DNA from: Gammaproteobacteria bacterium
GTDB lineage: Bacteria > Pseudomonadota > Gammaproteobacteria > Ga0077554 > Ga007554
Assembly: GCA_040183005.1 (NCBI GenBank)
Contig: JAMPIW010000007.1
Span: forward strand, 434,001-498,000
DNA length: 64,000 bases
Direction of reading: 5' to 3'
The notes under the pieces were generated by a model. It saw nothing but the letters and a program-made list of their open reading frames with translations. It was not told where the DNA came from and ran no database searches. A program made the position numbers and the translations under genes. Positions 1-64,000 of the stretch are shown in pieces. The stretch's first letter is position 1, and each line of letters starts with the position of its first letter.

Positions 1-1650
1 GATTCGGTCTGGTATTGGAGTAATGTTGAAAGGTGAAAATTTTACTCTATCATTTTGATTTCCACCAAGGAGGCAAACATGATTTTCATCAATGCTGGAA
101 TAGACAAACCCGACATGCTGTCCACGAGCATGCTTTCCAGGAGTAGTGACAACTGCAATCGCCCCATATACAGGTTTAGCAATTTTGATAAATAGTGGAT
201 TTGGCACAAATGGAATATCGTCGTATTTTTGTTCTTTTGACTCCTTCTTGCCGTGCAGTTGCCTGAACCCATCAGCCCGCACCTTGGCTGCCGACCAATC
301 CACAAACCCTGTCTCTTTTGGGTTTTGAATAGGATAACCCGCTTTCATCAAGCACCAATTTGTAAATGCAGCGCACCACGCATTTTTCGTGCCCACCAAG
401 CTTTTAAGGCCGCCCTTTATTTCCTGGTGGTAGTTGATGTCCTTCTCAATTTCTGCTTCTGATTCGCCTTTCAACCTTTTCGCTTCGGCTATCGCATATT
501 TCATCCAAGGCGCAACACCATCTTCGGGTATGATGAGTGCGAGTGGCTCGCCCGCGCCTTCTTTAGATCGTGCCGCAGCAGTCTGGTTTTCAGCCGTCGG
601 AAAACGTTTTGGTTTGGGGGTATTTTTTGTTTGTGGTGTAGAGGCTGAAGCTGCCGCTTTTGGTGCAGCCTTCTTAGCTGAGGTCGCCGCAATAAATGCC
701 GGAGCGGGTTGGTTAATGCCAAGCACCTGACTAGGAAGTATCATGTCCTTTATAAGCCGATTGTCCTTTTTAATTTGCTCGACACTTAATTTGAAACGCT
801 TTGCAATTTTACCCAGCGTGTCACCGGGTTGTACAGTGTATTGAAGCGGCTGCTTCTTCGTGATGGGCGTGTCCGGTGCCTTAACGGGTGCCGTCGTTCC
901 GAAGAATTCTGCGACCTTGGTCAATAGATTCCAGTGCTGCCCTTTGTCGACTGGTAGTTCGCCAACCTTCCTCAAGTCACCATCGATTGTTTTGTGATGA
1001 ATCTCCGCTGTGCCTGTGCCATGCACTATAGGCGGGAACTGGCCGACGGCGTTGGATTTGAGCGTGGTTTCTTTGCCATCCACTCGCACGATGATTTCTT
1101 CATCGGCCAGCGGCCTTGATCCATCGGTAGCTTGGATATGACTCACGTTGACCCAGACTTCCTTGCGGGTGTCGGCATTGGCGTGATAGCCCTCCAGCTT
1201 TTCAATGCTATCCATGAGCGCGTTGAGTTGAGCATCGTTGAGGTCTTTGATCTTAGTGTCTTTTTCTATGCCGGACATCTTGCTGAGATTTTTGATGTAG
1301 CTGTCGGTGTCATTGCCGTCGTGCTTGGGCGCATAGACTTTGATGGTTTCACTCAGTGTTTTTTCTTTGTATTTACGAAGCAAAGACGCCTTGAGTTCGG
1401 CGCGGCCAGTCTCGTAATTGGGAAAGATGAAGAAGTGGTGATCACTGTTGGCTGTCTTGGCAAAGCCGATGTAGCCCTTGGTACTCTTTGGACACGGTAT
1501 ACCATTGGCGATGGGCGAAACAAGATTGCCTGCGTTGCAAATGCGCCATTGCAGCGATCCGCCCGTGCGAATGAGGTGACGACCATCGTCCGCGATGAAC
1601 TCGGCGGCTTTGATGTTGGGGTGGTAAGTGGCTTTAACGAAGCGCATCAT
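1..1650 (-). CDS. Probable T6SS peptidoglycan-hydrolase effector (P5-like + LysM + TIGR02594 amidase-like), 3' end outside window
   Basis: 550 codons are open from an ATG at 1650 to the window edge, so the C-terminus is missing. Residues about 30-130 resemble the phage P5-type hydrolase fold: a CNAGN motif, then FPNYETGRAEL, then a 'YAPKHDGNDTDSYI' stretch. A LysM repeat follows at about 269-312 (YTVQPGDTLGKIAKRF), then an Ala/Pro/Lys-rich linker. From about 380 a TIGR02594-type cysteine amidase/peptidase domain begins, with WCAAF (Cys near 425) and GQHVGF (His near 510) as the likely catalytic pair. The gene starts 20 bp after the vgrG stop. Such placement is typical of effectors loaded on VgrG. 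Cell-wall cleavage in rival cells is inferred, not shown. No immunity gene is visible because it would lie beyond the left edge. Confidence 0.72.
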   Translation of the reverse strand, partial: MMRFVKATYHPNIKAAEFIADDGRHLIRTGGSLQWRICNAGNLVSPIANGIPCPKSTKGYIGFAKTANSDHHFFIFPNYETGRAELKASLLRKYKEKTLSETIKVYAPKHDGNDTDSYIKNLSKMSGIEKDTKIKDLNDAQLNALMDSIEKLEGYHANADTRKEVWVNVSHIQATDGSRPLADEEIIVRVDGKETTLKSNAVGQFPPIVHGTGTAEIHHKTIDGDLRKVGELPVDKGQHWNLLTKVAEFFGTTAPVKAPDTPITKKQPLQYTVQPGDTLGKIAKRFKLSVEQIKKDNRLIKDMILPSQVLGINQPAPAFIAATSAKKAAPKAAASASTPQTKNTPKPKRFPTAENQTAAARSKEGAGEPLALIIPEDGVAPWMKYAIAEAKRLKGESEAEIEKDINYHQEIKGGLKSLVGTKNAWCAAFTNWCLMKAGYPIQNPKETGFVDWSAAKVRADGFRQLHGKKESKEQKYDDIPFVPNPLFIKIAKPVYGAIAVVTTPGKHARGQHVGFVYSSIDENHVCLLGGNQNDRVKFSPFNITPIPDRI

Positions 1651-1670
1651 GTTGAGTGTCTCGTTCAGTA

Positions 1671-3990
1671 TCAGGAGGCATTTGCCTTGTTGAGGAGTTC
1701 TGCCACGGCCGACTCAGACAGGAATTCAGTGCGGTGGTGCGATGTTGCGCCCAACACTTCCTTGAAGTAGCGGTTGGCGATGACGTGCGATGCGGCGTGG
1801 GCGTCGTCGGAATTTTCTGTCGAGGCACTTTGCAATGTTTCCTCTTCGCCGGAATCTTCATCCACACTAGGCATGGCTGATATTGGCTCGTGTGCGCTCG
1901 AAGGGCCGGGAACCAATTGCGCACCTTTGGGATCGCCCAAGCGTAGCGTGAGCGATTGGGTGCGCGGAGTTGTCACGCGCGGCAAGCGGCCATCTTCTGC
2001 AACAGTACCTTGAGCCACGGCTTTTCCATCACGATCCACAATTGAAAATGGATGACCGGCCCAGCCTGATAATCCTAGCATTTCATCGGCACCGAGCGCG
2101 GCAAAACGCAAGCTGTGTGGTTCCTCGGTTGGTTTTAGGTAAAGCTCGGAAGGCACTGGCAAACTCACCCCCGCCACACTCCCGCCAGCAGGCCCCGCCA
2201 ACTCCCTCATACTCGCCTTAAACGCCATCGCCCCCGGCCCGTGGATCTCGATATTCCCGCCCGCCAGCTTGATATACGCCCCGCCCGCGGTCAAGAGCAC
2301 GTGCTTGCTGGCCGCAATAGTGATGCTCTTGGTGATGCTCGCGACGGTGATGGTCTTGTCGGCGGTGAGTTTGGTTTGGTCCGACTGGCTCTGGCAGGTG
2401 ATCTTGCCGCTGGCGGCGTGGAGTTTGATGCCGGTTTCCTGGTTGGGTTTGTTGTTGTTGCCGGCCTTGCCGTAGGTGAACAGGCTGATGCCGTCTTTGA
2501 CCAGGTGGCAGCTGCCGCCCTGGGCGGCGAGGTTGATGTCGTGCCCGGCGGTCAGGCTGCTGGTGTGGCCTGCGGTGAGGATGGCATTGGCGGGGGTGCC
2601 GGCGGCGATGCCCGCTGTGCTTGAGAGTTGCAGGTGCGGTTCGCTATACGCGGTGACGGGGTTGTCCGTCGCGGCCGTGCTTTTCACCACGTCAATGCTG
2701 TGCTGCATCTGCGCAATCGCAGGGAGTTTTTCCGCGGCGGGTTCGTCCTTGAGTTTGGCGTTATGCTTTTGCGCGGTGGAGGCCAGGGCGGTTTGCAGTT
2801 GGTGGCCGTGTTCGATCTGTGCCTGGGCTTCCCGTGAGTCCAGTTGCGTGCCGCTGGCGTTGCGCCGCGCGTCGGTGGTCATCAGCAGGCCTGCTCCGGC
2901 TCTGAGGGCGGCGCTGTGCCGGGTTTTGAGTTCGGCGCCGAAGCCCGCCGGGGCGAGGCGCTGGTTGTCGGTCTGGTGGCGCAGGTGGCCGAGGTTGAGT
3001 TCTGCGGTGCCGTGGTGCGGCTGGGCATGGTGCTGGAGCACGGTGCGGCTCTGGCCGGGGCTGTCGTCGAACACCAGTTGGCTGTAGGCGCCGTTGCCCG
3101 CCTGGCTGGCGGCTAGGGCCTGGCTCTTGATGCCGGACAGGGCGGCGGGGTGGGCGTGGCCCTCCTTCTCGCCGGGAAACCACGCCGGGGCGTTGCCGGT
3201 GGCGCTGCCCGTGCCGTGGCTGACCTGGTTGTTCTGCGCGTCGTCCTGGCCGCGGCCGTTGTAGAGGCCGCCGACGACCACGGGGCGGTCGATGTCGCCT
3301 TCTGCAAAAGTGATGAGCACCTCTTGGCCGACGCGGGGCAGGGCATGGCTGCCCCAATTGGCCCCGGCGATCGGTGCCAGCGGGGTGGCGACCCGCACCC
3401 AGGTACCGGCGCGGTCATCGGCGGGGGCGCCGGTGTGGCCGTCGGGGTTGGGATGCGCCAGGCGGCTGTGGCTATTGGCGCCGCGCTGCCAGTGAAACTG
3501 CACCTTGACGCGGTGGTCGCGGTCGGTGTGGACCGGGCCGCCGCTGCCGACGACGATGGCGCTCTGCTGGCCGGGGGCGCGGGGCTTGGGGTGCAGGGCG
3601 CGGCCGTGATTGTCGGCAGCCGGGCTGCGGTAGGGGATGTGGCTGCGGATCGCGTCGATGCAGTTGCGGTACAGGGGACGGGCGCCGGGTGCGTCATCCC
3701 CGTCCGGCCCGTTCGTCACCACCGTGCCCAGCGCCCGTTCGACCTGGGCGTGCAGATCGGCGTTGAGGTTGTTATGGGCGCGGTGGATCACGCGCAGCAC
3801 GACGAAGGTGTTGTCTGTGTCCGCCGTTGTCCCGGTACTCCCCAAGGGGGCGGTAGCACCGGCCAACGACATCAGATCGTACCCGGCATGGCCGTGCAGC
3901 GTAAACGTGGTGCCGGGCGCCAGGGTGCGCACGGTACCCGCGCCGGTGAAGATCTTGTTGCGCACCTCCAAGGCCTGGAGCAGATGATTG
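1671..3990 (-). pseudogene. vgrG: vgrG (tssI), 3' part separated by IS66
   Basis: This is the C-terminal 773 codons of a VgrG spike protein, cut from its 5' part by an IS66 element. It holds the gp5-type OB-fold (RVKVQFHWQRG, then WGSHALPRVGQEVLITF and VVVGGLYNGRG). A DUF2345 beta-rich tail with TGIKLHAASGKI and ISL-type repeats follows. The last 150 or so residues, from RELAGPAGG to the stop, are an extra acidic extension not part of the core needle. With the insert and one copy of its 8-bp duplication removed, both parts join in frame into a 1102-residue protein. A reading frame enters from the IS, but it has no native start or signal, so normal VgrG is not expected. Confidence 0.9.
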
Positions 3991-4065
3991 GTAAGCGTCC
4001 AGCCGTCCCACCTGTTTTTATAGTTACCCTTGCGCCACCCTGTGGTTTTCACAGGAGAGCGGCAC

Positions 4066-4382
4066 ATGAATATGAAATCGTTGGAGGCAAGTCGCCACTA
4101 CTGGCAGCAGCACGTCGCGGCCTGGCGGTGTAGTGGCCTGAAGCAGATTGATTATTGCAGGCAGCATGGACTGGTGCCGAAGCAGCTTCGCTACCGGATC
4201 GCCAAAGACCGTCGAAACGACGTTTGCGTGAGCGGCACGGATGCGGTCACGCTGGTGCCCGTGCAGATCGAGGAGGTCAACGGTGCTGGGTTGGTGTTGC
4301 AGAACGCGGGGGGTGGCAGCTCACGCTGCCGTCCGGTGTTTCGGCAAGCTGGCTGGCAACCTTGCTGCGGGGCTTGTCATGA
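4066..4382 (+). pseudogene. tnpA: IS66 TnpA, frame interrupted at a G6 run
   Basis: The ATG at 4066 has a good ribosome site (AGGAG, 9 bases upstream). The first 80 or so codons read as an IS66 TnpA helix-turn-helix protein (SRHYWQQHVAAWRCSGL, YCRQHGLVPKQLRYR). At the six-G run near 4306-4311 the frame must slip by -1 to reach the conserved tail GWQLTLPSGVSASWLATLL. That tail stops at 4382, overlapping the tnpB ATG by ATGA. Without slippage the frame runs on to 4515 with unrelated residues. Either this is a lost base, or slippage on the G run makes the real product. IS66 TnpA is needed for transposition together with TnpB and TnpC. Confidence 0.75.
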
Positions 4383-4720
4383 TTGCGCAGCCGCATACGA
4401 TCTGGGTGGCGGTCGCGCCGATGGACATGCGGGTGGGCATCGATGGTCTGTCGCTGCGGGTGCAGCAGGCGCTGGGCAAGGCCCCCTGCGATGGCTCGGC
4501 CTATGTGTTTCGTAACCGTCGCGGTGATCGGCTCAAGGTGTTGCTGTGGGATGGCAATGGCGTGTGGTTGTGCCAGCGCCGGTTGCATCGGGGGCGCTTC
4601 GTCTGGCCGCAGGCGGACAGTCCGGTCTGGTCATTGGAACTTGCCCAATGGCAGTGGCTGATTGCTGGTGTCGACTGGCAGCGGATGTCGGCCCAACCGG
4701 CGGCCGACTGGCGTTTGTGA
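4379..4720 (+). CDS. tnpB: IS66 accessory protein TnpB (Orf2)
   Basis: A 113-residue protein starts at an ATG that overlaps the end of tnpA (ATGA), so translation is probably coupled. It has the family pattern: VAVAPMDMRVGIDGL near the N-terminus, AYVFRNRRGDRLKVLLWDGNG in the middle and a RGRFVWP motif. TnpB is required for IS66 transposition, though its biochemical role is not settled. Length and motifs fit an intact family member. Confidence 0.93.
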   Translation: MIAQPHTIWVAVAPMDMRVGIDGLSLRVQQALGKAPCDGSAYVFRNRRGDRLKVLLWDGNGVWLCQRRLHRGRFVWPQADSPVWSLELAQWQWLIAGVDWQRMSAQPAADWRL

Positions 4721-4802
4721 CGATTGAAGCCGCCATGAAAAATGGTGAATAAAAACCTGTATTTATGCGGCTTTCTGCGGTGTTTCATGGTATAATTTTG
4801 TC

Positions 4803-6380
4803 ATGAAAAACGTTGCCGAAGCAGCCCTGCAAGACGCTCCTGCCGCTCTCAAAAACTGGGCTGTGCTGGCGATGCAGCAGCTCGACGAAAAGAGTAACAA
4901 AGTACAACAGTTAAGCGATCAACTGTCACTGCGCGACCAGCAGCTCAAACACGCCGACCTCAAAATCCAGGCCCTGACCTTCGAACTCGCCTACTACAAG
5001 CGCATTCGCTTTGCCAACAAGAGCGAACAATTCTCCTTGGAGCAGCGCGAGTTGTTCGAGGAAAGCTGGAATACCGACACCAGTGCGCTGGAAGCCGAAG
5101 TGGAACAGCTGGCATCTACCCAGCAACCCAAGCGCGAACGCGCCGGTCGCCAGCCGTTGCCGAATCATCTCCCGCGCATCGAGCATCGCCACGAACCTGA
5201 GGGTTGCACCTGCGGCCAGTGCGGCAAGGATCTGGTCAAGATCGGCGAAGACATCAGCGAGCAACTGGATGTCGAGCCCGCCCGCTTCTTCGTGCATCGC
5301 CACATTCGTCCGCAGTATGCTTGCCGTGCTTGTGAGACCGTCAGTGCGGCGCCGATTCCGCCGGCGGTCATCGACGGCGGCATGGCGGCGCCGGGCTTGC
5401 TCACCTGGGTGATGGTCAGCAAATTCATGGATCACCTGCCTCTCTACCGGCTGGAGCAGATCGCGGCCCGCAGTGGGGTTACCCTGTCACGCTCCACCTT
5501 GGCCGAATGGGTAGGTCGCATTGGCGTGGCACTCCAGCCGCTGGCCGACCGGCTGGCCGAGAGACTCCGCCAGCGCACCGTCTTGCACGCCGACGAGACC
5601 CCGGTGCAGCAACTCGACCCCGGACGGGGAAAAACGCTACGCGCCTTCCTCTGGGCCTACCGAAGTTGCGATCTCGAACAGGGAGACCCCCTCGTCCTCT
5701 TCGACTACCAGGCCGACCGGCGCGGCAAACATGCCAGGAACTTCCTGCAAGGCTGGAAGGGTGCCCTTATGGTCGATGATTATGCCGGCTACAAAGGCCT
5801 GTTCGCCCACGCCGTGGTGGAACTGGCGTGCCTGGCCCATGCGCGGCGGAAATTCTACGATCTGCATGCCGCCCATCAGAGCCCGATTGCGGCCGAGGCA
5901 TTGAAGCGCATTGCCGGACTCTACGCCATCGAAGATCAGGGCAAGACCCTGGGCATCGAAGATCGTCATGCATTACGCCAGCAACACGCCAAGCCGAAGC
6001 TGGACGAATTCCATGCCTGGCTCCAGCGCACACGGCTCACCACCGCCACGGGTAGCGGCACCGCCAAGGCCATCGACTACAGCCTCAAACGCTGGGATGC
6101 AATCAAGCGCTACCTCGGGGATGGCCGTTACCCCATCGACAACAACCCGGTGGAAAACACCATCCGTCCTATTGCGCTTGGTAAAAAGAATTGGCTGTTC
6201 ACCGGCAGTGAACGCGCGGGCCGCCGCGCCGCCGCCATCCAGAGCCTGTTCGCAACGGCGAAACTTAACGGCATCGAGCCGGCTGCCTGGCTGAAGGATA
6301 CGCTGGAGAAACTGCCGACCTGGCCTAACAGCCGCATTGATGATCTGCTGCCATTGCGGTCTGTACAGACATCAGGCTGA
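4803..6380 (+). CDS. tnpC: IS66 transposase TnpC
   Basis: The 525-residue DDE transposase appears intact. A coiled-coil N-terminus (about 20-75) leads to a zinc-binding segment at about 137-180 (CTCGQCGKDL and CRACE). The catalytic core has HADETP, LMVDDYAGY and NNPVENTIRP, matching the D, D and E positions of IS66. The ATG at 4803 sits just after a TATAAT-like stretch with no clear ribosome site, so the start is likely but not certain. The stop lies 30 bp inside the right inverted repeat. The element could still be mobile if the tnpA slip is tolerated. Confidence 0.95.
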   Translation: MKNVAEAALQDAPAALKNWAVLAMQQLDEKSNKVQQLSDQLSLRDQQLKHADLKIQALTFELAYYKRIRFANKSEQFSLEQRELFEESWNTDTSALEAEVEQLASTQQPKRERAGRQPLPNHLPRIEHRHEPEGCTCGQCGKDLVKIGEDISEQLDVEPARFFVHRHIRPQYACRACETVSAAPIPPAVIDGGMAAPGLLTWVMVSKFMDHLPLYRLEQIAARSGVTLSRSTLAEWVGRIGVALQPLADRLAERLRQRTVLHADETPVQQLDPGRGKTLRAFLWAYRSCDLEQGDPLVLFDYQADRRGKHARNFLQGWKGALMVDDYAGYKGLFAHAVVELACLAHARRKFYDLHAAHQSPIAAEALKRIAGLYAIEDQGKTLGIEDRHALRQQHAKPKLDEFHAWLQRTRLTTATGSGTAKAIDYSLKRWDAIKRYLGDGRYPIDNNPVENTIRPIALGKKNWLFTGSERAGRRAAAIQSLFATAKLNGIEPAAWLKDTLEKLPTWPNSRIDDLLPLRSVQTSG

Positions 6381-6410
6381 GTTGTATAGATGGGGCGGCT
6401 GGACGCTTAC

Positions 6411-7407
6411 GATGATTGGCGCGGCGCTCGCCCTGTTCGCGGGTGGGATAGGGGTAAAGGCCCGGCGCGTCCCGGCTCACCAGGCTCAGGCCGTCGCCGC
6501 CATTTTCCGCGCTGCCGTGGGCCACCACCGGGCGGGTGTCGAGGCCGCGGTAGTCCCAGCCGCTAAGGGCCACGGTGTTGGTCTGTAAACGCCGCTCGCC
6601 GCGCCAGCGGTCCATGCTGTCGCGCTTCATCGTCGCGCCGGGCTGGGTGAAGTCGATGTCGGCCTGGGGATTGGGCGTAAACGCGCCGTTGTGGTCGGCG
6701 ATCACCAGGGTGTGGCGGCCACGTGTGGGGCTCACAGCATCCCCCTCATGTTCGTAAAAATAGAACAGGCCCTCTTCATTCATCAGCCGTTCGACGAAGG
6801 CCAGGTCGGTCTCCTGGTATTGGGTGGTGAGCGAGCGCGTGAGGTAGAGGCCGGGGTCGGCGATGTCGAGCCGCCAGGCCGGGGCGAGCGCGCCTTGTCC
6901 TTCGTAATCCCGGAAGACGGATTCGAGGATTTCGAAGACGTTCATGTCCTGATAGGTCGTGGAATCACGGCTTGCCCCCAGAAACACCGTCCAGGGCTCG
7001 ACGACTAGGCGATAGCGGGCCAGGCCGCCATTGGCGCCGACCACCTCGGCCCGCGTGACGTGGCCGTGAAAGGGGCGCCGCTCGCCCGCGCCCGTCAATG
7101 TCCCCGTCAACGGCAGCGCGGCAGCAAGCAGCGTCGACCCCGCGGCCGTGGCCGTCAGCAGCTCCAGCAGCACCGGCTGGCCGGTCAGGGCCTTGAGTTC
7201 CAGGTGCGCGTCAGTGGACAGCGCCATGATCTCGAATTTGTAGCCCTGGCTCAGGCCCTCACGGCCGGTAACGCACTCCACCAGCAGCGTGTCCGCACCG
7301 AGCGGAGTGGTCAATTTGAGCAGGCGGCTGGCCTGGCTCCACGGGTTCAAAAGGGCCGACAGCGCGTCCGTGACTGTCTGTAAAGGTGTTGAAATGTCGA
7401 TGGTCAT
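6411..7407 (-). pseudogene. vgrG: vgrG (tssI), 5' part separated by IS66
   Basis: The first 332 codons are native VgrG. They hold the gp27-like hub domain with HGHVTRAEVVGANGGLARYRL, DMNVFEILESVFRDYEG and YQETDLAFVERLMNEEGLFYF, all standard VgrG signatures. Translation then runs 28 codons into the IS66 element and stops, giving a truncated hub without the spike. The gene lies 81 bp after clpV in the same direction, so it was the penultimate gene of the minus arm. VgrG caps the Hcp tube and punctures the target cell; without it this cluster cannot fire unless another vgrG exists elsewhere. Confidence 0.93.
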
Positions 7408-7488
7408 AAGACGCCTGTGTGCTTGTGTTTTTTTGTCGTTGTAAGGGTGCGCCCCAATACTTCACGAGGAAGCGGGGAGGGCGCGCCG

Positions 7489-10212
7489 CTACTTGATGGC
7501 ATATTTGAACTGGCCCTGCTTGTTGGCGCTGACCTTGATCCTGGCGATGGGCGCGCCCTCGGCCATTTTCGCCAGCACGCTTTCCGCAATCTCCGGCAGC
7601 ACCGTGCCATTCAGGATGTTATCGACATTGCGGGCGCCCGAATCCACCTCGGTACAGCGCGCCAGCACCGCCTCGACCAGCGCCTCGTCGTAGACGAACT
7701 CCGCCTTGTGGTTGGCGGCGATGCGTTTTTGGATGCGGCCCAGTTTTAAATGAATGATGCTCGCCAGCACGTCGTCGGAGATCGGGTAATAGGGGATCAC
7801 CTTCAAACGCCCCAGAAACGCGGGCTTAAAAACCTTCATGAGCTGCGGCCGGATCGTTTCCTCAAGCGCGGCGGGCGTGGGCAGGTCCGCCGCGTCCTTG
7901 TTCAGGCACGCCTGCATCATCAGGCTGGAGGCGACATTTGAGGTCAGGATGATGAGGGTGTTCTTGAAATCGACCTCGCGGCCCTCGGCATCGTCCAGCA
8001 CGCCTTTATCAAACACCTGGAAGAACAGCTCCAGCACGTCGGGATGGGCCTTTTCCACCTCGTCGAGCAGCACCACGCTGTAGGGCGCGCGCCGCACCGC
8101 CTCGGTCAACACGCCGCCCTCGCCATAGCCGACATAGCCCGGCGGGGAGCCTTTGAGGCCCGAAACGCTGTGCGCCTCCTGGTATTCGCTCATATTGATG
8201 GTGATGAGCTTGCGCTCACCGCCGAACAGGACATCGGCCAGCGCCAGCGCGGTCTCGGTCTTGCCGACGCCGGAGGGGCCGACGAACAGGAACACGCCTT
8301 TGGGTTTGTTGGGGTCGTCCAGATTGGCGCGCGCGGTGCGCACCCGCTGCGCGACCGCCTCGATGGCGTGCGCCTGCCCGAGCACGCGCTCCTGCAGCAG
8401 ATCCTTGAGGTTGAGGACGGTCTTGATCTCATCCTTGACCATCTTGCCCAGCGGGATGCCCGTCCAGGCGGAGACGATCCCGGCCACCACATGGCCATCG
8501 ACCTGCACCGGTACCAGCGGTGCCTCGCCTTGCAGGAGTTTAAGTTCCTCGCCGAACTTCTGCAGCGCGCGGGCCTCTTTCGAATCCGGGGTGGACTTCT
8601 TGCCCGCCTTGCCGGGTGCGGCTTTGCCGCCCCCCGCGTCAGGGGCGTGCTGTGTTTCCAGCGCGCCGCGCGCGGCGATGATTTTTTCCGCCAGGGCTTT
8701 TTCCTGCGCCCAGCGCGCGGCATGCGCCGTGCGATCGCGGCTCAACGATGCGTGCAGTTCGCGCAGATCCTGCAAGCGCGCCGCATGTGTTTCGCCGGTA
8801 CGTTCTTCCCGCGCCAGCGCGGCCATCTCCGCGTCGATGCGCGCCAGGTTTTTATCGATGTCGTCGAGCAGCGCAGGCGTTGCATTCTGGCCCAGCGCGA
8901 CCTTGGCGCAGGCGGTATCGAGCACACTAATGGCCTTGTCCGGCAATTGCCTGCCGCTGATGTAACGGTGTGACAGGCGTACCGCCTCGGTGATGGCGAT
9001 GTCATAGATGCGTACATTGAAGTGTTTTTCCATCAACGGCGCCATGCCGCGCAGCATGGCGCAGGCCAGCTCTTCGCTGGGTTCCTCGACCTTGATGACC
9101 TGAAAACGGCGCGCCAGGGCGGCGTCTTTCTCAAAGTACTTTTTGTATTCGCTCCAGGTGGTGGCGGCGATGGTGCGCAACTCGCCCCGCGCCAGCGCAG
9201 GCTTGAGCAGATTGGCGGCATCGTTCTGTCCGGCCTGGCCACCGGCGCCGATCATGGTGTGCGCTTCGTCGATAAACAGCACGATGGCATGCGGGGATTT
9301 TTTGACTTCATCGATGACATTCTTGAGGCGGTTTTCAAACTCGCCTTTGACGCTGGCACCGGCCTGCAACAAGCCCATGTCCAGGGTATGTATCTCGACA
9401 CCCTGCAGCACCTCGGGGACATCCCCCAGCGCAATGCGCAGCGCCAGGCCCTCGACCACGGCGGTTTTGCCCACGCCCGCCTCGCCGGTGAGGATGGGAT
9501 TGTTTTGGCGGCGGCGCATGAGAATGTCGATCGCCTGGCGGATCTCCATGTCACGGCCGATCACCGGGTCGACATTGCCCTCGCGCGCGCGCTGCGTGAG
9601 GTTGGTGGTGAACTGATCGAGCGCCGGTGTTTTGGCGGGGGCCGCCTTGCCCGCCAGCTCACCTGCGGGATCGTCGCCGCCCGGCTGAACCGCAGGGGTG
9701 CCGCCCGAAACCCCCGCACCGGCAGGGGCCTCTTGCGAGCCGTCAGTGAGTTTGGCGAGATTGTGCTTGAGCTCGTCCACCTTGAACTTGACGAACAACT
9801 TGGAGCCACGGTAGGCAAGCTGCACCAGATCGGGTTCGGTCAGCAGCGCCAGCAGCAGGTGGCCGCTGCGTATCGTGTTGGGCTGTCCGGATTCGGTGTC
9901 GAGCGAGGCGATCAGCCAGGCATGCTCGAACAGCTTGGGCAGATGGGGAGAGAACACCGGTGTGCGTGAATTACCCGCCTTGAAGCGGCCGATTTCGGCG
10001 TGTAAATCCGCCTCCAACCCCGCCACGCTGATCCCGCATTTCCGGGCAATGACAACGAAGTCACTCTTGGGCTGCTCTAGTAGGGCGAGGAACAGGTGTT
10101 CGATATCGACCTCGTAGTGCCCACGCTCGACACAGAGGCTGGCGGCACGTGTGGCTGCGATGCGTGATGTATTGTTGAGCTTGCTGATCAGCGTTTTAAG
10201 ATTGATGCTCAT
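7489..10212 (-). CDS. clpV: T6SS AAA+ ATPase ClpV (TssH)
   Basis: The 907-residue double AAA+ ATPase extracts and recycles the contracted TssB/TssC sheath. It has an N-terminal repeat domain (1-150), a Pro/Gly-rich linker, a first Walker A (GEAGVGKT, near 244) with the FIDEAHT box, a coiled middle domain and a second Walker A (GPSGVGKT, near 640) with LLDEVEKAHPDV. The N-terminus (MSINLKTLISKLN) is that of ClpV rather than ClpB. A ribosome site AGGAA precedes the ATG. It is full length and looks functional although its neighbours tssF and vgrG are damaged. Confidence 0.97.
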   Translation of the reverse strand: MSINLKTLISKLNNTSRIAATRAASLCVERGHYEVDIEHLFLALLEQPKSDFVVIARKCGISVAGLEADLHAEIGRFKAGNSRTPVFSPHLPKLFEHAWLIASLDTESGQPNTIRSGHLLLALLTEPDLVQLAYRGSKLFVKFKVDELKHNLAKLTDGSQEAPAGAGVSGGTPAVQPGGDDPAGELAGKAAPAKTPALDQFTTNLTQRAREGNVDPVIGRDMEIRQAIDILMRRRQNNPILTGEAGVGKTAVVEGLALRIALGDVPEVLQGVEIHTLDMGLLQAGASVKGEFENRLKNVIDEVKKSPHAIVLFIDEAHTMIGAGGQAGQNDAANLLKPALARGELRTIAATTWSEYKKYFEKDAALARRFQVIKVEEPSEELACAMLRGMAPLMEKHFNVRIYDIAITEAVRLSHRYISGRQLPDKAISVLDTACAKVALGQNATPALLDDIDKNLARIDAEMAALAREERTGETHAARLQDLRELHASLSRDRTAHAARWAQEKALAEKIIAARGALETQHAPDAGGGKAAPGKAGKKSTPDSKEARALQKFGEELKLLQGEAPLVPVQVDGHVVAGIVSAWTGIPLGKMVKDEIKTVLNLKDLLQERVLGQAHAIEAVAQRVRTARANLDDPNKPKGVFLFVGPSGVGKTETALALADVLFGGERKLITINMSEYQEAHSVSGLKGSPPGYVGYGEGGVLTEAVRRAPYSVVLLDEVEKAHPDVLELFFQVFDKGVLDDAEGREVDFKNTLIILTSNVASSLMMQACLNKDAADLPTPAALEETIRPQLMKVFKPAFLGRLKVIPYYPISDDVLASIIHLKLGRIQKRIAANHKAEFVYDEALVEAVLARCTEVDSGARNVDNILNGTVLPEIAESVLAKMAEGAPIARIKVSANKQGQFKYAIK

Positions 10213-10377
10213 TACTGCAATTTCCTATTAAATATGGCCTATATAAATATGGGGTAACAATACAGCCGGTATTTATGTTCTCTCACTCAATCACGCTGAA
10301 GAGGTTGCTAAATATACATGGCGACAGAAGTAGCGTGCGCTACGGCTTATGTCGTTGTGTATCATTGCTTCTTTCAT
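10213..10377. other. tssG-clpV spacer with a stem-loop
   Basis: No gene seen. Positions 10322-10354 form a stem-loop: the inner arms GTAGCG and CGCTAC close a 2-base loop, and the outer arms CGACA and TGTCG close the base. It lies between tssG and clpV on the transcribed minus strand and could be a processing site or weak attenuator; there is no U-rich tail. Confidence 0.4.
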
Positions 10378-11460
10378 TCAAAGCGCGTGAATTTCGTACC
10401 GGACGTCAGCACGGTCAGTCAATCCTGACTCTGGCGCCAAAAAAGTGTCCCATCCGAGACGTCCACATTCGCTATCGGATAGCAAGGCCGTTCCCTGCAC
10501 TTCATTCCTGTGAAATATAAGCTGAACTTCATATTCAAGACATAAGCCGGTGAACATTGACAGCATTTTTTCCAAGGATTTAGCAGCTATGCCACCGGGT
10601 AAAAACGCATCAAAATTTTTCTTGTCGAGCGGACCAATTATCAGCCGCAAACGTAGGTCACGCTGCCATACGCGGGCGCCCATCATCGCTTCAGAGCCCA
10701 AGGTGGTATTGATTTCCCCGAGTTTTGTTTGCTGTTCATGCGGCACTTCATACCAGTGACCAATAAATTGCTCAATGGCGATGGGCACGCCAAAGTACTC
10801 ACTCAGCACATGCCGGATATAGGCCGCAGAGGCGGGGCGATGGCTTAGAGCCGTCGCATAATACCCCATCGACTCATCCAGAAGGCCCTGACCATCTTCA
10901 CTTAATCTTTCACGTAATGAACGATGGGATAAGCCGGCAAAGGACAACAGCAAGGGCAGGAAACGGTCGTTCCTGCCAATCTCGTACTTGAATTCAAGCC
11001 GATACTTACACCACGCCTCGTAGAATAACGCTAGGGTGCGATTCGAAAAGCTATCCAGGAAAGCGCGTGGACCCTCGTCTTTTTCGTATATCACATGCGC
11101 AGCTATGCGCTCTGTGTAATGACTAGGCAGAACGCCACTGCTCCCCAAAAAACCCATAAATGTGGGCGTGAGATCAATGTGATTCAGCGTGTCTTTTTGT
11201 AGTGCTGCCAGCAAGTCCTGAGCGGTTCTGGCAATCGACTTCGGGTCAGGGTTCAGCGCATCCAGTTCGCTGGCCGGAAAACTCAACGAGATGCTGTTCT
11301 TGAAGCGCAGATAATCCGCCACTGCACTGTCATGTGGCACGCCATTACGTTTGAGCCATAGCTCAAGCATCCTGACCGCCTGAAAAAATTCAAAGCGATA
11401 AGGCTCGTCGAGCAAGCGCTGAATTACACTAGGCTCATGTCTCCGCTTCGCGGTAGGCAT
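10378..11460 (-). CDS. tssG: T6SS baseplate subunit TssG
   Basis: The 360-residue TssG/VasB protein forms the baseplate wedge with TssF and TssE. Recognisable features are RLLDEPYRFEFFQAVRMLE at the N-terminus, the LRFKNSISLSFPASEL segment, and FMGFLGSSGVLPSHYTERI. The ATG at 11460 lies inside the ancestral end of tssF (a 37-bp overlap), the usual coupled arrangement. The ISL3 element now sits 35 bp upstream of this start, so tssG has lost its coupled translation from tssF and perhaps its transcription. Confidence 0.95.
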   Translation of the reverse strand: MPTAKRRHEPSVIQRLLDEPYRFEFFQAVRMLELWLKRNGVPHDSAVADYLRFKNSISLSFPASELDALNPDPKSIARTAQDLLAALQKDTLNHIDLTPTFMGFLGSSGVLPSHYTERIAAHVIYEKDEGPRAFLDSFSNRTLALFYEAWCKYRLEFKYEIGRNDRFLPLLLSFAGLSHRSLRERLSEDGQGLLDESMGYYATALSHRPASAAYIRHVLSEYFGVPIAIEQFIGHWYEVPHEQQTKLGEINTTLGSEAMMGARVWQRDLRLRLIIGPLDKKNFDAFLPGGIAAKSLEKMLSMFTGLCLEYEVQLIFHRNEVQGTALLSDSECGRLGWDTFLAPESGLTDRADVRYEIHAL

Positions 11461-11495
11461 CTCAGCAGCTCCTCCCCGGTTTTTTTTGAAATTAT

Positions 11496-12873
11496 GGGTC
11501 TTCGTGAAATCGAGTGGGTGAAATTTAACATGAAAACCTCCGCAAGCCTTGTGGCATCAGGCAAAATGCATCCTGCACCTGTTGCAGAAAATGGGAGGTT
11601 TTTTCAATGGCTATTTCACGCAAACCCAAACGCATTCTCGACGCATATCGATTCCCCTGTTTTCGCCCGCTGGAAAAGATACGCGGCATCTTTGGCGACT
11701 CCAAAGCACGGATCATCACGCTCGTTCGGCGCTCAAAAAAACGGCCTGCAACAGTTGCGGCAGAACGCGCTCTGGTTGGTACGACAAGAGGCTTCGACGA
11801 GTTCGCGACCTCTCCTGTGGCGACACACGTATCTATCTGGAAATCGAAATTCGACGGGTGCTTTGTCGGCACTGCGGGAAAGTGAAACGCGAACGACTCG
11901 ACTTTCTCGCCGACAACCCACTCTATACAAAGCGATTTTCTTGGTATGTAGGCAGACGGTGTCGCGCCAGCACGGTGTCGGACATTGCCCGCGAATTGCT
12001 TCTGGACTGGCACACCGTCAAGGAACTGGACAAGCAATACATGACCGCGCAACTGGAACGCGCCGGAACGCCAGCACCCAAGGCCATTGGCATCGACGAA
12101 ATATCGATTCGCAAAGGACATACCTATCGCATTGTAGTCAGCGACTTGATCCGTGGTCGTCCCATCTGGTTTGGCGGTGCCGACCGTTCGGAGGACAGCA
12201 TGCGACAGTTCTATGACTGGCTGGGAGAGAAGAAATCCAAAGGCATTTGTCTTGCAGTGATGGATATGTGGAAGCCCTTTCGTAACGTAACCAACGAACG
12301 CGCCCCGCAGGCGGCCATCCTGTTCGACAAATTCCACATCATGAGCCATCTCGGCGATGCTCTGGATAAAGTCAGAAAGATGGAATATGCACGTCTTCAG
12401 GGCAAGGATAGGCGCTACATTAAGGGGCAGAAATACGTACTGCTTTCCAATCACGAAAATCTGACACTGGACGGCAGACGTTCTTTGAAGGCTTTGCTGG
12501 CAGCGAACAAACGGCTGAACACGGCGTACCTGCTGAAAGAGTCGTTTGGCCAGTTGTGGGATTACAGGAGCGAAGCATGGGCGCGGTGTTTCTTCGAGAA
12601 TTGGAAAACCAGCCTGAAGTGGCAGCGCCTGAAACCTTACGAGAAATTTGCCGAGATGGTTGAGCGCCATTGGGATGGGATCGCAGCCTATTGCAAGCCA
12701 GAGAATAAAGTTTCACTCGGCTTTGTTGAGGGGCTCAACAATAAGATATGCGTCATCCAACGCCGTGCATATGGTCTGCGCGATGAAGAATATCTGCGAC
12801 TAAAAATACTCACGTCTATGCTCCCGAGGCTCTAAAAAACATGAAATTTACCCACACGATCACGCGAAGAGCC
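11496..12873 (+). mobile_element. ISL3-family insertion sequence, complete, in tssF
   Basis: The element is 1378 bp. Its ends are an imperfect inverted pair of about 30 bp: GGGTCTTCG at 11496 and the inverse of GGCTCTTCG at 12873, each followed by GTGGGT and AAATTT. GGCTCTTCG ends are typical of ISL3. The sequence GAAATTAT occurs at 11488-11495 and 12874-12881, a perfect 8-bp target duplication. One transposase gene is inside, opposite in direction to tssF. Confidence 0.96.
11591..12835 (+). CDS. ISL3-family transposase
   Basis: About 414 residues. An N-terminal zinc-finger pair (CNSCGRTRS and CRHCGKVKRERLDFL) is followed by an HTH region and the DDE core: GIDEISIRKGHTY, then AVMDMWKPFRN, and near the end VEGLNNKICVIQRRAYGL. 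This order is that of ISL3 transposases. The frame stays open upstream to 11549, and homologs have a few residues before GYFTQ, so the chosen ATG at 11591 may be slightly internal. No breaks are seen, so the element may still be active. Confidence 0.93.
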   Translation: MGGFFNGYFTQTQTHSRRISIPLFSPAGKDTRHLWRLQSTDHHARSALKKTACNSCGRTRSGWYDKRLRRVRDLSCGDTRIYLEIEIRRVLCRHCGKVKRERLDFLADNPLYTKRFSWYVGRRCRASTVSDIARELLLDWHTVKELDKQYMTAQLERAGTPAPKAIGIDEISIRKGHTYRIVVSDLIRGRPIWFGGADRSEDSMRQFYDWLGEKKSKGICLAVMDMWKPFRNVTNERAPQAAILFDKFHIMSHLGDALDKVRKMEYARLQGKDRRYIKGQKYVLLSNHENLTLDGRRSLKALLAANKRLNTAYLLKESFGQLWDYRSEAWARCFFENWKTSLKWQRLKPYEKFAEMVERHWDGIAAYCKPENKVSLGFVEGLNNKICVIQRRAYGLRDEEYLRLKILTSMLPRL

Positions 12874-14654
12874 GAAATTATAATTAATTGGGTGAAGCTG
12901 TTGGCGTGGACATATGAACCTAAAAATCGATCTACGATATGCGCGAACACATGCACGCCGCTGCCCACAAAACCTTCCTCGTCAATCGTCATACGCACTT
13001 CTATTCCGCGCACGAGACACGCGAAAGGATTGCCGGGCAACCAAGCCTTGGCTGCCTTATGCTCAATGCCGACAATACCGCTAATCTGGCGTTGTGATGC
13101 GGCTGACCTTGGTAGATCATACAGCCCCAGCATCTCTTGAAATGCCTCCAGCCCCCCCTTGGAAAGAGAGAGATAATTCAAAGAGAGATGCGAGATGAGG
13201 CGCCAGTGCGCACCACGTCCTCGCTCGAAGCGATACGACTCAGACGGTTTACGCAAAAAACTGATAGAGCGTGCAATTGAACCACCCTCAAGAAATAAAT
13301 CTCCGCCGGGTAATCCATAGGTCAATGAAGCGGGTAAATCACGGTTACAACAGGTAAGTTCAATGCTCAGCGTATCGGTTTCGATTGCGGCAGGATCAAA
13401 GTCGATATCCACAATAGAAATTTCAGTTTCATACCCCGGGCTTTTAGCCGCCACCATCTCATCGCGCCGCATGACCCAGTAATGCCCTTCTTTTTCCGGG
13501 GTTTCATTGTGCCGCAAAGAATAAAATGGTCTAAATTCCGTGATTGATTCACCTTGCGGCGTCTGCCGCACCAACTTTACTGAATCGATGCTATGGACCT
13601 CATATGCAAAAGCACGCCGGGAGTCACCTACTACTGGATAATGCGTCGAAGTATGCGTTAAGCGTATAGGATCACCGCGCTGTTTAAATAAATTGATGAC
13701 AGGGGTGCAGCCTAACAGGACATTATTGGTAGACAAATTGGTGAGCATGCGCGCCATATTTGAATCGGCACGCACACCACTGAGTACTAGATGCAGGACA
13801 AAGGTCTTGCAGTCTGCTGGTAGAGCCTTGGCGATATCCTGAAGATTGATGTCAAAAAAATTGAATTTTTCAGAAAAAGAAAAATACTCTGTCAGTAAGC
13901 GATAGGCTGGGTGCGAGCGCGCTGAAAAGGGAATCAGTGATTCATCCTCTTCAAAACCAACCGCGCTTATTGGTGTTTTTTTCAGCGAAACCCAGCGGCC
14001 CGTGCGAGGTGCTTCAACATAAGCACACACGGTACGCATGAACAAGGTATCTCTTAATCCCGCGCAAAAGGAAGGCTCACCATCAATAAAAGCACGCAGC
14101 GCTTTTACATTTAGCTGCGCAAATCCAGCTTGTTCTGATGTTGACTCGACCGTAATGCTGATTTTGGATGTCGCGTTTAATGGCGGCAGCACCGATTCTG
14201 GTGGTTCAATAATCGAATCGAACTTGACGCTCGATAAACGCAACGGCGCAACATTAATGTCGTAAACTGTCTTGAATTTGCATGGAGCGCCCTTGACAGG
14301 GCGAGTGGTTAATTCCGTGCCACGTGGAATCAGAGTTGGAGTGGTCAGTTGCGCGGCAGCGGCGCTGAAGTCGATGCGAGCAATTGAGCAAGATGGAAAC
14401 GGCCGCAAATAATGCGGGTAAAGCACTTCAAAGAGTGCCTCCGTAAACTCGGGATAATCGTCGTCAAGCCGCTTTGAGATTCTGGAATTAAGTAGCGCAA
14501 ACGACTGGATCATGCGCTCAATATGAGGATCTTCACAAACCTCGCCGAACATTAACAAGCGGCCGGCGATTTTTGGATAACGCTCGGCGAACTCGCGCGA
14601 ATATCGCCTCAAAAAACCAAGTTCGCGTTCGTAATAGGGGAGTAGTTCGTTCAT
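12816..14654 (-). CDS. tssF: T6SS baseplate subunit TssF, C-terminus replaced by ISL3
   Basis: TssF is the larger wedge subunit. MNELLPYYERELGFLRRYS starts at 14654, one base after the tssE stop. The family hallmarks LLNSRISKRLDDDYPEFTEALFEVLYPHY and, near the end, HIVDRFLGSYVHANSFTQL are present. The ISL3 insertion cuts codon 594, and the frame continues 18 codons into the element before stopping at 12816. Removing the element and one duplication restores a 614-residue protein ending at 11424 and overlapping tssG. So the last 20 native residues are lost. Whether the shortened protein still assembles is unknown. Confidence 0.94.
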   Translation of the reverse strand: MNELLPYYERELGFLRRYSREFAERYPKIAGRLLMFGEVCEDPHIERMIQSFALLNSRISKRLDDDYPEFTEALFEVLYPHYLRPFPSCSIARIDFSAAAAQLTTPTLIPRGTELTTRPVKGAPCKFKTVYDINVAPLRLSSVKFDSIIEPPESVLPPLNATSKISITVESTSEQAGFAQLNVKALRAFIDGEPSFCAGLRDTLFMRTVCAYVEAPRTGRWVSLKKTPISAVGFEEDESLIPFSARSHPAYRLLTEYFSFSEKFNFFDINLQDIAKALPADCKTFVLHLVLSGVRADSNMARMLTNLSTNNVLLGCTPVINLFKQRGDPIRLTHTSTHYPVVGDSRRAFAYEVHSIDSVKLVRQTPQGESITEFRPFYSLRHNETPEKEGHYWVMRRDEMVAAKSPGYETEISIVDIDFDPAAIETDTLSIELTCCNRDLPASLTYGLPGGDLFLEGGSIARSISFLRKPSESYRFERGRGAHWRLISHLSLNYLSLSKGGLEAFQEMLGLYDLPRSAASQRQISGIVGIEHKAAKAWLPGNPFACLVRGIEVRMTIDEEGFVGSGVHVFAHIVDRFLGSYVHANSFTQLIIISALRVIVWVNFMFFRASGA

Positions 14655-14655
14655 G

Positions 14656-15147
14656 TTATTCAGCCGTGCGTGTCGAACGGTATGTTTTGCTAATCGAATA
14701 TTGCAGGGAGGAAGGCTGCAACACAGCATCGAAGCTGACGGGTTCTTGTGCCGGATGTACTACAAGCAGTGCTGAAATTGCAAAGTTAAGGCGATTGATA
14801 GACCCTTCACGGACTTCCAGCGATGCAACAACATTTTTCAAACGAGGTTCATGCCTGGCTATAGCCTGCTCCAATGCGCGGCAGATAGTTGCCCTGTCAT
14901 CGGTACTAGCCAAACTCATTCCTGCAAAGTCATTTAGTCCATAAGTCACTATAGAGTTGCTGCTCTCTGGATAGGGTTTCAGCAGTTCCTCAGGTATAAC
15001 GGTTCTGGTATTCAGTAAAGCTTCCAGGTCGCGGGCGACAGTATCTTTAAGGTCCTCCATCGAAAGGCGTGTTACCGTCCCGCTGGACAACGCGTGAGCG
15101 CCGACGCCCATTAGCCTATCGAACAAACCTGGCGCGAAGCCCTTCAT
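14656..15147 (-). CDS. tssE: T6SS baseplate subunit TssE (gp25-like)
   Basis: A 163-residue gp25-like wedge protein. FDRLMG near the start, LEALLNTRTVIPEELLKPYPE and YGLNDFAGMSL are the gp25/lysozyme-like family marks, and RHEPRLKNVVASLE completes the fold. It docks the tail sheath on the baseplate with TssF and TssG. It is separated from hcp by a hairpin with a U-run, which would lower its expression relative to the tube and sheath genes. Confidence 0.95.
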   Translation of the reverse strand: MKGFAPGLFDRLMGVGAHALSSGTVTRLSMEDLKDTVARDLEALLNTRTVIPEELLKPYPESSNSIVTYGLNDFAGMSLASTDDRATICRALEQAIARHEPRLKNVVASLEVREGSINRLNFAISALLVVHPAQEPVSFDAVLQPSSLQYSISKTYRSTRTAE

Positions 15148-15172
15148 TTATATCTGCTTCATCCACGCAAAA

Positions 15173-15202
15173 AAATCCGCGACACATGCGTGCCGCGGAT
15201 TT
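15173..15202 (-). terminator. Hairpin with U-run after hcp (attenuator)
   Basis: Read on the minus strand, AAATCCGCG and CGCGGATTT form a 9-bp stem with a 12-base loop, immediately followed by a T run (plus-strand A run, 15169-15175). It lies between the hcp stop and the tssE start. This is a standard intrinsic terminator shape; partial read-through would feed tssE-tssF-tssG. Confidence 0.8.
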
Positions 15203-15219
15203 CACAAAGAAAGTGAAAA

Positions 15220-15711
15220 TTACACAACCTTGTTGGTTGACAGATCCCAGCCGCCGGAGGTGTTACCACCCGAACCGCCGCTGATCTTCTGTTGTATGTA
15301 TTTCCATTTAACCTGGGAGAATTTCAAGCCAACAGTTTCATTAAGAATGTTGCCTTCGGCTACAGAAGGCGCCACTGAGCTGATCAGCACATTCACTAGA
15401 TCAATTTCAAAATACTTAATACGCTCCCCGTTGCCGTCGGCACGCATGAACTCAAACTTGGCCTTGGGAATGGTTTTTCCTGAAGAGCAGGTCTGTAACA
15501 ACAGCGGCGTTGCCAGATCAGACAGCTTGGATATTTCAATAGGCGAATGCTCGCAACGCTCAGCCGTGTGTCCACCGCTGCTGGACGCTGTGGCTGATTT
15601 TGGTTGTAACACTTCCCACGCAACAGACAGGCATTCAATCCAGTCTTTGTGAGCACTATCGCTGGACTCGCCTTTGATACCATCAATTTGCAAATAAACG
15701 TCAATTGCCAT
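15220..15711 (-). CDS. hcp: T6SS tube protein Hcp (TssD)
   Basis: A 163-residue Hcp ring protein. MAIDVYLQIDGIKGES is the classic N-terminus, and KAKFEFMRADGNGERIKYFEI and GLKFSQVKWKYIQQ follow. Hcp hexamers stack as the inner tube inside the TssBC sheath and may carry small effectors. It is slightly long at the C-terminus because of a Gly/Ser-rich tail (SGGSGGNTSGG). It sits 52 bp after tssC and is followed by a terminator-like hairpin, consistent with high expression. Confidence 0.97.
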   Translation of the reverse strand: MAIDVYLQIDGIKGESSDSAHKDWIECLSVAWEVLQPKSATASSSGGHTAERCEHSPIEISKLSDLATPLLLQTCSSGKTIPKAKFEFMRADGNGERIKYFEIDLVNVLISSVAPSVAEGNILNETVGLKFSQVKWKYIQQKISGGSGGNTSGGWDLSTNKVV

Positions 15712-15763
15712 TATTCACCTTTCCACATTGTGTTGTTGAAGCTATTTTTTGGATATTGAAATG

Positions 15764-17248
15764 TTACGATTTGGTCGATTGAGGTAGCTCCGCGACCAAA
15801 CGGAGTGAAACGGATAGCTCGTCAAGCTGGAAATGCGGCCGCAAAAAAGACACGGCGCGATATACCCCAGGACGTCCCGGCACTTCTGAGACTTGCACGG
15901 AAGCTTCGCGCAACGGAAATTGGGCTTTGGCTTCCTGGCTGGCGTTGTCATCCAGCAGTACATACTGTGTGAGCCAGCGATTCAGGAAGTCTTCAACATT
16001 CGACGCCGCGGCAAAGCTTCCGATCTTGTCGCGCATCATGGCTTTCATATAATGGGCGATGCGTGAGACTGCAAAAATATATTGCAGTTGCGCGGAAAGA
16101 ACAGCGTTTGCGTTGGCAGAATCAGTGTTGTATTTTTTTGCTTTTTGTGCCGACTGCGCACCAAAAAATGCCGCGTAATCAGTATTTTTGCAATGTACCA
16201 GCGAAATGAAGCCAAGATCGCTGAGTTCTTTTTCACGGCGGTCCGTAATGGCAATTTCTGTCGGGCACTTAAGCGCCACTTCGCCTTCATCGGTCTTGAA
16301 AGTGTGGGTTGGCAAATCCTCTACCAAGCCACCGCCTTCCACGCCACGTATCGCAGCACACCAGCCAAAGTCTTCAAACGCGGTAGTGAGCTTGGTACCA
16401 AAGGCATACGCCGCATTGCACCACAGGTATTTGCTGTGATCAGTGCCGTCTACATCTTCTACAAAGTTAAACCCTTCGACAGTCACGCCATCCTTTGGGT
16501 TGAACGGCAGGCGCCCCAGGAAGCGTGGCAACGTCAAGCCAACATAGCGTGCATCTTCCGACTCACGGAACGATTTCCATTTTGCATATTCAACGGTGTC
16601 GAATACTTTCGACAAATCACGGGGTTTGCCAAGATCACTGTACGTTTCCAGGCCAAATAACTCAGGTGAGGCCGAGGAGATAAATGGCGCGTGAGCAGCA
16701 GCGGCAACGTGTGAGATTTGTTCGACAAAATACATATCTTCGGGTTGGCGGGTAATTTCAAAATCACCCAATAATGCACCAAAGGGTGCGCCGCCAAAAG
16801 TGCCAAACTCTTCTTCGTATACTTTCTTGAACATTGCGCTTTGATCAAATTCCAGCGCCGCTTGAAAATCTTTAATCAACTCTTTTTTGGTGACATTCAG
16901 AACTTTTATCTTGAGGTTTTGCCCGGTTGTCGTATTCTTTACCAGATAATTCAGCCCCGTCCAGCTACCTTCCAATTTTTGAAACTCGGGTGCGTGCATG
17001 ATGGCGCTCAACTGGCCGGAAATCAGTTGATCCAGTTCAGCCACGCGGGCATCTATGGTTGCAGCAAGGTTGTCGGACACGACTACCGTGCCTTGCATGA
17101 CCTGGTTTACCAGTTCGGAAATAATATCTTTGGCACGCTCATGTTCAGCCGAGGACTTGGCAACCTTGCTTTTCTCAACAATCTGATCAAGCAAAGAGTT
17201 TTCAGTGACCGTAGCAGCTGATGGCGTAGCCGAATGTTGTGTTGCCAT
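15764..17248 (-). CDS. tssC: T6SS sheath large subunit TssC
   Basis: The 494-residue VipB-type sheath protein shows LEGSWTGLNYLVKNT, FGALLGDFEI, PFISSASPELF, FLGRLPFNPK and the C-terminal HYMKAMMRDKIGSF and FQLDELSVSLRLVAELP. It pairs with TssB to make the contractile sheath. The start lies 3 bp after the tssB stop, so the two are co-translated. It is intact, full length and free of frameshifts. Confidence 0.97.
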   Translation of the reverse strand: MATQHSATPSAATVTENSLLDQIVEKSKVAKSSAEHERAKDIISELVNQVMQGTVVVSDNLAATIDARVAELDQLISGQLSAIMHAPEFQKLEGSWTGLNYLVKNTTTGQNLKIKVLNVTKKELIKDFQAALEFDQSAMFKKVYEEEFGTFGGAPFGALLGDFEITRQPEDMYFVEQISHVAAAAHAPFISSASPELFGLETYSDLGKPRDLSKVFDTVEYAKWKSFRESEDARYVGLTLPRFLGRLPFNPKDGVTVEGFNFVEDVDGTDHSKYLWCNAAYAFGTKLTTAFEDFGWCAAIRGVEGGGLVEDLPTHTFKTDEGEVALKCPTEIAITDRREKELSDLGFISLVHCKNTDYAAFFGAQSAQKAKKYNTDSANANAVLSAQLQYIFAVSRIAHYMKAMMRDKIGSFAAASNVEDFLNRWLTQYVLLDDNASQEAKAQFPLREASVQVSEVPGRPGVYRAVSFLRPHFQLDELSVSLRLVAELPQSTKS

Positions 17249-17251
17249 GGT

Positions 17252-17761
17252 TCAGTCTCCTTTGTCTGGGGATTGCTGGCTAAGGGTGGTAAGCTGTTCG
17301 GTGCTATTGAGCACTTCATTCAAGAGATCTTCAAGCTTGTCATTACCCGCCAATTTATTGCGCAGGTCGGCGAGCTTGGTGCGGACTTCAAGCAGTTTTT
17401 TCAGCGGCTCTACTTGCTGTACCACGGACTCAGGGCGGAAGTCTTCCATGGATTTGAATTTGAGATTCACCGCAAATTCCCCTCCTTTATCGCTTAATTT
17501 GTTAGCTACGCGATATACGGCTGCGGGTTCAATGCCTTTCATCACTTCGTCGAAGTTTTCACTGTCGATCCCGACGAATTTTCTATCTTTTAAGCGTGGC
17601 TTTTCTATTTCAGAATTGCCACCCAAATCACTTGCAACCCCGATGACGAAAGGTAATTCCTTGCTTTCAATGGCGTCGCCAATTTCTACGTCATACGTCA
17701 TTTGCACCCTGGGTGGACGCACTTTTTGCAGGCGTTTCTGAATACTCTCTTTTTTAGCCAT
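17252..17761 (-). CDS. tssB: T6SS sheath small subunit TssB
   Basis: A 169-residue VipA-type sheath protein: MAKKESIQKRLQKVRPPRV, VQMTYDVEIGD, LPFVIGVASDLGG and EDFRPESVVQQVEPL. I chose the ATG at 17761 because TGGAG lies 7 bases upstream. An earlier in-frame ATG at 17773 has no ribosome site. TssB is the ClpV-contacting partner of the sheath. It follows the lipoprotein gene by 95 bp. Confidence 0.95.
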   Translation of the reverse strand: MAKKESIQKRLQKVRPPRVQMTYDVEIGDAIESKELPFVIGVASDLGGNSEIEKPRLKDRKFVGIDSENFDEVMKGIEPAAVYRVANKLSDKGGEFAVNLKFKSMEDFRPESVVQQVEPLKKLLEVRTKLADLRNKLAGNDKLEDLLNEVLNSTEQLTTLSQQSPDKGD

Positions 17762-17856
17762 GGGTAACTCCACGTAAATTCTAAAATAAATTTAACCTAG
17801 CAACACAACCCGAACCATTGAGTCTAAGCGACACACATACAAATACTGATTTCAAT

Positions 17857-18507
17857 TTACCTTAACGCCCCAAACGGACTCCCGCTGCCATTGTCCTTCT
17901 CGGTGGTGATGGCAGGTTTGACGGCGCTGCCACGAGACGACTTTCCTCTTGCGGGACGGGGCGCGGACTTATGGGAAGGCGTCTCAGCTTGCTTGGCTTG
18001 AGGGGAGGGTGCTAGCGCCGCCTCGCCCAGGCTTTCGCGCAATATCTTTGCCAGGCCCTGTGCTTCCGATTTTACTGACCCTGAAAGGTTGTTTTGATTA
18101 CTCAAATCCGTGAGCGCTTTTGTTGAAAGTCGCAAACCGCTAACCGCAATAATGCTGTTGGATGTCTGATCTTTTGGATCTCTCTGCAGTGCCTCAAGGG
18201 CGTTAGCAATGGCCTCACTGTAATTTGTGCCATCAAATTCGATCTGCGCCATTTGTACCCATGGTTTTTTATCTGCCGGGAAGAGCTTGGCTGCATCATT
18301 GAGAATTACTAACGCCTTATCTGATTTTCCTGCGCTAGTGGCACTGGCTGCTTCCGCCATCAAATCCGCCAATGACGCTGTGGCCGGAGCGGGCGTCGCC
18401 AACACAGGCAGTGTTAGGCCGTCGCCAGCCTTGGGTATGTTCGTGCACCCCCCTAGAATGAGGCATAATGCGGATAAATACAGGAGGTTATGTTGTTTTT
18501 TATACAT
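17857..18507 (-). CDS. T6SS-associated TPR lipoprotein, role unknown
   Basis: 216 residues with a lipoprotein signal: MYKKQHNLLYLSALCLILGG then Cys at about 21. Residues about 45-130 contain TPR-like helices (KALVILNDAAKLFPADKKPW and YSEAIANALEALQRDP). The C-terminal 55 residues are Pro/Lys/Ser-rich and likely disordered. It is the first gene of the minus arm, ahead of tssB. A short TPR lipoprotein in this position recurs in several proteobacterial T6SS clusters, but I do not know a proven function. It may be an outer-membrane or assembly factor. Confidence 0.75.
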   Translation of the reverse strand: MYKKQHNLLYLSALCLILGGCTNIPKAGDGLTLPVLATPAPATASLADLMAEAASATSAGKSDKALVILNDAAKLFPADKKPWVQMAQIEFDGTNYSEAIANALEALQRDPKDQTSNSIIAVSGLRLSTKALTDLSNQNNLSGSVKSEAQGLAKILRESLGEAALAPSPQAKQAETPSHKSAPRPARGKSSRGSAVKPAITTEKDNGSGSPFGALR

Positions 18508-18717
18508 AGTTGAAACTTGTCCCCCAAGGTGTGTGGCGTATGAGTTGCAGCCACTTTTTTATCTTCAGCAGTGTAACTACTGTTTATCATAAAACTTAGG
18601 GTGTTACAATGCCGAGGCTTTAGCGAAGAAATTCTGCGATCATTATAAACAATTGTTGCGACTATTAAAGTTGTAATTTAGATGAAACATTTAACTACCC
18701 ACTAATGAGTTTTCCCA
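18508..18717. promoter_or_regulatory. Divergent T6SS promoter region
   Basis: 210 bp between the divergently transcribed lipoprotein gene and tssJ. On the minus strand TTTAAT (18664-18669) and TATAAT (18642-18647) are spaced by 16 bp, a plausible sigma-70 promoter for the tssB arm. The mRNA leader would be about 130 bases. For the tssJ direction I see no convincing box. No sigma-54 element was found here. Confidence 0.5.
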
Positions 18718-19335
18718 ATGATTAGCCCCGTTTTACTGTGTCGCATATTGCTGCTGTTTGGGCTAATGTCACTGGGAGGATGCGCAGCTATTGGCAATTT
18801 TGCAAGCAGTTCGCTGGAGGCAATTGGGCTAAAAAAACCAGATATTCCTGACATCCCTAATATCCCTGAAATTCCGGAGATTCCTGATGCGCAAAAACCA
18901 CCCAGGACAATTGTGCTGAAGTTACATGCCGGGGAGAATTTGAATGCCGGTGCGAATGGCCGACCGCTTGCCTTGGTCGCGCGCATCTACAAACTCAGGC
19001 AGAATGGGGCTTTCCAACAGGCAACCTACGACACTTTTCTAAATCCACAAAAAGAGAAAGAAGTTTTAGGTGCAGAGCTACTAGAAGTCAAAGAAATAAC
19101 GCTTATCCCAGGGCAACATTATGAAGTTACGGAAAAGGTAACGAAAGAGGCATATTACATAGGTGTGGTGGCGCTTTTCCGTTCCCCTGCGGCTCAGCGC
19201 TGGCGGGTCACGTTCCCTGCCAAAGAAGCAGAAAAGTCAGGTATCATAGTCGGCGTACATGCGTGCGCCCTTACCGTAGGAACGGGCGCTGTTATTGCCG
19301 ACAATGTAAACTTACGTTCCCTGGTGCGCTGCTAA
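18718..19335 (+). CDS. tssJ: T6SS outer-membrane lipoprotein TssJ
   Basis: 205 residues with a lipoprotein signal (LLLFGLMSLGGCAAIG, Cys near 22). An unusual linker follows, a run of Ile-Pro-(Asp/Asn/Glu) triplets at about 42-56, then the TssJ transthyretin-like fold with RPLALVARIYKLRQNGAFQQA, LIPGQHYEV and YIGVVALFRSPAAQRWR. TssJ anchors the TssL-TssM complex to the outer membrane. Divergent from the sheath arm and first gene of the plus arm. Confidence 0.93.
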   Translation: MISPVLLCRILLLFGLMSLGGCAAIGNFASSSLEAIGLKKPDIPDIPNIPEIPEIPDAQKPPRTIVLKLHAGENLNAGANGRPLALVARIYKLRQNGAFQQATYDTFLNPQKEKEVLGAELLEVKEITLIPGQHYEVTEKVTKEAYYIGVVALFRSPAAQRWRVTFPAKEAEKSGIIVGVHACALTVGTGAVIADNVNLRSLVRC

Positions 19336-19373
19336 TTATATGATTAGTAGATATGTTCAATTGAGATGAAAAT

Positions 19374-20723
19374 GTGAATATAAACTCCAAGGTTCTATGG
19401 GGGGAGGGGTTGTTTTTACGCCCACAACACTTCCAGCAGCAGGACCAATATCATGAGAACCGTCTGCACGAAACTGTAAATGCTCTCCATCCTTACTTAT
19501 GGGGTGTGGCGGCCTTGTTGTTGGATCGTGACGCATTATCAAATAACACGCTACGTCTGTCCGAGTTGACGCTCATTTTTCAGGACAGTGAAATAGTCAA
19601 AGCTCCGGGCGAGGATGACCTGCCAGATGCGGTAAATTTGAGCGGAATTCCGCTTTCGCAGCAGACGATCACTTATTATGCGGCGTTACCATCGCTGAAA
19701 AGTTTTGGTGGCAATTTTTCGCCATCAGGGCATCCCGTAAATAGCTCGGCTCGTTATGCGCAGACCAGCCTTGAAACACCTGACCTGTTCACGCAGGCTG
19801 CAAAGGCTGAGCTATCTTACTTGAAGAAGACTGTACGTTTAGTGTCTGAGTTGGAGCCGCGTGATTCTTATGTGAGTTTTCCGCTGGTCCGGTTACGCCG
19901 CGCCTCAACAGGTGGGTTTGAAGTGGATCCGACGTTTATACCGCCCAGCCTCTCTATTCGTAGTGCGCCGGGTTTGTTTTTGCAACTGCGTCGATTGATG
20001 GATGCTCTGCAAGCGAAGGTGAATGCACTTTACGGTTACCACCGCGAGCCGAGTAAAAATATTATTGAATTTCGCTCGGGCGACATTTCTTCGTTTTTGT
20101 TGCTGCACACGGTGAGTTCGGCTTTTTCTTCGCTTACACATTACCTTCATCATCCGGCCTTGCATCCCGAGCGCTTGTATGAACAGTTGCTTGGCTTGGC
20201 GGGGGCCTTGATGACGTATTCAAAAAATTACGCCTTGACAGATTTGCCTGTTTACACGCATCAAGACCCCGGCCCCTGCTTTGCCAAGCTTGATTCGATT
20301 ATTCGTGGGTTACTTGACACGGTGATCTCATCGAAATATTTCTCGATTGCACTGTCTGAAATCAAGCCGTCTTACTACCATGGCATGCTTGATTCCGGAA
20401 AAATCAATGATAAAACTGTTTTTTACTTGGCGATAGGTGCAAATTTACCTGCGATAGAGCTGGTTGACATCGTGCCATTACGTTTCAAAATCGGCGCGCC
20501 AGACGATGTGGAAAAATTTGTGTTATCTGCGATGCCTGGTGTGAAATTGGTGCATACACCGCAGGTGCCTGGGGCAGTCCCGGTGCGGCCTGATACTTAT
20601 TATTTTTCAGTTGAAAATAAAGGCCCAATGTACGAGCGTATGTTGCAGGCACAATCTATTTCGATCTATGTGCCTTCCGGTATCCCCGATCTTAAACTTG
20701 AGCTTCTTGCCGTTACCTTATGA
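19374..20723 (+). CDS. tssK: T6SS baseplate-membrane adaptor TssK
   Basis: A 449-residue TssK/VasE protein. KVLWGEGLFLRPQHFQQQDQ is the diagnostic N-terminus, with LRRLMDALQAKVNALYGY in the middle and YERMLQAQSISIYVPSGIP near the end. The start is GTG at 19374; the nearby ATG at 19372 is out of frame. TssK connects the baseplate to TssL and TssM. Its stop overlaps the tssL start by ATGA, so the two are coupled. Confidence 0.96.
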   Translation: MNINSKVLWGEGLFLRPQHFQQQDQYHENRLHETVNALHPYLWGVAALLLDRDALSNNTLRLSELTLIFQDSEIVKAPGEDDLPDAVNLSGIPLSQQTITYYAALPSLKSFGGNFSPSGHPVNSSARYAQTSLETPDLFTQAAKAELSYLKKTVRLVSELEPRDSYVSFPLVRLRRASTGGFEVDPTFIPPSLSIRSAPGLFLQLRRLMDALQAKVNALYGYHREPSKNIIEFRSGDISSFLLLHTVSSAFSSLTHYLHHPALHPERLYEQLLGLAGALMTYSKNYALTDLPVYTHQDPGPCFAKLDSIIRGLLDTVISSKYFSIALSEIKPSYYHGMLDSGKINDKTVFYLAIGANLPAIELVDIVPLRFKIGAPDDVEKFVLSAMPGVKLVHTPQVPGAVPVRPDTYYFSVENKGPMYERMLQAQSISIYVPSGIPDLKLELLAVTL

Positions 20724-21496
20724 TTAAAATGTCAGCCCCCTCCTTGCTCGACGCACCGGCGAGTCAGCGCCCGGTTGCGGAGTCATTTTCGACTGCGCAC
20801 TCTTTGATGGATCTGATGTACGACGGTTTTTACGTACTTTTCATGTTGAAGAATCTTTGCATACCGCAAGATGAGGTCACCTTTTCGAGCAAGATGGTGG
20901 AATTTCTCGATAATTTCGACCGCAACGCAAAAAAACTCGGCGCTTCCGCCGATGATATTCATGCTTCCAAATATGCGTTTTGCGCGGCGATCGATGAGAC
21001 CATTCTACGTTCTCAATTTAGCATTCGGGCGGCATGGGAGCGCTACCCGCTGCAACTGGTCTTGTTCGGCGATCACCTTGCCGGTGAAAATTTCTTCGTC
21101 AGATTGGATGAGCTTCGCGCCAAAGGTGCATCACATGTCCAGGCATTGGAGGTGTTTCACATGTGCTTGTTGCTGGGCTTCGAGGGAAAATACATCATTG
21201 AAGGCACAGAAAAGCTGAAATACCTGACGGCGCGTCTGGGTGATGAAATTGCCCACATGAAAGGCAAAAGCGCGGGTTTCGCCCCGCACTGGGCGCGCCC
21301 CGATCAGATCATCAACAAGCTGCGCAATGACGTTCCGCTATGGGTCATCTGCTCGGTCTTCGCGCTTATTGCCGTGTCGGGATATGCGATGTTGAACTGG
21401 AGTTTGTCGCGCGCGACGCAAGCCAGTATCAATGGTTATAACGACATTGTGAAATTAGCCCCCCACGCCGCGAACATCACGATTACGCTCCCCTGA
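20720..21496 (+). CDS. tssL: T6SS inner-membrane protein TssL (DotU type)
   Basis: 258 residues. The cytoplasmic DotU domain has LMDLMYDGFYVLFMLKNL, KYAFCAAIDETIL, GENFFVRLDELR and CLLLGFEGKYIIEG. One membrane span lies at about 211-231 (VPLWVICSVFALIAVSGYAM), and a short periplasmic tail ends the protein. It lacks an OmpA-like peptidoglycan domain, the common short form. It would pair with TssM, but the next gene is destroyed. Confidence 0.95.
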   Translation: MIKMSAPSLLDAPASQRPVAESFSTAHSLMDLMYDGFYVLFMLKNLCIPQDEVTFSSKMVEFLDNFDRNAKKLGASADDIHASKYAFCAAIDETILRSQFSIRAAWERYPLQLVLFGDHLAGENFFVRLDELRAKGASHVQALEVFHMCLLLGFEGKYIIEGTEKLKYLTARLGDEIAHMKGKSAGFAPHWARPDQIINKLRNDVPLWVICSVFALIAVSGYAMLNWSLSRATQASINGYNDIVKLAPHAANITITLP

Positions 21497-21525
21497 CATA
21501 ACATTTTCGCACAAAGAGCACGCCC

Positions 21526-21547
21526 ATGACCGACCCAGCCAACAAGG
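21526..21547 (+). pseudogene. 5' stump of the next T6SS gene (tssM expected)
   Basis: An ATG at 21526 opens MTDPANKV and then hits transposon sequence and a stop at 21573. It lies 29 bp after tssL on the same strand, where tssM (IcmF) or another core gene is expected. Only about 7-8 codons remain, so identity rests on position and is a guess. Confidence 0.45.
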
Positions 21548-21842
21548 TCAGATGCGTATCAGACGGGTCTTGAGCTTCCGCCGCTGTAGTTCTGGATATG
21601 GCCCGGTAGCCAGGCGTTGGTGCTGTCCACTTCGTTTATTTCTGCCAGACGCATTTCCTTGACCAACCGATCCTGCAAGGTTGATTGGCGCGTTCCACAC
21701 GTCCCTTGGCTTGCGGGCAGTGGGCGTGGATACGTTCGATTCCGAGTTTCATCGCTGCCTGTGAGAGCTGAGGTTTGGCTTCCGGGTCACCCTCCTTGGC
21801 ATTGACGCGGAAAATGCTGTGTTTATTGCTGTAAAGTGCTAC
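21548..21842 (-). mobile_element. ISNCY (IS1202-like) transposase remnant
   Basis: On the minus strand from 21842 the text reads VALYSNKHSIFRVNAKEGD and IERIHAHCPQAKGRVERANQ, the C-terminal catalytic region of ISNCY/IS1202-type transposases. A frameshift near 21683 shifts the end to another frame, which continues LQDRLVKEMRLAEI and ends SSRPV with a stop at 21559-21561. The gene is cut at its upstream side exactly at the end of the IS66 remnant, so the IS66 element inserted into it. Confidence 0.78.
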
Positions 21843-21869
21843 GTAAACGCTCCACAAACCCCAACCTAT

Positions 21870-23543
21870 TCAGGTTGTCATTTCGCTGGTTAAATCCAGT
21901 GCATGCAAATTCCACGGCAACAGCGCTTCAATTTCTTCCACCGTCCTGGCGGCGGGCAAGTCACGCATGACGCGGCGCAACCAGGCGTAGGACTCCTGGC
22001 CATTGGCCTTGGCCGTCTGCAGCAGCGAGTAAATAATAGCGCTGGCGTTGGCACCGGCAGGCGTGTCGCTAAACAGCCATGCTTTGCGACCGATCACGAA
22101 CTGGCGAATCGCATTTTCGCAGGGGTTGTTGTACCCCGGAGGGTAGGCTGCGCGCTCGATCGGCAGATCGCCGCGTTCCGTGTAGCGCGTCAGCATGCTC
22201 CAGTAGTCGCGCATATTAAGACAGTGCCGTACGGAGCGCACTTTTGGGCGCGACCCCCTGGCAGTGTTTTCCCCAGCCAGGCATGCAGTTCATCCAGTAC
22301 CGGCAGACTGTGTTTCTGGCGTGCCAGGAAGCGCACGTCATCGGCGGATGCTTTGTGCTCATGCTCTATGCCGTACAGTCTGCCGATCAGGGCGACCGCC
22401 TCATCGGCACGGCCCTTCTTGCCCTTGGGTTGCACGCGAGTAGCCTCGGCAAAGCGCCGTCGTACATGCGCCCAGCACACCAGACGCTCAATGCCCTCGG
22501 TTTTGGCCAACGGGTTGTAGCCGTCATAGCCATCGGTCATCAGATAGCCTTGATAGCCCTGCAGCAGGCGCAGCGGCACCTCGCTACTGCGACTCGGGTC
22601 GTAGTCATAGATCACCACCGGCTTGCCAGGCGGGCCGCCGGTTTGCACCCACATGTAACTATTGGACGTCGGACTCTTGCCTTTTTCTTTGAGCACCTGC
22701 ACCACGGTTTCGTCCATATCACCGTGAAGGTGACAATGTGCATGAACGGGCCCTCAAACAAGGTATCGCGCATCAGGTTGTGCAGCGGTTGCAGCAGTTG
22801 ACTGGCGCCGATCACCCAGCGCGCCAGCGGCAAGCCATCGATGAACTTGACGATCAACAGCATGGCGAGAAAGTCGGGGCTGGCGTTGCTCTTGGGCAGT
22901 GGCTGTGGCGGCAATGGCGCGGTGACCGGCGCATGGATACTGTCGGGGCAGCCATAACGGGGGCGTATGTGACGCAGCACGCGTATTTGCATCGGCACGA
23001 TGTCGAGCTGTTCGCTGACCTCCTGGCCGATCACCACCATGGGCGTGCCGCAGGGACAGGTGCGCAGGGCTTCAGCTATATCGTGTACGATCTCGACGCG
23101 CGGCAACTCGGTCGGCAACGGCGCCCGCTTGCCGCGCGCCTTAACTGCGGGCATGTTCTTGCCTGCGTCTGAAACCGCAGTCTCGGGTGGAATCGGCGCG
23201 AGGTCTTGCGCCTCGGGGTCGACTCTGCCGCCAGGACTTCGGCCTCATCGAACCAGCGTCCTTGGCCAGATATTTTTTCTGAGCTGACGCCAAATTGGCG
23301 GTGACGCGCCAGAATCATCTGTTCGACGAGGCGGTTGACGTAGTCACGCACCTGGCTCTCGAACGAATCAATGGCGGCGTGCTGCGCGGCAAGGTGCGCT
23401 GCCTGCTGTGCATGTAGCAATGCCGTCCATGCTGCATCATCCCCGGTCGGTAACACCTCGGGTAATCTGACCTCTGGAAAGGTGAGTTTAGGGGGGTAAA
23501 GTAAGGATTTTGGTATGGCTGAATGCATGCCATATGCTACCAA
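21870..23543 (-). pseudogene. tnpC: IS66 TnpC, multiply frameshifted
   Basis: Four consecutive frames together give one TnpC. The first (to about 23220) has a coiled N-terminus with MILARHRQFGVSSEKISG. The second starts near 23220 and carries the zinc segment with CPCGTPMVVIGQEVSEQLDI. The third (22717 down to about 22250) carries MDETVVQVLKEKGKSPTS and DGYDGYN. The last (to 21870) has [21 protein letters not shown]. Breaks lie near 23220, at a 20-bp insertion at 22718-22737, and near 22250. It cannot make a working transposase. Confidence 0.9.
22718..22737. repeat. 20-bp palindromic insertion in tnpC
   Basis: Without these 20 bases the flanks join as ATGCAC-ATGGACGAAACC and restore the conserved FMHMDET reading. 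The inserted ATCACCGTGAAGGTGACAAT is itself palindromic (TCACC and GGTGA around GTGAA). A near-identical copy (one mismatch over 19 bases) lies in the intergenic region at 60448-60466. Confidence 0.6.
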
Positions 23544-23549
23544 AAATCC

Positions 23550-23796
23550 TTATGAAACAGAAGCATAATCCAGCGTTTTGTGCGGTTTATTTGCCCATAA
23601 ATCAAAGCCTTCCAGCAGCCATTCGAACTCGTGCGGACTGATCATTTGCGTAGCCGATTCATTGTCGCGCGGCCAGGCGAATTTCTCCGCCTCCGGGCGT
23701 TTGGGCCACAGACAAAAGCCATTGCGATGCCAGTACAACACCTTGATCTTGGTGCGCTGGCGATTGATGAACACATAGAGCGCGCTGCCGAGCCCG
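23550..23796 (-). pseudogene. tnpB: IS66 TnpB, N-terminus missing
   Basis: The frame from about 23796 reads SALYVFINRQRTKIKVLYW, NGFCLWPKR and KFAWPRDN, the central TnpB motifs, and ends at 23550 just before tnpC. The first 35 or so family residues are absent because the sequence upstream is IS630. No usable start is present. Confidence 0.85.
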
Positions 23797-24013
23797 CCAG
23801 GCGTGATTGTGCATAACGTCCGCACCAGCGCGAAACTTGCACGCGCCCCACACCTACTTGCATTGCGATATCCTTGTTCTGCAACCCTTGTGATGCCAGC
23901 AGTACAATACGTGCTCTCTGTGCCAACCTTACGCTGGTGCGCCTGGAGCGAACAAGCTTCATTAGCTCGGCTCGCTCTTCGTCTGTCAGTTCAATTTGCG
24001 GGGCAACTCTCAT
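23793..24013 (-). mobile_element. IS630-family transposase N-terminal fragment
   Basis: An ATG at 24013 with a good AGGAG site upstream opens MRVAPQIELTDEERAELMKL, LAQRARIVLLASQGLQNKDI and VGRVQVSRW, the helix-turn-helix N-terminus of IS630 transposases. After about 74 codons (RYAQSRLAG) it switches to the IS66 TnpB frame, so the catalytic part is gone. The fragment's outer end lies somewhere between 24014 and 24094, where it joins nifQ. Confidence 0.8.
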
Positions 24014-24094
24014 TCATGTTCTCCTCTCTGGGATAGCAACAGAGAGTTGGAGAATCGGCGATATAATAAGTTCCATCAAGAATGCAACACTACA

Positions 24095-24421
24095 CTAGAG
24101 CATCGCAGAGATATTAATAATGAGACTGAGTGGTTAGCCCGAGCCATTGCCACAGCCTGTTTGGGTAATAACCACTTATGGCAGGATCTTGGGCTGCCTA
24201 ATCGCCAAACACTTTCCGACATTCTTGAAATAAATTTCACTACTCTTTTCGAAAAAAATATCGGCAACATGAAGATGAAAAAATTCTTCTACAAGCAACT
24301 GTGCGAGAGCATCGGCGTTCATGTCTGCAAGGCGCCAAGTTGTGGGGTCTGTCGTGACTATGCGAAGTGCTTTGGGCCGGAGGATGCTAGTCCCGCCACG
24401 CCGTTGAATTTCGTGGCGTAG
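24095..24421 (+). pseudogene. nifQ: nifQ remnant, 5' end lost
   Basis: The frame from about 24095 to the stop at 24421 reads WLARAIATACLGNNHLWQDL, then MKMKKFFYKQLCESIG and CKAPSCGVCRDYAKCFGPED. The last part carries the CX4CX2CX5C cluster that binds the Fe-S/Mo centre in NifQ, which supplies molybdenum for nitrogenase cofactor synthesis. Only the C-terminal 108 residues remain; the N-terminal third and start were lost where IS630 sequence begins. The frame stays open upstream only into IS sequence. No other nif gene is in the window. Confidence 0.88.
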
Positions 24422-24557
24422 ATTTGAGTTGTATTTTTTGATGGAAGCTGATAAATTAAGACGCTGCACCAATTGGTGGGATATTCATATATCTTATTGT
24501 TTTATGGTGATTTTTGTAGGTTCGGGTTCTTTTTGTTCCCCATCTTGTCTGTTCAAT

Positions 24558-24669
<112 letters not shown>

Positions 24670-24707
24670 GCCTTTTTAGGTTTTTAATCCCGGATAGGCT
24701 CTTAAAG

Positions 24708-24739
24708 TAGGTTGGGTCAAGCGTAGCGGACCCAACCTA
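24708..24739. repeat. Dispersed palindrome, copy 1
   Basis: TAGGTTGGGTC (24708-24718) and GACCCAACCTA (24729-24739) form an 11-bp stem with a 10-base loop. A related copy in reverse orientation lies at 35593-35624. Its position between ffs and dnaX and its repetition suggest a REP-like element. Confidence 0.7.
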
Positions 24740-24816
24740 ACCCAACAATACTCCTTGCAACTCTCCTCGAAAGTGTCTCGAATCATCCTCCGCTTTGTGT
24801 TATTTTTAGTCCCTCT

Positions 24817-26508
24817 ATGAGCTATCAAGTCCTGGCACGTAAATGGCGTCCCCACGCGTTCCGCGAGATGGTGGGGCAGATGCATGTCCTGCGCGCGTTG
24901 ATCAACGCCCTCGACAATGATCGCCTGCACCACGCTTATCTCTTTACCGGCACACGCGGTGTGGGCAAGACCACGATTGCGCGCATTTTTGCCAAATCGC
25001 TGAACTGCGAGGCGGGAGTCAGCTCGACTCCGTGCGGAGTCTGCGGCGCCTGCCGAGAGATCGATGAAGGGAGATTTGTTGATTTGATCGAGGTCGACGC
25101 TGCCTCGCGCACCAAGGTGGAGGATACCCGCGACCTGCTGGAGAATGTCCAGTATGCGCCAACGCGCGGCCGTTATAAGGTGTACCTCATCGATGAAGTG
25201 CACATGCTCTCCACGCACAGCTTCAACGCTCTGCTCAAGACGCTCGAAGAACCGCCGCCTCATGTCAAGTTCCTGTTGGCAACCACCGACCCCCAGCGCC
25301 TGCCGGCGACCATCCTTTCCCGTTGCTTGCAATTCAACCTGAAGCGCTTGCCGATCGATATGATTCAGCAACACCTTGCACATATCCTGGAAAAGGAAGG
25401 GATCAGCGGTGACACCCCCGCGTTGATGCAGATCGCCCGCGCCGCTGACGGTAGTCTGCGCGACGCATTGAGCCTGCTGGATCAGTCCATCGCCTATGGT
25501 GGTGGTAGTGTGCTGGAAAGCGAAGTTCGCGCCATGCTCGGCACTATCGAGCAGGGGCACGTGCTGGAATTGGCGGAAGCGTTGGTGGGGGGGGATGCCC
25601 AAGCGGTGCTGGAGCGGATTCACAGCCTCGCCGAACAATCCCCCGATTTCGCCGGGGTGCTGGCTGAGCTGATTTCGTTGCTGCACCGTGTCGCACTGGC
25701 CCAGGTCGTGCCTGCGGCGGTGGACGACAGCCTGGGTGACCGTGATGCCGTACTGCGCCTGGCGGGTGCGTTGTCTTCCGAGGATGTGCAGTTGTTTTAC
25801 CAGATTGGCCTGATCGGGCGGCGTGATTTTCCGCTCGTGCCAGACCCGCGCAGCGGCCTGGAAATGGTGCTGCTGCGCATGCTGGCGTTTCGCCCTGTGG
25901 ATGTAAAAAAATCGGCGGATGTTCCATACCTTGCTTTACCTGCGGTACACAATGGTGTGCAAGAGCCGCAGGCGCGGTCGGCGGTGGCCGCCGCTCCGTC
26001 GCATCAAGCAGCGACGCCTGCACCATCATCACCAGCGCCCCAGGCAAGACCCGCTCTGGCAATTCCTGTTACCCCGCAGCGCTCGGCAGCCGTGGATGTC
26101 GCCGAGGCGAGCCTGAAATCCGTCGCGGCATTCGGCAATGAATGGGCGACGGTCGTGGAGGCGCTCAAGCTGGATGGCATGGCGCGGCAACTCGCAGCCA
26201 ACTGCACGCTCAGCAACCGGGATGGACAAACTTTTTTTCTGGCCCTGGCGCCCACCCATGTCACGCTGCGTAATAAAAAGCTGGAGGATCGCTTGCAGCA
26301 GGCGTTGGCCCAGTATTATGGCGCGCCAGTCAACGTGGTGGTCGAGATCGGCGCGTCCCAAGCCGAGACGCCCGCACTGCTCAAGGAGCAGCGCGACCTT
26401 GATCGTCAGCAGGCTGCCGTCCAGGCGATCAATGATGATGCCAATGTCCGCGCGCTGCATGAAACCTTCAACGCGCGCGTAGTGCCGGATTCAATACAAC
26501 CTGTGTAG
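24817..26508 (+). CDS. dnaX: DNA polymerase III subunits gamma/tau
   Basis: A 563-residue clamp-loader ATPase. MSYQVLARKWRPHAFREMVG, Walker A GTRGVGKTTIAR (residues 46-57), the zinc module (CEAGVSSTPCGVCGAC), the LIDEVHMLS Walker B box and the LEEPPPHVKFLLATTD sensor are all present. Residues 365-430 form the Ala/Pro-rich linker, then the tau-specific C-terminus. A run of seven A at 25905-25911 (frame A AAA AAA) lies just after the conserved MLAFRPVD, where gamma-forming slippage occurs in some bacteria. Here a -1 slip would add about 80 residues rather than an immediate stop. Confidence 0.97.
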   Translation: MSYQVLARKWRPHAFREMVGQMHVLRALINALDNDRLHHAYLFTGTRGVGKTTIARIFAKSLNCEAGVSSTPCGVCGACREIDEGRFVDLIEVDAASRTKVEDTRDLLENVQYAPTRGRYKVYLIDEVHMLSTHSFNALLKTLEEPPPHVKFLLATTDPQRLPATILSRCLQFNLKRLPIDMIQQHLAHILEKEGISGDTPALMQIARAADGSLRDALSLLDQSIAYGGGSVLESEVRAMLGTIEQGHVLELAEALVGGDAQAVLERIHSLAEQSPDFAGVLAELISLLHRVALAQVVPAAVDDSLGDRDAVLRLAGALSSEDVQLFYQIGLIGRRDFPLVPDPRSGLEMVLLRMLAFRPVDVKKSADVPYLALPAVHNGVQEPQARSAVAAAPSHQAATPAPSSPAPQARPALAIPVTPQRSAAVDVAEASLKSVAAFGNEWATVVEALKLDGMARQLAANCTLSNRDGQTFFLALAPTHVTLRNKKLEDRLQQALAQYYGAPVNVVVEIGASQAETPALLKEQRDLDRQQAAVQAINDDANVRALHETFNARVVPDSIQPV

Positions 26509-26519
26509 TATTAAGGAAA

Positions 26520-26551
26520 CTCTGAAAAATCCATCCTTGGATTTTTCAGAG
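26520..26551 (+). terminator. Perfect hairpin after dnaX
   Basis: CTCTGAAAAATCCA and TGGATTTTTCAGAG pair as a 14-bp perfect stem with a TCCT loop, 12 bp after the dnaX stop. There is no T run directly after it, so it may be a processing or mRNA-stability structure rather than a full terminator. ybaB begins 69 bp further on. Confidence 0.65.
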
Positions 26552-26620
26552 ACGAAAACCAAAAAAATGTGATTTTTGTTTTTCTTCCGTGTTTATAACC
26601 AATATCAAGAGGATATCGCA

Positions 26621-26947
26621 ATGATAAAAGGTGGTCTTGGCAACCTGATGAAACAGGCCCAGAAGATGCAGGAAAACATGCAAAAGGCCCAGGAAGAGCT
26701 CGCCAACATGGAAGTAACCGGCCAGGCGGGTGGTGGCATGGTCAGTGTGGTGATGACCGGTCGACACGATGTCAAGCGCGTCAGCATTGACGACAGCCTG
26801 ATGAAGGACGATAAAGAAATGCTGGAAGACCTGCTCGCAGCCGCCGTCAACGATGCCGTGCGTCAGGTGGAGAAGCGTTCGCAGGATAAAATGTCCGGCA
26901 TGACGGCGGGGATGGGCCTGCCACCCGGATTCAAGATGCCGTTTTAA
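26621..26947 (+). CDS. ybaB: YbaB/EbfC nucleoid-associated protein
   Basis: A 108-residue DNA-binding protein: [20 protein letters not shown], the Gly-rich [14 protein letters not shown] and the [18 protein letters not shown] helix, ending LPPGFKMPF. The ATG at 26621 was chosen for its GAGGA site 7 bases upstream and the family start. It overlaps recR by one base (TAATGA), the classical dnaX-ybaB-recR operon. Confidence 0.96.
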
Positions 26948-27543
26948 TGACGGACGACTCCCTGATCGGACAGTTGATCACAGCCCTGCGCTGCCTGCCC
27001 GGTGTCGGCCCCAAGTCGGCGCAGCGCATGGCGTTCCACCTGCTGGAGCGTGACCGCGCCGGTGCGCGTCGGCTTGCTCACACATTGAGTGCGGCGGCAG
27101 ACAAGGTGGGTCATTGCACCTGCTGCCGCACCTTGAGCGAAACGGATCTCTGCCGGCTCTGTGCGGGCAGCAGCCGTGACCGCGCACAGTTATGCATCGT
27201 CGAGTCACCGGGGGATGTGCAGGCCATCGAGCGATCCGGCACGTATAAAGGTTTGTACTTTGTGCTGATGGGCCACCTTTCGCCGCTGGACGGTATCGGC
27301 CCCAAGGAAATCGGCCTTGACCAGCTTGTCATGCGCCTTGATAGCGGGGGCGTCAAAGAGGTGATACTCGCCACCAATTCCACAGTAGAAGGCGAGGCCA
27401 CCGCCCACTACATTGCCGAGCTGGTACGCAAACGTGGCATCAAGGCCGCCCGCATCGCCCATGGCGTGCCGCTCGGCGGCGAGCTTGAATATGTCGATGG
27501 CGGCACCCTGGTTCACGCTTTTGCCGGGCGGAGAGAAATGTAG
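26947..27543 (+). CDS. recR: Recombination mediator RecR
   Basis: A 198-residue RecF-pathway protein. An N-terminal helix-hairpin-helix ([19 protein letters not shown]), a C4 zinc finger ([16 protein letters not shown]), a Toprim domain with [14 protein letters not shown], and a C-terminal Walker-B-like [17 protein letters not shown] are present. With RecO it loads RecA onto gaps. Start overlaps ybaB by one base. Confidence 0.97.
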
Positions 27544-27588
27544 CGTGAGTTTTTGCCGCCTATGCTAGACCCAATTCGCCAGCCTCTC

Positions 27589-27611
27589 TAGGGTGCGCCG
27601 TGCGCACCCTA
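27589..27611. repeat. GC-rich palindrome between recR and terB
   Basis: AGGGTGCGC (27590-27598) and GCGCACCCT (27602-27610) form a 9-bp stem with a CGT loop. This sequence type (GTAGGGTGCGC...GCGCACC) recurs as a REP-like intergenic element in many proteobacteria. Confidence 0.65.
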
Positions 27612-27679
27612 CATTTGAAGGCGCGCTGCATCCATGTGGTCGTTTGTGGCAACTAAATAAAATCCTAGGAGATAATTCC

Positions 27680-28171
27680 ATGCTACGTTCCATTCGCCAG
27701 TTTTTTGATAGCCGCATCCAGTTGATTGGCGGGGCAGGCCAAGCTGCGGATCCCGAGCATGCGCTGCGTCTGGCGACAGCGGCCCTGCTGGTCGAAATGA
27801 CCCGCGCCGATCACGATGTCAATGAAAAAGAGCGTGGCGCCGTGTCCGAGGCGGTTCAGCGCATTTTCAATCTGGCGCCGGAAGAAGCGCAGGAGCTGGT
27901 GCGGCTTGCCGAGCAGGAGGCGGACGGTGCAACATCATTGTTCCAGTTCACCAGCCTTATCGACAAAAACTTTTCCATGGAACAGAAAAAGCGCGTAGTG
28001 GAAATGCTATGGCGCGTCGCTTTCGCCGATGCGCACAAGGACAAGTACGAGGAATATCTGGTGCGCAAAGTTGCCGACTTGCTGCACGTTTCCGACGTCG
28101 ATTTTATCCGCGCCAGACACAATGTGGAGATGGAGCGCGCAAACAGCGTGCAGTCGTCGTCCAATCGTTAG
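27680..28171 (+). CDS. TerB-like (tellurite-resistance family) protein
   Basis: 163 residues, mainly helical. ALRLATAALLVEMTRADHDV and NEKERGAVSEAVQRIFNL, then MEQKKRVVEMLWRVAFADAH with DKYEEYLVRKVADLLHVSDVDF show the TerB/DjlA-like domain with its acidic metal-binding D/E positions (DHDVNEKE and DAHKDKYEE). Function in tellurite resistance is not implied; such stand-alone proteins are common and poorly characterised. Start chosen at 27680 for the AGGAG site. Confidence 0.85.
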   Translation: MLRSIRQFFDSRIQLIGGAGQAADPEHALRLATAALLVEMTRADHDVNEKERGAVSEAVQRIFNLAPEEAQELVRLAEQEADGATSLFQFTSLIDKNFSMEQKKRVVEMLWRVAFADAHKDKYEEYLVRKVADLLHVSDVDFIRARHNVEMERANSVQSSSNR

Positions 28172-28197
28172 CCTGAAAACTTAGTTATCCACGAATG

Positions 28198-28306
28198 CCA
28201 CGAAAAAACACGAAAATATTCAAATGCATATCGCGTGTTGCTTGCCACTCATCCGGTGATCTGCTGAAGCAGCCCATGCTTTTGTTTTATTTCGTGTTTT
28301 TCGTGG
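28198..28306. repeat. Long-range inverted repeat between terB and bepA
   Basis: CCACGAAAAAACACGAAA (28198-28215) is matched by the inverse TTTCGTGTTTTTCGTGG (28290-28306), 74 bases apart. It lies between convergent genes. Similar CACGAAAAACACGAAA motifs are common intergenic repeats; it could also stop transcription from both sides. Confidence 0.6.
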
Positions 28307-28319
28307 ACAAAAAGAGGTT

Positions 28320-29789
28320 TTAAGGTTTAACGCTGCTTGGCTCCGCCAGTGCTCGCTCCTGCAGCTCCTTGAGCCGCGCCTCGATGCGTGAGGCACGGTA
28401 AAAATCCTTGTCCTGGACCAGACGCAGCCCGATGTTGAGCTGATCAATCGCGGTGCGCGTCTCGCCGCTCAGGTAATAATATTCCGCCAGTGATTGATGC
28501 GCGTCCACAGTGTATCCCGCGTCCTTTTCGGCGCGCGCGAGCAGTGCATATAAAGCAGGGTCTGGGTCGCGGCTCCGGAGATGATCTTTCAGCAGCAATC
28601 GGGCTGTCTCAGCCTGCCCGTCATTCAGCAAGGCTTCGGCGTATGTCATGGTAAGGGGATGGTTGTTAGGGAGCAGCTTGAGCGCCTCACCTAATCTCGA
28701 TACTGCGGCGCCAGGCTGTTTGTCCGCCATGTCGACGTCAGCCGATGCAACCAGATAAGCGATCCGGTTCGGTTCCGTCTCCAGCAGTTTTCTGATTTGG
28801 GTTCGCGCTTCGCTGTACCGGTCTGCGGCGAGCAGGGCCAGGGCATAGCCGTAGCGCTCGTCAGTTCTGGCTTGCCGCCCTTTTTTGACCGCGTCTTCAA
28901 ATGTTTTGATGAGGCTGATTGGGTTTGCTGCGCTCAAAACCCTTAGCTTGGCACGTATCAGGCGATAAGCCTCGCGTTCCGTGTATCCCTTGGCCGAATA
29001 TTGCTCGGCGCGATTACGCGAGTCCGCGATACGTGACAAAGTGACAGGGTGTGTGCGCAAGAACTCGGGCAGTCTGTTGTCATAGAACCGGCTGGCCTGA
29101 TGCATACGCTCAAAGAACAGTGGCATGCTGTGTGGATTAAATCCTGCGTTGGCAAGGATTTGCATCCCGAGGCGGTCTGCCTCCTGCTCGTGGGCACGGG
29201 TGAAATTCAGCCGGTTTTGCACACTACCCGCCATGGTGGCCATCACTGCTGCCTGCCCGATTTGAGCGTTACCCCCGCTCAGAATCAGCGCCGCGAGCAA
29301 TGCGGCGGTGGTAGGCACGTTCATTTTGTTGGCCTTTTCAATGGCGCGTGCGAGATGGCGCTGTGTCACGTGCACGATTTCGTGGGCCAGCACCGAGGCC
29401 AGCTCGCTCTCAGATTCGGCGGCCAGTATCAGGCCAATGTGTATCCCAATGAACCCGCCGGGTGCGGCAAATGCGTTGATGGAAGGATCATTGATGACAA
29501 AAAAGGTGAAGTCCTGGGCGGGGTTGTCGCTGTTCGCCACCAGTTGATAACCCAGAGACTGGATGTATTCAGTGATCTCCGGGTCGTCAACCAGTAGCGT
29601 GGATTGCCGAACCTGGCGCATCAAGCCCTCGCCCATCCGCCGTTCTTCGTCGGGGGAGACGATAGCGCCCGAGGTGTCGCCCATGCTGGGCAACTCCACC
29701 GCAAAGCCCTGGTTGAGCGGTCCAGCGACGCATGCCAAAAGGCAGGCCAGCCCATAGGCTTTGATTCGTAACTTACCGGAAAGCGTCAC
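28320..29789 (-). CDS. bepA: Periplasmic M48 metalloprotease/chaperone BepA-like
   Basis: 489 residues with a signal peptide (cleavage near 30), an M48 domain with HEIVH (zinc ligands, near 137), the third ligand region EADRLG, and an FAAPGGFIGIH loop. The C-terminal half holds TPR repeats (DRYSEARTQIRKLLETEPNR and AAVSRLGEALKLLPNNHPLT), as in E. coli BepA, which helps LptD assembly and degrades failed outer-membrane proteins. It is full length and monocistronic, and divergent from the eps operon. Confidence 0.93.
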   Translation of the reverse strand: MTLSGKLRIKAYGLACLLACVAGPLNQGFAVELPSMGDTSGAIVSPDEERRMGEGLMRQVRQSTLLVDDPEITEYIQSLGYQLVANSDNPAQDFTFFVINDPSINAFAAPGGFIGIHIGLILAAESESELASVLAHEIVHVTQRHLARAIEKANKMNVPTTAALLAALILSGGNAQIGQAAVMATMAGSVQNRLNFTRAHEQEADRLGMQILANAGFNPHSMPLFFERMHQASRFYDNRLPEFLRTHPVTLSRIADSRNRAEQYSAKGYTEREAYRLIRAKLRVLSAANPISLIKTFEDAVKKGRQARTDERYGYALALLAADRYSEARTQIRKLLETEPNRIAYLVASADVDMADKQPGAAVSRLGEALKLLPNNHPLTMTYAEALLNDGQAETARLLLKDHLRSRDPDPALYALLARAEKDAGYTVDAHQSLAEYYYLSGETRTAIDQLNIGLRLVQDKDFYRASRIEARLKELQERALAEPSSVKP

Positions 29790-29963
29790 TATTTATCCGT
29801 TTCAAGCATTGATTCAGTTAATGTGGGGTCTTGATTGGCATTATTCTATAGTGGAGGCGATCATCACTTCAGGGTTTTTTTGTCGACCCGTCGTCAAAGG
29901 GCGACGCATTGTTTTGTTATATGCCGCCGCAATGCTGGTTCACGGGGAGACATTTTCGTAATA

Positions 29964-29988
29964 TGTTATACATTGTCTAATTATAACA
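29964..29988. promoter_or_regulatory. Candidate upstream activator site of the eps promoter
   Basis: TGTTATA (29964-29970) and TATAACA (29982-29988) form a perfect inverted pair with an 11-bp spacer, centred about 90 bp before the predicted transcription start. This position and dyad shape fit an enhancer-binding-protein site for the sigma-54 promoter. No experimental support. Confidence 0.4.
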
Positions 29989-30038
29989 ATAAGATGAGGT
30001 CTTTATGGTAAGTGACACATAACATGCAATGAAAAATA

Positions 30039-30054
30039 TGGCATCATGATTGCA
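30039..30054 (+). promoter_or_regulatory. Sigma-54 promoter of the eps operon
   Basis: TGGCAT-CATGA-TTGCA matches the sigma-54 consensus TGGCAC-N5-TTGCW in all but one base, with the required GG (30040-30041) and GC (30052-30053) ten bases apart. Transcription should begin near 30065, 100 bp before epsD. In exosortase/EPS systems the PrsK-PrsR pair drives such promoters; those genes are not in this window. Confidence 0.75.
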
Positions 30055-30099
30055 TTATAGTTCAAGATAGTTCAAGTTAATGATGGTTGTCATGATGCC
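30040..30099. repeat. Inverted and tandem repeats overlapping the eps promoter
   Basis: GGCATCATGA (30040-30049) inside the promoter is matched by the perfect inverse TCATGATGCC (30090-30099). Between them ATAGTTCAAG occurs twice in direct tandem (30057-30066 and 30067-30076), across the predicted start. The pattern suggests an operator that could block or loop the promoter, or a leader hairpin. Confidence 0.55.
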
Positions 30100-30164
30100 T
30101 GTATGACTACTGATATTGTTTAACGTATAATAATGCACCAACAAAAAGCGTGGGAATAAGGGAA

Positions 30165-31124
30165 ATGCACCAAAAAACATCAAAGTACGCCGGTCTACTG
30201 TTTTCTACCTTTTTGCTCGTCACCCTCAGCGCCTGCGGTGACAAGAGTGACACGGGTGGCAAGACCGAAACCGAAACCCAAGTGGTTGCAAAGGTTAACG
30301 GTGACGAGATAACGGTCCATCAGCTCAATTTTGAACTCTCCGCCATGGGTCAGGCGGCTGGGCCAGGTGCAGAGCAGCGTATGCGGCAGGTAGGAGAGCA
30401 GATCGTCAATCAGCAATTATTGATGCAAAAGGCTATCGAAACCAAGCTGGACCGTGACCCCCGGATCATGCAGGCACTGGAACGGGCGCGGCGCCAAGTG
30501 CTGGCTCAGGCCTATCTGGACAAGACAGTGGGGAATGTTACGCCGCCCAGCAAGAGTGAAGCTGATGCTTACTACAGCCAGCATCCCGAATTGTTTTCCA
30601 AACGGCGCATTTATCAACTGCGTGAAATTGTGATGGACAAGAGCATTCCTTTTGCTGAGCTTCAGGCGAAGGTGAGCAGCGTGAAATCGCCCGATGAACT
30701 GGGCCAATGGCTCCAGGCCAAAAAAGTTGAGGCAAAGGTCGCTAATATAGTAAGGCCTGCGGAACAGTTGCCCTTTGACATGCTGGCAAAAGTATCTCAA
30801 ATGCAGAATGGTGAAATCGCCGTGTTCGAATCCCCATTAAATAATGTGTTATTATTCCTGGTTGCCAGTCAGGAGCAGCCTTTATCGCAAGAGCAGGCGA
30901 CGCCAATCATCGAGCGTTTTTTGGCCAACAAGAAACGCAAGGATTTGGCCGAGGCCGAGGTGAAGCGGCTGCGTGAAACGGCCAAAATCGAGTGGTTAGG
31001 GAAATTTGCAGCTGGTGCTGCGGCGGATAAAAATGCTCCGGCAGCGGCGGCTGGCCCAGGCGTGAATCATGATCCTAAAAAGGATGACGCAGATTTTATC
31101 GGCAAGGGAGTTTCTGATTTTTGA
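30165..31124 (+). CDS. epsD: EpsD-type peptidyl-prolyl isomerase lipoprotein of EPS export
   Basis: 319 residues of the TIGR02925 EpsD family. Lipoprotein signal LFSTFLLVTLSACGDK (Cys near 24), then a SurA-like N-domain (VVAKVNGDEITVHQLNFELS, MRQVGEQIVNQQLLMQKAIE) and a degenerate rotamase-like domain (RRIYQLREIVM). The C-terminus is Ala/Pro/Asp-rich. It probably helps folding of export components in the periplasm. First gene after the sigma-54 promoter; ATG at 30165 has AAGGG 5 bases upstream. Confidence 0.88.
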   Translation: MHQKTSKYAGLLFSTFLLVTLSACGDKSDTGGKTETETQVVAKVNGDEITVHQLNFELSAMGQAAGPGAEQRMRQVGEQIVNQQLLMQKAIETKLDRDPRIMQALERARRQVLAQAYLDKTVGNVTPPSKSEADAYYSQHPELFSKRRIYQLREIVMDKSIPFAELQAKVSSVKSPDELGQWLQAKKVEAKVANIVRPAEQLPFDMLAKVSQMQNGEIAVFESPLNNVLLFLVASQEQPLSQEQATPIIERFLANKKRKDLAEAEVKRLRETAKIEWLGKFAAGAAADKNAPAAAAGPGVNHDPKKDDADFIGKGVSDF

Positions 31125-31233
31125 TGGAAAGATTGTGGCACGCTGGCCTTTGTCGTTCTGTACCCGCCATGTCACAGTAATGTCATAAATGAGTACCATA
31201 ATGCGCCATCCTGTTAATCATGAAATTTTGAGC

Positions 31234-32031
31234 ATGTTGAACCGATTCTTTGTTGTTTTCCTTTTCCTGACCACGCTGGGTTTTATGCCCGCGCCGGCTT
31301 TAGCCAAGGACTATGTTCTCGGGGCTGGCGATGTTGTGCGTATTACGGTATATGAACATACCGATCTCAGCACGCTAACCAGAATAAGCCAGACGGGGGG
31401 TATCTCCTTCCCGCTCATCGGTGAAGTGTTTATCGCGGGAATGAAAGAGCGCGAAGCCGAGGCTAAAATCGGCGCGCTCCTTCAGCAAGGCGGATTCGTC
31501 AAATCACCCCAAGTCAATTTGATAGTCGAACAGTACCGCAGCCAGCAGGTTTCAGTGTTGGGTGAGGTGAACAAGCCAGGCATGTACACGATCGACCGGG
31601 GCAGCAAAGTGGTGGATTTGCTGGCCATGGCGGGCGGCGTGAACGCCAGTGGCGGCGATGCCGCGGTGCTGATCAAGAAAAATGGCAGCGAAGGGATCGG
31701 TGGACGCCCCATTGACCTGCTGGCTCTCCTGCAAAAAGGCGACATGACCCAGAATATGGAGGTCACCGACGGTGATATCGTGTACGTCCCGCGCATGGAG
31801 GTATTTTATATCTACGGCGAGGTGCAGCGCCCCGGCTCCTACCGACTGCAAAGAGACATGACTGTGATGCAGGCATTGTCCATGGGCGGAGGTCTGACGC
31901 AACGCGGCACTCAGCGCGGTATACAAATCAAACGCAAGGATGCCAAGGGTGCGCTAACATCAATCAGCGCTGAACTGTTTGATGTTCTGAGGCCTGATGA
32001 CGTGGTTTACGTCAAGGAAAGCCTGTTTTGA
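31234..32031 (+). CDS. epsE: EpsE polysaccharide export outer-membrane protein (Wza type)
   Basis: A signal peptide MLNRFFVVFLFLTTLGF ending at ALA, then the Poly_export domain (DYVLGAGDVVRITVYEHTDL, GGISFPLIGEVFIAGM) and two SLBB domains (VSVLGEVNKPGMYTIDRGSK and IYGEVQRPGSYRLQRDMTVM). It forms the export channel. I chose the ATG at 31234 because the signal peptide starts there; in-frame ATGs at 31189 and 31201 would add up to 15 residues. Full length for TIGR03028. Confidence 0.92.
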   Translation: MLNRFFVVFLFLTTLGFMPAPALAKDYVLGAGDVVRITVYEHTDLSTLTRISQTGGISFPLIGEVFIAGMKEREAEAKIGALLQQGGFVKSPQVNLIVEQYRSQQVSVLGEVNKPGMYTIDRGSKVVDLLAMAGGVNASGGDAAVLIKKNGSEGIGGRPIDLLALLQKGDMTQNMEVTDGDIVYVPRMEVFYIYGEVQRPGSYRLQRDMTVMQALSMGGGLTQRGTQRGIQIKRKDAKGALTSISAELFDVLRPDDVVYVKESLF

Positions 32032-32247
32032 TGCGTTTGTTTTACACGGTAATTGCGTGCTCAGGGTACTCTAAAAAATTTTCACTCCGAGCTTGGTCGT
32101 AGTCCAGATAGTTTTTAATTGGATTCCCGCCCCCATCCTCGGATTTATGTCCTTCGGGTATCCGCGAGGGGCAGGTAATTACACGGAAGTGAGGAAAATT
32201 AACAGATATTCCCGTAACCAACATTCAAAGAGGCATGGCTCCATATC
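32032..32247. other. epsE-epsF spacer
   Basis: 216 bp, long for an operon. No gene seen. A GC-rich imperfect stem (CCTCGGAT near 32134 with ATCCGCGAGG near 32159) could fold in the transcript. Nothing else recognised. Confidence 0.35.
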
Positions 32248-33618
32248 ATGAGCTTTCAGCAATTTCTGCAAATCCTGCGTGCGAGATACCGTCTTATCCT
32301 TTTTACCCTGCTGATTACAGTGGGTGCCACAGCTGCGGTGACTTATTACCTGCCCAATCAATACACCGCCAGCGCTGTTTTAGTGGTCGACTTCAAGGAG
32401 CCAGTGACGGATGGCATGTCTTCGTCGCTGCCTCTGCAACTTTCCCCTAGTTATATGGCTACCCAACTGGACATCCTCAGAAGCCGTAAGGTCGCGCTCA
32501 AAGTAATCGACACCCTTAAGTTAGTTGATGCTCCAGTGGTGCGGGATCAGTTTCTTGAGGCCACCGAAGGAAAGGGGTCGATTCGTGACTGGTTAGCCGA
32601 TGCCTTGCTCAAGAAGCTGGAGGTGGAACCCTCGCGCGAGAGCCGTCTTATGACGGTTAATTATGAATCCACCGACCCTCGGTTTGCCGCCGCCCTGGCC
32701 AACGCCTTTGCCCAGGCCTATATTGACACCACGCTGGAGTTGAGCGTCGAGCCAGCGCGCAAAAGCGCGGAGTGGTTCGATAAACAGCAAGCGGGCTTGC
32801 GCACTCGGGTAGAAGAGGCGCAGCGCAAGCTGTCTGCATACCAGCAGATCAAAAGCATCACCGCGACGGACGAACGGCTGGATGTTGAGACGGCGCGCCT
32901 TGCCGAGCTTACCAGCCAGATGGTGCTCGCCCAGGCCCAAACCTACGACTCCGAAAGCCGCCAGCGGCAAATGGAAGAGATGCTCGCAAAAGGCGCCTCC
33001 ATGGAAACCCTGCCTGAGGTTTTAGCCAATGGTTTTATCCAGAGCCTCAAAGGCGAACTGCTGCGCCAGGAAGCCAAGCTGGCGGAGTTGTCCGAACAAT
33101 TGGGTGCCAACCATCCCCAGTATCAACGTGCCGTAGCGGAAGTGAAAAACCTGCGTGAAAAGCTCACCAAGGAAATGACCTCTATAACCAGCGGCATAAG
33201 AAACAACACCAAGCTGGCGCACAGCCGCGAGGAGTCGATAAGGGCGTCTGTAGCGGCGCAGAAGGCCAAGGTGCTGCAATTTAAACAATCGCGCGATGAA
33301 ATACCCACGCTGATTCGTGAGGTAGAGAGTGCCCAGCGTTCCTATGACGCCGCGCTGGAACGTTTTAACCAATCCACCCTGCAAAGTCGCGTCAACCAGA
33401 CCAATGTGGTGCTGCTCAATCCCGCCGTTGAAGCTGTTAAACCGTCCAGTCCCAAAGTGTTATTGAATCTGGCGTTGTCAGTATTTCTTGGTACGATGCT
33501 GGGGCTTGGGATGGCTTTGCTGTTCGAGATGCTGGATCGGCGGGTACGTACCGGTCAGGATTTGACCGAAGCCTTAGGGTTCCCTGTGCTCGGCATACTT
33601 GAAAAAGGCAAGGCTTAA
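32248..33618 (+). CDS. epsF: EpsF chain-length determinant (Wzz type)
   Basis: A 456-residue polysaccharide co-polymerase. Membrane spans lie near 16-36 (LILFTLLITVGATAAVTYYL) and 410-430 (LLNLALSVFLGTMLGLGMAL). The Wzz domain (QQFLQILRARYRLILF, TASAVLVVDFKEPV), the coiled-coil middle (QRKLSAYQQIKSI, GELLRQEAKLAELSEQLGAN) and the GNVR-like VNQTNVVLLNPAVEAVKPSSP motif are present. It sets chain length together with EpsG. Ribosome site AGAGG upstream. Confidence 0.93.
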   Translation: MSFQQFLQILRARYRLILFTLLITVGATAAVTYYLPNQYTASAVLVVDFKEPVTDGMSSSLPLQLSPSYMATQLDILRSRKVALKVIDTLKLVDAPVVRDQFLEATEGKGSIRDWLADALLKKLEVEPSRESRLMTVNYESTDPRFAAALANAFAQAYIDTTLELSVEPARKSAEWFDKQQAGLRTRVEEAQRKLSAYQQIKSITATDERLDVETARLAELTSQMVLAQAQTYDSESRQRQMEEMLAKGASMETLPEVLANGFIQSLKGELLRQEAKLAELSEQLGANHPQYQRAVAEVKNLREKLTKEMTSITSGIRNNTKLAHSREESIRASVAAQKAKVLQFKQSRDEIPTLIREVESAQRSYDAALERFNQSTLQSRVNQTNVVLLNPAVEAVKPSSPKVLLNLALSVFLGTMLGLGMALLFEMLDRRVRTGQDLTEALGFPVLGILEKGKA

Positions 33619-33658
33619 AAAGCCAGTAACATTTCCAAGGAATCAAGAGCGATAAACC

Positions 33659-34579
33659 ATGCGATTAACCGGCACGAAAGAAAAGTCCACCATCATTGCA
33701 TCTGACTTGGATGCGGAATCTTTATTCGCGACAGAGGCGCCGCTGCAACTGGTAGGCCGCAACATGGGCGCAATTCTGGTGGATTCCGGAAAGCTCAAGC
33801 TGGAAGATGTCGAACGCATACTGCGCCTGCAAAAAGAGCAGGGGTTGCGCTTTGGAGATGCAGCGCTCAAGCTCAAATTGGTCAGTGCGGAAGATATTCA
33901 GCATGCACTATCCAAACAGTTTGCATACGCTTATCTCCGCCCAGGGGAGGGCGGTTTTGCCAATGATCTGGTGGCGGCCTATAAGCCCTTCAGCACGCAA
34001 GTCGAGGCCCTGCGCGCCTTGCGCAGCCAATTGATGCTGCGCTGGTTTAACGATGAGCACAAGACCCTTTCCATTGTCAGCCCAGGCGCACAAGAAGGCC
34101 GCAGTTACCTTGCCGCCAATCTGGCTGTGATATTTTCCCAGCTTGGTGAGCGCACCCTGTTGATTGATGCCGACCTGCGCAATCCCCGCCAGCACGTCAT
34201 TTTTAACCTGTCCCGCAGCACAGGGCTGACATCCATACTGGCTGGCCGCGCGGGGCAAGACGCCATCGCGCGCATTCCTTACTTTGCCGACCTCTCCGTT
34301 CTGGCGGCCGGTCCCATTCCTCCCAATCCGCTGGAGCTTTTGGGGCGCCCTGAGTTTTCGGGGTTGCTGGACGATCTAAGCCAGCGCTATGATGTCGTTC
34401 TTATCGACACGCCGGCTGGCGGCGTGTATACCGATGCCATGACAATTGTGGCGCGTGCGGGTGGCGCACTGATGTTGACACGCAAGGATCATACCCGCCT
34501 TGGCGCAGCCAAAGCTCTCGCATCCCAACTCGCCGCCTCTGACGCGGCGGTAATCGGTAGCGTGCTTAACAAATATTGA
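33659..34579 (+). CDS. epsG: EpsG tyrosine-kinase-like ATPase with MshEN-like N-domain
   Basis: 306 residues. The N-terminal part (about 38-92) matches the MshEN/GspE-N repeat: NMGAILVDSGKLKLEDVERI and LRFGDAALKLKLVSAEDIQH, a fold known to bind cyclic di-GMP. The C-terminal BY-kinase domain has a changed Walker A (SPGAQEGRSYLAANLA, Arg in place of the usual Lys), Walker A' LLIDADLRNPRQH and Walker B VVLIDTPAG. There is no C-terminal tyrosine cluster, only one Tyr at the end. It is the cytoplasmic partner of EpsF. Cyclic di-GMP control is inferred. Confidence 0.85.
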   Translation: MRLTGTKEKSTIIASDLDAESLFATEAPLQLVGRNMGAILVDSGKLKLEDVERILRLQKEQGLRFGDAALKLKLVSAEDIQHALSKQFAYAYLRPGEGGFANDLVAAYKPFSTQVEALRALRSQLMLRWFNDEHKTLSIVSPGAQEGRSYLAANLAVIFSQLGERTLLIDADLRNPRQHVIFNLSRSTGLTSILAGRAGQDAIARIPYFADLSVLAAGPIPPNPLELLGRPEFSGLLDDLSQRYDVVLIDTPAGGVYTDAMTIVARAGGALMLTRKDHTRLGAAKALASQLAASDAAVIGSVLNKY

Positions 34580-34656
34580 TGTGATTGGTTTGATCTCTAC
34601 TACCCTGGAGCGCAACGCCTCAAGGATTTGGTGAAACAGAGAAGGAATAGCTTTAT

Positions 34657-35583
34657 ATGAAAAAGACCATCACAAAAGCCGTTTTTCCAGTAGCCGGCAT
34701 GGGCACCCGATTCCTGCCCGCCACCAAGGCCAACCCCAAGGAAATGCTGCCGATCGTCGACAAGCCGCTGATCCAATATGCGGCAGAAGAGGCTATTTCA
34801 GCCGGAATCAAAGAACTGATCTTCGTCACCAGTAGCAATAAGCGCTCAATAGAAGATCATTTCGACAAAAATTACGAGCTGGAAGCAGAGCTGATAAAGC
34901 GCGACAAGCAGCAACTGCTGGATATCGTGCATGGCATACTGCCCAAAGGTGTATCGTGCGTATATGTGCGCCAGCCTGAGGCGCGCGGATTGGGTCATGC
35001 TGTTTTGTGCGCCAGGCCGGTAGTCGGCAATGAACCATTCGCCGTTATCCTCGCCGACGACCTGATCGACGATGGTGGCGCGGGTTGTCTCGCGCAAATG
35101 GTGCAGCAGTTCGAGCAACAAGGATGCAGTCTGCTGGGTGTGGAAGAAATCGCCCCCGATGAAACCGACAAATACGGCATTGTCGATGCGACTCCCTGGT
35201 GCGAAAGACTGGCCCGCGTCGATGCCATCGTCGAAAAACCCAGGCCCGATGTCGCGCCGTCCACGCTGGCGGTGGTTGGGCGTTACATTTTGAACCCACA
35301 AATTTTTGACCTCCTGGAAAACCAATCTGCCGGTGCCGGCGGTGAGATCCAGCTTACCGACGCCATTGCCCGGCTGCTGCAAGAATCCCTCGTATTGGCG
35401 TACCGTTTTCAGGGCAAACGCTACGACTGCGGCAGCAAACTCGGCTATCTCGAAGCCACCGTGCAATACGCCTTAAAACACCCGGAACTGGGGCAGGACT
35501 TTAAAAACTATTTGCAATCATTAGAGAGTCGTTTAGAGAACCCTTCAGCGCATAGTGAACAACCACGCTACCGTATTGTTTGA
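34657..35583 (+). CDS. galU: UTP-glucose-1-phosphate uridylyltransferase
   Basis: A 308-residue enzyme making UDP-glucose from glucose 1-phosphate and UTP. It has [20 protein letters not shown] at the N-terminus, [26 protein letters not shown] and a [11 protein letters not shown] segment with VGRYILNP. It supplies precursor for EPS. Ribosome site GAAGGA upstream; 77 bp after epsG. Confidence 0.97.
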
Positions 35584-35592
35584 CGAGAAATG

Positions 35593-35624
35593 TAGGTTGG
35601 GTCCGCTTCGCTTGACCTAACCCA
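35593..35624. repeat. Dispersed palindrome, copy 2
   Basis: TAGGTTGGGTC (35593-35603), CGCTTCGCTT and GACCTAACCCA; it is the reverse-orientation relative of the palindrome at 24708-24739, with one arm shortened. It follows galU. Confidence 0.65.
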
Positions 35625-35696
35625 CTTTAGTTGGACAGTATTGGGATTAAACTCAAGAAAAATGCATCAGGAACATGATATTTCATGGGGGTTGAG

Positions 35697-35993
35697 ATGA
35701 ACCGCCAGCAGATGATCGAGCGCTCTGAGTCCTATCTGCGCGAGCTACTTCGGGCGAACCTGCCGCCCGGTACGCCGGTCTATCTCTTCGGTTCCCGCGC
35801 ACGGGGGGACGGGCGTTGGAACTCGGATTTTGATCTCTGGATCGACGCCGACGTTGATCCGTCAACACTCTCCAGGTTTGGCGACGTGCTGGAGGAGTCT
35901 TTTGTCCCGTTTCACGTCGACTTCGTCACAACACGCCAGCTTGCCGGCCAGTTCGGCGCAGCAGTTCGCCAGGAGGCCAAGCGATGGATGTGA
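35697..35993 (+). CDS. MNT-type nucleotidyltransferase (antitoxin-like)
   Basis: A 98-residue minimal nucleotidyltransferase with the Pol-beta signature YLFGSRARGDGRWNSDFDLW and a third Asp in FHVDFVT. The start at 35697 has GGGGG 7 bases upstream; another ATG lies at 35685. It overlaps the HEPN gene by 10 bp. In MNT/HEPN pairs the MNT protein AMPylates and silences the HEPN toxin. The pair interrupts the EPS gene order. Confidence 0.88.
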   Translation: MNRQQMIERSESYLRELLRANLPPGTPVYLFGSRARGDGRWNSDFDLWIDADVDPSTLSRFGDVLEESFVPFHVDFVTTRQLAGQFGAAVRQEAKRWM

Positions 35994-36400
35994 GGCTCCA
36001 ATCTTTTTCTGAGGCCCTGGAGAGCTTTGCTTATCTGGCCAACGTCGATATCGCAGCACTGTCGGCCACGCTCGACCCGCGCCTGATCGACGGGCTGCAA
36101 AATGGGAAAGTACAGAAATTCGAATACACGCTGGAGCTTTGCTGGAAAGCAATCAAAGAATTTGTTAAACAGAATGAAGGCATAGATGAGGCATCGCCCA
36201 AGAAAGTGGCCAAGGCATTCTATCTTTCGGGTTACATACCCGAGGGTGACTATCTGGCGCTGATCCAGGCCATCGACGACCGAAACAAGCTCAGCCACAT
36301 CTACGAAAAACGTGAGTTCGACTTGATCCTTGCGCGACTACCCGAGTATGCCGGCCTCCTGCAACGGATTCTCGACTCCATGAAACGGGTGGCAAGCTAA
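35984..36400 (+). CDS. HEPN-type (HI0074 family) substrate-binding/toxin protein
   Basis: 138 residues, all helical, of the HI0074-type nucleotidyltransferase substrate-binding family. LELCWKAIKEFVKQNEG, PKKVAKAFYLSGYI and a DDRNKLSHIY segment containing RNxxxH, the HEPN RNase motif. So it could be an RNase toxin neutralised by the upstream MNT protein; family members in some systems act only as partner. Translationally coupled to it. Confidence 0.87.
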   Translation: MDVRLQSFSEALESFAYLANVDIAALSATLDPRLIDGLQNGKVQKFEYTLELCWKAIKEFVKQNEGIDEASPKKVAKAFYLSGYIPEGDYLALIQAIDDRNKLSHIYEKREFDLILARLPEYAGLLQRILDSMKRVAS

Positions 36401-36458
36401 CCATGAATTATGAGTCCGTTGGTCAGGATGTGGTTGAAAATCATTGTCTGAAATACGC

Positions 36459-36484
36459 ACCCTCTCCCGCACGCGGGAGAGGGT
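36459..36484. repeat. REP-like hairpin
   Basis: ACCCTCTCCCGC and GCGGGAGAGGGT pair over 12 bp with an AC loop. This palindrome is a widespread proteobacterial intergenic repeat. It may also end transcription of the MNT/HEPN pair. Confidence 0.75.
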
Positions 36485-36584
36485 GGGGCGCACACACTCA
36501 AGCTGTCACAATAATCATCGATAATTTCTGTAGGCATGTGACGAAATTTTTTCGCGCCAAGAAACAAATAGCTTAAGAGTAAAC

Positions 36585-37496
36585 ATGTCAACCACAGCAA
36601 CTTCAGGCGCGGCTATGTTACAAGGCGCTACCAGCTCCCTCAGGCAAACATGGCCCGTATTATTGGGCCTGCTTGTTCTGTATGTGCCCACTTTCTATGA
36701 TCTTTTGACCGGACTGTGGAGCTCGGAAGAGCAGGCGCATGGCCCCATGATACTTTTGCTTTCTGCTTGGCTAATTTATCGAAAATGGCCGCAAATGCTA
36801 CAAGCCAGTGAGGGAAAATCCACTTCACTGGTGGGTTGGCCGCTCTTTATTTGTGCCCTACTGCTATATATCGTTGGGCGTTCGCAGAGTATTCTGATTT
36901 TTGAGATTGGCTCATTTATATTGTTGCTGGCCTCCATATTTTTGCTGATGCGTGGTGGCAGTGCATTGAAGGTGCTGTGGTTTCCGTTGTTTTTTATGCT
37001 GTTCATGATTCCGCTGCCCGGCACGTTGGTGTCCGTTTTGACGTTGCCAATGAAAATGGCCGTATCGTATGTGACGGAGCACATTCTATTCTGGCTCGGT
37101 TACCCCATCGCACGCACGGGTGTAATCTTGCAGATTGGACAGTATCAATTACTCGTGGCTGATGCCTGTGCGGGTCTACAAACGCTGTTGACTTTGGAAG
37201 CCTTGGGCCTCTTTTACCTTAATGTTGTTCGGCACACCTCTGTTTTTCGTAACGTAGCCCTTGCCATCTTAATTGTGCCCATTTCATTTACCGCAAATGT
37301 TATCCGCGTCATGGTGCTTACGCTAATTACCTACCATCTCGGTGATGAGGCGGGTCAAGGGTTTTTGCATGGATTTGCGGGCTTAGTGCTATTCGTCAGT
37401 GCATTGCTGCTGATTATAGGGTTGGATTCCCTATTACAGTTGGCTGTAAAAGCAAGGGGGGCTCTTCATGCTGTACCCCCCAGGAACGTGTCATGA
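36585..37496 (+). CDS. xrtB: Exosortase B
   Basis: A 303-residue polytopic membrane protein of the exosortase family. The three catalytic residues are visible: Cys195 in ADACAGLQTL, Arg241 in NVIRVMV, and His262 in GFLHGFAG. EEQAHGPMILLLSAWLIYR near the N-terminus and LTLEALGLFYLNVV are the type-B signature. Exosortases process proteins with a C-terminal sorting signal at the inner membrane. It overlaps epsI by 4 bp. No protein with a PEP-CTERM-like tail is recognisable in this window. Confidence 0.9.
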   Translation: MSTTATSGAAMLQGATSSLRQTWPVLLGLLVLYVPTFYDLLTGLWSSEEQAHGPMILLLSAWLIYRKWPQMLQASEGKSTSLVGWPLFICALLLYIVGRSQSILIFEIGSFILLLASIFLLMRGGSALKVLWFPLFFMLFMIPLPGTLVSVLTLPMKMAVSYVTEHILFWLGYPIARTGVILQIGQYQLLVADACAGLQTLLTLEALGLFYLNVVRHTSVFRNVALAILIVPISFTANVIRVMVLTLITYHLGDEAGQGFLHGFAGLVLFVSALLLIIGLDSLLQLAVKARGALHAVPPRNVS

Positions 37497-38215
37497 CTAA
37501 GTCGTTAATGATTGGTCTTATTCTTGGTACACTAATGATGTTGGCTGCTGTATTAACCAAGGCCATGACGCCTACTATCCATTTGTCAAAGAGTCGTCCA
37601 GCGCTTGAGCTTAGCACAGCCATCCCTTTACAATTTGGCGAGTGGAGGGAAGAGAAAAAACTAGCCTCTGTTGTGGTGAATCCACAAGTGGAAGCTACGA
37701 TTAAAAGGATTTACACTCAAACGCTTTCGCGTACTTACATCAATAACAATGGGGAGCGGATCATGCTCTCCATCGCTTACGGTAACGACCAAAGAGATGC
37801 GGTTCAACTTCATTACCCTGAAGTCTGCTACCCCGCCCAAGGCTTCCAGGTCATCTCCAATCGACAAGGTGCTCTGGTAACATCGCAAGGCATAATCCCC
37901 GTTCGACGCCTTGAAACCAATTTCTCTAACCAGCGATTTGAGCCGGTGACTTACTGGACGACCGTCGGTGATGAAGCTGTCACAGGCGGGATAAGCAAAA
38001 AAATTGCCGAAATGCGTTATGGCCTTAAGGGCGAAATACCCGATGGGTTGCTTTTTCGTGTTTCATCTATCAACGCAGATACCCAAGCTGCTTTCGCGCT
38101 TCAGGAGTCATTTGCCAAGGCTTTATTGAATGAGTTGCAACCAGATATGCGACTTCGCCTTGCGGGCCTTGGCGCACCAGGCAAGGTTGGCGTCAAAGCT
38201 GCTACTCTTAGATAG
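37493..38215 (+). CDS. epsI: EpsI-family exosortase partner protein
   Basis: 240 residues with an N-terminal membrane anchor (LMIGLILGTLMMLAAVLTKA) and the TIGR02914/EpsI domain: IPLQFGEWREE, then YGNDQRDAVQLHYPEVCYPA with the CYPAQGF box, and YWTTVGDEAVTGG. EpsI accompanies exosortase in almost all such loci; its biochemical role is unresolved. Coupled to xrtB by an ATGA overlap. Confidence 0.92.
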   Translation: MTKSLMIGLILGTLMMLAAVLTKAMTPTIHLSKSRPALELSTAIPLQFGEWREEKKLASVVVNPQVEATIKRIYTQTLSRTYINNNGERIMLSIAYGNDQRDAVQLHYPEVCYPAQGFQVISNRQGALVTSQGIIPVRRLETNFSNQRFEPVTYWTTVGDEAVTGGISKKIAEMRYGLKGEIPDGLLFRVSSINADTQAAFALQESFAKALLNELQPDMRLRLAGLGAPGKVGVKAATLR

Positions 38216-38351
38216 GCGAAATAGTCGTAAATTTTTTTAAGCATAGGGCATATCTAAAGCTTGGCTGCTCGTAATTTTTCAGCGAGCTTCAAAATAAGCG
38301 ATCACGATCAAAGTTAATTGATAACCCGATTTTACAAGCGAAGGGGCAGTA

Positions 38352-39437
38352 ATGAACAAAAAAGCACTCATAACAGGCATCACTGGGCAAGATGGTGCTT
38401 ATCTTGCCGAGCTGTTGTTGAGCAAGGGCTACGAGGTTCACGGCATTAAGCGCCGTGCCTCGCTGTTCAACACAGATCGTATTGATCATTTGTACCAGGA
38501 TCCTCATGTTTCCAACCGTAATCTCGTCCTACACTACGGCGATCTGACGGACTCTACCAACCTCATTCGCATCATCCAGCAGGTGCAGCCGGATGAGATC
38601 TACAATCTTGCCGCCATGAGTCATGTTGCGGTCAGTTTTGAGACCCCGGAATACACCGCCAATGCCGATGGGATTGGCACGCTACGCATCCTCGAAGCCA
38701 TTCGCATACTTGGTTTGGAAAAGAAGACCCGTTTCTATCAGGCCTCCACCTCCGAACTTTATGGTCTGGTACAAGAAACCCCGCAGAAGGAAACCACACC
38801 TTTCTACCCGCGCAGCCCTTACGCAGTGGCCAAACTCTACGCCTACTGGATCACTGTTAACTACCGTGAAGCCTATGGCATGTATGCCTGTAACGGCGTC
38901 CTGTTTAACCATGAATCCCCGTTGCGTGGTGAAACCTTCGTTACACGTAAGATCACCAGAGCGCTTGCCCGCATCAAACTCAACCTGCAAGATTGCCTCT
39001 ACCTCGGCAATATGGATTCCCTGCGTGATTGGGGCCATGCAAAAGACTACGTTGAAATGCAGTGGCTCATGCTCCAGCAGGACAAGCCGGATGATTTCGT
39101 TATCGCCACCGGTATACAGTACAGTGTGCGCGACTTCGTCAACGCCGCCGCCAAGGAGCTAGGAATTCAGATCACTTGGCAAGGCGAAGGTGTTGATGAA
39201 ACGGGCACAGATCATAATGGTAAGGTCATCGTCAAGGTTGATCCGCGCTACTTCCGCCCCACAGAAGTGGAGACACTCCTCGGTGACCCTACAAAGGCCA
39301 AAGAAAAGCTCGGCTGGACACCAAAGACGAGTTTCAAAGACCTCGTGGCCGAAATGGTTCGCGAAGATCTCAAGAGTGCTGAGCGTGACGAACTGGTTAA
39401 AAAACATGGCTTCGCTGCCTATGATTTTCATGAGTAA
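38352..39437 (+). CDS. gmd: GDP-mannose 4,6-dehydratase
   Basis: A 361-residue short-chain dehydrogenase-type enzyme that turns GDP-mannose into GDP-4-keto-6-deoxymannose. Rossmann motif [17 protein letters not shown], substrate segment [22 protein letters not shown] and catalytic YAVAK. C-terminus [26 protein letters not shown] ribosome site upstream. First gene after a 136-bp gap with a small hairpin. Confidence 0.97.
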
Positions 39438-39443
39438 TTGGTA

Positions 39444-40430
39444 ATGGATCAGAATGCGAAGATCTACATCGCCGGGCACCGTGGGCTTGTGGGTTCCGCC
39501 ATCGTGCGCAACCTTCAGGCGAAGGGTTACACCAACCTCCTGACACGCACGCATGCCGAACTCGACCTCACTGATCAGAAAGCCACTGATACCTTCTTTG
39601 CAGAAGAGAGGCCCGACTATGTCTTTCTGGCGGCCGCCAAGGTCGGCGGCATTCTGGCCAACAACCTCTATCCCGCCGAGTTCATCCGTGACAACCTCGT
39701 CATTCAGACCAACATCATCCATGCGGCATACAAGAACAATGCAAAGCGCTTGATGTTCTTGGGCTCCAGTTGTATCTACCCCAAGCTGGCACCACAGCCG
39801 ATGAAGGAAGAGTATTTGCTCACTGGCCCGCTGGAACCGACTAACCGGCCTTACGCCCTTGCCAAGATTGCAGGCATTGAAATGTGCTGGAGTTATAACC
39901 GGCAATACGGCACGAAATATCTCGCTGTAATGCCTACTAACCTCTATGGTCCGGGGGATAACTATGACCTTAACAATAGCCACGTTATCCCGGCGCTGAT
40001 CCGCAAGTTTCACGAAGCCAAGGCCAGCAATGCCTCCACTGTTATTGTGTGGGGTACCGGCACTCCACGCCGCGAGTTTCTCTATAGCGAAGACATGGCC
40101 GATGCCTGCGTTTACCTGATGAATCTGCCGGATGTGCAGTTCGTCAAGCTGCTGGGGCAGGACCGCAATGATGGCTTGCCGCCGCTAATGAACGTCGGGG
40201 TGGGCGAGGACCTCACCATTCGCGAACTGGCCGAAACCGTTTCAAGTGTGGTCGGTTTTGAAGGTGAACTGGTTTTTGACGCCAGCAAACCCGATGGCAC
40301 ACCGCGTAAGCTGCTGGACGTTGAGCGATTGAATGCCTTGGGCTGGAAGGCCGCCACCACCATGCAGGACGGACTGACTAAGACCTATCAGAATTTCATC
40401 GCCGTAAACCACGTAGGAGGCGAACGGTAG
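39444..40430 (+). CDS. fcl: GDP-L-fucose synthase
   Basis: A 328-residue epimerase/reductase that completes GDP-L-fucose formation. [15 protein letters not shown] is the NADP motif, the [16 protein letters not shown] segment and YALAKIAG the catalytic site, then [13 protein letters not shown]. The start ATG at 39444 lies 7 bp after the gmd stop. Fucose or a fucose-like residue is thus likely in the EPS. Confidence 0.97.
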
Positions 40431-40495
40431 ATGCTCGCAGTGACCTCATTCAGAACTGAGATGTGCTGCATTGATAAATCGGTTCGAGGCTTGCC

Positions 40496-42046
40496 ATGAC
40501 AGACGGTGGGCAGGCGAGCCTAGGGTCGCGCAGCATTACGGCTTTTCTGTGGGGGGGCGGGGGGGCGTTTCTTCGTCTGTTCCTACAAATAAGCGCCCAG
40601 GTGGTGCTAGCACGGGTGCTGGGGCCTGAACAGTATGGCCTGTTTGCCATGGGTGTGATGGTGATGAGCTTTTCCGCGTTTTTTTCCGATGTTGGCCTTG
40701 CCTACGGGCTGATCCAGCGCCAGCATCTGGACAGCACCCACATCCGTTTTGTCTTCACCTGGCAGCTTGTGCTGGGGCTGGTTGCCACTGGCGTACTGGC
40801 TAGTCTGTCGGGAGTGTTGGCCGAATTCTTTCGCGAGCCGAAAATGGTGCCGCTCATGCTTGCGCTGGCGCCGCTAGCGCTAGTGCAGGCGGCTAGTGCG
40901 GTGTCGCTTAATTTGCTGCAGCGCGAGCTGGATTTCAAGTCGTTGCAGATCGCCCAGACGATTGCCTATTTTGTCGCCTATGTTTGCTTGGGTATTCCGC
41001 TTGCCTTGGCGGGTGCGCAGGTGTGGGCGCTGGTGGTGGCCTGGGCTGTGCAAAGCCTGCTGTCGCTGGTGCTGATGTATCGGGTGACGGGTCACCCGCT
41101 TGGGCTGCTGTTCCGGCATGGTGATGCGCGAAGCATGGGGCATTTCGGTGGCACCGTGCTGCTGACAAATATGACCAATTGGTTCATCGGCAATATTGAT
41201 CGCGTAGTGTTGGCGCGCACGCTGTCCACTGCTTCGGTGGGCCTGTACGTCAACGCCTACAATCTGGTCTACGCGCCTGCCAGTACGCTGCAGAGTTTCA
41301 TGCAGCCGGTCATGTATTCTGCCTGCGCCAAGATGCAGGACGATCCCGGGCGCATTCGCAATGTCTACCTGATGTTGATGGCGGGAATTACGCTGGGGAT
41401 CATGCCGGTTTTTTTTGCGATGGCAGCAGTGGCCGATACCTTGGTGCTGGGCCTGTATGGTCAGCATTGGGCAGGGGCGGCCGAGGTATTGCGACCGATT
41501 GCACTGGCGATGCCGATCATGTTGCTGTGGGGCATTACGACGCCGGTACTGTGGAGCTCGGGGCGGGCCACGCTGGAATTCAAATTTCAGCTTCCGCTGG
41601 TTGTGCTGTGGCTGATCGCCGCTTTGCTGGCGGTTCAGTATTCGCTGGCCGCGCTGGCCTGGACCGTACTGGGGCTGTTTCTGCTCAGAACCCTGCTGTT
41701 CACTGTGATTGCAGCGCGCGTGCTGGGGGCGGAGCTGGCTGACTGTGTGCTGGCCTTGCGTGGCGGCATGGCGCTCAGCGGTTTGACCAGTCTGACCGCC
41801 TGGTCGGTGGATTGCTTGCTTGCTGTCTGGCTGCCGGATGCTCTGGCCCGATTGCCGGGCGTGATTATCCTGTGCGGCCTGACAGTACTGCTGGCATTCA
41901 AATGGCTGCCCGGCCTGTTGGCCACATCACTGGCGAATCAGCTGGAACCGCAGGTTGACCGTTTGCCAACCCGCGCGGCGAGACTGGTTCGCTGGGGGAT
42001 GTCAGCGCAGCTGCGTGGTTCCAGACTCGATAGGTACAAGTTATGA
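40496..42046 (+). CDS. Lipopolysaccharide/EPS flippase (Wzx, WzxC-like)
   Basis: A 516-residue MOP-superfamily transporter with about 12-14 membrane spans. FLWGGGGAFLRLFLQISAQV, VLARVLGPEQYGLFAMGVMV and the NIDRVVLARTLSTASVGLY repeat match WzxC/polysaccharide flippases. It moves lipid-linked repeat units across the inner membrane. Its stop overlaps the next glycosyltransferase start (ATGA). Confidence 0.92.
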   Translation: MTDGGQASLGSRSITAFLWGGGGAFLRLFLQISAQVVLARVLGPEQYGLFAMGVMVMSFSAFFSDVGLAYGLIQRQHLDSTHIRFVFTWQLVLGLVATGVLASLSGVLAEFFREPKMVPLMLALAPLALVQAASAVSLNLLQRELDFKSLQIAQTIAYFVAYVCLGIPLALAGAQVWALVVAWAVQSLLSLVLMYRVTGHPLGLLFRHGDARSMGHFGGTVLLTNMTNWFIGNIDRVVLARTLSTASVGLYVNAYNLVYAPASTLQSFMQPVMYSACAKMQDDPGRIRNVYLMLMAGITLGIMPVFFAMAAVADTLVLGLYGQHWAGAAEVLRPIALAMPIMLLWGITTPVLWSSGRATLEFKFQLPLVVLWLIAALLAVQYSLAALAWTVLGLFLLRTLLFTVIAARVLGAELADCVLALRGGMALSGLTSLTAWSVDCLLAVWLPDALARLPGVIILCGLTVLLAFKWLPGLLATSLANQLEPQVDRLPTRAARLVRWGMSAQLRGSRLDRYKL

Positions 42047-42990
42047 TTGCTCAAGTGCTTCCCACAATCTCGGTTGTCATCCCGCTGTATAACAAGCCGC
42101 AGTATGTGCGGCGCGCCGTGGAATCGGCGTTGGCGCAGGGTGATGCCATTCTGGAAGTTGTAGTGGTCGACGATGGCTCCACCGACGACAGCGCGGCGCG
42201 GGTGAAAGCACTAAACCACGTGAAAGTCCGGTTGGTGGAAAAGCCTAATGGTGGCGTGTCTTCAGCTCGCAATCGGGGAATCGAGGAGGCGCGTGGTGAG
42301 TTTATTGCGTTTCTGGATGCGGACGACCTCTATCTACCGGGATTCATCGACGAAATCATCGGCCTAATCCGGATGTTTCCTGAAGCGACAGTGTATGCGA
42401 CAAGCTATACATTTGTTTGGTCAGATAGCAAAAGGAAAAATGCTTTGTTACCGCGCAGCATCAAGAAAACCAAACCGCAAATCGTCGAACAACTATTCTC
42501 CGCATTTTCACGCTCGACCATTTTTTCTATCTCATCTTCAGCCTGCGTGCGCCGTCAAGCAATGGTTAGGCATAATATATATTTCCCAGAGGGTGAAAAC
42601 GTAGGCGAAGATCAGGACGTGATTTTCAGACTGGCCGAAAAAGGAACCATCGCGTTTTCACCGCGATTCCTCGCGGAATACACTCAAGGGATATCGAACA
42701 GCCTATACAGTGTGCTTCCGCTTGACCTCCCGCCTTGTTACCTTAGATTGGCGGAGAGGATGAAGTCAAAGGGTTTCCCGGACAATCAAAGAAAAGGGGC
42801 GGCACGGCTGCTTTCCGTGAGCTACCTGAACGTGACGCGTACCAATATAGAACATGGCAAACGCAAGCGTGCAGCGAGGGTATTGTTTCATCCGCGTGCA
42901 TTTTTTCATTGGACTTACTGGATCAGAACACTGGTGCGGTTTTGTTTGCCGGTTAATTTGTTTCGAACTAGGTGGCTGCGGCGAATATGA
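42043..42990 (+). CDS. Family 2 glycosyltransferase
   Basis: A 315-residue GT-A enzyme: ISVVIPLYNKPQYVRRAVES, VVVVDDGSTDDSAARV, SSARNRGIEEARGEF, FLDADDLYLPGF. EDQD near 189-192 is the likely acceptor-side catalytic Asp region. It transfers an unknown sugar in EPS repeat-unit assembly. Coupled upstream and downstream by ATGA overlaps. Confidence 0.93.
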   Translation: MIAQVLPTISVVIPLYNKPQYVRRAVESALAQGDAILEVVVVDDGSTDDSAARVKALNHVKVRLVEKPNGGVSSARNRGIEEARGEFIAFLDADDLYLPGFIDEIIGLIRMFPEATVYATSYTFVWSDSKRKNALLPRSIKKTKPQIVEQLFSAFSRSTIFSISSSACVRRQAMVRHNIYFPEGENVGEDQDVIFRLAEKGTIAFSPRFLAEYTQGISNSLYSVLPLDLPPCYLRLAERMKSKGFPDNQRKGAARLLSVSYLNVTRTNIEHGKRKRAARVLFHPRAFFHWTYWIRTLVRFCLPVNLFRTRWLRRI

Positions 42991-43358
42991 AAGACCTGCT
43001 GCTCTCTAACGGTTTTCAGCCAAGTTACGAAAAGGGCTTTGCCAATGGAATTGCCGAGAATGGAATTAGTGTCGAGTTGATATCTTCGGATCGCACATTG
43101 GCAAAGGAGCTTGATCACCGGATTCAAATCAATAATTTACGTGGCAGTCAGGATCCATTCAGCTCAACTTACGCAAAAGCCGTCAACTTGATTCTTTATG
43201 CAGATAGCCGTATCCGTTGTTGTACATCTAATTGGCCTATTCATTCGCCCAACGGCGCCCTTTCTGTGGTGGGGTTATGCGCAGTCGAACTGATGCAATC
43301 TGTCCTTGTCATTGGCAAAGCTAGGCAATATTGGAAACGGTTAGAGGCACACATATGA
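42987..43358 (+). pseudogene. Glycosyltransferase (GT4-like) remnant with internal deletion
   Basis: 123 codons. The first 75 or so resemble the N-terminus of GT4 enzymes seen in EPS loci: MKDLLLSNGFQPSYEKGF, VELISSDRTL, NNLRGSQDPFSSTYAKAVNL. A broken stretch and a short end, QYWKRLEAHI, follow. The start overlaps the previous stop (ATGA) and the stop overlaps the next start (ATGA), so both edges of an original gene may survive around a large deletion. It lacks the nucleotide-binding half. Confidence 0.55.
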
Positions 43359-44383
43359 ATTCTCTACCCTCACAGCAGCAAGACCACCAGATGAGTAAGC
43401 CTACAGCCGCATCGTCCAATGCCGATGCAACTCAAGTGCCCCGTACGACTGGCGGTAAACCGCATGTAGCAATCGCGATATGCACCTTTCACCGTCAAGA
43501 AGGACTCCAACGCGTGCTGGATGGCTTATGGAAGCAGGCGGGAACCTCTTCGATGGATGTGACGGTGCTCGTTGTAGACAATGATCCAGCAGGGTCCGCA
43601 GAACCCATCGTGGAACGAAATCTGCCGCCCCCGGGCTGGTCCTTGTGTTATGTGATTGAACCCCGGTCAGGCGTGTCGCATGCGCGCAATCGCTGCCTAG
43701 CTGAAGCCAATGCCGACTTTATAGCGTTCATTGATGACGATGAGGTTCCGGAGCCCAACTGGTTGGCGGCGCTACTTGAGACGCAGAGGAATACCGGGGC
43801 CGATGCCGTATTCGGATCCGTGATTTCGCGCTACGAGACAATGCCTCCTGCATGGATGTCTGGCTGTGGTGCGTATAAAAATTCTCATCGCCCAACAGGA
43901 AGTGAAATTGGTTGGGAAAATTGTTGCACCGCGAATGTATTGTTGAGTCACAGAATAGTGACGCTTGCGGGCGGTAGTTTTGACGGGAGGTTTGCAACAA
44001 CTGGTGGAGAGGATACGCTGTTTTTTGCCCGAGCCGAACGAGCCGGGGCAAAGTTGATATGGTGTGATGAGGCGGTAGTTTTTGAGGATGTGCCACCTTC
44101 ACGCTTGCGTTTGGCTTGGATTTTGAGGCGTTCTTTCAAAGGCGGACAAACCTGGGTGCGTATCCGCGCCGAATTCAATCGGGCAGTTTGGCTACCTATG
44201 GCCTTGCGAGGTGCAATATTTGCGCTGATTGCAGCGGGTATGCTGCTACCCACCTTCCTGATATCCCGCGGGGCGGCAGTTCGTCAGGCGCAGCGCGTGG
44301 CGGGCGGATTGGGCAAAATGACTGCGTGGTGGCCCGCAGTGAGAGCCAAGCGCGGTGGACAGTCAGGTCACTATGTTGGTTGA
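43355..44383 (+). CDS. Family 2 glycosyltransferase with C-terminal membrane span
   Basis: A 342-residue GT2 protein. VAIAICTFHRQEGLQRVLDG, VLVVDNDPAGSAEPI, SGVSHARNRCLAEANADF, FIDDDEVPEPNW, TGGEDTLFFARAERAG. A hydrophobic segment at about 287-306 (ALRGAIFALIAAGMLLPTFL) suggests membrane contact. The ATG at 43355 was chosen for the AGAGG site upstream; the 40-residue N-terminal tail is Gln/Ser/Thr-rich. Sugar unknown. Confidence 0.9.
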   Translation: MNSLPSQQQDHQMSKPTAASSNADATQVPRTTGGKPHVAIAICTFHRQEGLQRVLDGLWKQAGTSSMDVTVLVVDNDPAGSAEPIVERNLPPPGWSLCYVIEPRSGVSHARNRCLAEANADFIAFIDDDEVPEPNWLAALLETQRNTGADAVFGSVISRYETMPPAWMSGCGAYKNSHRPTGSEIGWENCCTANVLLSHRIVTLAGGSFDGRFATTGGEDTLFFARAERAGAKLIWCDEAVVFEDVPPSRLRLAWILRRSFKGGQTWVRIRAEFNRAVWLPMALRGAIFALIAAGMLLPTFLISRGAAVRQAQRVAGGLGKMTAWWPAVRAKRGGQSGHYVG

Positions 44384-44592
44384 AATTTATTGGATCATCG
44401 CGGAGTATGTATTGGTTGTGTGGCACTGTGAGGCATCTGAGGCCGGCTAGATTTTCATCGCCGCCTTTTATCTCATTCCGATACTTGCGTTGCTGATTAT
44501 TCTGGCACACCCCGACATTCATGTGGTCGCGCGCGAGAGTGGCACAGGGGTTCAAAATGGGCTGTGTGTTCACCACGGGTTATCGATCGTGA
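44373..44592 (+). pseudogene. Possible membrane-protein remnant
   Basis: Between the glycosyltransferase and the beta-helix gene an ATG at 44373 reads MLVEIYWIIAEYVLVVW and stops at 44449. Past that stop the same frame reads IFIAAFYLIPILALLIILAH. The hydrophobic run across a stop suggests decay of a membrane-protein gene, perhaps of the EPS locus. I cannot name the family. Confidence 0.3.
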
Positions 44593-44619
44593 ATGTATTG
44601 CCTTGAGGTAGTGTTGGAT

Positions 44620-46599
44620 ATGAAGATTTTCACTCGATTTCTTGTTTGCGTGGCGAGCCTCCTGGTCTATCCGCAAAGTTCGCTGGCCACGATTTCGACT
44701 TGTGTCGTACCCGACGATCAGACTCAAGTCTCTGGAGCATGTATCCGTTTCGCTGCTCTTGATGGCTGGCTCCATAGTCCATCCCTGCATGATGAATCTG
44801 GAAATTTACGCGACGACGTGCTGGTGGAATTCAAATCGGGTGTCTACAGGCCTGCAACGCCTTTCACAGTAGACCGTCTAGTTACAGGCAGTGGCCGCCA
44901 CAAACTTATCCTGGCGGGAGCCGGTGCCACACAGACGGTGTTTTCGGGTGCTCGTCCTTTACGTTTCAATCGTGTTTCCGCAGCACTCCTGAAGGAAAAA
45001 AATCTGCCTCCGAATTTGGTAGTGGCTAGTCTCAAGGAGGCCGGAATTTCAGAAGTTCCGAGATTTTCTGAGCAGAGATTCGGCCAGACTGTTATGCCTG
45101 AAATAGAGTTGTTTTACCATGGGACTCGGATGCCAATCGCCCGATGGCCCAATTCGGGTTATGCCAAGACGGATAGCGTTGAAAAAGTTGCGGGGGGTGC
45201 TGTTTTTACGGTCAAAGGCAGAGATGTTGCAATCTACAAAACCGAACAGGATCTGCGCGTGGGTGGCTATTTCATGCACGACTGGGCTGACGAGAAGCTC
45301 CAAGCTGAGGCAGTTGATCCTGCAGGAAAATTAGGCTTCGTCGGCGCGCAACCTACATTTGGTGTTGCTGCGGATCGCCGGGTGTTTTTCGAAAATGCCT
45401 TGATAGACATCGATGTGCCGGGCGAATGGCATATTGATCGACGTTCTGGTCTAGTGTACTTCCTGCCGCCTAAGCCGATTCTGGCTGATGAAGTGCAGGT
45501 TTCGCAGGTGGTGAACGGTTTAGTATTAAACCGCGTGGTGAACGTAGAGGTACGTGATCTTGGGTTTGAGGCGTTTCGTGGCGCAGGTGTTTCGCTTGAT
45601 GACGTTGATGCTGTAACGTTGCGAAATCTCATCGTGAAGAATGTCGGCACAGATGGCGTTGAAGTATCCGGCGTGAACGCTTTGCTGGAGGCTATACAGG
45701 TCAATAATACGGGAGCTGCGGGTATCGTTCTGAATGGCGGTAACAGGAGAACGTTAAAACCTGGCTTGCTGGTGGCACGGCATTGTGTTGTTACGCAAGT
45801 AGGACGCCTACAGAAGACCTATAAGCCAGCTGCATTCCTAATGGGCGTAGGAAATATTCTGGAGGACTCCATCTTGAGAGGGGGGCCGCATGCAGCAATC
45901 ATTTTTCATGGGAACGATCACCAAATTCGCCGAAATCTTATCGAAGATTTCGTCAAGGAAACCGATGACGCTGGCGCTATCTATACGGGACGTGACTGGA
46001 CAGCACGCGGTACGGTTATTGAGCAAAATTTGATCCGTAACATCGGGTCCACAGGCCTGCATTATGGTGCACATGCAATTTATCTGGACGATCAAGCCAG
46101 TGGAATTATCGTGAGGAGCAATTTGATCTCAAACGCCGGACGGGGTGTTTTTATCGGCGGTGGCAGGGATAACACTATATCGGACAACATCTTCGCCAAC
46201 TGCAATAACGGTGTGTATCTTGACGTCAGAGGTTTTGTGGCCCTTGCCAAAGAAGGTGCCCAAGCGAATCAGGACTACTTGGACAAGATGAAGGGTCTTG
46301 GGGCATCGTTACCACTCTACTCATCGCGCTATCCAGGCTTGGCAAAGTTGCTTGAAAATGAGCCAGGTGTGCCGAAGAATAATATCGTAGATCGCAATAT
46401 TTTTATGAATTGTGGCCCTGTTTACATCATGCGACCCGGTGAAAATGGCATTTCAGTAACGAAATCCGTTATCGTGAACAATGCGTATAAAGCGCTAATT
46501 GACGAAGCAAAAGTAGGCGCGATTCATGAGTTACTCCCTGTGCTGCGCGGTAAAGGCAGGGTGCCGAACAAGGCCGAATTCATGAAGGTAGTTGATTAG
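44620..46599 (+). CDS. Secreted right-handed parallel beta-helix protein
   Basis: 659 residues with a signal peptide (MKIFTRFLVCVASLLVYPQS, cleaved near SLA). The N-domain (60-290) precedes a beta-helix of about residues 290-560 with N/G/V/I ladders: VRDLGFEAFRGAGVSLDDVD, NIGSTGLHYGAHAIYLDDQA, IVRSNLISNAGRGVFIGGGR, NTISDNIFANCNNGVYLDV. Such folds are found in polysaccharide lyases and glycoside hydrolases. No catalytic triad can be assigned by eye. It probably acts on or binds the EPS in the periplasm or outside. Confidence 0.8.
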   Translation: MKIFTRFLVCVASLLVYPQSSLATISTCVVPDDQTQVSGACIRFAALDGWLHSPSLHDESGNLRDDVLVEFKSGVYRPATPFTVDRLVTGSGRHKLILAGAGATQTVFSGARPLRFNRVSAALLKEKNLPPNLVVASLKEAGISEVPRFSEQRFGQTVMPEIELFYHGTRMPIARWPNSGYAKTDSVEKVAGGAVFTVKGRDVAIYKTEQDLRVGGYFMHDWADEKLQAEAVDPAGKLGFVGAQPTFGVAADRRVFFENALIDIDVPGEWHIDRRSGLVYFLPPKPILADEVQVSQVVNGLVLNRVVNVEVRDLGFEAFRGAGVSLDDVDAVTLRNLIVKNVGTDGVEVSGVNALLEAIQVNNTGAAGIVLNGGNRRTLKPGLLVARHCVVTQVGRLQKTYKPAAFLMGVGNILEDSILRGGPHAAIIFHGNDHQIRRNLIEDFVKETDDAGAIYTGRDWTARGTVIEQNLIRNIGSTGLHYGAHAIYLDDQASGIIVRSNLISNAGRGVFIGGGRDNTISDNIFANCNNGVYLDVRGFVALAKEGAQANQDYLDKMKGLGASLPLYSSRYPGLAKLLENEPGVPKNNIVDRNIFMNCGPVYIMRPGENGISVTKSVIVNNAYKALIDEAKVGAIHELLPVLRGKGRVPNKAEFMKVVD

Positions 46600-46640
46600 C
46601 CCAATCGGTTGGTGCCTGCGATTTAATGAAGAAGGATATT

Positions 46641-47871
46641 ATGATGGCATCTGTTAGTTCTTATCCACATGGCACCAATGATCGCCGACGGATCGTGATG
46701 CGGATTGTTGGAGGGATAGCAGTCTTTCTACTGATGGTCCCACTGGCGATTGTATTTCCGATACTTACCCTGGTCAGTGTGGTTCTGTTTATTGGATTTT
46801 CATTGCGATCCAGCGCTGTCGCCACCGGTTCTGCGATTGCTGCCGTGCTAGGTGTCTTCGGATGGATGAACTCGACGAAGGGGATGTCCGGTGACTGGGC
46901 TTGGTATACACAGCATTTTATCTGGTTGCAGCACCTGGATTTCAGCCAATACTGGGGGCAGCGCATCGGGATATTCACAATCAAAACAACGGAACCCACC
47001 TATTATTTTATTGCCTCCGTTATTTCAAAGTTATCTGGTGGCAGTGTGCCGGCCCTTGCGTGGGGCGTTTCATCATTGATATATATTCCCTTGGGTGTGT
47101 CAATTGGTTTGATCTCGGCCAAAATAACGAAAGTGCCAATGCATGTAGGTGTCGCTACACTCATCGCGCTCATGGTTGGGGTCACGTTTACACTCACTAC
47201 ACAACTCGTGCGGCAGGAGGTCGCAAGTGCATTGCTTGTATTTGGCTTTGTACTTTTTTACTTTGAGGCGCGTGTTATAGGAATATTACTTGCGGTGTTG
47301 GGTGTTTTTTCACACAACTCGGCTTTGGCTCCCTTTGTAGTCGTCATTGCCGCGTATTGGTTTACAATCAGCGGAGAGCGGCTGGTATGGAATAAGGTGG
47401 TTTTTCTTTCTGGCGCATTCATTGCTATTGGGGTGGCATACCTGCTAGTGGGGCCTGGACTCAACTATTATGAAAGCAGAGAATCAGTTGGTGAGATAAG
47501 CGCAGTAGTTATTTTTTATGGACATCAGTATTTTATCAATTTTCTTGTTTGTGCGTTCGCGCATAGATGGACCGAAACGTTTTCTGAATATTCTCGCGGC
47601 GGGGGCTATCATATACGCTGGATTTTTAGCAGGCATGTCGTTAGCGCCCACGCCTTTCCTTAGAATGTATTTTTATGTCGAATTATTCAGGACGTTGATG
47701 GTGGGCGTCATTGTTTGTGCATTGCTGCGTTTACGTTTCGGACCGATCTTGGCGGTGCCGATGTTGTTGATGGCTGTTGTATATGTTGAGATGAGAATAC
47801 GGGTTTCTCCCTTCTCATTCGGAGGCGGGTTTATTTCCCATATACTCAGGCCATTCGCTTTTTTTAATTGA
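46641..47871 (+). pseudogene. EpsG-type (Wzy-like) polysaccharide polymerase, frameshifted
   Basis: The first frame (46641-47663) gives a polytopic membrane protein with eight or so spans; GDWAWYTQHFIWLQHLDFSQ, VRQEVASALLVFGFVLFYFE and HNSALAPFVVV fit the EpsG/Wzy polymerase family. From the T6 run at 47512-47517 the second frame (to 47871) continues the hydrophobic pattern, including MDISILSIFLFVRSR and RMYFYVELFRTLMVGVIVC. Removing one T joins them as VVIFMDISILSIF, a smooth span, and gives about 409 residues. The natural state could be a true mutation, a sequencing error in a homopolymer, or a slippage site. Confidence 0.75.
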
Positions 47872-48038
47872 TCACTTATATTCAGTCCAAGCCAGATTTT
47901 CCATCTGAGCAAAAGCCCTGGTCAACAAGATTTGGATAACTCAACTTTTATTCACTTGTAATGTAAAGAATTCGAAGTTGGTTGGTATGTGCAAATTTTC
48001 TGTTTCACAACAACATGTCTAACGTCAATGAGGTCGTT

Positions 48039-50318
48039 ATGCATCCTTCTTCCAGGCCTGTTCGTCTGGTTATTGTCACCAACATTCCTGCGCCGTACCG
48101 GTTGCCGGTATATGCCCTGCTGGCGCAGGAGCCCGACATTGACCTCCACGTGGTGTATTGCAGTGGGCGTGAACCGGATCGCGAGTGGAATCTGGGGAAG
48201 ATGTCATTTGCGCATACGTTTCTGAAGAACTCGTTCTTGAGCTACCGAGGCCGGTACATTCATTTCAATTACGACGTGTGGCCAGTGTTGCGCTCGCTCA
48301 AGCCGGATATTGTGGTGACAACGGGGTTTAATCCCACGCATCTTATGGCCTATGCATGGACGCGCCTGCACGGTGCGCGGCATGTGGCCATGACGGACGG
48401 GACATTGGAGTCAGAGGCAACGCTGACTATTCTGCACCGCTGGATCAGGCGTCATGTATATCGACATACGGCTGCTTTCATCGGTGCCAGCGACGGAGTC
48501 ATGCAGTTGTACCGCTCGTATGGCGTCGCTTCCAGCGCCATGTTCAAGTCGCATTTGTGTGCAGACAATACGCTGTTCTTCAATACGCCACCACAGGCGA
48601 AGACATATGACTTCATATTTTGCGGTCGCTTTGAAGCGGTGAAAAATCCATTTTTCGCCCTGGATGTGGCCCGCGAAGCTGCACAGCGGCTCGGACGCCG
48701 GGTGTCTATCGTGTTCGTGGGGTCAGGCGGACTGGAAGGCCAGATACGTTCTTATGCGAAGACTATTGAAGCCGAGGTTGATGCAAGCTTCGCCGGTTTT
48801 GCAAAGCAGGAGGCGCTTCCCGCGTGGTATGGTGCTTCCCGCATTTTTCTGTTTCCAACCCAGTGGGATCCCTGGGGTGTGGTGGCAAACGAGGCCTGTG
48901 CAGCCGGTGTGCCGGTACTGGTTTCCGACGTCGCAGGCTCGGCGGGTGAGCTGGTGCGGGATGGCGAAAACGGCTTCGTGTTGCCGCTCGACCGGGAGCG
49001 CTGGACGAATGCCGCAGTCAGGCTGCTGACCGACGAATCGCTCTACGCTATGATGGTGGCACGTTGTCGTGAGCGGGTGGGTGAGTACCGCTATGACAAT
49101 GCGGCGCGCGGGATTGCACAAGCAGTGCGGGCAGCCGACCGGGCCTGCCTGCCATGGAGCACCTACAAGTCCGGTGCGCGCCCCAAAGTGGTGATTATTC
49201 AGCGCCGGATCACTCAATACCGAGTGCCTCTGTTTAACCTGATGCGTGAAAAGTTGGATGCCGCCGGAGTGGATTTGATTGTGGTATACGGCGACCCGCT
49301 GCCAGGCGAGAAACTCAAGGCTGATTCGGGAGAGCTGCCCTGGGGGGTTCATGTGCCGTGCCGCTACTGGCTCAATGGACGGCTCTGCTGGCAGAATGCC
49401 ATGTCGGTGGTGAGCAATGCGAGCATGGTGGTGGTTACTCAAGAGAACAAATTACTGTTCAACTATCTGAGATCATTTCTGAAAAAAGACCGGAAGTGGG
49501 CATTCTGGGGGCATGGACGCAATTTCCAGTCGACCTCACCGAACTCGTTCGGCGAGCGCTTCAAACGCGGGACGGCCAAGCGGATGGACTGGTGGTTTGC
49601 CTACACGAGGCTGAGTGCCGATCTTTTGACGGCGGTGGGGTTTCCCGACAGTCGCATAACAGTCTTGAACAACGCGTCAGATACCTCCGGATTTTGTCGT
49701 ATGCGGGTCTCGATTACGCTTGAAGAATCGCGCGCTCTGCGTGAATCTCTGGGCTTTGATGAAGAGCCAGTGGGGGTGTACGTGGGTTCGCTCTATACCG
49801 ACAAACGATTGGATTTTCTGTTTGCTGCTGCCGAGGCGATCCGCAGCGAGGTACCCGACTTTCATTTGCTGATTGTGGGCGATGGGCCAGAGCGTGACAA
49901 GGTGCAGGCTTGGTGTGCCGCCCACCCCTGGGCGCGCTGGGTGGGTACGCGTTTTGGTAGGGAGAAAGTGACATACACCTCAGTGGCACAGGTGATGTTG
50001 AATCCGGGACTGGTAGGTCTGGGTATTCTGGACGCGTTTGTCTGCGGCGTACCCTTGCTGACCACAGACTGTGGCATTCATAGTCCCGAAATCGCCTATC
50101 TCGAAAATGGCATCAACGGTGTGATGACGGAGGACGATCTGGATGCTTATGTGAACGCCAGTGTGCTTCTGCTGCGCGATGGCAAGGCCTTGAATGCTCT
50201 GCGCGACGGGTGCGCTATCAGTGCGGTGGAATATACGCTGGAAAAAATGGCATGCCAATTTGTCGAGGGCGTGACGCGCTGTCTGGCGGCCCCGTGTTAC
50301 AATGGGCGTGACCGCTGA
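48039..50318 (+). CDS. Fused double family 4 glycosyltransferase
   Basis: 759 residues from the ATG at 48039 (GAGG 6 bases upstream; earlier in-frame starts at 47982 and 48015 lack a site). Domain 1 (1-370): VIVTNIPAPYRLPVYALLAQ, VTTGFNPTHLMAYAW, DFIFCGRFEAVKNPFFALDV, WGVVANEACAAGVPVLVSDV with the EX7E region. Domain 2 (390-750): VVIIQRRITQYRVPLFNLMR, KWAFWGHGRNFQST, VGVYVGSLYTDKRLDFLF, GLGILDAFVCGVPLLTTDCG. The first domain keeps the NEA motif; in the second it is replaced by DAF, so the second may be weak or have a different role. Two successive sugars may be added by one enzyme. Confidence 0.88.
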   Translation: MHPSSRPVRLVIVTNIPAPYRLPVYALLAQEPDIDLHVVYCSGREPDREWNLGKMSFAHTFLKNSFLSYRGRYIHFNYDVWPVLRSLKPDIVVTTGFNPTHLMAYAWTRLHGARHVAMTDGTLESEATLTILHRWIRRHVYRHTAAFIGASDGVMQLYRSYGVASSAMFKSHLCADNTLFFNTPPQAKTYDFIFCGRFEAVKNPFFALDVAREAAQRLGRRVSIVFVGSGGLEGQIRSYAKTIEAEVDASFAGFAKQEALPAWYGASRIFLFPTQWDPWGVVANEACAAGVPVLVSDVAGSAGELVRDGENGFVLPLDRERWTNAAVRLLTDESLYAMMVARCRERVGEYRYDNAARGIAQAVRAADRACLPWSTYKSGARPKVVIIQRRITQYRVPLFNLMREKLDAAGVDLIVVYGDPLPGEKLKADSGELPWGVHVPCRYWLNGRLCWQNAMSVVSNASMVVVTQENKLLFNYLRSFLKKDRKWAFWGHGRNFQSTSPNSFGERFKRGTAKRMDWWFAYTRLSADLLTAVGFPDSRITVLNNASDTSGFCRMRVSITLEESRALRESLGFDEEPVGVYVGSLYTDKRLDFLFAAAEAIRSEVPDFHLLIVGDGPERDKVQAWCAAHPWARWVGTRFGREKVTYTSVAQVMLNPGLVGLGILDAFVCGVPLLTTDCGIHSPEIAYLENGINGVMTEDDLDAYVNASVLLLRDGKALNALRDGCAISAVEYTLEKMACQFVEGVTRCLAAPCYNGRDR

Positions 50319-50394
50319 TGCCGTTATGCGGCGTTCAGTTAAGCGGATGTTAGCGATATTATTGGACTAATTAAATCAATTCTTTGGGTGAAAA

Positions 50395-50769
50395 ATGAAA
50401 TATCGTAATGCGTTAACGAAAATTCTGCTGCCCGTTTTGGTAAATAGATTAAGACAGCTTCGTTTGCATGGTCTGTATGGGGGTGAAAATGCATTGCAGC
50501 GCAAGGAGTATGAGGCTCGCCCGAGGGCGGCAGGCTTTACCACTCGCCGTGTGCTAGGGCCGTGTGATTCGACCACCAATTTCACGCTATCTACATCGCA
50601 TAAACTCCACGAGTTGTTTCTTGCCCGTTTTAGTCATTGGTTAGGGGCTGCGTGCTTTGCGCGTATGGCTTTCTCTGAGATTGGCTTCCAAATAAGTCGG
50701 AGTATTCTTGCTGTGCTGGATCGTCGTCTTGGGCGCTTATACACTTTCGTCGCAGACAAACCGGAATAG
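50395..50769 (+). CDS. Small unknown protein, possibly a remnant
   Basis: 124 residues between the fused transferase and the epimerase. I do not recognise a family. The N-terminal 35 residues (MKYRNALTKILLPVLVNRLR) are basic; the end (LGRLYTFVADKPE) loosely resembles the C-terminus of class I SAM methyltransferases. It carries no complete SAM motif. It could be a decayed methyltransferase. A possible ribosome site GGGTGA lies 5 bases upstream. Confidence 0.35.
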   Translation: MKYRNALTKILLPVLVNRLRQLRLHGLYGGENALQRKEYEARPRAAGFTTRRVLGPCDSTTNFTLSTSHKLHELFLARFSHWLGAACFARMAFSEIGFQISRSILAVLDRRLGRLYTFVADKPE

Positions 50770-50774
50770 GATAA

Positions 50775-51716
50775 ATGAAGTTTGCCCTGATTACTGGTGC
50801 TAGAGGATTTGTCGGACGGCATCTGGCGCGTGCACTCCACCAACATGGAGCTCAGGTGTGTGGGATCGGTCATGGTGCCTGGGCTGAATCAGAGCGTGTT
50901 GCGTGGGGCGTGAGCTATTGGCTGAACGGCGATGTGACCAAGCGCAATCTGGATATTATTCAGTCAAATGTGGGGCCGCCTGGTGTGGTGTTTCATTTGG
51001 CGGGTGGCAGTTCAGTGGGGCCTTCTTTGTTAGCACCTGAAGAGGATTTTCGCCGTTCGGTGTTATCTGCTGCGGAGTTGCTTGAGTGGGCGCGATTGGC
51101 TGCGCCCGAGGTACGTTTGGTGCTGGCATCCAGCGCGGCAGTGTATGGCGCGGGGCACAGTCAGGCAATTCGTGAAACCGATGCGCTGGCACCCTATTCA
51201 CCTTATGGTTACCACAAACGTATTGCAGAAGAGTTGTTTGAATCGTATGGCAAGAACTTTGGCTTGCATGTAGCCATCGTGCGGCTGTTTTCTGTGTATG
51301 GTTCAGAGCTAAGGAAACAGTTGTTATGGGATTCGTGTGGTCGGTTGGCAGGCGATGCAACGCGATTGGGGTTGGGGGGGTCGGGCAACGAAATGCGGGA
51401 CTGGTTGCATATTTCAGATGCTGTTGAACTTCTGCGTATCGCCGCATCTCATGCAAGCCATGATGGATTTATCGTCAATGGGGGTACGGGTTCTGCGGTC
51501 ACTGTGCGCGAGGTCGCCGAACAACTTTGCACTGCGTGGGGAATGGGTACTCAGTTGAGTTTTAGCGGTAAGAATCGTCAAGGTGATCCACAATATCTGG
51601 TGGCAGACGTGGCTCTAGCAAAGTCCCTTGGCTTCGTGCCGAAGATGAGTTTGCAAGCGGGTATAGCTGACTATGTGGATTGGTTCAAGCGCGTCAATTT
51701 TCAGGCGTCCGCATGA
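50775..51716 (+). CDS. NAD-dependent sugar epimerase/dehydratase
   Basis: A 313-residue extended short-chain dehydrogenase: ITGARGFVGRHLARALHQHG, VVFHLAGGSSVGPS, LASSAAVYGAG, catalytic YGYHK at about 153-157, and IVRLFSVYGSELRKQ. It changes a nucleotide sugar (epimerisation or reduction), but the exact substrate cannot be told from sequence. The stop overlaps the next start by ATGA. Confidence 0.92.
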   Translation: MKFALITGARGFVGRHLARALHQHGAQVCGIGHGAWAESERVAWGVSYWLNGDVTKRNLDIIQSNVGPPGVVFHLAGGSSVGPSLLAPEEDFRRSVLSAAELLEWARLAAPEVRLVLASSAAVYGAGHSQAIRETDALAPYSPYGYHKRIAEELFESYGKNFGLHVAIVRLFSVYGSELRKQLLWDSCGRLAGDATRLGLGGSGNEMRDWLHISDAVELLRIAASHASHDGFIVNGGTGSAVTVREVAEQLCTAWGMGTQLSFSGKNRQGDPQYLVADVALAKSLGFVPKMSLQAGIADYVDWFKRVNFQASA

Positions 51717-52885
51717 GGGTTGCGTTTAGCTTAATTGGTGGAGCGGGTTGGACGGGCGGAATTAATTATCTGGAAAATCTGCTGTCGGCTTTGTCCGAGC
51801 AGCCCAATTGTAAAGTGCGCCCGGTGCTGTTCGCTGGGACGGATACTGATCCTGAACTTTTAGCGCGGTTGTCCCCCTATCTTGCTGAACCTCCGATTCT
51901 AAGTACGGTATGGAATAACTATAAACTGATGCGGTTGGCTCGGCTTGTTTGTGGTTTTGGTTTGCAGCGCGATTACTTGGCGGAGCGCGAATTCAGGCGG
52001 GCTCATATTGATGTCGTGTTTCAGCACGCTGCTTGGTATGGTTGCCGCTTTGGCATTCCAACCTTGGCATGGATTGCGGATTTTCAACATCGCCGCTTGC
52101 CGGTGATGTTTAGCAAGTTCAATTATTACTGGCGTGATGTGGGGTATTGGGCGTTGAGTCATTGTGCAACGCGAATCATGGTGAGCAGCCAAGATGCAAA
52201 GCGGGATTGCGAAACCTTTTACCCCAATTCAACAGGTCGCGTTGATGCAGTTCCTTTTGCGGTGAGGGTGGCTGCTGTGGAAAACTTTGCCGAGTTGCAA
52301 AAGATTCGGAATCTGTACGGTTTGCCGGAAAAGTTTTTTTTTATGCCTAACCAATTGTGGAAGCATAAAAACCATCTCAATGTCATCGAGGCCTTAAATC
52401 GTATCAAACTGTCAGGCGGTAATGTCGTCATTGTGGCGAGTGGTAATCCTAAAGATGGTCGTCACCCCGACCATCCTCGGCACGTACTCGACCTGATTAA
52501 AAATTGCGGCCTTGAAGAGAAATTCATTTTCTTGGGTTTAATTCCTTTTCAACATATTTTGCCGTTGATGAGACTTTCTGTCGGGGTGTTGAATCCTTCG
52601 TTTTTTGAGGGCTGGAGCACAACAGTGGAAGAGGCTAAAGCCGTGGGTGCACCCCTGCTGCTTTCCAATTTGCCTATACACCGTGAGCAAACCGAAGGTA
52701 AGACTGCTTTTTTCTTTGATGCAAACAATCCTGAAGATATCGCGGCGGTATTGGCGCATAACTGGCAGACGCTGACACCTGGTCCGCGACTGGATGCTGA
52801 GTACACCGCAGTGCAGACAAACAAGCAGCAAAGAATGCAGTTTGCGATGGCATTTGGCGCCTTGTCAGCGCGCACTCTACGCTGA
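51713..52885 (+). CDS. Family 4 glycosyltransferase
   Basis: A 390-residue GT4 enzyme: RVAFSLIGGAGWTGGINYLE, WIADFQHRRLPVMFSKFNYY, FFMPNQLWKHKNHLNVIEAL, PSFFEGWSTTVEEAKAVGAP (EX3-7E motif). Starts inside the epimerase stop. It ends the plus-strand EPS block and is followed by a convergent hairpin. Confidence 0.93.
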   Translation: MRVAFSLIGGAGWTGGINYLENLLSALSEQPNCKVRPVLFAGTDTDPELLARLSPYLAEPPILSTVWNNYKLMRLARLVCGFGLQRDYLAEREFRRAHIDVVFQHAAWYGCRFGIPTLAWIADFQHRRLPVMFSKFNYYWRDVGYWALSHCATRIMVSSQDAKRDCETFYPNSTGRVDAVPFAVRVAAVENFAELQKIRNLYGLPEKFFFMPNQLWKHKNHLNVIEALNRIKLSGGNVVIVASGNPKDGRHPDHPRHVLDLIKNCGLEEKFIFLGLIPFQHILPLMRLSVGVLNPSFFEGWSTTVEEAKAVGAPLLLSNLPIHREQTEGKTAFFFDANNPEDIAAVLAHNWQTLTPGPRLDAEYTAVQTNKQQRMQFAMAFGALSARTLR

Positions 52886-52934
52886 ACATGGTTCGACATG
52901 GTGATGCCGATGGTGCAGCGGTGGCGTGAGCAGT

Positions 52935-52964
52935 GCGCGGCTGAGCTTTGTCGAACAGCCGCGC
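52935..52964. terminator. Convergent hairpin terminator
   Basis: GCGCGGCTG (52935-52943) and CAGCCGCGC (52956-52964) form a 9-bp stem with a 12-base loop, between two convergent genes. A TTTT follows at 52971 on the plus strand. Plausible bidirectional terminator. Confidence 0.6.
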
Positions 52965-53025
52965 AGACGATTTTGGATGAAAAACTTGCCATTTAAAATC
53001 GCCTCCACTCACATTGCTTTTCTCA

Positions 53026-56000
53026 TCACTGCCCTAAAGCACATCCGGCTGCGTTAACCACTTGCAAAGCTTGAGTTCCTTTACACGTATCCTGATAGTC
53101 CGGAATGCCATCACCATCCCCATCAGTTAGGCTGCTGTCGCGAGAATAAATGACCTCCGACCCATGCGGCGGGATGGCGTAAGGCCAGGTTATGCTTTGG
53201 CTATCGGTGAACCGAACATACTCGCTGCATAACAGGGCGTTGTTTCCATCGGGGCAGTTTGCAGCCAATATCGTACCAGTAGGGTTAATGAGCGCATGGC
53301 TACGCAGTGTTGCCTCTAAAGCGCTTAAAGGCACGAGCTCAAGATTTGCCACAGTTATATTCTCGCCTGGAAGGATGCCGTGGAAATCGACTCTGGCACC
53401 CCTGTCCAAGGTGGCCGGGTCATTTGCGTTTACGGTTTTAATCGCCTTGAAAATGAAGCTATAACGTTGCAAGTTGGTGGTTCCCGCCAGCTTCCATTTG
53501 TAAGGGACTCCCATCAGCTCTTCATAGCCATTGCTGCCGCCCCCCCCACGGCGCGGCGCAACGTAAACCGCTTGACCATTGGTGCCGGTTTTAAGATCGA
53601 AACTGATTTTATACCACTGGTCTTGCTGCACGGAGAAATTAGGGCTGTTCAATAGACTCTCTGAGGCGCCGGCCGTATACCGCAAACATTGACTGGTAGG
53701 CATGCACTGTTCCAACGCCCATTGGCCATGAGGGGCTGTCTGATTCCAATACCCCCAGCCCGTTGTGCTTAAGCTGAGGTTGCCATTAGGTACGATATTC
53801 CCACCGAGTGTACGAAATGCGGCATAGCCCATAGTGGCACTATTTACTTCGCGGGATGCTGGATCCAGATTACGCGGTAGATTAGTAGAGGTAACAGCAG
53901 CTTTCCATTTTGGCAGAGTGTAAACTGCCGCTCCACCCGGCCAGGATTCAGAGGAAATGGTGGTCCACAAAAAGGTGAAATAGAGATTGCGATCATAACT
54001 TGCAAAGCGATCCGTGTTGGTTTTTAGCAGATAGGTCTCCTGTCGGATTGCAGGTGCGGTCGAGGTTGAAAATAATCGGTTGCCAAGAACGAGATTGCTA
54101 TGAATATCCCCATCTGTACTCAGGCGGTTACTCCCCTCCTGTAGCCAGATGTGATGGCGGCGGTTGCCATACAAGGTATTGTTTTCGACGCGGTTGTTTG
54201 CGGCATTATGGAGCTGAATGCCATCGTCAGCGTCAACGACGGTGTTACCCCGGATAGTAATTCCGGAGGAAAGCTCGTCCAGATAGATACCCTGTGCATG
54301 GCTCCCAAGATTGGGCGCCTTTCCTGAAAGACCACCGATCACGTGATGTATGGTGTTATTTTCAATAGTGCTGTTATGGTTCTGACCCCACGTGTAAATA
54401 GCTGCGCAGTCGTCCAGCACCAGACAGGCATTCTCAATATGGTTGCCGGAAACAAGACTGTTGCTGGATGGTAATATACCTATATAGGCTGTTCCGTAGA
54501 TGCGATTTCCCCGAATAATGGCGCTTCTTCCTGCTTCTATTGCCACTCTTGCAGGAACAGGCAGGCTGCTAACGATACCATTTTTGGATTGAAGGCCGCT
54601 GTCTATGATGAGATTGTCATATGCGTGAAAACGGTCTGAATCGAGTCCCGCCGGGGAAGCAGAAATAGCGTCGCCGAGAGTTCGAATAATTTCGCTGTTT
54701 TCTACTCCACTATCTTTTGACAGCAGGGTGCGAACCCCAAAGCCTAAAGTATCGGATATGGTCAAATTGCGAAGCACGATGTTAGTGGCGTGCTGCATAC
54801 GCACTCCCATACCCACATTTCGAATTGCTAGACCGTCGATGCGTATATGGCTCAGATTACTGGCTTCGATACCTGAGGCAGACTTGCCGACTGAGATACG
54901 GCTGCCGGGGGCGGCGTTGTCTGCCATCCATACAGAGACGGTTTTTGTTGTGGCGTCATAATGCCACTCGCCTGGCTCATCAAGCATCCAGCGCTGACCA
55001 TAGAGAAAATAACCCCAGCCTTTTTCAAGTGAAGCCTCTGTAGGGCGGTCAAAGTACAGCCTGGAACCCGAAACAGAGGTGATTTTTCGGTCGTTTAAAG
55101 TCCATGCGTTAGGGCGGATGCGGATACCAGTGCCCGGTGCGATAGCTGTAAGGGCTGAAGCAGAAAGATCGGCCCCTGCAGTTAGATAACTACTGCCAGT
55201 CTGGCCGGAAGCAATACTTACCTTATCTGCGTTCTCGGCGATAGTATAGTAGAGTGATTCAGGCTTGAGTGAATTGTAGCCGCGGTTTGGATGGTGTGCG
55301 ACGTTGATGGCTTTACCACTGTCAAAAACGCCACTCACGTCGGTGATGGCAGTGGTAAGTTTTACGTTGTCCAAGCCAACGTTAAAGCCAGCAGGAACTA
55401 CAAAATCCAGGCGTGCATTAGATATGCTTGCCGTTGCAACGAAGGGTAGGACAAAAGTCTGCCAGGTACCGGTACCGACTATGGATGCGGCAAGACCGGC
55501 GGTATCCCAAGGCGCAACGCCTCGACGTAGGATCGCCTGAATTTGTACGCCCTGTGGCACCTTCACGGTAAAGCTTGCGATGTAAGATTGCTTGCCTTGA
55601 ATAGAGAAATAATTACTGGTGGCGATGCCATATTCTGAGCTGATGCTAAAGGACATACAGGTGTTATTTGTCTGGGCGCAATTATTAGTCAGACTCATTG
55701 TAGCGTCATTTTGCGGAGACCATTTCGTCCAATTGCCCAAGCCATTTTCAAATGTGCCGAATGTAATCAAATCAATGACTGAAGATACCTTATAGATATT
55801 GCCAGTATCACGAATCCAGTTATGGGCAGGGATAGGTGTTGAGCCGCTGATGATCGGTTTGTTGGCGCAAGCGTTCGGATAGGCGCCAATGTTTATAGGG
55901 CTGACGGCCGTGCCCGAGCTTTGAAGCGTAAGTGTTTCGTGCCAGATGCCTCCGCATTTGAGCAGTACGCTATCTCCCGGCATCAGCAATTTTTCAGAAA

Positions 56001-56169
56001 CTTTGCCCAGCGACTGCCAGGGACCATCGGTTGCGGGCGAGCCGATACGGGATGATTGGCTTCCGCTCCATTTATCGTTTCCGTAATTGGAGTCCACATA
56101 ATAGGTGGCCGCATTGGCGAGCTTCAGTGGTAAAACCAGCAATAAAAAAAGGGGGAAGCGTGCCTTCAT
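53026..56169 (-). CDS. Large secreted beta-helix protein with carbohydrate-binding-like and calcium-repeat regions
   Basis: 1047 residues. Signal peptide MKARFPLFLLLVLPLKLANA. Next TYYVDSNYGNDKWSGSQSS (the usual start of secreted beta-helix proteins), a jelly-roll-like segment (about 150-260), then a beta-helix (about 430-680) with NTIHHVIGGLSG, GITIRGNTVVDADDGIQLHN and NRVENNTLYGNRRHHIWLQE. A second jelly-roll-like segment (about 770-920) and a C-terminal calcium motif DGDGDGIPDYQDTC end it. No PEP-CTERM-type tail. Likely an extracellular polysaccharide-active or -binding protein, transcribed opposite to the EPS genes. No catalytic residues assigned. Confidence 0.8.
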   Translation of the reverse strand: MKARFPLFLLLVLPLKLANAATYYVDSNYGNDKWSGSQSSRIGSPATDGPWQSLGKVSEKLLMPGDSVLLKCGGIWHETLTLQSSGTAVSPINIGAYPNACANKPIISGSTPIPAHNWIRDTGNIYKVSSVIDLITFGTFENGLGNWTKWSPQNDATMSLTNNCAQTNNTCMSFSISSEYGIATSNYFSIQGKQSYIASFTVKVPQGVQIQAILRRGVAPWDTAGLAASIVGTGTWQTFVLPFVATASISNARLDFVVPAGFNVGLDNVKLTTAITDVSGVFDSGKAINVAHHPNRGYNSLKPESLYYTIAENADKVSIASGQTGSSYLTAGADLSASALTAIAPGTGIRIRPNAWTLNDRKITSVSGSRLYFDRPTEASLEKGWGYFLYGQRWMLDEPGEWHYDATTKTVSVWMADNAAPGSRISVGKSASGIEASNLSHIRIDGLAIRNVGMGVRMQHATNIVLRNLTISDTLGFGVRTLLSKDSGVENSEIIRTLGDAISASPAGLDSDRFHAYDNLIIDSGLQSKNGIVSSLPVPARVAIEAGRSAIIRGNRIYGTAYIGILPSSNSLVSGNHIENACLVLDDCAAIYTWGQNHNSTIENNTIHHVIGGLSGKAPNLGSHAQGIYLDELSSGITIRGNTVVDADDGIQLHNAANNRVENNTLYGNRRHHIWLQEGSNRLSTDGDIHSNLVLGNRLFSTSTAPAIRQETYLLKTNTDRFASYDRNLYFTFLWTTISSESWPGGAAVYTLPKWKAAVTSTNLPRNLDPASREVNSATMGYAAFRTLGGNIVPNGNLSLSTTGWGYWNQTAPHGQWALEQCMPTSQCLRYTAGASESLLNSPNFSVQQDQWYKISFDLKTGTNGQAVYVAPRRGGGGSNGYEELMGVPYKWKLAGTTNLQRYSFIFKAIKTVNANDPATLDRGARVDFHGILPGENITVANLELVPLSALEATLRSHALINPTGTILAANCPDGNNALLCSEYVRFTDSQSITWPYAIPPHGSEVIYSRDSSLTDGDGDGIPDYQDTCKGTQALQVVNAAGCALGQ

Positions 56170-56806
56170 AGGTAATTCTCCAACATGGTCATGTAAGCAG
56201 ATCAGGCCCCAAAGAAAATTTCAAAAACAGAACAGAGAGAGCTTTAATCGGCGTTGCTATATTAATTAATTCAACAAGGTTGCAGCATGTGCATATATTG
56301 TCGGCAGGATTAAGGAGTGACTTTAACTTTTATGGGCATCCTTGCGGACTTACACAGAGCAAGGTGGCTGGATTAATATATGCAATTTATATGCCATTTA
56401 ATAAAAAAATGAATAAAAACCAAGGTGTATTGCTCTTGATGTTGCTATCGGAAGGATTTATAGTGTCTCCATTGGGGGACACTTTCGGCGAGTATTGAGT
56501 TGAATTTGATTTGTTCTTCGTTTTATGGATTGTTAAGGCGGCGCATATTCAGCTTAGGTTTGATCCCCTAATAACTTGATTACGTTCGACTATTTTCGTA
56601 AATGGTTTCTCTTATTGGTCCAGATGAGTGCATGTCATTGTGTCTCATAAAAGTGGGCGGGGCTTGGAAGTCCCCCGCGGCATTCGGTGTCAGGCCGGAG
56701 CGTAAAGCGGCTGTTCTGCAGCAGTTGCTACTGCTCCCAGCCTGTCGGTGGAGAAGTCGCCCCAGCAGGAGGGTGTTTCTGACGTCATCCTGCGACACTT
56801 GGCCAA
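56170..56806. other. Intergenic region, left part
   Basis: Between the large beta-helix gene (minus) and the palindromic element. It is AT-rich to 56580, then GC-rich (56650-56800). The one long open frame (56602-57003) shows no family features and crosses the palindrome, so I reject it. A promoter for the minus-strand gene should be near 56180-56300, but no clear boxes are seen. Confidence 0.5.
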
Positions 56807-56973
56807 TCCTACTGTGTTACAAATCGATCAAGGGATGCAGTGCAAGGCCCTTTGTATATAAGAGGCGGGCGAAAAAGCGGAGCATACATGAAGTATATGA
56901 GCATTTTGAGTCCGCTTTGATATATAAGGGTAACGCCGCAATGCGCCCTTCAGCGTTTTGTAACACAGTAGGA
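56807..56973. repeat. Palindromic MITE-like element of 167 bp
   Basis: The ends TCCTACTGTGTTACAAA (56807-56823) and TTTGTAACACAGTAGGA (56957-56973) are perfect 17-bp inverted repeats. Inside, AAGGG...CCCTT stretches and TATATA on both sides pair imperfectly, and AAAGCGGA (56875-56882) pairs with TCCGCTTT (56911-56918). The whole can fold into one long hairpin. No coding capacity and no clear target duplication. It may be a non-autonomous transposable element or a structured RNA. Confidence 0.65.
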
Positions 56974-57078
56974 CTAAAATATGCCAGACGAGAGGTGATG
57001 TGACGTCGGGGATTTGAATCCGCCCACCAATTAATACCCTTAAAACCCGTTAACCAAATTCTTCGATGACCAATAACC

Positions 57079-57840
57079 ATGAATGAGAAAAATACGGCCA
57101 CCGTGCTATCGGCACCCATAGATGTGCTGACTTGGGAGCATGTGCTTGCACGTATTTCGAGCTGGGCCGCTAGGCGCGAGAGCCGATACGTGTGTATCTG
57201 CAACGTTCATTCGGTGGTGACTGCCGGGCAAGACGTAGCCTTCAGTCGGGTGGTGAGAGAGGCTGATATGGCCACCCCGGACGGGGCGCCAGTTGCCTGG
57301 ATGCTGCGCAAGCTGGGTTACACGGATCAGCAACGTATCAATGGCCCCGACTTGATGTGGAAATACTGCGAGCAGGCCGCACAAAGGGGTGAATCTATCT
57401 ATCTCTATGGCGGCATGACGGAAACATTGGAAATTTTACAGCGACGCTTGGCGGAAGTTTTTCCTGGCTTACGGATCGCTGGTGCTTATTCGCCACCGTT
57501 CAGGGTGACTACGAATGAGGAAGACGAGGCCGATGTGGTCAGGATCAACGCTTCGGGTGCAACGACTGTCTGGGTGAGCCTAGGCTGCCCAAAGCAGGAA
57601 AAATGGATGGCCGCCCATCGGGGGCGCGTCAACGCGGTGATGATTGGTGTTGGTGCTGCCTTTGACTACCATGCGGGGACAATTAAGCGTGCACCCAAAT
57701 GGATGCAAAACGCGGGACTGGAGTGGCTGCACCGCTTGTGTTCAGAGCCCCGCCGCCTCTGGCGGCGCTATATGGTGACGAACACCTTGTTCGTAATCGG
57801 CTCGGCCAAACAATTGATTTTTGGCAGTGCTCGACAGTAA
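57079..57840 (+). CDS. WecG/TagA/CpsF-family glycosyltransferase
   Basis: A 253-residue GT26 enzyme: YVCICNVHSVVTAGQD, ADMATPDGAPVAWMLRKLG, RINGPDLMWKYCEQA, TVWVSLGCPKQEKWMAAHRG and MIGVGAAFDYHAGTIKRAP. It transfers a sugar to a lipid-linked acceptor, usually early in repeat-unit or enterobacterial-common-antigen-type synthesis. It may be an EPS assembly step. Overlaps the Nudix gene by 14 bp. Confidence 0.93.
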   Translation: MNEKNTATVLSAPIDVLTWEHVLARISSWAARRESRYVCICNVHSVVTAGQDVAFSRVVREADMATPDGAPVAWMLRKLGYTDQQRINGPDLMWKYCEQAAQRGESIYLYGGMTETLEILQRRLAEVFPGLRIAGAYSPPFRVTTNEEDEADVVRINASGATTVWVSLGCPKQEKWMAAHRGRVNAVMIGVGAAFDYHAGTIKRAPKWMQNAGLEWLHRLCSEPRRLWRRYMVTNTLFVIGSAKQLIFGSARQ

Positions 57841-58306
57841 CACTTTTAAGGCTATTGTAGCCGCGGCACCCCTGGTCTCAGTTGATCTGGTGGTAGTGCG
57901 GGGCGCTCAGGAAGTGTTGCTGGGCTTGCGTAATAATCGGCCTGCACAGGGTTTCTGGTTTGTCCCTGGAGGCCGAATTTTAAAGAACGAACCTATTCAG
58001 TCCGCACTTGCGCGTATTGCTGAGACAGAGCTTGGCCTGGGTGCCGCGCTTGCAGCGGGGGAGATTGTTCCTCACTGTCTTGGGGTGTTTGAACACTTTT
58101 ATTCGGATTGTTTTGCCGGTGATGTGGGCATCTCAACGCATTATGTGGTGCTTGGGCATATAGCGCATGTGCCGATGGATTGCCCATTGCCTGTGTTTGA
58201 TGAGCAGCATTCTCAATTGCGTTGGTGGCCGATTGCGGAAGCGTTAGCGTCGCCTGTAGTTCATCGTTTCACCAAAGATTATATTTTAATGAGAGATGCA
58301 CTATGA
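57827..58306 (+). CDS. gmm: GDP-mannose mannosyl hydrolase (Nudix)
   Basis: About 159 residues from GTG at 57827 (TTG at 57821 is the other option). APLVSVDLVVVRG, LLGLRNNRPAQGFWFVPGGR and the altered Nudix box LKNEPIQSALARIAETELGL, then STHYVVLGHIAHV are the GDPMH family marks. It splits GDP-mannose to GDP and mannose, so it may limit or regulate the GDP-mannose pool that feeds gmd/fcl. Coupled to the WecG-like gene. Confidence 0.9.
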   Translation: MLDSNTFKAIVAAAPLVSVDLVVVRGAQEVLLGLRNNRPAQGFWFVPGGRILKNEPIQSALARIAETELGLGAALAAGEIVPHCLGVFEHFYSDCFAGDVGISTHYVVLGHIAHVPMDCPLPVFDEQHSQLRWWPIAEALASPVVHRFTKDYILMRDAL

Positions 58307-58488
58307 GGTGTTGGTGTGGGACCAAGGTAAGCCTCCGTCATTAAGTCAGTTCTGATGTTGGAGTGAATGTGGCGTAGTAGAATTAGAAGGGGGTTGAAAA
58401 AAAATTAAATTAATAATTATCAATCTGTTAAAAAATTAAGAATTAAAAATATGATTGCCAAGTGATAGCGGCCATTCAAGGGGGCTCT

Positions 58489-60303
58489 ATGTTTTCCCAG
58501 CACTTACAAATTGGTGTAAATGTAGTTCGTAGCGCAATTTGCAGATCCATTTTATTTGCCTTACTAGGCTTGAGCAGTGCTCCAATTTTAGCGCATACAA
58601 ATCCGATTCAAGAAGAAAACGCTAAGCCTGGTACGGTAAAGTGGCAGATTTCGGATGCAGCAAATGCTGGCGAAATAGAAGGCTACGCATCAGCCGTGAG
58701 CGTAGCCCCGGGCGGGACGATTGACTTATTCGTTAATACCACTGATCCAACGTATAGTATTTCAATTTACCGGTTAGGGTGGTATGGAGGATTGGGCGGC
58801 CGTTTAATGGCGGGGCCCATCGAATTGAATAGGCAGCTGCAGCCTGCTCCAAATTTTGATCCTGTGACTCGGCTTGTGGAGTGTAATTGGAATAAATCTT
58901 ATAGCTTGGCGATTCCTAATTCAATTGCAAGTCCATGGGTGAGTGGGATTTATGTTGCCAAACTAACGGGATCTAGCGGGAAACAAAGTCACATTATGTT
59001 TGTGGTGCGGGATGATGTGCGTTCCACTGACATTCTGTTTCAATCGAGCGTGACAACCTTTGCGGCCTATAACGCCTGGGGTGGCTCTAGTCTCTATGAT
59101 TATTATCCCCCGGGAGCAGGTCCTGCGGCTGTGAAGGTTTCTTTTAACCGGCCTTATCAGAGCAATAATGGCACAGCAGAATTCATGACGTGGGAATATC
59201 GCATGGTTCGTTTTATGGAGCGGGAGGGGTTTGACGTAAGCTACTCCACCAATATAGACACTCATACTTCTGGTGAACGTCTGTTAAATCATCGAGCATT
59301 TTTATCGGTTGGTCATGATGAATATTGGACCAGGGAGATGTATGACAATATTGAAAACGCACGTAAAAAAACGGTGAATCTTGGATTCTTTGGTGCTAAT
59401 ACAGCGTTTTGGCAAATTCGCCTAGAGCCTTCCGCTACCGGAAATGCTAATCGTACCGTCGTTGGTTATAGATATAAAACACCTTATGAGGACCCGCTGT
59501 TTCCAGGCCCCTTGTCGACGCTCCAGTGGCGGGATCCTATAGTTAGCCGTCCTGAAGCGGCCTTGGTCGGAGTGATGTATGAGTCCAATTCATATATTGG
59601 GGATATAGTCATCAAGGATTGTCCTGGTTGGCTTTGCAAAGGAACAACTATACAACCCGGAGATACCTTGAAGGGTGTGCTAGGCTATGAGCAAGATCGG
59701 CTGGATGCTTCATCGCCAGTGAGTATTATTGTAATCGGAGCGTCGCCTTACCTTAATGCATCCGGCCCCGCGTGTTGTGCTCACATGACTTATTATACCG
59801 CCGCGAGTGGGGCAGGTGTCTTCGCTACCGGCTCAATGAGCTGGAACTGGGGCTTGGATACTTTGGGCGGCCCGCAAATAGGCGCGGATACCCAGGCCAA
59901 GGTGCAGCAAATCACGCGCAATGTATTGCAGAAGTTTAGCATGCGTTACCCACCTATACCGACTTATCCACCAAGCGTTACCCTCACCGCGCCTACTTCA
60001 GGTACAACAATTGAGTTAGGTTCCTCGATTATGCTGACTGCGACAGCAACGGACAGTGATGGTCAGGTAGCCAAGGTTGCATTTTATGATGACGGGGTGT
60101 TGCTGGGCGTTGATCTTAGCGCTCCATTTTCATTTTATTGGGAAAATCCAGCAGTCGGGGAACATGTTTTAACCGCAAAAGCATTCGATAATGCTGGCGC
60201 CAGAACGACCAGCAGTGCTGTTAATATTACTGTACAGTGTAAAAAAATTGGTGCAAGAAAGGCTGAGTTTTGCCGGAGATTGGTTGCTCAAGGGGGCATG
60301 TAA
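58489..60303 (+). CDS. Secreted N,N-dimethylformamidase beta-subunit-like protein with Ig-like domain
   Basis: 604 residues. The start at 58489 has AAGGGGG upstream. Signal peptide SILFALLGLSSAPILA. Residues about 75-495 match the DMFase large-subunit-like domain: IYRLGWYGGLGGRL, YNAWGGSSLYDYYPPG, LSVGHDEYWTREMYDNIENA and FGANTAFWQIRLEPS. Residues about 500-590 are a bacterial Ig-like domain (VTLTATDSDG-type, VLTAKAFDNAGARTTS). Secreted relatives are often found near EPS genes; amidase activity is unproven and its substrate may be an N-acyl sugar. C-terminal tail CKKIGARKAEFCRR is odd. Confidence 0.8.
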   Translation: MFSQHLQIGVNVVRSAICRSILFALLGLSSAPILAHTNPIQEENAKPGTVKWQISDAANAGEIEGYASAVSVAPGGTIDLFVNTTDPTYSISIYRLGWYGGLGGRLMAGPIELNRQLQPAPNFDPVTRLVECNWNKSYSLAIPNSIASPWVSGIYVAKLTGSSGKQSHIMFVVRDDVRSTDILFQSSVTTFAAYNAWGGSSLYDYYPPGAGPAAVKVSFNRPYQSNNGTAEFMTWEYRMVRFMEREGFDVSYSTNIDTHTSGERLLNHRAFLSVGHDEYWTREMYDNIENARKKTVNLGFFGANTAFWQIRLEPSATGNANRTVVGYRYKTPYEDPLFPGPLSTLQWRDPIVSRPEAALVGVMYESNSYIGDIVIKDCPGWLCKGTTIQPGDTLKGVLGYEQDRLDASSPVSIIVIGASPYLNASGPACCAHMTYYTAASGAGVFATGSMSWNWGLDTLGGPQIGADTQAKVQQITRNVLQKFSMRYPPIPTYPPSVTLTAPTSGTTIELGSSIMLTATATDSDGQVAKVAFYDDGVLLGVDLSAPFSFYWENPAVGEHVLTAKAFDNAGARTTSSAVNITVQCKKIGARKAEFCRRLVAQGGM

Positions 60304-60759
60304 ATCGGGTCGGGCTTTTACAATTGCGTTATCAGTCATTAGTCAAGTTCTGTTACGTGGGTGGCGGGGCCAGAGGCGCGCTATTTTATGAATGAAGATA
60401 GTCGTGCCTGCCTCCTCGGCAACTGCTCCTTGCGTTGCACCCGTGACATTGTCACCTTTACGGTGAAGGGCACAATGCCCTACCTCCGATGCACACGGAC
60501 ATGAGCGGCCTGCGTCCATGCAGTCTGCCTCCCGCGACACTTGCGCATCCCTGTGCGGCTTGTTTTGATGAGTTACTTGGTGATGCCACCGAGTTAGGGG
60601 GGATGAGGCCGGGCGAGCCGCGAGCGGCATGAGTCGATGTTTGACGTGGGAGAAGGTGCTGGCGGAGTATGAGGCTGTTTTCAGAGAAAGATAACCGCCT
60701 GGTCGATTATTCCGGCCCTGGCCGACCTATGCCGTATGATTTGGAGAGCTACGCGTAAT
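60304..60759. other. Intergenic region with a repeat copy
   Basis: 456 bp with no credible gene. Positions 60448-60466 (ATTGTCACCTTTACGGTGA) match the 20-bp palindrome inserted into the IS66 remnant at 22718-22737 with one mismatch. The rest shows no family features in any frame. The open frame on the minus strand (60343-60630) is low-complexity and unsupported. Confidence 0.5.
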
Positions 60760-61248
60760 ATGACCTTCGAATGCATGATAAAGTCGCTGTTGCTTGGGCT
60801 TGTTCTAGCCCTCCTGTCCAGCTGTGCCGGGCTGGTTGCGCGGCCGGTACCACCCCAGGTTAATATTGCCGCCATCAGCCTCACTGATGCCAATCTCTTC
60901 GAACAGCATTACCACATCAAGCTGCGCCTGCAGAATCCCAATGACTTCGATCTGCCCATCGACGGAGTGCAGTTCCAGGTCCAGCTTAACGGTCGCCCGT
61001 TTGCATCCGGCATGAGTAGTGCGCCGGTGTCTGTGCCGCGTTTTGGTATGGCGGTGATCGAAATAGACGCGGTTAGCACGTTGGCGGAAGTGGCGCGGCA
61101 GCTCAACGACATTGTCATGGGCCAAACCCAGGGGGTACGTTACACCCTTACAGGTAAGGTGCACCTGGCCCGTCCAGCAGTGGAACTGCCGTTCCATCAA
61201 GAGGGAGATGTGAAGCTGCCTTCGCTGGAGGGTAAGAGTTCCAAGTGA
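60760..61248 (+). CDS. LEA type 2 (WHy domain) lipoprotein
   Basis: 162 residues. Lipoprotein signal LLLGLVLALLSSCAGL (Cys near 22). The LEA_2 beta-sandwich follows: VNIAAISLTDANLFEQHYHI, KLRLQNPNDFDLPIDGVQFQ and YTLTGKVHLARPAVELPF. Starts at 60760 and 60775 are both possible. Such small periplasmic or outer-membrane lipoproteins are widespread in proteobacteria; role unknown. It ends 10 bp from the convergent DUF2058 gene. Confidence 0.85.
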   Translation: MTFECMIKSLLLGLVLALLSSCAGLVARPVPPQVNIAAISLTDANLFEQHYHIKLRLQNPNDFDLPIDGVQFQVQLNGRPFASGMSSAPVSVPRFGMAVIEIDAVSTLAEVARQLNDIVMGQTQGVRYTLTGKVHLARPAVELPFHQEGDVKLPSLEGKSSK

Positions 61249-61258
61249 GCCTCACACC

Positions 61259-61807
61259 CTACCATATCAAATCATCGGGAATCTTGTAGTCCGCATAGGG
61301 ATCTTCGCCGCCATCATTGCTAGCGCTTTGTTGCGGGTTGTTATAAAAAACCACGCTCTTTTCATTGCGGGCGCGTATTTTTTCGGCGATTTCCGAGGGC
61401 ACTATTTCATACTGCTTATTCAGTCGTACGATGGCTGATTTTCCATGAGCAATCTGTTCGCGCGTCGCTTCAGTGACAAATAGCCTTTTTACTTTGCCGT
61501 TGTCTATAAAATTATAAGGCACGTCACCATCACCTTTTGGTTGGCGATGCGTCTCTATTAGTTGCTTGATCTGTGCCGCGACAGCATTTCGCTCGGCTTC
61601 CTCTTTTCGTTGCTGATTTAGCTGGCGATCTCGCTCAGCCTTTTCAGCCTGGGCTTTCTGCGCTTGCAGCTTATGCTCATCCACGACGCCAGGCTTGTTT
61701 TTGTCCTTTTGCGTATTCTGTTTGTACTTATCATTTTTTGCTTTTTTGATTCGGCTCTCATCCACCAAGCCTAGTCCAAGCAATTGATCTTGCAATGATT
61801 TAGCCAT
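61259..61807 (-). CDS. DUF2058 protein (YaiL-like)
   Basis: A 182-residue protein. MAKSLQDQLLGLGLVDESRI at the start, a Lys/Gln/Glu-rich coiled middle (about 20-75), then VPYNFIDNGKVKRLFVTEAT and LNKQYEIVPSEIAEKIRARN match DUF2058/YaiL. Probably nucleic-acid or ribosome associated, but the function is not established. AGATACAG-type leader without a strong ribosome site. Confidence 0.9.
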   Translation of the reverse strand: MAKSLQDQLLGLGLVDESRIKKAKNDKYKQNTQKDKNKPGVVDEHKLQAQKAQAEKAERDRQLNQQRKEEAERNAVAAQIKQLIETHRQPKGDGDVPYNFIDNGKVKRLFVTEATREQIAHGKSAIVRLNKQYEIVPSEIAEKIRARNEKSVVFYNNPQQSASNDGGEDPYADYKIPDDLIW

Positions 61808-61918
61808 CTACTGTATCTCCCGCTAAAGGGGTTGTTGCTTGAATTTGCATTGTTGGGTGGCGCGGTTCAGGCATTCGTCATCCCCGCGCGCCCTCTATTG
61901 CAGCAGATTCAACCCCAA

Positions 61919-63511
61919 TCAGGCAACTTTCTGGTTTAGCAGGTAGTCGTCGTAGCTGCCCATGAAGTTGATGACGCCCTTCGGTGACAGCTCGATGATG
62001 CGCGTTGCCAGGGACGAGACGAATTCGCGGTCGTGGCTGACGAAAACCAGGGTGCCGGGATAGTTTTCCAGCGCCAGATTGAGCGACTCGATGGATTCCA
62101 TGTCCAGGTGATTGGTGGGTTCGTCCATAATCATGACATTGGGGCGTTGCAACATCAGCTTGCCGAACAGCATGCGCCCCTGCTCGCCGCCGGAGATGAC
62201 CTTGACTGATTTCTTGATCTCGTCCCCGGAAAACAGCAGTCGTCCCAAAGTGCCGCGTATGATTTGCTCATCGGTGCCCGGTGGCGCCCATTGACGCATC
62301 CAGTCGAACAGTGGCATGTCCTCGGCGAAATCGGCAGCATGGTCTTGGGCAAAGTAACCGATGCGGGCGTTTTCCGACCATTTGATGGTGCCGCTGTCCG
62401 GCATAATGTCGGCAACCAGGCTGCGCAACAGTGTGGTTTTACCGATACCGTTGGGGCCGATTACGGCAATGCGCTCGCCGACTTCGATCGTTAGATTGAG
62501 ATCGCGGAATAGCGTAACCCCACTATAGCTTTTGCATAGGCCATCCACTTCCAGGGCCAGGCGATAGAGCTTTTTCTCCTGCTCGAAGCGGATGAAAGGA
62601 TTGACCCGGCTCGACGGCTTGACATCATCCAGCTTGATCTTGTCGATCTGCTTGGCGCGCGAAGTTGCCTGCTTGGCCTTGGATGCGTTGGCGGAGAAGC
62701 GGCTGACGAAGGTCTGTAGTTCGGCGATCTGGGCCTTTTTCTTGGCATTGTCGGACAACAACTGTTCACGGACCTGGGTGGCGGCAGTCATGTACTCATC
62801 GTAATTGCCCGGATAGACGCGCAGCTCACCGTAGTCCAGATCGGCCATATGGGTACAGACGCTGTTCAGAAAGTGACGGTCGTGGGAGATAATGATCATC
62901 GTGCTGTTACGCGCGTTGAGTATGTCTTCCAGCCAGCGGATGGTATTGATATCGAGGTTGTTGGTGGGCTCGTCCAGCAGCATGATGTCTGGATTGGCGA
63001 ACAGGGCTTGAGCGAGCAGCACACGCAGCTTCCAGCCCGGCGCCACTGCGCTCATCAAGCCGTTATGCTGCTCCAGTGGGATGCCGAGCCCCAGTAACAA
63101 TTCACCGGCGCGGGGTTCAGCGGTATAGCCGTCCATTTCCGCGAACTCGACTTCCAGCTCCGCCACCTTCATGCCGTCTTCTTCACTCATTTCCGCGAGA
63201 GAGTAGATGCGGTCGCGCTCCTGTTTCACCGGCCACAGCTCTGCGTGGCCCATGATGACGGTGTCCAGCACGGTGTAATCTTCGAAGGCGAACTGATCCT
63301 GACGCAGCTTGCCGAGGCGCTTGTGGGGCTCGATGCTGACCGTCCCCGACGTTGGCACCAGGTCACCACCGAGAATCTTCATTAATGTCGATTTGCCGCA
63401 ACCGTTGGCGCCGATCAGGCCGTAGCGGTTGCCATCGCCGAATTTGACCGAGATGTTTTCGAACAGGGGCTTGGCCCCGAACTGCATGGTAATGTTTGCT
63501 GTAGAAAGCAC
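61919..63511 (-). CDS. ybiT: ABC-F translation factor YbiT
   Basis: 530 residues with two ABC domains and no membrane part. N-terminus [20 protein letters not shown], Walker A1 [20 protein letters not shown], Walker A2 [17 protein letters not shown] and [11 protein letters not shown]. The PtIM-like linker (about 245-310) carries [20 protein letters not shown]. It is close to E. coli YbiT in order and length. ABC-F proteins bind the ribosomal E site and ease stalled translation. The minus-strand operon may include the DUF2058 gene, 111 bp downstream. Confidence 0.95.
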
Positions 63512-63606
63512 GATACTGTTCCAGATAAATTGTTAAGGATGGTTCTGTTTTTGTGATTGGCCACAGAGTACGCAAGGGATAAAGCGCGCTCTGTGGGTGT
63601 TGGCGC

Positions 63607-64000
<394 letters not shown>

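Follow-up and report, generated by a model that had tools for sequence, protein, structure and literature searches.

Described sigma-54 systems and the epsD locus

In E. coli, GlrR is an envelope-sensing regulator, part of an envelope-homeostasis two-component system concerned with glmY and rpoE. The glmY gene of this species and of other Enterobacteriaceae is preceded by a -24/-12 promoter and by upstream TGTC-N10-GACA palindromes, three of which were read directly from the E. coli K-12 record (for example TGTCGCTTTCTGGCGACA). The published consensus for the sites of this regulator, also called QseF, is TGTC-N10-GACA (PMC8745638) or TGT-N12-ACA, with three sites at glmY, where a sigma-70 promoter overlaps the sigma-54 promoter in E. 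coli (PMC6075780). A second described system is that of PrsK/PrsR and the PEP-CTERM genes, at which a 17-nt motif ending in TTTACA lies about 63 nt 5' of the sigma-54 site (Haft 2006, PMC1569441). Finally, the pepA gene of Aquincola tertiaricarbonis is under experimentally demonstrated RpoN1 control, with mapped TGGCAC and CTGCTT elements (PMC9850573).

The locus studied here lies in a 64-kb stretch of DNA (the window, G000:C7:434001-498000) from a genome of 3.33 Mb, G000, for which genome-wide statements are based on pattern searches and on chosen stretches. The epsD gene (30165..31124, plus strand; an alternative GTG start is possible at 30150) encodes an EpsD-family peptidyl-prolyl isomerase (TIGR02925, 223.9 bits for a cut-off of 108.9) and is the first gene of an exopolysaccharide (EPS) cluster. 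On the same strand, epsE, epsF, epsG, galU, exosortase B (xrtB) and a type B epsI occupy 31189..38215, all of them above the cut-offs of their models (TIGR03028, TIGR03017, TIGR03029, TIGR01099, TIGR03113 and NF045609); the presence of epsD/E/F/G together with exosortase B and a type-B EpsI, with curated cut-offs exceeded, identifies the cluster as XrtB-type. Sugar-nucleotide enzymes, a flippase and glycosyltransferases are encoded 3' of epsI. Terminator-like sites between 30150 and 40500 are no commoner than in shuffled sequence, and the genes at 31189..38215 probably continue the epsD operon. Elsewhere in the window, the Type VI secretion genes tssJ, tssK and tssL were observed at 18718-21496.

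Like glmY, epsD has a -24/-12 promoter with an upstream palindrome of the GlrR/QseF type. The two differ in their target, which is a small RNA in the case of glmY and an exopolysaccharide operon in the case of epsD, in the number of enhancer boxes (three and one, respectively) and in the lack of a clear IHF site at epsD. The PrsK/PrsR-dependent PEP-CTERM promoters resemble epsD in their sigma-54 type and in their tie to exosortases and EPS, and they occur in the same genome, but their box, TGTCG-N6-TTTACA, is part of the XrtA module, and at epsD it is either missing or very weak. The pepA gene of A. tertiaricarbonis is an exosortase-linked gene under RpoN control, a control that is predicted for epsD; its product is a PEP-CTERM protein, whereas the putative target here is the EPS operon itself.

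The promoter region of epsD

A 375-bp intergenic region separates epsD from a divergent, upstream bepA-like gene (28320-29789). It contains a -24/-12 element (TGGCATCATGATTGCA; 30039..30054, plus strand; predicted transcription start at about 30065) that fits TGGCAY-N5-TTGCW, with GG and GC spaced by 10 bp. When the intergenic region was shuffled 2000 times with its dinucleotides preserved, such a match arose in 0.1% of the cases, and the pattern occurs 18 times in the G000 genome, the epsD element included, against eight times for a reversed-pattern control. The element is kept before epsD in both available orthologues: in G003 (TGGCATCATGTTTGCT), whose EpsD protein is 95% identical, and in G005 (TGGCATATTGATTGCT), whose orthologue is 70% identical and where the flanks have largely diverged, yet the element is preserved. 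A rpoN gene is present (G000:C1:87328, 235.9 bits). The original prediction, which read TGGCAT-N5-TTGCA at 30039 as the -24/-12 element of an activator-dependent promoter and made this reading contingent on the presence of rpoN, is supported by the occurrence of the element above chance, by its conservation and by the rpoN gene. Judged by these features, epsD starts from a genuine sigma-54 promoter, so that its transcription would depend on an activator. No match to a structured RNA was found with Rfam in the epsD leader.

A possible sigma-70-like promoter, ATGACT-17-TATAAT (10 of 12 matches), is located 3' of the sigma-54 element, at 30103..30131 on the plus strand. Its -10 element, TATAAT at 30126-30131, is conserved in G003 together with its surroundings. 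This is a weak indication that the sigma-70-like element could allow some basal transcription of epsD, as the overlapping sigma-70 promoter does at E. coli glmY, and the dependence on an activator may therefore be less than strict. A further-reaching interpretation would be that epsD is transcribed from this promoter and that the -24/-12 match is fortuitous. We consider it very unlikely, since two orthologues, one of them with diverged flanks, have kept the sigma-54 element, which is accompanied by a conserved enhancer box (see below). Moreover, the sigma-54 promoter is compatible with an additional sigma-70 start such as that of E. coli glmY (PMC6075780).

The original prediction had also assigned activation to a TGTTATA dyad (TGTTATA-N11-TATAACA, 29964..29988) and proposed an overlapping operator made up of an inverted pair (GGCATCATGA at 30040-30049 and TCATGATGCC at 30090-30099) and a 10-bp tandem repeat (GTTCAAGATA-GTTCAAGTTA, 30060..30079, plus strand) over the start. 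All the strings that it named, the -24/-12 element included, are present, but the roles given to the repeats did not hold up. Among the same 2000 shuffles of the intergenic region, 46% contained a 7-bp dyad; the share was 2.8% for inverted pairs of 10 bp and 1% for 10-bp tandems, with one mismatch allowed in the latter. In G003, the nearest relative, the symmetry of the dyad is broken (arms ATTTATA..AATAACA), the unit of the tandem repeat occurs only once and the arms of the inverted pair match imperfectly. A scan of the genome for the dyad returned one perfect occurrence; with up to three mismatches allowed, the dyad gave 62 sites and the reversed-pattern control 123. The dyad was thus ruled out as a regulon motif. 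It is probably not an activator site, and the tandem repeat is probably a recent duplication. A model in which the dyad serves activation and the inverted pair and tandem form an operator is consequently highly improbable, even though its strings exist and the AT-rich sequence in which the dyad lies is conserved in G003.

This AT-rich block (TATACATTGTCTAATTATAACAATAAG, 29967-29993) is 89% identical between the window and G003, compared to 58% for the adjoining 45 bp, and it includes ATTGT-N9-ACAAT in both. It is possible that the block corresponds to a protein-binding site; no good match to the IHF consensus was found in it.

The GlrR/QseF-type box and its candidate activators

A GlrR/QseF-type enhancer box, CGTC-N10-GACG (CGTCGTCAAAGGGCGACG), occurs at 29889..29906 as an 18-bp palindrome located 132 bp 5' of the -24 element, outside the interval covered by the original prediction (29964-30099). 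Orthologous boxes are found at aligned positions in G003 (CGTCGCCAAAAGAAGACA; CGTC-N10-GACA, exactly 132 bp upstream) and in G005 (TGTCTCCGGAGGGAGACG; TGTC-N10-GACG, 110 bp upstream). The window box fits the family form, YGTC-N10-GACR, and has two mismatches, the outer bases C and G, to the strict enterobacterial TGTC-N10-GACA. When a matrix was made from ten family boxes, the epsD and 56-kb sites being left out, the epsD box came out as the best position for each of the three orthologues (window, G003 and G005), with scores reached by 1, 1 and 0 per 1000 shuffles, respectively. These figures are not fully independent, as related genomes supplied the boxes used for training, the matrix and the promoters tested. 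Only two positions of the 64-kb window reach that score, 29889-29906 and 56464-56481, and both lie 5' of sigma-54 sites. Nevertheless, the window box has the lowest score of all boxes in the set (12.6 versus 17-20 for the others), and with a matrix made from the three E. coli sites alone its score was reached by 46 of 1000 shuffles. In the G000 genome, a less strict box search that did not require the promoter gave 17 sites against 14 for the control, an excess so modest that the box by itself cannot be taken as diagnostic. A terminator-like hairpin is called at a position overlapping the box, but no plus-strand gene ends there. Between the box and the promoter, no IHF site better than two mismatches was found, and none above shuffles; ihfA is present in the genome.

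The corresponding machinery is encoded in the same genome. A complete glrK-qseG-glrR set lies in an operon-like row at G000:C7:366.7-370.3 kb, with kinase, lipoprotein-like protein and regulator in the same order as in the glmY system. The kinase is 33% identical to E. coli GlrK. The qseG place is occupied by a small lipoprotein-like gene whose product has no significant similarity to E. coli QseG (E 0.1). Over 444 residues, the regulator shares 58% identity with E. coli GlrR. The two have in common a segment near the C terminus, RNRTEFYKLL, that belongs to the DNA-binding part and is not the same in PrsR, NtrC or the PilR-like protein; identity and shared segment point to an orthologue. The NCBIfam GlrR model gave 619 bits, under its cut-off of 763, and the protein is therefore GlrR-like by that model. 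GlrR is found in G001-G006 at 83-98% identity and was not seen in G007, an 85% complete genome.

The source genome encodes eight full AAA+ enhancer-binding proteins. NtrC and PrsR are above their NCBIfam cut-offs, and the remaining activators are nearest to GlrR or NtrX or are unassigned by model. PrsR is accompanied by PrsK and two PrsT proteins. The search for PrsK/PrsR or other enhancer-binding proteins that the original prediction had called for was thus successful, but PrsR itself does not appear to be the activator of epsD. Four PEP-CTERM genes (G000:C5:92205, C2:140614, L065 and L072; one of them has two boxes) carry perfect PrsR boxes (TGTCG-N6-TTTACA) 73-96 bp 5' of their sigma-54 sites, in agreement with Haft 2006. 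Upstream of epsD, where such a box would be expected at about 63 bp, none was found within two mismatches. Activation by PrsR through a degenerate box would account for the presence of PrsR, PrsK and PrsT, would extend the control of PEP-CTERM genes by PrsR that was predicted by Haft 2006 (PMC1569441) and could make use of a weak PrsR-like stretch (TTTCGTAATATGTTATA) that lies 68 bp upstream, the usual distance. Yet this stretch scores 11.3, compared to 21-24 for the PEP-CTERM sites, ranks about sixth in the 64 kb, has no counterpart in G005 and, in G003, is matched on the opposite strand, which makes control by PrsR unlikely. The other activators of the genome also have to be considered, namely NtrC, the PilR-like and NtrX-like proteins, the flagellar-type pair and the orphan at C7:1547346; NtrC is reported to govern EPS in Burkholderia cenocepacia (PMC5491218). 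However, no NtrC-type site within three mismatches was found upstream of epsD and the conserved palindrome fits GlrR; the remaining activators are only disfavoured by this, and an origin of the activation among these proteins seems improbable.

We thus consider it probable that the epsD operon is under sigma-54 control and activated by GlrR from the box at 29889-29906. In that case, GlrK would phosphorylate GlrR upon an envelope signal, phosphorylated GlrR would oligomerise on the palindrome 132 bp upstream, reach the sigma-54 RNA polymerase via DNA looping and open the closed complex, and the eps operon, whose genes serve the assembly and export of exopolysaccharide together with exosortase B, would be transcribed from 30039-30054, starting near 30065. 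GlrR binding, its dependence on phosphorylation, the looping and the start site are all inferred from the sequence.

Predicted GlrR targets and their distribution

Eight genomes of the family were scanned for YGTC-N10-GACR located 5' of TGGCA-N6-TTGC. The combination was found eight times at 50-110 bp (none in the control) and eight times at 110-170 bp (one in the control). Most matches lie before epsD, a beta-helix gene, a gene for an exosortase acyltransferase or the neighbour of glrR; three seem unrelated or fall in coding sequence, and one G002 match was left out of the target assignment. As a target, epsD was recovered in G000, G003 and G005, and the beta-helix gene in G000 and G004. In the window, the latter (53026..56169, minus strand) encodes a secreted parallel beta-helix protein of 1047 aa with a TIGR03804 repeat match, at the distal end of the EPS locus. 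It is preceded by the second perfect sigma-54 site of the window (TGGCATATAAATTGCA; 56381..56396, minus strand) and, 67 bp 5' of it, by an exact TGTC-N10-GACA box (TGTCCCCCAATGGAGACA; 56464..56481); promoter and box have orthologues in G004. The beta-helix gene is accordingly predicted to be co-regulated with epsD. The exosortase-associated acyltransferase (TIGR03694) has box and promoter in G000, G001, G003, G004 and G005, with two boxes each in G003 and G005; in G000, G001 and G004 the pair was confirmed separately, and the -24 elements are more divergent. Box and sigma-54 promoter also precede, in six genomes, a small secreted EF-hand gene directly 3' of glrR (G000:C7:370808, L036), whose product matches a lanmodulin model below threshold (30 bits for a cut-off of 135). 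The boxes of the two regulators are reciprocal: PEP-CTERM promoters score high for the PrsR box and low for the GlrR box, and the epsD, beta-helix, EF-hand and acyltransferase promoters score high for the GlrR box and low for the PrsR box.

Some GlrR-like boxes were observed apart from sigma-54 sites. A perfect one (CGTCTCTATTCGGAGACG) at G000:C7:117590-117607 (L143) is conserved in G001:C28:43617 (L148); by eye, the gene about 215 bp 3' of it looks like an undecaprenyl-phosphate sugar transferase for EPS priming. Another, at G000:C7:263368-263385 (L151), is conserved in G001:C4:73757 (L140), and the gene 3' of it looks, by eye, like a sensor diguanylate cyclase. No clear sigma-54 site was found near either box. 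Perfect boxes also precede signal-peptide genes in G004:C22:48563 (L145), where the product resembles by eye a subtilisin-type protease, and in G007:C119:3777 (L138); no sigma-54 site was found near these two.

The distribution of the epsD arrangement is restricted. No sigma-54 site was found in the stretches scanned before epsD of G001, G004, G006 and G007, nor before an epsD paralogue of the source genome that is 58% identical (G000:C6:34216-35139, L059) or its counterparts in G001 and G003; this control is thus not shared by all members of the family. The EpsD loci surveyed in Methylophilaceae, Thiobacillus and others have no consistent sigma-54 site before epsD, and the arrangement thus appears local to the family of G000.

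In the open-licence literature, we found no publication that links QseF/GlrR to exosortase EPS or names a regulator of exosortase-B EPS clusters, and no exosortase-linked sigma-54 activators other than PrsR. The kind of promoter is known, and the GlrR target set predicted from these sequences appears to be unreported. On balance, we lean towards a scenario in which GlrK-GlrR has turned into an exopolysaccharide/exosortase regulator in this gammaproteobacterial family, with PrsR acting on PEP-CTERM proteins and GlrR on the XrtB eps operon, the exosortase-associated acyltransferase, the surface beta-helix protein and perhaps the priming sugar transferase and the diguanylate cyclase. If GlrR does control epsD, a system that serves envelope homeostasis in E. 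coli through glmY and rpoE would govern slime production elsewhere.
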